Of a stretch of DNA of 21,240 nt, positions 1 through 21,240 are shown piece by piece (positions within the stretch are counted from its first letter, which is position 1; every line of letters starts with the position of its first letter). The notes below the pieces were generated by a model. The model had not been told where the DNA came from, ran no database searches, and worked only from the letters and a program-made list of their open reading frames with translations. Source of the DNA: a virus. The stretch lies in the IMG/VR virus record IMGVR_UViG_3300027418_000054, positions 1 through 21,240 of that record, one strand, 5' to 3'. A program made the translations under genes and the position numbers.

Positions 1-37
1 TTTGATGATTTATTTAACAATTAATAATTAGGTTACA

Positions 38-1144
38 ATGGCCAAAAGAGAAGAGGATTTAGCAAGTATTCTTGCTGATTCATTAAACAAACAAAATAAG
101 GATGGTAAGATTGCCTACTTTCTAAATGATGAAGGTGGTGATGCTCCTACCAATGTTAAAGATTGGATTTCAACTGGTAATGCTATGTTGGATGTCGCAA
201 TCTCTAATAGACCTTATGGCGGCTTCCCTGTTGGACGTATATGTGAGATTACGGGTTTAGAGCAGAGTGGAAAATCTCTGCTCTCTGCCCATATTCTTGC
301 AGAAACACAACGCAAGGGTGGAGTAGCCGTATTGATTGATACCGAAACTGCCGTAAGTAGAGAATACTTAGAAGCAATCGGAGTAGATATTTCAAAATTA
401 TTATATGTTTCAGTTGATACTGTTGAAGGTATTTTTGAAGCATGTGAAACTATAATTGAAAAGGTTAGAACAGGTGATAAAGATAGATTAGTTACGATTG
501 TAGTCGATTCGGTAGCAGCAGCATCTTCAAAGAAAGAGATGGAAGCTGATTACGACAAAGATGGTTACGCAACGGACAAAGCTATTATTATTTCCAAAGC
601 AATGAGAAAGATTACTAATATGATTGGTCGTCAGTCAATTGCACTTGTATTCACAAACCAATTAAGACAAAAGATGAACGCAATGTTTGGTGACCCGTGG
701 ACAACATCGGGTGGTAAGGCATTGGCATTTCATAGTTCAGTTAGATTGAGATTGAAGAATATGGGACAATTGAAACAAGGTGATAGAATTGTAGGTATTA
801 AAGTTCGTTGTCAGGTTATTAAAAATAGAATGGGCCCACCATTGAGACATGCAGACTTTGACATTTTCTTTGATAGAGGTATTGATAATTATGGTGGATG
901 GTTAGCAGTTATGAAAGATGGTAAAATCGTAAAGCAAGCCGGAGCATGGTATGAATACATTGACATTGATAGTGGTGAAGTTATGAAATTTCAATCTAAG
1001 GATTTCCCTAAGATGTTAGAAAATTTAGAACTAAAAGACCAAATCTATCGTAGGATTTGTGAGGCAACAATATTACAATATAAGAACAATTCCAATTCGG
1101 ATGAAGTTGAAGTAACAACGGACGAAGCAAATGAGTCAGATTAA
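38..1144 (+). CDS. uvsX: UvsX/RecA-like recombinase
   Basis: Strand-exchange ATPase that would coat single-stranded phage DNA and drive homologous pairing for recombination-dependent replication and repair. At 368 aa it is close to T4 UvsX and bacterial RecA cores. Seen directly: Walker A GLEQSGKS at residues 73-80; an acidic DTET at 101-104 where RecA has its catalytic Glu; a Walker B strand LVTIVVD at 151-157; and a loop-2-like stretch around 205-234 that starts FTNQLRQK and contains GGKAL, typical of RecA DNA-binding loops. The C-terminal tail is acidic (EVEVTTDEANESD), as in many recombinases. The ATG follows an A/T-rich leader with no Shine-Dalgarno. The end overlaps the next gene, a 5' nuclease, by 14 nt, so the two are probably translated together. 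Whether it is functionally closer to UvsX or RecA cannot be settled by reading, but the T4-type neighbours favour UvsX. Confidence 0.93.
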   Translation: MAKREEDLASILADSLNKQNKDGKIAYFLNDEGGDAPTNVKDWISTGNAMLDVAISNRPYGGFPVGRICEITGLEQSGKSLLSAHILAETQRKGGVAVLIDTETAVSREYLEAIGVDISKLLYVSVDTVEGIFEACETIIEKVRTGDKDRLVTIVVDSVAAASSKKEMEADYDKDGYATDKAIIISKAMRKITNMIGRQSIALVFTNQLRQKMNAMFGDPWTTSGGKALAFHSSVRLRLKNMGQLKQGDRIVGIKVRCQVIKNRMGPPLRHADFDIFFDRGIDNYGGWLAVMKDGKIVKQAGAWYEYIDIDSGEVMKFQSKDFPKMLENLELKDQIYRRICEATILQYKNNSNSDEVEVTTDEANESD

Positions 1145-2189
1145 TAAAAAGTATTTAGATATACTAAAAGAAATAGATGAAGAACATAAAGGATTTGGAG
1201 ATTTGCAACGCAACTCCAAAACTTTAGTAATTGATGGTCTTAATACCTTCATTCGTTCTTGGTCAACCGCTCCGAATCTTAATGATAACGGAGACCATAT
1301 TGGAGGCATAGTCGGTACTTTAAAAAGTATCGGCTTTGCAATCCGTACAATTAACCCCACAAGAGTTGTCGTTGTTTTTGACGGCAAAGGTGGTTCACAA
1401 AGTAGAAAAGACATATATTCAGGTTACAAATCGGAAAGAGGTAAGAACAAAATCAAAATGAGATTGAATCGAGCTGCATCCGTTGAAATGAACCCTGAAG
1501 AGGAAGGTGTATCTATGAAGCGTCAAATGACCGGATTAGGTGAACTACTTTCATCATTACCTGTTTCCATTATGATTTATGATGGTATTGAAGCAGATGA
1601 TGTTATGGCTTATATTGCTACAACCCTACGACAAGAAAACGAAAAGGTTGTGATAATGAGTACGGATAAGGATTTCCTTCAATTGGTAAATAAAGATGTG
1701 AGTGTATATTCACCATCTAAAAAGAAAGTTTACAATATTCCAGAAGTAGTAGAGGAATTTGGTATCCATCCACACAATTTTATAAATTTCAGAATGATTG
1801 ACGGAGACAAATCCGACAATGTAGAAGGTATAAGTGGATTGGGTATTAAATCAATTACTAAGGCGTTTCCAATGTTAACGGAACACCAATTAGTTGACAC
1901 CAACGATATGGTGGAATATGTAAACACATTAACAAAAAAATCAAAAGCACACGAATTATTCTTAAATAATTTGGAAATTTGCGAAAGAAATCGTAAATTG
2001 ATGCAGTTAGCAGAACCAACATTTAGTGGTAATCTCCGTATGAAAATTATGGATAGATACAACGAACCTACTACCAAATTCGACAAACAAACTTTCTTAA
2101 AGTATGGTTTGAAGAATAGAATATTAGAAGGTTTCCCAAATGTATTGGACTGGTTACAATCAACATTTTCACATATATCAAAATTTTAA
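1131..2189 (+). CDS. FEN-family 5'-3' exonuclease (T4 RNase H-like)
   Basis: Structure-specific 5' nuclease expected to remove RNA primers and flaps from lagging-strand fragments, the role of T4 RNase H. The 352 aa protein shows the acidic metal sites of the family in order: D35 in LVIDGLN, D84 in VVVFDGKGG, the E154-D156-D157 cluster in DGIEADDVMAY, D179/D181 in STDKDFLQL, and D224/D226/D229 in RMIDGDKSDN. The last is followed at once by a helix-hairpin-helix-like VEGISGLGIKSITK. A basic helical-arch segment (residues 91-115, rich in K/R) lies between the first two sites. All expected catalytic residues are present, so it should be active. It is somewhat longer than T4 RNase H, with an N-terminal extension of about 30 residues. 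The ATG lies inside the end of the recombinase gene. Confidence 0.9.
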   Translation: MSQINKKYLDILKEIDEEHKGFGDLQRNSKTLVIDGLNTFIRSWSTAPNLNDNGDHIGGIVGTLKSIGFAIRTINPTRVVVVFDGKGGSQSRKDIYSGYKSERGKNKIKMRLNRAASVEMNPEEEGVSMKRQMTGLGELLSSLPVSIMIYDGIEADDVMAYIATTLRQENEKVVIMSTDKDFLQLVNKDVSVYSPSKKKVYNIPEVVEEFGIHPHNFINFRMIDGDKSDNVEGISGLGIKSITKAFPMLTEHQLVDTNDMVEYVNTLTKKSKAHELFLNNLEICERNRKLMQLAEPTFSGNLRMKIMDRYNEPTTKFDKQTFLKYGLKNRILEGFPNVLDWLQSTFSHISKF

Positions 2190-2202
2190 AAAACAAAAAG
2201 TT

Positions 2203-2517
2203 ATGGCAAAGTCAGTAGACAAATTAGCAAAACCACTAGGAGACAGAGTCCTATTGAGTGAATTAGAGGCGGAGGCTTCAAAAACTGCCGGTGGTATCAT
2301 TATCCCAGATAGTGCAAAATCGGAAGATGTAAAAAGAGCAAAAGTAGAAGCAGTAGGTGATGGAATTTATACACAATCAGGAGTAGCAATTCCAATGAGT
2401 GTAAAAGTGGGTGATGAAGTAATCCTTCCACCATATCATCAAGGAGTAGAAATCAAAGTAGGTGGTAACAAATATATTTTACTTAGAGAATCAGAATTAT
2501 TAATGGTCATTAGATAA
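2203..2517 (+). CDS. GroES-like cochaperonin (T4 gp31 functional analogue)
   Basis: Cochaperonin that would cap the host GroEL, probably to help fold the phage capsid protein as gp31 does in T4. The 104 aa product carries recognisable GroES sequence: KPLGDRVLLSELEAE at the N terminus, the mobile loop ending in GGIIIPDS (the hydrophobic tripeptide contacts GroEL), the VGDEVILPPYHQGVEIKVGG roof and strand region, and YILLRESELLMVI at the end. The open frame extends upstream to 2140, but that extension overlaps the nuclease gene and gives non-GroES residues; the ATG at 2203 matches the family start and follows an A-rich leader. T4 gp31 is hardly similar to GroES in sequence, whereas this protein clearly is, which suggests capture from a bacterial host. 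No GroEL is present in the window. The stop overlaps the next start by one base (TAATG). Confidence 0.93.
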   Translation: MAKSVDKLAKPLGDRVLLSELEAEASKTAGGIIIPDSAKSEDVKRAKVEAVGDGIYTQSGVAIPMSVKVGDEVILPPYHQGVEIKVGGNKYILLRESELLMVIR

Positions 2518-3329
2518 TGAAACCAATTACAGAACCAAATATAGATTTATCCAAAATTGAGATTAAAGATATACCTGCAAAACTTGCAAATAAACTAATA
2601 TGCGATAATCATTATAGTGGAACCGTTGCAAAGGGTGTTCAATTTCATTTGGGAATATATTATGATAATACATTACATGGTGTTGCACAATTTGGTTATG
2701 GTATAATGCCGAAAAAAACATGCAAATGGGTAATTGATACATTATCAACCGAATATTTAGAATTAAATAGATTGTGGATATCGGATGAATTGGGAATGAA
2801 TAGTGAAAGTAAATCAATATCTTTATCTTTAAAATATATAAAACAAAGAAAACCAGAATTAAAATGGATTATAAGTTTTGCAGATGGGATGATGGGTAAA
2901 GTTGGAACTATTTATCAAGCTACAAATTTTGTATATACCGGATTTAGAAAAGATGGTGGTATATGGATGACAAGAGAGGGTGAAAGATTGCATTCAGTTT
3001 CTCTTTGGCATAGGCATGGTACTATTCAAAGAAGTGTTTTAGAAGGAATATATGGTACACCTTTGTATAAAGTTTATGGTGGCCAATATCGATATTTTTA
3101 TTTTTATGATAAAAAATTAATTAAAAAATTAAATGTACCTATATTACCATATCCAAAAGTGGACACTATTATAAATGATTTAGAAGTTAAAACGCAATAT
3201 GGTATAAACGATGGTGGTACAAATTATACAGACTTTAAAAAAGTATTAGAACACTCATTGAGTGATGGTACAAATTTTTATAAAAAACAAACAACTAAGC
3301 AAGAAGAAACGCTTAGTAAATTTATTTAA
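2517..3329 (+). CDS. Mom-like GNAT-fold DNA modification protein, copy 1
   Basis: Resembles the phage Mu Mom family, GNAT-fold enzymes that convert adenine in DNA to a bulky N6 derivative and block restriction. Seen in the 270 aa protein: N31-H32-Y33-S34 near the N terminus, a strand and turn FHLGIYYD...HGVAQFGYG, ELNRLWISDE with R85, and the family signature SFAD (D123) followed ten residues later by Y133 in GTIYQATNFVYTG. The His-Tyr and Asp/Tyr residues correspond, as I recall the Mu Mom work, to its iron-site residues H48, Y49, D139 and Y149. This copy differs from the other two in having GMMGKVG where they have a His before the Gly, and Phe for Trp in QATNF. The C-terminal half has the shared YRYFYFYDKK...ILPYPK block plus a low-complexity tail. 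The gene is visibly AT-richer than its neighbours (two 60-base stretches I counted were about 20-27% G+C) and may be a recent insertion between groES and the helicase block. The target base is inferred. Confidence 0.72.
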   Translation: MKPITEPNIDLSKIEIKDIPAKLANKLICDNHYSGTVAKGVQFHLGIYYDNTLHGVAQFGYGIMPKKTCKWVIDTLSTEYLELNRLWISDELGMNSESKSISLSLKYIKQRKPELKWIISFADGMMGKVGTIYQATNFVYTGFRKDGGIWMTREGERLHSVSLWHRHGTIQRSVLEGIYGTPLYKVYGGQYRYFYFYDKKLIKKLNVPILPYPKVDTIINDLEVKTQYGINDGGTNYTDFKKVLEHSLSDGTNFYKKQTTKQEETLSKFI

Positions 3330-3358
3330 CAAAAAAACAAACATGGAGGAACAATCCT

Positions 3359-3571
3359 ATGAAATGTCTTAAAAGTAGCAAAACAGGAAACATTATTAGA
3401 GTAAGTGATAGAGAAGCTTACAACGCAACGAGTGAATGGAAATTTATTCCTAAATCAGAGTGGAAAGCAGAAAGAAGACCTGCTAAAAAAGTAGTAGAAG
3501 AAGTTATTGTAGAAATACAAGAACAAACAATCGCAGAAAAACAATTAAGTAAAAAGAAAAAAGATAAGTAA
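3359..3571 (+). CDS. small basic phage protein of unknown function
   Basis: A 70 aa protein I cannot assign to a function. The N-terminal half (KCLKSSKTGNIIRVSDREA, then WKFIPKSEWK) looks like a compact folded unit seen in short proteins of other T4-type phages; the second half is charged and ends in KKKKDK, consistent with nucleic-acid or acidic-partner binding. Unlike most genes here it has a Shine-Dalgarno-like GGAGGA at 3345-3350, 8 nt before the ATG. Its stop overlaps the helicase start by one base, so it is probably translationally coupled to the helicase and could be a replisome accessory, but this is positional inference only. Confidence 0.7.
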   Translation: MKCLKSSKTGNIIRVSDREAYNATSEWKFIPKSEWKAERRPAKKVVEEVIVEIQEQTIAEKQLSKKKKDK

Positions 3572-4929
3572 TGCAAGAAGTAGATACACTAGTCAAATAT
3601 GGCCAGAGTTATCAATCTAAAGTTGTAGCTGCACTTATCACCGATGTTAAATTTTTAGAACAAGTTGGTGAAATTACTAAACCTGCATTTTTTGAATCTC
3701 AAGCAAACCAATGGATTATAGGTGAAGTCCAACATTACTTTGATGAGTATAGAACAATTCCGACAATGGAAGTGTTTAAGATTAAAGTTGGTGCAATAGA
3801 GGATAAGGGATTGAAATTAACTGTAGTAGAACAATTGAAGAATGTCTACTTACAAGTTGGTGCAGAGGATATGCCTTATGTAAAAAAGGAGTATCTAACA
3901 TTTTGTAAAAACCAAAAAGTTAAAGAAGCTCTATTCAAATCAGTAGACTTACTTAAAAACGGACAATACGAACAAATTATAGATACAATGATGAAGGCAT
4001 CCAAAGTGGGTGTTGAATCTGATTTAGGTTTGGATTTTATTGAAGATTTTGAAAGTATATTAGAGAATGTCAAAAGAGATTCTTGTCCTACGGGTTGGTC
4101 AGTAATTGATGAACTTATGGATGGTGGTTTAGGTCCAGGTGAATTGGGTGTAGTAATGGCTCCATCAGGTATCGGTAAAAGTTGGTTCTTATCTAAGATA
4201 GCATGTTCTGCTTTGGAAAAGGGTATTGATGTATTACATTATACTTTGGAATTATCAGAAAGTTATGTAGGTCAAAGATACATCACAATCCTAACAGGTA
4301 TTCCAACAACCGACCAAAAAGAAAGAAAAGATGAGATTATCAGAAAGGTAAAGCAAGTTCCAGGTAGAGTTCGTATTAAGTATTATCCACCACAATTTGC
4401 ATCTGCTAAAACAATAGCAGCTCACATTGAAAAGATAAAACAAACCGGATTCAAACCAAAACTTATCATTATTGACTACGCAGATTTATTAAAGAGTGGA
4501 AATGGTAACAGGGATGGTCTTTATGCTGAATTAGGTGGGATATATGAGGAGTTAAGAGGTTTGAGTGGTGAAACACTTATCCCGATTTGGACAGCAACAC
4601 AAACGAATAGGGCAGCAATAGACCACGAAGTTATTGGGGCAGATTCGGTAGGTGATTCCTATAAGAAAGTTCAAACTGCAGATTTCATTATGTCAGTTAG
4701 TAGAAAAACAAAGGATAAGTTATCGAACACAGGTCGTATTCACATTGTCAAAAATAGATTCGGTCCCGATGGTTTAACATTTCCTGCAAAAATTGACACC
4801 TTTACAGGTACAATGGATGTATTTGCAGCAACATCGGTAGATGGTATGGCATCAACTAGAGATAGTAAAAGTGGTGAAGGATTAGAGAAAAAACTCCTAC
4901 ATAAGAAGTATGTGGAGAATATGGGATAA
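3571..4929 (+). CDS. replicative DnaB-type helicase (T4 gp41-like)
   Basis: Hexameric 5'-3' helicase that would unwind DNA at the replication fork. The 452 aa protein has an N-terminal helical domain (about residues 1-150) and a RecA-like motor domain. Motor motifs seen: Walker A APSGIGKS at 197-204, the catalytic Glu in YTLELSE (E227), Walker B PKLIIIDYAD ending at D302/D305, and the glutamine motif in WTATQTNR. HIVKNRFGPDG near the end fits the basic late motif of the family. Spacing and size match T4 gp41 better than bacterial DnaB. It starts in a one-base overlap (TAATG) with the preceding small gene. A separate primase (gp61 type) is not in the window, and no fused primase domain is visible. 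Confidence 0.93.
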   Translation: MQEVDTLVKYGQSYQSKVVAALITDVKFLEQVGEITKPAFFESQANQWIIGEVQHYFDEYRTIPTMEVFKIKVGAIEDKGLKLTVVEQLKNVYLQVGAEDMPYVKKEYLTFCKNQKVKEALFKSVDLLKNGQYEQIIDTMMKASKVGVESDLGLDFIEDFESILENVKRDSCPTGWSVIDELMDGGLGPGELGVVMAPSGIGKSWFLSKIACSALEKGIDVLHYTLELSESYVGQRYITILTGIPTTDQKERKDEIIRKVKQVPGRVRIKYYPPQFASAKTIAAHIEKIKQTGFKPKLIIIDYADLLKSGNGNRDGLYAELGGIYEELRGLSGETLIPIWTATQTNRAAIDHEVIGADSVGDSYKKVQTADFIMSVSRKTKDKLSNTGRIHIVKNRFGPDGLTFPAKIDTFTGTMDVFAATSVDGMASTRDSKSGEGLEKKLLHKKYVENMG

Positions 4930-5091
4930 GTATAAAAAAATTAAAAAAAGTGTGAATAAATATTTTCGAAAAAACCTAAAATTAACTAAAGAAAATGGAG
5001 TATAACAGTAGTCTAGTCCATATATATCTTTACATTTCCCACTTTTTAGGGAAAAATATTTACTAACTAAAATTAAAAATTTACAAACAAA
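4930..5091. other. intergenic gap, possible leader of the RNR gene
   Basis: At 162 bases this is the longest non-coding stretch here. It is extremely AT-rich. It holds a short inverted repeat, TTTCCC (5035-5040) and GGGAAA (5049-5054) with an 8-base loop, and a 10-base direct repeat CTAAAATTAA at 4976-4985 and 5067-5076. The inverted repeat is not followed by a T run on either side, so I do not call a terminator. No match to the TTGGTAA-N16-TATATTA promoter motif found elsewhere is present. I see no tRNA, no B12-riboswitch-like conserved box and no credible ORF. It plausibly contains a promoter of another class for the reductase gene. Confidence 0.4.
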
Positions 5092-6948
5092 ATGGACATT
5101 TCAAACAAAATCCTTTCAGAAATTACGGTTTATATGAAGTACGCAAAGTACAGACCCGAATTACAAAGGAGAGAGACGTGGGAGGAATTGGTTACAAGAA
5201 ATATGGAAATGCATATTAAAAAGTATCCACAATTAGAACAAGAGATTAGAGATAACTACAAATTCGTATATGATAAAAAGTGTTTACCATCAATGCGTTC
5301 AATGCAGTTCGCAGGTAAACCGATTGAAATGTCACCAAATAGAATTTACAATTGTGCATTTGCACCAATAGATGATTGGAGAGTATTTTCTGAAATTATG
5401 TTCTTACTATTAGGTGGAACAGGTGTTGGTTATTCAGTTCAAAAACATCACGTAGATGCGTTGCCTGAAATTAGAAAACCAAACGCAGACAAAACTCGTA
5501 GATTTCTTATTGGAGATTCTATTGAAGGATGGGCAGATTCAATTTCGGTATTAGTTAAAGCATATTTCTTTGGTGGAAGTAAACCTCAATTTGACTTTAG
5601 AGATATTAGAGCAAAGGGAGCAAGATTGATTACATCAGGTGGTAAAGCACCAGGACCTCAACCACTAAAAGAATGTCTTATTAAATTAGAAGGTATATTA
5701 GATGCAAAAAAAGATGGTGATAAATTATCTCCATTGGAAGTACATGATATGGTTTGTCATATTGCAGACGCAGTATTGGCAGGTGGTATTAGAAGAGCTG
5801 CATTGATTTCTTTGTTCTCTGCAAATGACGAACAAATGATTAGTTGTAAGAGTGGTGCTTGGTGGGAAACAAATCCACAAAGAGGTCGTTCAAACAATTC
5901 AGCAGTCCTAATGAGACATAAGATTACAAAAGAATATTTTTTAGAACTTTGGAAAAGAATTGAAGCAAGTGGAGCAGGTGAGCCTGGTATCTACTTATCA
6001 AACGACAAAGATTGGGGAACTAACCCATGCTGTGAGATTGCATTAAGACCTTTCCAATTCTGTAATTTATGTGAGGTGAATGTGAGTGATGTAGTAGACC
6101 AATACGATTTGAATGCAAGAGTTAAAGCAGCATCATTCATTGGAACATTGCAAGCAGGTTATACTGATTTTCATTACCTTCGTCCAATCTGGCAAAGAAC
6201 AACCGAAAAGGACGCACTTATTGGTGTATCTATGACAGGTATCGGAAGTGGAGCAGTTTTGAAAATGGATATGAAAGAAGCAGCAAAAGTTGTAAAGGTA
6301 GAAAACAAAAGATTAGCAGAAGTAATGGGTATCAATCCATCTGCAAGAACTACAACAGTTAAGCCTGCAGGAACAACATCATTAACATTAGGAACATCAT
6401 CAGGTATTCACGCTTGGCATAATGATTACTATATTCGTAGAGTAAGAGTAGGTAAGAACGAAGCAATTTATTCTCACTTATTAGTAAATCATCCGGAATT
6501 AGTAGAAGATGAATATTTTAGACCACACGATACTGCAGTTATTGGTATTCCACAAAAAGCACCTGAAACTGCAATATTTAGAACTGAGTCTCCAATTCAA
6601 TTATTAGAGAGAGTTAAGAAAGTACATAGTGAATGGATTAAACCAGGACATAGAACAGGAAATAACTCACACAATGTATCTGCAACAATTTCAATTAGAG
6701 AACATGAGTGGAAAGCGGTTGGTGAATGGATGTGGGATAATAAAGAATATTACAACGGACTTTCAGTATTACCTTACGATGGTGGAACTTACATTCAAGC
6801 ACCATTTGAAGATTGCACGAAAGAAAGATACGAAGAATTAATGAAAACACTTACGGAAGTAGACTTAAGCAAAGTTATTGAAATCGAAGATAATACGGAT
6901 TTATCAGGTGAGGTAGCTTGTGCAGGAGGTGCGTGTGAAGTTAAATAA
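5092..6948 (+). CDS. adenosylcobalamin-dependent (class II) ribonucleoside-triphosphate reductase
   Basis: Makes deoxyribonucleotides for phage DNA synthesis through a B12-generated thiyl radical, needing no oxygen or separate radical subunit. The 618 aa sequence shows the full catalytic set of the monomeric RTPR type: C88 in YNCAF, the active-site NPCCE (C313, E315; the usual NPCGE has Gly where C314 stands), C324 in FCNLCEVN as disulfide partner of C88, and a C-terminal shuttle pair C610/C615 in CAGGAC. The five-residue spacing of that pair equals the C731/C736 pair of the Lactobacillus enzyme. The 10-stranded barrel segment around LLLGGTGVGYSVQ and the phosphate loop region PAGTTSLTLGTSSGIH are also clear. 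It is shorter than the 739 aa Lactobacillus enzyme. A thioredoxin, the natural reductant, lies just downstream. The ATG follows an A-rich leader (ACAAACAAA). Confidence 0.93.
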   Translation: MDISNKILSEITVYMKYAKYRPELQRRETWEELVTRNMEMHIKKYPQLEQEIRDNYKFVYDKKCLPSMRSMQFAGKPIEMSPNRIYNCAFAPIDDWRVFSEIMFLLLGGTGVGYSVQKHHVDALPEIRKPNADKTRRFLIGDSIEGWADSISVLVKAYFFGGSKPQFDFRDIRAKGARLITSGGKAPGPQPLKECLIKLEGILDAKKDGDKLSPLEVHDMVCHIADAVLAGGIRRAALISLFSANDEQMISCKSGAWWETNPQRGRSNNSAVLMRHKITKEYFLELWKRIEASGAGEPGIYLSNDKDWGTNPCCEIALRPFQFCNLCEVNVSDVVDQYDLNARVKAASFIGTLQAGYTDFHYLRPIWQRTTEKDALIGVSMTGIGSGAVLKMDMKEAAKVVKVENKRLAEVMGINPSARTTTVKPAGTTSLTLGTSSGIHAWHNDYYIRRVRVGKNEAIYSHLLVNHPELVEDEYFRPHDTAVIGIPQKAPETAIFRTESPIQLLERVKKVHSEWIKPGHRTGNNSHNVSATISIREHEWKAVGEWMWDNKEYYNGLSVLPYDGGTYIQAPFEDCTKERYEELMKTLTEVDLSKVIEIEDNTDLSGEVACAGGACEVK

Positions 6949-7117
6949 AGATGATAAAGAATTATATTATTTGGAAAATGGTAAAGTGGTGTTCACTACT
7001 GAGTATCACCTTAAACGAGGTGATTGCTGTGGGAGTGGGTGCCGCCATTGTCCATATATTCCAGTAGGTATAAAAGGAAATAAAAATACAAAACAAAAAC
7101 AAAATGGTAACAGTTAA
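6935..7117 (+). CDS. DUF5522-like small Cys-rich protein
   Basis: A 60 aa protein with a KRGDCCGSGCRHCPY block (four Cys plus His), which I recognise as the DUF5522 signature, a small family frequent in Bacteroidota; its function is unknown to me, and metal binding is the obvious guess from the Cys/His pattern. The preceding YYLENGKVVFTTEYHL also fits the family. I chose the GTG at 6935 because it gives MKLNKDDKELYYLENG and lies just after a strong AGGAGGT (6924-6930); the frame is open from 6920, but those codons add nothing family-like. The Shine-Dalgarno and start lie within the last codons of the reductase gene (14-base overlap), and the end overlaps the thioredoxin start by 14 bases. This tight coupling suggests a role linked to reductase or thioredoxin, which is inference. 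Confidence 0.75.
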   Translation: MKLNKDDKELYYLENGKVVFTTEYHLKRGDCCGSGCRHCPYIPVGIKGNKNTKQKQNGNS

Positions 7118-7367
7118 AAAATTCTCAGCAGTATGGTGTGGCCCTTGTAGAGCATTAACCCCAGTAATGAATGAAATCAAAGGTAATTTTTCAAATGTAA
7201 AGTTTGAAGAATACGATATTGATGAGTATAGTGATATAACCGAAGAATATGGAGTTCGTTCGGTTCCAACAGTTATAATCGTAAAAGATGGTATTGAATT
7301 ACAAAGATTTACAGGACTTTCATCTAAAATGGCATATGTCAACGCAATCAATGAGGCAGTAAAGTAA
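7104..7367 (+). CDS. thioredoxin
   Basis: Small dithiol-disulfide oxidoreductase, 87 aa, shorter than the usual 105-110 because of a trimmed N terminus. The active site WCGPC has C12 and C15, the cis-proline lies in VRSVPTVII, and KFEEYDIDEY supplies the central strand and acidic turn. Placed directly after the class II reductase and the Cys-rich protein, it is the likely electron donor that re-reduces the C-terminal Cys pair of the reductase, taking electrons from a host thioredoxin reductase. The start ATG follows AAACAAAAACAAA, the A-rich leader typical here. Glutaredoxin is excluded by the WCGPC motif and overall pattern. Confidence 0.93.
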   Translation: MVTVKKFSAVWCGPCRALTPVMNEIKGNFSNVKFEEYDIDEYSDITEEYGVRSVPTVIIVKDGIELQRFTGLSSKMAYVNAINEAVK

Positions 7368-7369
7368 AT

Positions 7370-7400
7370 TTGGTAAAGTGGGAAAAATAGGTTATATTAG
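7370..7400 (+). promoter_or_regulatory. promoter PA, TTGGTAA-N16-TATATTAG
   Basis: TTGGTAA (7370-7376), 16-base spacer, TATATTAG (7393-7400), starting three bases after the thioredoxin stop. It matches three other sites in the window in both boxes and with the same spacer length, and resembles the Bacteroidota -33 TTTG / -7 TAnnTTTG promoter. It would drive the HTH and tandem Mom-like genes. The ATG at 7405 lies only four bases past the -7 box, so the transcript would be leaderless or nearly so. Confidence 0.65.
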
Positions 7401-7404
7401 ATAC

Positions 7405-7605
7405 ATGTTAAGAGGTGAAGCACATCCAATGCATAAACTGACGGAAGTACAGGTATTGCAAATTAGGGAACTATACAAAATAGGTCATAGAAATATTAAT
7501 GTAATAGCTAGGAACTATAAAGTATCACCTGCAAACATTAAAAAAATAGTTACAAACGAAACGTGGAAACACATGGTTAAATGGCCATATGAAAGTACAA
7601 GATAA
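7405..7605 (+). CDS. small helix-turn-helix DNA-binding protein
   Basis: A 66 aa protein made almost wholly of one helix-turn-helix: HPMHKLTEVQVLQIRELYK, then NVIARNYKVSPANIKKIVTNETWKHM. This matches the HTH module commonly attached to HNH homing endonucleases (GExHPxxKLTxxQVxxIR...IAxxYxVSxxxIxxIxxxxTW), but no HNH nuclease residues are present, so it is either a freestanding DNA-binding protein or the remnant of an endonuclease gene. The frame is open from a GTG at 7378, but that codon lies inside the promoter; the ATG at 7405 fits the promoter position, and an ATG at 7429 behind AGAGGTGAAG is a second option. It overlaps the next gene by 17 bases and heads the cassette with two Mom-like genes, so it may regulate them or help target them (inference). 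Confidence 0.7.
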   Translation: MLRGEAHPMHKLTEVQVLQIRELYKIGHRNINVIARNYKVSPANIKKIVTNETWKHMVKWPYESTR

Positions 7606-8356
7606 GTTATATTGTGATATTTCCAAATTTAGTGTAAGGTTAATAGAAAAGTCAGTTGCAAAGAATATAATAGTAAAACATCATTATTCAAAACAATGGA
7701 CAAAAGTTAGTTACGCATTAGGTTTGTTCTACGAAAACGATACCGAACATAAATTCTTTGGTGGAGTAAATCAGGAACTAATTGGTGTCATCTGTTATGG
7801 TGACCCAATTGGTAGACATTGTGGAGCATCTATAAGTGAGACATTAGATAGAACGGAAGTAATGGAGTTGGTAAGACTTTTTGTATTTGACGGATATGGT
7901 TGTAACATTGAAAGTTGGTTTGTCGGAAAGTCTTTTGAATGGTTGAAAGAAAACGCAAAACAAATAAGAGCATTGATATCATACTCCGACCCTGTACAAG
8001 GACATAAAGGACAAATATATCAGGCAACAAATTGGTTATATCAAGGAACAAGTATTAGACCTAACGACACATGGTCTTTTCGTTTTGAAGAAGGTGGTAA
8101 ATGGATACATGGTAGAACTATGGCACCCTATTGGGGAACAACCTCACCTTTCAAATTGCAAGAACTTATTGATAAACCATTTTGGGTAAAAAGAGAACCA
8201 AAGAAGCATAGGTATATCTACATTTTGGGCAAGGACAAAAAAGATAAAAAGGAATTGTTGAAAAGAATAAAACATCCTTTATATCCATATCCAAAAACAT
8301 TAGAGGAATATACCGAAGAAATATTAAAATTAGAACCAATTGAAAGAGTTAAATAA
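7589..8356 (+). CDS. Mom-like GNAT-fold DNA modification protein, copy 2
   Basis: A 255 aa member of the Mom-like family, with H31-H32-Y33-S34 at the N terminus, a GNAT-like LIGVICYGDPIG strand-turn, ELVRLFVFDGYGCNIES with R96, and the signature SYSDPVQGHKGQIYQATNWLYQG, in which D134 and Y144 are ten residues apart as in Mu Mom (D139/Y149, from memory). A C-terminal lobe has KWIHGRT, KKHRYIYILGKDKKDKKELLKR and YPYPK, shared with the next gene. It probably modifies adenine in phage DNA to resist restriction; the donor and exact product cannot be read from sequence. The ATG lies within the end of the HTH gene. It forms a tandem pair with the next gene, at roughly 40% identity by eye. Confidence 0.78.
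   Translation: MKVQDKLYCDISKFSVRLIEKSVAKNIIVKHHYSKQWTKVSYALGLFYENDTEHKFFGGVNQELIGVICYGDPIGRHCGASISETLDRTEVMELVRLFVFDGYGCNIESWFVGKSFEWLKENAKQIRALISYSDPVQGHKGQIYQATNWLYQGTSIRPNDTWSFRFEEGGKWIHGRTMAPYWGTTSPFKLQELIDKPFWVKREPKKHRYIYILGKDKKDKKELLKRIKHPLYPYPKTLEEYTEEILKLEPIERVK
7602..7619 (+). repeat. 18-bp direct repeat, copy 1, at the HTH/Mom-2 junction
   Basis: ATAAGTTATATTGTGATA is repeated without mismatch at 8353-8370, 751 bases downstream. Both copies contain the upstream gene's TAA stop and codons 5-10 of the following Mom-like gene, so the whole 17-base gene overlap was copied. It looks like a footprint of the tandem duplication that made copies 2 and 3. Confidence 0.8.
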
Positions 8357-9143
8357 GTTATATTGTGATACAAGTAGAGTATCGGTTAGAGAAATCAGTT
8401 CGGCAATTGCAAAAGAAATTATAGTTAAGAAACACTATACTCACGCATGGACTGCATGTAGATACGCATTGGGAATATTTTATAGAACAGATGAGTCAAA
8501 CGCAATTGGTGATAGTGACAAACTTATAGGATGTTTAGTTTATGGATTTCCAGTAGGTGCAAGAGCATCAACATCCGTTTGTGAAGGACTTACAAAAGAT
8601 AACATTTTAGAATTGACAAGATTGTATTGTGATGATGGGTATGGTTCAAATATTGAGTCATTTGCATTAGGACAATCGTTTAAGTGGTTTAGGGAGAATG
8701 ATAAAGCAATCAAAGTTTTAATATCATATGCAGATAACGGACAAGAGCATTTGGGTGGAATTTATCAGGCAACGAATTGGATTTATCAAGGAATGAATAC
8801 TGATATCGCATTGATGCCAAATTACGGAATATCGTTATCAAATGACCCTTACAAATGGATACATAGTAGAACTGTGTTTTCAATGTGGGGTAGTGGTAAT
8901 TTAGAAGCATTGAGAGCAGCAATTGGAAAGGATGGTTATAAAGAGTTTTGGAGAAGGGAAGAACCACCAAAACATAGATACATACAAATCATAGGTGAGG
9001 ACAAAAAGGAAAAAAAAGACCTAAAAAAGAGATTAAAGCACGAAATTAGACCTTATCCTAAAAATACACAGGAATTTAACAAAGCAATTCAACATCACAC
9101 AACGATAGAACCTGAAACTGACATTAAGACAAAGTTTTGGTAA
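8340..9143 (+). CDS. Mom-like GNAT-fold DNA modification protein, copy 3 (TTG start)
   Basis: A 267 aa paralog of the preceding gene. Seen: KKHYTHAW with H32 and Y33 at exactly the positions of copies 1 and 2, a LIGCLVYGFPVG strand-turn, ELTRLYCDDGYGSNIES with R94, and LISYADNGQEHLGGIYQATNWIYQG with D132 and Y142 ten residues apart. It shares KWIHSRT, PKHRYIQIIGEDKKEKKDLKKR and RPYPK with copy 2, but has an insertion after YQGMNTD and a different C-terminal tail. The start is TTG at 8340: codons KELNKLYCD align with KVQDKLYCD of copy 2, and no ATG lies nearby in frame. It overlaps copy 2 by 17 bases. The TTG start may lower expression relative to copy 2. The function is likely DNA base modification, perhaps with a different sequence preference; substrate and partner are unknown. 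Confidence 0.78.
   Translation: MKELNKLYCDTSRVSVREISSAIAKEIIVKKHYTHAWTACRYALGIFYRTDESNAIGDSDKLIGCLVYGFPVGARASTSVCEGLTKDNILELTRLYCDDGYGSNIESFALGQSFKWFRENDKAIKVLISYADNGQEHLGGIYQATNWIYQGMNTDIALMPNYGISLSNDPYKWIHSRTVFSMWGSGNLEALRAAIGKDGYKEFWRREEPPKHRYIQIIGEDKKEKKDLKKRLKHEIRPYPKNTQEFNKAIQHHTTIEPETDIKTKFW
8353..8370 (+). repeat. 18-bp direct repeat, copy 2, at the Mom-2/Mom-3 junction
   Basis: Identical to 7602-7619. It includes the stop codon of Mom-like copy 2 and the early codons of copy 3. Confidence 0.8.
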
Positions 9144-9167
9144 TATCAAATAATTTAAGTATATTAG
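9137..9167 (+). promoter_or_regulatory. promoter PB, TTGGTAA-N16-TATATTAG
   Basis: TTGGTAA (9137-9143) contains the TAA stop of the preceding Mom-like gene; after a 16-base spacer comes TATATTAG (9160-9167). The following bases ATATATG put the ATG of the next gene four bases past the -7 box, the same geometry as promoter PA. It would drive the DUF4338-like gene and probably the DNA polymerase. Confidence 0.65.
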
Positions 9168-9171
9168 ATAT

Positions 9172-10374
9172 ATGAAATTTTGGGACACAGGCAACGAAGC
9201 TAAAAAAACAGACGCATTTGATTTTGAAAGAAGTAAACGAGAGTTAATTGAAAATTTAGATTACTTATTTACAATGTCAGTACAAGAACAAACCCTTTAT
9301 AAGAAGTGGTTAGAGTGGAATGAAGATTTGCATGCAAGTATGAAATTACTGCCGGCACTTCACCAACAATACGATAAGATTTGGGAACCGAAAGACCTAA
9401 TGGACAAAGAGGGAACAATCAAAGAAATCCAAGAGATGCAACCATATGTTGAATTGGTTGGAGAAGGTGAAGAAGCAACCCGTTGGACATATGTTAGAAA
9501 GTTAATCAGTTCAATGGAGTTCACACCAAACCCAGGTCGTAATGTTAAAGCATATGTAAAAGATAGAGTAAGTGGTAAGATATTGGGTGTTATTAGTTTG
9601 GGTAGTGATATTACCAGTTTGGGTGTTAGGGATGAATTTATTGGTTGGACTAAGGAGGACAAATTCAATGGTGGTAAATTAAATTGTACTGCAATCGGCA
9701 CATCAATCATCGCAACTCAACCATTAGGATATAATTTCTTAGGTGGTAAGTTGGTGTCCGCAATGACAACTTCACCTACATTTAGACAAGAGTGGAAAGA
9801 TAAATACAAAAATACATTAGTAGCAGTTGGAACAACATCATTATATGGTATTCATTCACAATACAATGGTATTCCACATTTCAAAACATTAGGTGAAAGT
9901 AAAGGTAAAATCAGTATCAAACCCGATGACAAATATTATGATGTATGGCACCATTGGTTACAAGAAAATAGAGCCGATTGGTATAGAGACCAAATTGAAT
10001 TAGCATCAGCAGATAAGTCCGGCCCAGTTAGTGGTGTAAAACAAAAGATATTAGGACAAATATTCAAAGAGTTAGGAATTAAAAACGATACATACCATCA
10101 CGGATTTAAGAGAGGTGTATATTTTGCACCAATGTATGAGAATGGTAATGACTATCTATGTTCTAAAATTGATGAGGACAAATTGATAATGAAACCAAAG
10201 TTTGTACAAGGTGATGAATATACAATCAAATGGTGGAAAGAAAAAGCAATAAAGAGATATTCTAAATTACACGAAGAAGGTAGATTGAAACCAGAAAAGT
10301 TATTCTATGCAGACGCAATCGGTTTAACTTGGGAGGAAATGAAAGACAAATTTTTAGCAGACGTGGGTAGATAA
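9172..10374 (+). CDS. DUF4338/DruA-like protein of T4-type phages
   Basis: A 400 aa protein resembling DUF4338, the domain of the defence protein DruA that also occurs widely in phages; its activity is not known to me. Seen: a core strand GKILGVISLGSD (135-146), RDEFIGW at 153-159, a helix GYNFLGGKLVSAM from 186, WKDKYKNTLVAVGTTS, and the closing motif YNGIPHFKTLGESKG at 231-245. This order parallels DruA-type RDxxIGW ... LAS.LL ... YxxxNWxxxGxTxG. The closing motif also recalls the IYQATNWxYxG of the Mom-like genes just upstream, which raises the possibility of a distant shared fold. The N-terminal 120 residues and a Trp-rich C terminus (WHHWLQENRADWY) surround the core. The start at 9172 is the first ATG after promoter PB; a later ATG at 9274 is possible but would cut conserved-looking sequence. 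Confidence 0.6.
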   Translation: MKFWDTGNEAKKTDAFDFERSKRELIENLDYLFTMSVQEQTLYKKWLEWNEDLHASMKLLPALHQQYDKIWEPKDLMDKEGTIKEIQEMQPYVELVGEGEEATRWTYVRKLISSMEFTPNPGRNVKAYVKDRVSGKILGVISLGSDITSLGVRDEFIGWTKEDKFNGGKLNCTAIGTSIIATQPLGYNFLGGKLVSAMTTSPTFRQEWKDKYKNTLVAVGTTSLYGIHSQYNGIPHFKTLGESKGKISIKPDDKYYDVWHHWLQENRADWYRDQIELASADKSGPVSGVKQKILGQIFKELGIKNDTYHHGFKRGVYFAPMYENGNDYLCSKIDEDKLIMKPKFVQGDEYTIKWWKEKAIKRYSKLHEEGRLKPEKLFYADAIGLTWEEMKDKFLADVGR

Positions 10375-10383
10375 AAATAGCAT

Positions 10384-12939
10384 ATGTATCAAAACATTTA
10401 TTACGAGAGACAAAAGAATTTAATGCATCTTTGGGATGACAAAAATGGGTATCAAACAATGCCATACCGAAAGTATGCATATAAGAAAGACCCAAATGGA
10501 GAACATCTCTCAATGAATGGTGATAAACTAAGTCGTATTTCAAAGTGGGAGAAGGATGAAGCAAATGACTTATTTGAAAGTGATGTTCCAGAAACGACAA
10601 GAGTATTAGTAGATATTTACAATAGTGATATTCCCTCAACAGGACATAGAGTATTGACTTTTGACATTGAGGTTGAAATGATTACCGGACTACCAAACAC
10701 ACGAGAAGCACAAAACGAATTGACAGCAATTGCTGCACATGATGGAGCAACAAAACTTTATGATGTATTCGTATTAGATAAAGACAAAACAGTAAAAAAT
10801 AATGCAAAAACATTTAGCAAAGATGGGAGAGAGGTTAGCCTTCACGTTTTCGATAACGAGAAAAATCTCTTACTTGCTTTCCTTAATTATTACGAGGAAA
10901 TTGACCCAACTATTCTTACGGGATGGAACATAGATTTCTTTGATATTCCATACCTTTACAATCGTATTAAAAATGTATGTGGTGAAGGTCATGCAAAAAG
11001 ACTTTCTAGAATAGGACAATGTTTCTATTCACCTTATAGAGAGAAGTGGACATTTGGTGGAGTATCTATTTTGGATTATATCAGTCTATACAAACAATAT
11101 AACTTTGGACTAGAGTCAGCATACACTTTAAATCACATTGCAACAAAAGAATTGGGTAGAGGTAAGGTAGAGTATGAAGGAAGTTTGGATGACTTATTCG
11201 TAAACGATTTAGAAAAGTTTATTGAGTATAATATTGTCGATGTGGACTTGGTGGTAGCAATGGATGAGAAGTTAAAGTTTATAGATTTATGTAGGGCGAT
11301 ATGTCACGCCGGCTATGTTCCTTACGAAGATTATATGTTTTCGTCAAAATGGTTAGAGGGTGCTTGTTTAGCATACCTTAAAACTAAAAATATGGTTGCA
11401 ACAAACAAACCAGCGGATAGGAGAGAAAGAATGCAAGCATTGAAAGATAACGACCAAGAGAAATTTATTGGTGCATATGTAAAAGAACCCATCGTTGGGA
11501 AGTATGATTGGATATATGATTTGGATTTGACATCTCTATACCCATCAATCATTATGACACTAAATATCTCACCTGAAACAAAGGTTGGTAAGATTTCAAA
11601 TTGGGATGCAGAACAATATATCAAAGGTGAGGAAATCACTTATAAGTTAAAGGGTAAGGATGGTGATGAATACGAATACAACCGTCAGGAATTAGCAGAT
11701 GTTATCAAAGATAGTCAATTAGGTGTAGCAGCTAATGGAGTTCTTTATATGCAAGATAAACCAGGTTTAATTGCGGACATTCTAAATACATGGTTTAACA
11801 AAAGGGTTGAATATCGTAAATTAGAAAAGAAATATGGTGAGGAAAAAAATACTGAATTATATGAGTTCTATGGTAAGAGACAACACGTCCAAAAAATCCT
11901 TTTGAACTCAATGTATGGTGTATTAGGTTTACCAGCATTCCGTTTCTATGATGTGGATAATGCAGAAGCAGTAACCCTAACAGGACAAGTCGTAATTAAA
12001 AAGACGGCTGAAATGGCAAATAGAAAATATTGGAAAGAATTGGGAACAACCGATGACTATAATGTTTATATTGATACTGACTCAATTTATATGATGGCAG
12101 AACCTTTGGTAAAACATAGATACCCAGAATATAAGACATTTGATGAAAAGAGGATGGCAGTTGAGGTGGACAATATTGCAACCGAAACACAAACATTCTT
12201 AAACTCATTCTACGATTTATTGGCAGAGAGATTTTTCTTTATTCCAAAAGACAAACATAGATTTGAGATTAAAAAGGAGTATATCAGTAAAGCAGGATTT
12301 TGGGTAGCAAAGAAACGATATGCACAATGGATGATTTTGAAAAACGGAATACCTTGTGACAAATTAGATGTGAAAGGATTGGATGTAGTTAGAAGTTCAT
12401 TCCCAAAAGCATTTCAAAAGTTTATGTCGACAATGTTGAAAGATATCTTAATGGGTAAAGGACATGATTATATTGATGATACTCTATTGACATTTAAGAA
12501 AAGCTTACCAACATTACCTGTAAATACAATAGCAAAAGGTGGAGCATTGAAGGAATTGAGTAAATATGATAAGGGAAATTGGAAATCAGGAGACGCAGTA
12601 GCAAACTTTGAGAAAGGAACACCTGCACACGTTAAAGCCGGAATAACATACAATAGATTATTAAAATTCTTCAATTGTCCATATAAGCATGAACCAATTA
12701 GAGATGGGGATAAAGTAAAGTGGGTATATCTTAAAGACAACCCATTAGGATTAGAAACAGTTGCATTCAAAGATTATAATGACCCAAAGGAAATTATGGA
12801 TTTTGTGGAAACCTATGTGGATAGAAACAAAATATTTGAAGCAGAATTAGAAAACAAATTAGATGACTTTTATAACGCATTAAAGTGGGATAAAGTTACC
12901 GCAGATACAAAGACTGCAAAGAAGTTTTTCGCATTTTAA
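10384..12939 (+). CDS. family B DNA polymerase (T4 gp43-like)
   Basis: Replicative polymerase with proofreading, 851 aa, slightly shorter than T4 gp43 (898). The exonuclease domain is intact: Exo I TFDIEVE (D94, E96), Exo II GWNIDFFDIPYL (N182, D187) and Exo III YNIVDVD (Y282, D286). The polymerase domain is intact: motif A DLTSLYPSI at 381-389, motif B KILLNSMYG at 504-512, motif C IDTDS at 563-567, and the KKRY element at 643-646. The protein ends in TAKKFFAF, a short basic-plus-aromatic tail like the C-terminal peptides by which T4/RB69 gp43 bind the sliding clamp, whose gene follows directly. The ATG is 10 bases after the preceding stop with no clear Shine-Dalgarno. No intein or intron interrupts it. 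It is probably co-transcribed from promoter PB. Confidence 0.96.
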   Translation: MYQNIYYERQKNLMHLWDDKNGYQTMPYRKYAYKKDPNGEHLSMNGDKLSRISKWEKDEANDLFESDVPETTRVLVDIYNSDIPSTGHRVLTFDIEVEMITGLPNTREAQNELTAIAAHDGATKLYDVFVLDKDKTVKNNAKTFSKDGREVSLHVFDNEKNLLLAFLNYYEEIDPTILTGWNIDFFDIPYLYNRIKNVCGEGHAKRLSRIGQCFYSPYREKWTFGGVSILDYISLYKQYNFGLESAYTLNHIATKELGRGKVEYEGSLDDLFVNDLEKFIEYNIVDVDLVVAMDEKLKFIDLCRAICHAGYVPYEDYMFSSKWLEGACLAYLKTKNMVATNKPADRRERMQALKDNDQEKFIGAYVKEPIVGKYDWIYDLDLTSLYPSIIMTLNISPETKVGKISNWDAEQYIKGEEITYKLKGKDGDEYEYNRQELADVIKDSQLGVAANGVLYMQDKPGLIADILNTWFNKRVEYRKLEKKYGEEKNTELYEFYGKRQHVQKILLNSMYGVLGLPAFRFYDVDNAEAVTLTGQVVIKKTAEMANRKYWKELGTTDDYNVYIDTDSIYMMAEPLVKHRYPEYKTFDEKRMAVEVDNIATETQTFLNSFYDLLAERFFFIPKDKHRFEIKKEYISKAGFWVAKKRYAQWMILKNGIPCDKLDVKGLDVVRSSFPKAFQKFMSTMLKDILMGKGHDYIDDTLLTFKKSLPTLPVNTIAKGGALKELSKYDKGNWKSGDAVANFEKGTPAHVKAGITYNRLLKFFNCPYKHEPIRDGDKVKWVYLKDNPLGLETVAFKDYNDPKEIMDFVETYVDRNKIFEAELENKLDDFYNALKWDKVTADTKTAKKFFAF

Positions 12940-12940
12940 T

Positions 12941-12971
12941 TTGGTATTATAAAAAATTAGTCGTATATTAG
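12941..12971 (+). promoter_or_regulatory. promoter PC, TTGGTAT-N16-TATATTAG
   Basis: TTGGTAT (12941-12947), 16-base spacer, TATATTAG (12964-12971), starting just after the polymerase stop in the context TAATTTGGTA. It lies ahead of the sliding clamp gene. From the -7 box to the ATG is 17 bases, leaving a short A-rich leader. It gives the clamp and clamp-loader block its own promoter, fitting the high clamp levels needed for replication and late transcription in T4-type phages (the latter by analogy). Confidence 0.65.
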
Positions 12972-12988
12972 TAAAACAAACATAAAAC

Positions 12989-13702
12989 ATGAACAAAAAC
13001 AATTTATTAAAATTCATTCAAAAGTATTCACTAGGTGGACTTATTGAATCAGTAGCGTGGAACGCTGAAGGAACGAAATTATCAGTTAGATTTATTTCAG
13101 ATGACAAAACATTATTAGGTGAAGTAGAGTTTAACGCTTACACATCAACACCAATGAATGTCGGTATTTACACAACATCATTATTAAAAAATATGATTGG
13201 TGTATTAGATAACGATTTAACATTGAAAGTTGATAAAGCAGGTGATAAATCGGTATCATTAAAGTTATCGTCTGACGAAACCGAAACATCTTATCAATTA
13301 GCAGACTTAGGAGTTATTCCACCTGTACCAGATTTGAAACAATTACCTGATTTCAATATTGATATTGAAATGGCATCAACAATGATTGATAAATTTATCA
13401 AAGCAAAAGGTGCATTGAGTGATGTAGATACATTTACAGTATTTACCGAAGGTGGTGATTTAAAGATGGCAATTGGTTATTCTTCAATTTCGACAAATAG
13501 AGTAACATTTACCGCAACTAAATCGTTTGATGGTGATGTTAAACCAATTTCATTCTCAGCAAAATATTTAAAAGAAATTCTTACTGCAAATAAAGAAGCA
13601 ACATCTGCAAAATTAAAAGTATCAACCGATGGTTTGGCAAATGTTCAATTTCAAATCGATGACTTTATTTGTAAGTATTATTTAGTAGAAATCTCAAATT
13701 AA
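12989..13702 (+). CDS. sliding clamp (T4 gp45-like)
   Basis: Trimeric DNA clamp, the processivity factor for the polymerase and, in T4, an activator of late transcription. The 237 aa length agrees with gp45 (228 aa). The sequence has the clamp pattern of alternating strands with few catalytic residues: NLLKFIQKYSLGGLIESVAWN at the start, VGIYTTSLLKNMIGVLDND as a strand-helix, then a long linker rich in Pro and Asp (LADLGVIPPVPDLKQLPDF) into the second domain, ending ISFSAKYLKEILTANKE and FQIDDFICKYYLVEI. Identity rests on these features and on position between the polymerase and the clamp loader genes. It has its own promoter just upstream and the A-rich leader AAACATAAAAC. Confidence 0.9.
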   Translation: MNKNNLLKFIQKYSLGGLIESVAWNAEGTKLSVRFISDDKTLLGEVEFNAYTSTPMNVGIYTTSLLKNMIGVLDNDLTLKVDKAGDKSVSLKLSSDETETSYQLADLGVIPPVPDLKQLPDFNIDIEMASTMIDKFIKAKGALSDVDTFTVFTEGGDLKMAIGYSSISTNRVTFTATKSFDGDVKPISFSAKYLKEILTANKEATSAKLKVSTDGLANVQFQIDDFICKYYLVEISN

Positions 13703-13706
13703 TAAA

Positions 13707-14021
13707 ATGAAAGAACAATTAGAATTATTCCCACAAGAGGAATTACAACAAGACGCGGGTAGTATTAATGTACCTGAAGCACAACCAATTAAAGACGCAG
13801 AATGGTGTTTTCAATTTTTTAACAATGAACCAATTGTATTTGCATGGTCAAACGACGGTGAAAATGCTTCTCCTTTGGTTTTACAATTACAACCAACGGA
13901 AGGTGAAGGATTAAATTTTCAACAAAACGGAATGACTTTTAGAGTATTCCCAAGAGAAATTAGTGAAGAAACAAAACAACAAAGAGCAGAACAAAATGCA
14001 AATAAAAATAAAGAAGCTTAG
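13707..14021 (+). CDS. unknown 104 aa protein with N-terminal QLELF peptide
   Basis: I do not recognise the family. The protein begins MKEQLELFPQEE; residues 4-8, QLELF, fit the bacterial beta-clamp-binding consensus QL[SD]LF with one conservative change. A compact middle (AEWCFQFFNNEPIVFAWSNDGE, then LVLQLQPTEGEGLNF and MTFRVFPREI) looks like a small beta-rich domain, followed by a charged, Gln/Lys/Asn-rich tail that overlaps the dUTPase start. It sits four bases after the sliding clamp stop, so a clamp-associated role is attractive but inferred. It is not a polymerase subunit or RegA by any motif I can see. Confidence 0.7.
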   Translation: MKEQLELFPQEELQQDAGSINVPEAQPIKDAEWCFQFFNNEPIVFAWSNDGENASPLVLQLQPTEGEGLNFQQNGMTFRVFPREISEETKQQRAEQNANKNKEA

Positions 14022-14427
14022 TCCAGAAGCAGTAATACCAACATATGCAAAAGAAGGTGATGCCGGTATAGATTTAGTTGCAACATCAATAAAGTTTGAT
14101 GGCACACAAATTACATACGGAACAGGATTGGCAATGGAAATACCCGAAGGATTTGTAGGATTAGTATTCCCTCGTTCATCCATTCGTAAAACCGATTTAT
14201 CATTAAGTAATTCGGTAGGTGTAATTGATAGTGGATATAGAGGTGAAATACAGGCAACATTTAATCAAAGGTCATTATCATCTCAAAGTGGTAGTTTTGT
14301 ATATGGTGTTGGTGATAGGATTATGCAAATTATAATTATCCCACATCCCCCTATCGAATTTAAAGAAGTAGATGAATTAACAAACACCGAAAGAGGCGAA
14401 GGCGGATTCGGTTCAACTGGAAAATAA
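13996..14427 (+). CDS. dut: dUTP diphosphatase (trimeric dUTPase)
   Basis: Hydrolyses dUTP to dUMP and pyrophosphate, keeping uracil out of phage DNA and supplying dUMP for thymidylate synthesis. All five motifs of the homotrimeric family are present in the 143 aa product: I GDAGIDL (21-27), II PRSSI (59-63), III GVIDSGYRGEI (75-85, catalytic D78), IV RIMQIIII (108-115), and V RGEGGFGSTG (133-142), the C-terminal arm that closes the active site. The frame is open from 13963, but the ATG at 13996 gives the family-typical MQIKIKKLSPEAVIPTYA and a shorter overlap (26 bases) with the preceding gene. It lies between the clamp and the clamp loader. Confidence 0.95.
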   Translation: MQIKIKKLSPEAVIPTYAKEGDAGIDLVATSIKFDGTQITYGTGLAMEIPEGFVGLVFPRSSIRKTDLSLSNSVGVIDSGYRGEIQATFNQRSLSSQSGSFVYGVGDRIMQIIIIPHPPIEFKEVDELTNTERGEGGFGSTGK

Positions 14428-14428
14428 T

Positions 14429-15376
14429 ATGAGTTTTTTCGCAAACGATATAAACAAAAGAGAACATAGTTTGTGGGTGGAGAAATACCGTCCACAAACT
14501 CTTGCTGACTATGTTGGTAATGAAACCATCAAAGAAACAATTCAGCAGTATTTAGATGCAAATGACATACCACATTTATTATTGTATGGAAAAGCGGGTA
14601 CGGGTAAAACCACACTTGCTAAACTAATCGTAAACACAATCAAATGTGACTTTATGATTATCAACGCATCGGATGAAAACAATGTGGATACTGTTAGAAC
14701 AAAAGTTAAGAACTTTGCATCATCGGTTGGATTTGCAGGTTTCAAAGTAATCATATTAGATGAGTTTGATTATATGACACCGGGAGCTCAAGCGATTTTG
14801 AGAAACTTAATGGAAACATTCAGTAAGCATTGTCGTTTTATCTTAACCTGTAATTACATTGAGAAAATCATTGACCCTATCCAAAGTAGATGTCAATCTT
14901 TCGCAATCACACCTCCGACTAAAAAGGATGTAGCAGTTCAGGTAGCAAAGATATTAGATGCAGAAAAAATTAAGTATGAACCAAAGAATATGGCTGATGT
15001 GATTAATTCATATTATCCAGATATTAGAAGGATACTTAATACTTGTCAATTACAATCTGCAAAGGGAGAATTAAAAGTAGACCATAGAGTAATGGTTGAA
15101 GCAAACTTTGCAACTAAACTTATTGACCTTTTAAAAGCAGATGATGACAAGAGAAATATGTTTATGAAAATTAGACAAGCAGTCGCAGACAACAAATTAA
15201 ACGACTATTCGGAAATGTATACAATGTTATACGACAAAGTAGATGAATACGCAACAGGAAATGTAGCAAATACAATTTTAACAATTGCAGATGGTCTTTC
15301 AAAGGATGCATTGGTAGTTGATAAAGAAATCGTATTTATGAGTACAATTATACAAATTTTAAATATTATAAAATAA
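14429..15376 (+). CDS. clamp loader ATPase subunit (T4 gp44-like)
   Basis: AAA+ subunit that opens and loads the sliding clamp onto primer-template junctions. The 315 aa protein (T4 gp44 is 319) has EKYRPQTLADYVG at 18-30, the standard clamp-loader N terminus, Walker A GKAGTGKT at 54-61, Walker B VIILDEFD with D111/E112, sensor 1 in FILTCNY (about 137-143), and the SRC motif in QSRCQSF (153-155), which supplies the trans-acting arginine finger. The start is one base after the dUTPase stop. The stop overlaps the next gene by one base (TAATG). It works with the small subunit encoded two genes downstream. Confidence 0.95.
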   Translation: MSFFANDINKREHSLWVEKYRPQTLADYVGNETIKETIQQYLDANDIPHLLLYGKAGTGKTTLAKLIVNTIKCDFMIINASDENNVDTVRTKVKNFASSVGFAGFKVIILDEFDYMTPGAQAILRNLMETFSKHCRFILTCNYIEKIIDPIQSRCQSFAITPPTKKDVAVQVAKILDAEKIKYEPKNMADVINSYYPDIRRILNTCQLQSAKGELKVDHRVMVEANFATKLIDLLKADDDKRNMFMKIRQAVADNKLNDYSEMYTMLYDKVDEYATGNVANTILTIADGLSKDALVVDKEIVFMSTIIQILNIIK

Positions 15377-15618
15377 TGGAACAAGGACAAGAGCAATTAC
15401 CAATAAATTTTAATTTAAACGATGCAAGAGATATGGATTGTAAATGTGGTGGAAAGATATTTTTACCAGCATATAGATTTAAAAAAATATCCCGTTTATT
15501 AACAGGCCAACCAAAAGATTCAGTTATGCCAATTGAATTATATGTTTGTGCAAGTTGTGGAAGCCCACTAAATGACCTATTACCACCTGAATTACAAGAA
15601 ACAAAAATTACCGAATAA
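15376..15618 (+). CDS. zinc-ribbon-like small protein
   Basis: An 80 aa protein with two cysteine knuckles, C22-x-C24 in DCKCGGK and C58-x2-C61 in YVCASCGSPL, separated by a basic segment FKKISRLLTGQ. This is the layout of a single zinc ribbon. The function is unknown; ribbons of this size bind nucleic acid or bridge proteins. It sits between the two clamp loader subunit genes with one-base overlaps (TAATG) on both sides, so the three should be made in a fixed ratio and it may associate with the loader or the fork. In T4 no zinc-ribbon gene lies between genes 44 and 62, so this is an addition relative to T4. Confidence 0.78.
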   Translation: MEQGQEQLPINFNLNDARDMDCKCGGKIFLPAYRFKKISRLLTGQPKDSVMPIELYVCASCGSPLNDLLPPELQETKITE

Positions 15619-16070
15619 TGGCAACTAAAAAGTTATTTGACCACCTTAATGCAATAACTTCCGAACAAGACCCAAATTATTTTGATAAACTTTCAGAAGA
15701 GGATTTGAAATCGTGGAGTAACTTTATGGTAAATCGTTTCCTTTCTATGAAATCGGAGTGGGTAGAATTAATTGCAACTTTACTTCCTTTAAGTCAAACA
15801 TTGTCTCCAAAGGAAATGTATAAGTTGTATATCAATGTTATTCCAAAGGGTAAATACTTTTTAAAATATATTAAAGGAAAATCCGAAGATAAATACGAAC
15901 AATTTATAGTGGACTTATTAAAAAAAGAATACGATTGCTCGGAAAACCAGGCAATAGATTATTTAGAAGTTCTTTATTCAACAAGAGAAGGTAGAGAATA
16001 TTTGAAATATGTTTGTGAAAAATATGGTATAGATAAAAAGCAAATAACTAAACTAAAACTTAAGATATAA
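15618..16070 (+). CDS. clamp loader small subunit (T4 gp62-like, divergent)
   Basis: A 150 aa protein resembling T4 gp62 (187 aa), the non-ATPase subunit that completes the pentameric clamp loader. The clearest match is the middle: INVIPKGKYFLKYIKGK...FIVDLLKKEYDCSENQAIDYLEVL, which parallels the gp62 segment with VPRGKRYGKW...IIKLLAKRYQVNTNDAINYKSIL in residue pattern and spacing. The N-terminal part FMVNRFLSMKSEWVELIATLLPL also aligns with the gp62 FMVENALS region. It ends in a basic KLKLKI. Position after the gp44 equivalent supports the call. It is highly diverged, so an alignment-based search might miss it. Confidence 0.8.
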   Translation: MATKKLFDHLNAITSEQDPNYFDKLSEEDLKSWSNFMVNRFLSMKSEWVELIATLLPLSQTLSPKEMYKLYINVIPKGKYFLKYIKGKSEDKYEQFIVDLLKKEYDCSENQAIDYLEVLYSTREGREYLKYVCEKYGIDKKQITKLKLKI

Positions 16071-16071
16071 T

Positions 16072-16102
16072 TTGGTAAATCCAATTATTTGTCTTATATT
16101 AC
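16072..16102 (+). promoter_or_regulatory. promoter PD, TTGGTAA-N16-TATATTAC
   Basis: TTGGTAA (16072-16078), 16-base spacer, TATATTAC (16095-16102), just after the gp62-like stop in the context TAATTTGGTAA. The nuclease ATG at 16110 lies seven bases past the box, so the 5' leader would be a few bases at most. It also tells against the TTG start at 16089, which falls in the promoter spacer. Confidence 0.62.
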
Positions 16103-16109
16103 AGTTATT

Positions 16110-16994
16110 ATGGCAAGAGTATCATTTTCACAATATAGCATGTGGCATAACTGTCCACAACAATACAAATTAGCATACATAGATAAGTTAGGAGAAAACT
16201 CTTCTAACATACATTCAATCTTTGGAACTGCAATGCACGAAACACTTCAAAACTATTTGGAGAAATGTTTAAGAATATCAAAGTCACAAGCTGACAAGAT
16301 GATTGACTTACAAGAATATTTAAAAGAAAGAATGAGAGATGCATATCTTAAAGAAACCGAAGGGGAAATAGGAAATACTACAATATGCACCAAAGAAGAA
16401 ATGGTAGAGTTTTTAGAGGATGGAAACGTCTTATTAGATTGGTTTCAAAAACCCAAAAACTTTAACAAATTCTTTTCGTTAAAACACGATGAGTTGGTAG
16501 CAATTGAACAACCTATAAACACAAAGATTTCTGAGAATGTAAACTTTATGGGTTTCATAGATTTGATTATCAGAGACACATTTACAGGTAGATACAGAAT
16601 TATTGACTTTAAAACTTCTACAAGAGGTTGGAGTAAGTATCAAAAATCAGACCCAGTTAAAAGTGCACAAATCCTATTATACAAAAAGTTCTATGCAGAA
16701 TTACTAAGTATTTCCGAAGATGTGATTGACGTTGAGTTTATCATTTTGAAAAGAAAGGTAGAAGTAAGAGAGGATATCCCAACACATAGAATTAGCAAAC
16801 ACATACCTGCAAATGGTAAGATATCAGTAAACAAAGCATGGAAAGGTTTTACGGACTTTGTAGAGAGTGTATTTGACAAAGATGGTAATTATAAAACGGA
16901 AATAGAGTACCCAAAGAACGCAACTAAACTATGTGAATGGTGTGAGTTTTTTCATAGAGGATTGTGTGATAGAGGATTAAAAAATTTAAATTAA
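16110..16994 (+). CDS. PD-(D/E)XK nuclease with probable Fe-S cluster (Cas4/RecB-like)
   Basis: A 294 aa nuclease of the RecB/Cas4 type, probably a DNA exonuclease for recombination or degradation. The N terminus VSFSQYSMWHNCPQQYKLAYIDKL is the usual opening helix, with C15. Catalytic motifs: H43 in GTAMHETLQ, E133 in VAIEQP, D151 in MGFIDLII, the D166-x-K168 core in YRIIDFKTST, and the QxxxY motif with Q187 and Y191. The C terminus LCEWCEFFHRGLC provides C275, C278 and C286, which with C15 makes the four-cysteine pattern of Cas4/AddB-type 4Fe-4S nucleases. Everything needed for activity is present. I chose the ATG at 16110 over the upstream TTG at 16089 because the TTG falls inside promoter PD. 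No helicase or CRISPR genes adjoin it. Confidence 0.9.
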   Translation: MARVSFSQYSMWHNCPQQYKLAYIDKLGENSSNIHSIFGTAMHETLQNYLEKCLRISKSQADKMIDLQEYLKERMRDAYLKETEGEIGNTTICTKEEMVEFLEDGNVLLDWFQKPKNFNKFFSLKHDELVAIEQPINTKISENVNFMGFIDLIIRDTFTGRYRIIDFKTSTRGWSKYQKSDPVKSAQILLYKKFYAELLSISEDVIDVEFIILKRKVEVREDIPTHRISKHIPANGKISVNKAWKGFTDFVESVFDKDGNYKTEIEYPKNATKLCEWCEFFHRGLCDRGLKNLN

Positions 16995-17015
16995 ACAATA
17001 TATATTTTAAAAGTT

Positions 17016-18392
17016 ATGGCAAAAAAGAAAATTCTGTTATTGGCGGATGATTTACGAATGGCAAGTGGTATTGCAAATGTTTCTAAGCAATTAGTTTTAG
17101 GAACAGTTGATAAATATGATTGGGTACAATTAGGTGCAGCAATCAAACATCCTGATGCAGGTAAAATATTTGATTTAAATGATAGTGTTAGAGAACAAAC
17201 AGGCGTAAAAGATGCAAGTGTTAAAATATATCCATTTGATGGTTATGGTAACGCTGATATAATTCGTCAATTACTAATGGTTGAAAAACCTGATGCAATC
17301 CTACACTTTACTGACCCAAGATATTGGATTTGGTTATATGAGATGGAGCACGAAGTTCGTCAATCAGTTCCTTTATTCTTTTATCATATTTGGGATGATT
17401 TACCAGACCCAAAATACAATAGAGATTACTACGAAAGTTGTGATTGGATTGGGTGTATTTCAAAACAAACTTATGGTATTACTAAAAGAGTTTGGAGTTG
17501 GGATAAAGAAAAGCATTGGACACCACCTGCAGATTGGCAAGTAAGTTATGTGCCACATGGTATCAATTCGGAATTATACAAACCAGTAGAAGTTCCAAAA
17601 GATTTTAAAGAAAGTGTATTTGGTAATAAGGAATATGAATTTGTTTTATATTGGAACAATAGAAATATTCGTAGAAAACAACCCGTTGATGTAATTTTGG
17701 CATTTGATAAGTTTGTACAACAATTACCAAAAGAAAAACAAGATAAGGTATGTTTATTAATGCATACTGCTCCTGTGGAAGAACATGGAACGGATTTACC
17801 AAGAACAATTGCAGAATGTTGTTCACCTGAAACAAATGTAGTATTTGCACCAAATAGATATTCCGAAGAACAATTAAACTATCTTTATAATATGGGAGAT
17901 GTAACAATCAATGTGGCATCAAACGAAGGATTTGGATTGGCAACCGCAGAGTCAGTAATGGCGGGTACACCAATCATAGTTAATGTTACAGGTGGAATGC
18001 AAGACCAATGTGGATTTGAAATAGATGGTAAATATATAACTGCAGAAGATTATGTTAAAATTGGTTCTTTAAATAATAAGAAACAATATGAGAACACAAA
18101 ACATGGTGATTGGGTTAAACCAATTTGGCCAGTTCGTTCAACAACAGGTTCAGTTCCTACTCCATATATTTTTGACGATAGAGTTGATTTTGAAGATATT
18201 ACTAAATTGATTATGGATTGGTATAATACTCCAAAAGAAGATAGAGATAAAGCAGCTTTAAAAGGTAGAGAATGGATGTTGGGTGATGGTATATTGAGTA
18301 GAGAAGCAATGTGTAAAACATTAACGGATGGTATGGAAGGTGCATTTGAAAATTGGAAACCAAAAGAAAAATTTAAATTAATAGAGTTATAG
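17016..18392 (+). CDS. glycosyltransferase, GT-B fold (GT4-like)
   Basis: A 458 aa sugar transferase. The N-terminal domain begins KKKILLLADDLRMASGIANV, with the Gly-containing loop after strand 1. The C-terminal nucleotide-sugar domain has YVPHGINSELYKP at 178-190, the strand EFVLYWNNRNIRRKQP, and the EX7E donor-binding motif in ASNEGFGLATAESVMAGTP (E304 and E312). No signal peptide or membrane segment is visible, so it acts in the cytoplasm, on DNA, a phage protein or a lipid-linked acceptor. The sequence does not reveal which. Its partner gene starts two bases after its stop. The start follows TTTTAAAAGTT, matching the AAAAGTTATGGCAAA context of the cochaperonin gene. No hydroxymethylcytosine synthesis gene is in the window to support a DNA target. 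Confidence 0.87.
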   Translation: MAKKKILLLADDLRMASGIANVSKQLVLGTVDKYDWVQLGAAIKHPDAGKIFDLNDSVREQTGVKDASVKIYPFDGYGNADIIRQLLMVEKPDAILHFTDPRYWIWLYEMEHEVRQSVPLFFYHIWDDLPDPKYNRDYYESCDWIGCISKQTYGITKRVWSWDKEKHWTPPADWQVSYVPHGINSELYKPVEVPKDFKESVFGNKEYEFVLYWNNRNIRRKQPVDVILAFDKFVQQLPKEKQDKVCLLMHTAPVEEHGTDLPRTIAECCSPETNVVFAPNRYSEEQLNYLYNMGDVTINVASNEGFGLATAESVMAGTPIIVNVTGGMQDQCGFEIDGKYITAEDYVKIGSLNNKKQYENTKHGDWVKPIWPVRSTTGSVPTPYIFDDRVDFEDITKLIMDWYNTPKEDRDKAALKGREWMLGDGILSREAMCKTLTDGMEGAFENWKPKEKFKLIEL

Positions 18393-18393
18393 T

Positions 18394-19662
18394 ATGAAAC
18401 CAACATTAGTATTTCAGGCACCAATAGCAACAAGAAGTGGGTATGGTGACCACGCGAGAGATTTATTACATTCTCTTTATAAATTAGATAAGTTTGAAAT
18501 TAAAGTAATTAGTACACGATGGGGCAATACTCCAATGGACTCACTTAATTATGACAATCCGTTTCATAAGTGGATAGTTGATAGTATTATTCCAAAAGTA
18601 GAACAAAAGCCCGACATTTATATTCAGGTTACTGTACCAAATGAATTTCAACCAATAGGACATTATAACATTGGAATTACCGCAGCAATTGAAACAACAC
18701 ATTGTCCATTAGATTGGGTACATGGTTGTAATAGAATGGATTTAATTATAGTACCATCTGAACATTCAAAAAAGAGTTTAGTGGATAGTATATACAATGA
18801 AGTTGATAAAAACACCAATCAATTAATAGCTCAACATAGAATTCAAAAACCTGTTGAAATTATTTTTGAAGGGTTTGATGAAATGGATTTTGGAACCGAT
18901 GAAGTGGCCCATGTAACTGAATTAGATTCAATCAAAGAAGATTTTGCATTCTTATTTGTAGGACATTGGTTAAGAGGTGATTTAGGTGAAGATAGAAAGA
19001 ATGTGGGGATGATGATTAAGACATTCGCAATGGCATTCAAAGATGAAAAGAAAAAACCAGCATTGGTACTTAAAACTAGTTCGGCAGGATTTAGTGTATT
19101 GGATAGAGAAAATACTATTAAAAAAATAAAAGAAGTTTTGGGTAAAGAATACAAAAAAGTTCCAGTTTATCTTTTGCATGGTGATTTAACCCCATCTCAA
19201 ATGAATGGATTATACGAACATCCAAAAGTAAAAGCAATGTTAAACTTTACAAAAGGTGAAGGATTCGGTAGACCCCTACTAGAATTCAGTTTAACAGGTA
19301 AGCCTGTGATTGTATCTAATTGGAGTGGCCATATTGATTTCTTAAAACAAGGTGCAGTATTATTAGAAGGTGAATTGAAGCCCGTACACGAATCAGCAGC
19401 AGACCAATTCTTATTAAAAGAAGCACAATGGTTCAATGTAAATATTTCAAAGGCATTGATTACAATTAAAGATGTTTATAAAAATTATGATAAATATAAA
19501 GTAAATTCTTTTCAATTGGGTAAACAAAATAAACAAAATTTTAGTTTAGAAAAAATGACTAAATTTTTCGATGTTATTTTAAATCAATATGGTATTTATA
19601 CTAAAATACAACCAAAGTTTCAACAACTTCAGTTACCTAAATTGAAAATGTTAAATAAATAA
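18394..19662 (+). CDS. glycosyltransferase, GT-B fold (GT4-like), second copy
   Basis: A 422 aa transferase. The first domain starts LVFQAPIATRSGYGDHARDLL, an acceptor-side Gly-rich loop; the second contains FLFVGHWLRGDLGEDRKN, VYLLHGDLTPSQMNGLY, and the EX7E motif in FTKGEGFGRPLLEFSLTGKP (E289 and E297), followed by VIVSNWSGHIDFL. It has the same fold as the preceding gene but low similarity outside the EX7E region, so it is probably a different specificity and not a recent duplicate. The two genes are nearly contiguous and likely act in sequence on one acceptor. The stop overlaps the next gene by one base. Confidence 0.87.
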   Translation: MKPTLVFQAPIATRSGYGDHARDLLHSLYKLDKFEIKVISTRWGNTPMDSLNYDNPFHKWIVDSIIPKVEQKPDIYIQVTVPNEFQPIGHYNIGITAAIETTHCPLDWVHGCNRMDLIIVPSEHSKKSLVDSIYNEVDKNTNQLIAQHRIQKPVEIIFEGFDEMDFGTDEVAHVTELDSIKEDFAFLFVGHWLRGDLGEDRKNVGMMIKTFAMAFKDEKKKPALVLKTSSAGFSVLDRENTIKKIKEVLGKEYKKVPVYLLHGDLTPSQMNGLYEHPKVKAMLNFTKGEGFGRPLLEFSLTGKPVIVSNWSGHIDFLKQGAVLLEGELKPVHESAADQFLLKEAQWFNVNISKALITIKDVYKNYDKYKVNSFQLGKQNKQNFSLEKMTKFFDVILNQYGIYTKIQPKFQQLQLPKLKMLNK

Positions 19663-20222
19663 TGGCAAATCAAACTAACTATACCAAAGTATATAAGAGA
19701 TACTCCAGCAATCCAAAATTAATTGGTGACCCGATGGGTAAAATGAAAAGAGGTCAATTTTATCAAATTTTGGAATATAAATATGTTGAAGAAGAAGATG
19801 ATTCAAAAACTTGGTCAGTCAGTACCGCACCAATAGTTTATACATTATTTGTATCAGATAGTCAGGATGTAGTTCATTGTATCAAATTATCCAGTATTAA
19901 TCCATTAACAGTAAAACAATTGTTTAAAAAATTAGTAGATGAAAAGGATTTTGAAATGGACCCAGGTAAAAATGCACGCACATTCTATAATACAAAAATG
20001 AAAGGAATGAAATTCTTTTCAAATAATTTTTATAGAACCTACAAATTATCTGGTATACAAAGATGTATTGAATTGGATATGGATACTACTAAATTGATAC
20101 CAAAAGCTATGAACCAACAAGGTAGAGCTAGTATGGGTTATAAAACATATGGAAGAAGGGGGAAAATTCAAAATGTGGATATTGAAATTAAAGATAATAA
20201 ATTAAAAAATTATAGTAAATAG
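19662..20222 (+). CDS. conserved-looking phage protein of unknown function
   Basis: A 186 aa protein with no family I can name. It is mixed alpha/beta and basic towards the C terminus. Noticeable stretches are GKMKRGQFYQILEYKYVEEEDD, APIVYTLFVSDSQDVVHCIK, and GKNARTFYNTKMKGM leading to FYRTYKLSGIQRCIELD. It has no signal peptide, membrane segment or catalytic signature. The two-strand start followed by a core with Lys and Tyr clusters could suit a virion or DNA-associated protein. It begins in a one-base overlap with the second glycosyltransferase (TAATG), so it is co-translated with the glycosylation genes and might be their acceptor or an unrelated structural protein. Confidence 0.75.
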   Translation: MANQTNYTKVYKRYSSNPKLIGDPMGKMKRGQFYQILEYKYVEEEDDSKTWSVSTAPIVYTLFVSDSQDVVHCIKLSSINPLTVKQLFKKLVDEKDFEMDPGKNARTFYNTKMKGMKFFSNNFYRTYKLSGIQRCIELDMDTTKLIPKAMNQQGRASMGYKTYGRRGKIQNVDIEIKDNKLKNYSK

Positions 20223-20224
20223 TT

Positions 20225-20536
20225 ATGACATCAAAAGAATTCGTCCTTTGGTTAAAAGGATTTACGGAAGGAGTACATGAATTTAATATTACTCCAAAAC
20301 AATGGGACACACTAAAAGAAAAATTAGCAGAAGTTAACGATGGAACTCCAATCGGTATAGGTGGATGGGGAACACCAAATGGAACAGGAGCTCCTGTATT
20401 TACAACAACACCTGGTCAAAGTTCTATTACAATTGCTAATCCACCATTTGGGTTCGGAGTAACATCAACCGCATACGGATACCCAACCGGTTCAGCGTGG
20501 AGTTATACAAATAAATCAGACGAAAAAATATTTTAA
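20225..20536 (+). CDS. small phage protein with KEFxxWLKGF domain and Gly-rich tail
   Basis: A 103 aa protein in two parts. Residues 1-39 (TSKEFVLWLKGFTEGVHEFNITPKQWDTLKEKLAEV) form a helical unit that I recognise as a recurrent short phage domain of unknown function, with the pattern KEFxxWLxGFxE...PxxxQWxxLxxKL. The remainder is low-complexity, rich in Gly, Thr, Pro and aromatic residues (GIGGWGTPNGTG, PPFGFGVTSTAYGYPTGS), and probably disordered. It starts two bases after the previous stop behind AGTT and overlaps the following GT-A gene by one base. Confidence 0.75.
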   Translation: MTSKEFVLWLKGFTEGVHEFNITPKQWDTLKEKLAEVNDGTPIGIGGWGTPNGTGAPVFTTTPGQSSITIANPPFGFGVTSTAYGYPTGSAWSYTNKSDEKIF

Positions 20537-21159
20537 TGAAATTAAGTTACGCAATAACGGCTTGTAATGAAGTCGAAGAAACTATTAGATTAGTAAGTCA
20601 ATTATTAAATTATAAAACTGAAAATTCAGAAATTGTAGTCCTTTTAGACACACCAAAAGCACCAATTGAATTATTGGAATATTTAGAATTACAAGCTAAT
20701 GCAGATTACATAACATTGATTGAGTCTGAATTTGATAATCAATTTGCAGAATGGAAAAATCTTTTAAATTTACATTGTAAAGGTGAATGGATATTTCAAT
20801 TGGATGCCGATGAATATTTAGAACCCGATTTGATTTATAATTTAGAAGATATTTTAAATAATAATATCGATAAAGATTTGATATTAGTTCCAAGAATTAA
20901 TACCATTGAAGGGTTGTCCGAAACACATATTAAAAAATGGGGATGGAATGTAAATGAAAAAGGTTGGGTAAATTTCCCAGATGTTCAAACTCGTATTTAC
21001 AAAAATAAAGATACAATTGGATGGTCTGGAAAAGTACATGAAAGAATTACAGGATTTGAAAATTATACAAATTTTCCATTTGAAGAAGTGTATTGTATAA
21101 AACACCCAAAAACAATAGAAAGACAAGAAAAACAAAACAATTATTACGATACTCTATAA
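20536..21159 (+). CDS. glycosyltransferase, GT-A fold (GT2-like)
   Basis: A 207 aa transferase of the family 2 type. It opens with KLSYAITACNEVEETIRLV, the standard first strand and nucleotide-binding loop, carries the metal-binding DxD as D90-A-D92 in WIFQLDADEYLEPDLI, and has a later acceptor-side WSGKVHERI. It is short and lacks any C-terminal membrane helices, so it is soluble. Three glycosyltransferases of two folds within 4.2 kb imply a multi-step glycan. The stop overlaps the next start by one base. Confidence 0.88.
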   Translation: MKLSYAITACNEVEETIRLVSQLLNYKTENSEIVVLLDTPKAPIELLEYLELQANADYITLIESEFDNQFAEWKNLLNLHCKGEWIFQLDADEYLEPDLIYNLEDILNNNIDKDLILVPRINTIEGLSETHIKKWGWNVNEKGWVNFPDVQTRIYKNKDTIGWSGKVHERITGFENYTNFPFEEVYCIKHPKTIERQEKQNNYYDTL

Positions 21160-21240
21160 TGATAAGAATATATTATCACATATATTTGATTGATGGTGTC
21201 GAAACTATTGTAGATGAACAATTGAATCTAATAACTAAAC
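21159..21240 (+). CDS. partial gene at window edge, possibly glycan-related
   Basis: An open frame starting with ATG in a one-base overlap (TAATG) with the GT-A gene and running off the window after 27 codons. The visible residues begin MIRIYYHIYLIDGVETIVDEQ. A YYHIYLI...EIVxEQL opening is, as I recall, seen in phage and bacterial proteins next to glycosyltransferases, so a sugar-modification role is plausible, but too little is present to assign it. Confidence 0.55.
   Translation, partial: MIRIYYHIYLIDGVETIVDEQLNLITK

Follow-up and report, generated by a model that had tools for sequence, protein, structure and literature searches.

A putative DNA-modification cassette of two Mom-family lineages, a helix-turn-helix gene and a DruA-family gene in a T4-type phage

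To our knowledge, most of what is known of the DNA-modifying protein Mom comes from a single gene of a single phage. The Mom of phage Mu places a methylcarbamoyl group on the N6 of adenine in a defined sequence context, and the Mu protein found as a match in this work carries the database name 'Methylcarbamoylase mom'. In Mu, the small regulatory gene com overlaps the start of mom (positions 378-566 and 487-1212 of L149, respectively). Mu Mom confers restriction resistance (PMC6483171), and PMC7824862 describes Mom-REase fusions in jumbo phages and the presence of the Mom family in large phages. PMC12707154 describes temperate Bacillus phages in which one multispecific methyltransferase has several target-recognition parts, and DruA-like proteins, of the family that includes DruA/DUF4338 (PF14236) of type I Druantia, are reported from Synechococcus phages (PMC12774648). 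Psychrobacter phage vB_PmaS_Y8A, a named phage, also has a pair of Mom-family genes; they are far apart in a 40-kb genome that is not of the T4 type, and the passages of its publication covered here (PMC10434257) name one.

The DNA analysed here (the window, 21,240 nt of IMG/VR record IMGVR_UViG_3300027418_000054) contains three Mom-family genes, all on the forward strand, among genes for a UvsX-like protein, a family B DNA polymerase, the clamp loader A subunit, a clamp loader ATPase, a DnaB-like helicase and a 5'-3' exonuclease, together with a weak gp45 call made from position. The best named relative of the polymerase is that of Microcystis phage Mel-JY01 (48.6%), and no pointer to the host was found. 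These genes bear out the assignment to a T4-type phage made in an earlier sequence-only reading, with the label referring to replication and recombination genes alone, as the 21-kb record stops short of T4-type capsid and contractile tail genes. The gene at 2517-3329 is called mom1, and those at 7589-8356 and 8340-9143 are called momA (mom2) and momB (mom3). The latter two lie in a cassette with the order HTH75-momA-momB-DruA-like, flanked by thioredoxin and DNA polymerase genes.

All three proteins matched the Pfam Mom family (PF25680), with E values of 2.6e-59, 1e-43 and 2.2e-43 for mom1, mom2 and mom3 and scores of 200.7, 149.8 and 148.7 bits relative to a curated cut-off of 27.1 bits, and all three matched PHROG 1384 ('Mom-like DNA modification protein'), which confirms the family proposed for them from the sequence. 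Comparison with the Mu Mom structure (PDB 8bv8) gave E 5.1e-31 for P0001, a result that belongs to mom1 and was obtained from its sequence, and E 5e-7 for P0002. The AlphaFold model of mom2 (pLDDT 89.3), the one Mom of the window compared as a model, was nearest to 8bv8 (Z 20.2, rmsd 3.5, 187 residues aligned; Foldseek E 1.6e-12), and the next GNAT entry had a Z of 12.1. Therefore, the predicted GNAT fold was borne out for mom2. Unlike the nuclease-fused Mom-REase proteins of jumbo phages, the Moms of the window are separate proteins with no nuclease domain recognised by Pfam.

The residue pattern and open reading frames that had drawn attention to these genes were also confirmed. His32-Tyr33 is common to all three proteins, the arginine of ELxRL is invariant among them, and the S[FY][AS]D motif is followed exactly ten residues later by a tyrosine (D123/Y133, D134/Y144 and D132/Y142 in mom1, mom2 and mom3). 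The Mu equivalents in the annotated 241-aa open reading frame are H58/Y59, R111, D149 and Y159; the Mu numbers cited previously (H48/Y49, D139 and Y149) we take to be these positions minus ten. The serine replaced by mutation in the crystallised, inactive Mu Mom (8bv8; Mu S124) is also kept in the Moms of the window. In an alignment of 189 Mom rows, the equivalents of Mu H58, Y59, E108 and Y159 were present in 189 rows, S124 in 187, R111 in 186 and D149 in 184. The search patterns by which many of the loci were gathered contained HY and IYQATN, so that the conservation of these two is in part an effect of selection. In family, fold and the H-Y, E, R, S, D and Y residues, the proteins resemble Mu Mom, whereas Mu has one Mom and the window has three, which fall into two lineages; the phage here is of the T4 type, and a DruA-like gene is adjacent.

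More than one Mom per phage, as had been proposed, is found beyond the window: at least two Mom matches were present in 22 of 26 close records and in 29 of 50 wider records, and copy number differs among contigs. The phages of the window type exceed the single Mom of Mu in both the copies and the kinds of such enzymes. It was found, however, that the three genes do not form one set as had been supposed, but have two origins. Mom2 and mom3 are 49% identical to each other, in comparison to 32 and 30% for mom1 versus mom2 and mom3. The mom1 gene (270 aa), which lies between GroES and a 70-aa open reading frame, groups in the tree with near relatives of 63-70% identity from eight IMG/VR loci, and it is missing from its site in all eight close relatives that span that place. 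It is an accessory gene on a branch separate from momA and momB, which are the conserved pair.

The momA (255 aa) and momB (267 aa, TTG start) genes overlap by 17 nt, as they do in 34 of 54 tandem loci, and the TTG start of momB is found in 37 of 51. In the tree, momA and momB each occupy one side of a branch, with SH-aLRT values of 100 and 97; they are two old lineages retained together behind HTH75. The median dN/dS was 0.045 for momA and 0.092 for momB, with replication genes at 0.049-0.077; both genes are under strong purifying selection. It is improbable, then, that these are redundant copies, alike in target and product, that are retained for a dosage effect or as the outcome of a recent duplication: the shared family and residues and the varying copy number would fit such an explanation, but lineages that are old, distinct and strongly constrained by purifying selection are not recent duplicates.

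Among 59 informative HTH75 loci, momB was present in 58 and momA in 47, and momA was never found alone; in 11 of the 59, momB was present without momA, two of these having a short DruA gene in the momA slot. No other gene of the cassette is as constant as momB. The adjoining, often overlapping genes and the presence of momB at all 47 momA loci would suit an obligate heteromer with MomA and MomB as its subunits; the sequence-only reading had raised the idea of a heteromer for the Moms of this phage. An obligate enzyme of two or three parts is not supported, given the 11 loci with momB but no momA; furthermore, the full residue set is kept in both lineages, and in a further group of contigs relatives of momB are solitary, with a gp45-like gene on one side and a gp44-like gene on the other. 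We therefore regard the heteromer as distinctly unlikely.

The gene HTH75 (7378-7605, forward strand) encodes a 75-aa helix-turn-helix protein, overlaps momA by 17 nt and has a weak match to Pfam HTH_7 and PHROG endonuclease/HTH matches. The protein is similar to homing endonucleases at their DNA-binding end, with E 2.2e-4 for the homing endonuclease model of PADLOC. The suggestion of an HTH partner gene held up, with HTH75 directly upstream of the Mom pair in 51 of 54 tandem loci, and when loci were recruited by HTH75 alone, a Mom or DruA gene was downstream in 77 of 80. Its position, overlapping the start of a mom gene, is that of com in Mu, but the likeness ends with the overlap, as HTH75 is a helix-turn-helix protein and not a zinc finger Com, and no Com model in Pfam, PHROGs or PADLOC matched it. 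We infer that HTH75 probably regulates expression or directs the enzymes to DNA.

The reading that we consider probable is that the cassette encodes GNAT-type modifiers of DNA bases, forming an exchangeable set whose members probably differ in specificity, and that this set protects phage DNA from restriction. Each Mom would probably be active as an acyl-type transferase, attaching a bulky group to bases of replicating phage DNA, such that host restriction enzymes would cease to cut it. Judged from their separate lineages and co-retention, the two enzymes of the pair most likely have different target sequences or add different groups, with momB as the constant enzyme and momA, the DruA-like genes and mom1 as possible add-ons that broaden protection. 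By analogy only, this would resemble the way in which a Bacillus phage guards against several restriction systems at once (PMC12707154), but with separate GNAT-type genes in place of a single multi-part enzyme.

An unlikely alternative has the paralogues acting stepwise on one base, one adding a group that another extends or alters. An enzyme dependent on the product of another would be expected to behave as momA does, never occurring without momB, and several GNAT-type genes can lie within one array; the sequences, however, give no sign of differing substrates, with the same residues kept by all. GNAT proteins have many substrates, and at least one of these proteins could act on host DNA, RNA or protein without protecting phage DNA. 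In favour of another target, PMC10853773 places DUF4338 domains in bacterial conflict systems and proposes a protein target there, and PMC12707154 notes that artificial Mom expression is toxic; but the genes are sited among replication genes and are nearer to Mu Mom than to other GNATs, and we give this explanation little credence relative to base modification.

Between momB, which it follows immediately, and the DNA polymerase gene lies a DruA-family (Druantia/DUF4338) gene (9172-10374, forward strand, 400 aa), which scored 68.1 bits against Pfam DruA (PF14236; cut-off 27; E 9.3e-19) and E 1.1e-19 against PADLOC DruA. This gene and the DruA-Mom link had been overlooked in the sequence-only reading. 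A DruA-family gene is present in all 21 close relatives searched, and it evolves faster (dN/dS 0.18). The neighbours scanned around it were replication, thioredoxin and Mom genes, among which none was recognised as a further Druantia gene, and here, unlike in type I Druantia, the DruA-family gene accompanies Moms in a phage. The locus is not classed as a Druantia system. The AlphaFold model of the DruA-like protein was poor (pLDDT 66.4), and Foldseek gave no match at E <=0.001; the weak matches, mostly to GNATs, were not counted as evidence.

Related contigs carry a short DruA gene where momA would otherwise lie, and a DruA-DruA-Mom-Mom-Mom array is present in one contig. These short relatives (200-243 aa) score as DruA in both Pfam and PADLOC. 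In profile comparisons, a 5-row set of short DruA proteins matched a diverse Mom set with a probability of 95.7, but only 44.5 with momA/B/C alone, and a 17-row set matched 78 Moms with 97.7; the maxima of column-shuffled controls were 18.0 of 60 (A4), 24.6 of 60 (A3) and 18.2 of 40 (17-row comparison). The long T4-type DruA of the window gave no significant match to Mom when compared directly (probability 1.5% with deeper sets). These profiles indicate that short DruA and Mom are homologous and that the link between Mom and DruA passes solely through the short DruA genes.

The portions of the open-licence literature covered contain no account of a T4-type phage with several Moms and none of a DruA-Mom relation; the reviews PMC10286901 and PMC12926258, which mention both Druantia and Mom, are outside that scope. 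A conserved cassette that unites two Mom lineages of old origin with an HTH gene of its own and a relative of DruA suggests that base modification by GNAT-type enzymes is a main, multi-enzyme means of anti-restriction in abundant uncultured T4-type phages. More tentatively, the slots behind the HTH gene may be filled interchangeably by members of the Mom and DruA families, both then GNATs and related to each other, each protein with its own motif or group, as combinatorial hypermodification in T4-type phages, with the DruA of Druantia being a Mom-related nucleobase modifier. Within the literature searched, the Mom-DruA relationship is the first concrete biochemical guess for the role of DruA in Druantia; if true, phage counter-defence and bacterial defence would share one enzyme ancestor.

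When sequence composition at Mu-like SAS contexts was tested for signs of protection, the ratios were mixed (ACGT 1.44, TCGA 0.86), and the sparing of palindromes in such contexts was dropped as support for protection. The absence of GATC from the whole window (1-21240) is real, with none observed versus 53.7 (sd 7.0) expected, or 58.1 by a Markov estimate, and no phage Dam gene that might explain it was found in 12 records. The proposal that Mom and GATC absence form a layered system is not supported, and a tight coupling between the two was rejected: the Mel-JY01 record, which has no Mom match, likewise lacks GATC over 34.5 kb. The GATC-free stretch is a trait separate from the enzyme cassette.

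The three genes proposed as Mom-like in the sequence-only reading, at 2517-3329 (mom1), 7589-8356 (momA) and 8340-9143 (momB), are present as described, each scoring more than 120 bits over the Pfam Mom family cut-off of 27.1 bits and matching PHROG 1384, 'Mom-like DNA modification protein'. The Mu Mom structure (PDB entry 8bv8) was matched by mom1 with an E value of 5.1e-31 and by momA with 5e-7. The residues singled out in that reading, and their spacing, are exact in all three genes and correspond to H58, Y59, R111, D149 and Y159 of the annotated 241-aa Mu ORF; also conserved is the serine altered in the 'inactive mutant S124A' of the 8bv8 title. In an alignment of 189 Mom rows, the equivalents of Mu H58, Y59, E108, G156 and Y159 were each found in all 189, those of S124 in 187, R111 in 186 and D149 in 184, the conservation of H58, Y59 and Y159 being partly a matter of selection because two motifs were part of the patterns by which many loci were recruited. 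An AlphaFold model of momA, made with 31 relatives (pLDDT 89.3, pTM 0.82), had Mu Mom as its best solved structure (Foldseek E 1.6e-12; VIA-align Z 20.2, rmsd 3.5 over 187 residues), followed by a GNAT entry (Z 12.1). Lack of a GNAT fold had been named as an argument against the proposal; these matches point to such a fold in momA, closest to that of Mu Mom, and remove the objection for this protein.

The window, a viral fragment of 21,240 bases, carries replication genes (UvsX-like, 5'-3' exonuclease, DnaB-like helicase, family B polymerase and clamp-loader genes) together with GroES, ribonucleotide reductase, thioredoxin and dUTPase genes, and the named polymerase closest to its own comes from Microcystis phage Mel-JY01 (48.6%). 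Among 50,697 named phage records, none had a match of at least 60% identity to mom1, momA, momB or HTH75, the 75-aa helix-turn-helix gene (7378-7605) upstream of momA; lower-identity matches numbered 201, 319, 278 and 20, respectively, and the cassette DNA had no blastn match in named phage records.

It was found that HTH75 lies upstream in 51 of 54 loci with a momA-momB tandem, that the two mom genes overlap by exactly 17 nt in 34 of the 54, and that TTG is the start codon of momB in 37 of 51. When loci were recruited by HTH75 only (the best 80 of 468 matches), a Mom gene started within 60 nt of HTH75 in 57, a DruA gene occupied that position in 7, and a Mom lay within 1.3 kb in a further 13; two loci end too early, and one had neither Mom nor DruA. 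In the 59 of these 80 loci with at least 2.6 kb downstream of HTH75, momB was present in 58 and momA in 47, with momB lacking momA in 11 and momA lacking momB in none, although these cassette counts are not independent, many contigs being close relatives. The heteromeric enzyme suggested earlier is therefore unlikely in an obligate form, because momB occurs without momA; stepwise chemistry by the paralogues is possible, because momA was never found alone. The HTH75 protein is similar to the DNA-binding end found in homing endonucleases. The start of momA lies within the HTH75 gene, just as that of mom lies within com in Mu, where Com activates mom translation (PMC6483171); however, a Com-like role would be only a guess, because HTH75 is not a homologue of Com.

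A Pfam search gave at least two Moms in 22 of 26 close records, the other four being single-Mom short contigs of 8-17 kb, and three Moms in 4 of the 26. The third Mom here is mom1, flanked by GroES and a 70-aa ORF; that of the related contigs L005, L014 and L019 is a different, 199-aa protein between helicase and ribonucleotide reductase. The nearest kin of mom1 (63-70%) are at other places; three of them, in the more distantly related T4-type contigs L141-L143, adjoin GroES. A maximum-likelihood tree was built quickly from 78 Mom representatives, with SH-aLRT values as its only support; in it, mom1 and its kin grouped together (98) on the side holding Mu Mom, by a weak split (77). The momA (9 representatives) and momB (8) genes, although labelled by position only, were each set apart from all other Moms by a single branch (support 100 and 97), and a third type, whose gene is flanked by gp45- and gp44-like ones, was closest to momB. 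The Moms of the window thus have two origins and do not form a single set: mom1 has its own tree group, and its place is Mom-free in eight close relatives spanning the GroES-helicase interval (L005, L006, L014, L015, L016, L019, L022 and L028). In L068, L085, L106 and similar T4-type contigs, one Mom is flanked by the gp45- and gp44-like genes, and a second, shorter Mom follows a gp62-like gene.

Over 17 close contigs, median dN/dS was 0.045 for momA and 0.092 for momB, 0.185 for HTH75, 0.180 for DruA, and 0.049-0.077 for gp41, gp43, gp44, gp45, UvsX, exonuclease and ribonucleotide reductase. The low values of momA and momB indicate that both are maintained as functional proteins. Relative to L019, DNA identity was 87% for momB, above the replication genes (80-83%), and 76% for momA, below them, which suggests that the two genes have been exchanged separately.

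The gene next after momB, at 9172-10374, belongs to the DruA family (Pfam E 9.3e-19; PADLOC E 1.1e-19), and is present in all 21 close relatives searched and in 9 of 32 other records. Synechococcus phages carry related genes among those for the clamp loader, and Pelagibacter phages have them too, one such gene being annotated as 'methylcarbamoylase mom'; DruA-like proteins are known from six Synechococcus phages, as the Phold paper states (PMC12774648). Short DruA genes (about 200-243 aa) were found within the cassette of related contigs, between HTH75 and momA in L006 and L015, and in the momA slot, with HTH75 before and a Mom gene after, near 2986-3741 in L246, L247 and L248. In L273 (3001-6241), five consecutive, mostly overlapping genes of GNAT type in the order DruA-DruA-Mom-Mom-Mom lie directly 3' of a gp41-like helicase gene, the last Mom being cut by the contig end (L273 and L248 genes were assigned with Pfam). 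A profile of 17 representatives of 85 short DruA proteins matched that of 78 Moms with probability 97.7 (E 2.4e-12, score 86.6), whereas none of 40 column-shuffled controls scored above 18.2, and the alignment takes in the Mom D-x9-Y-x-A-x-N-W/F stretch. Long and short DruA matched with probability 98.1; long DruA compared directly with Mom gave 1.5, which is not significant. A 202-aa protein (L085:5882-6490) is recognised by the DruA HMM (E 1.4e-44) and also by the Mom HMM (E 1.1e-4). That DUF4338 is a GNAT has already been published (PMC10853773); a specific DUF4338-Mom kinship was not found in the open-licence papers searched.

Family, residues, momA fold, linkage, lineage age, purifying selection and exchange with DruA are established here. 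It is most likely that each Mom would act on bases of the phage DNA and that the paralogues would differ in motif or in added group, momB being the constant member. Regarding the claim of an undescribed system, Psychrobacter phage vB_PmaS_Y8A also has two Moms, and Mom-nuclease fusions in jumbo phages have been described (PMC7824862). What is new, as far as our searches show, is that T4-type phages conserve an HTH75-momA-momB(-DruA) cassette and that Mom and DruA genes replace one another at a single slot.

The absence of GATC that was read as a further anti-restriction layer was borne out (0 versus 53.7 expected), and in 16 close loci 27 sites were counted where 853 were expected, L019 alone holding 23 of them. 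CTAG, GTAC, CATG, ACGT and TCGA are also depleted in the window and related loci, and GGCC and AGCT are not. However, the proposed tie to Mom did not hold, as Mel-JY01 likewise lacks GATC (0 versus 67.8 expected in 34.5 kb) and neither Mom nor DruA was matched anywhere in its record; avoidance and Mom coexist, the former not needing the latter. Mu Mom requires G or C beside the adenine; a Mu-like Mom thus could not protect GATC, which would explain keeping both strategies.

Three glycosyltransferase genes lie at 17016-21159, the first also matching 'GT4-conflict' PF20706 (E 2.6e-9). Some relatives have a PhoH-like gene, absent from the window, that separates the DUF5522 gene from thioredoxin (L005:5991-6713, by PHROG match; L004:1001-1732, by its similar N-terminus). 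In the large related viral records G036, G038 and G048, genes of about 360 aa belong to the thymidylate synthase family (E 1e-91 or better) and may encode either the synthase or a relative that hydroxymethylates bases. Mom genes also occur in L323 and L324, contigs of the bacterial MAG TMED198; in L324, phage replication genes surround two Moms, and it is therefore probably a binned phage contig.
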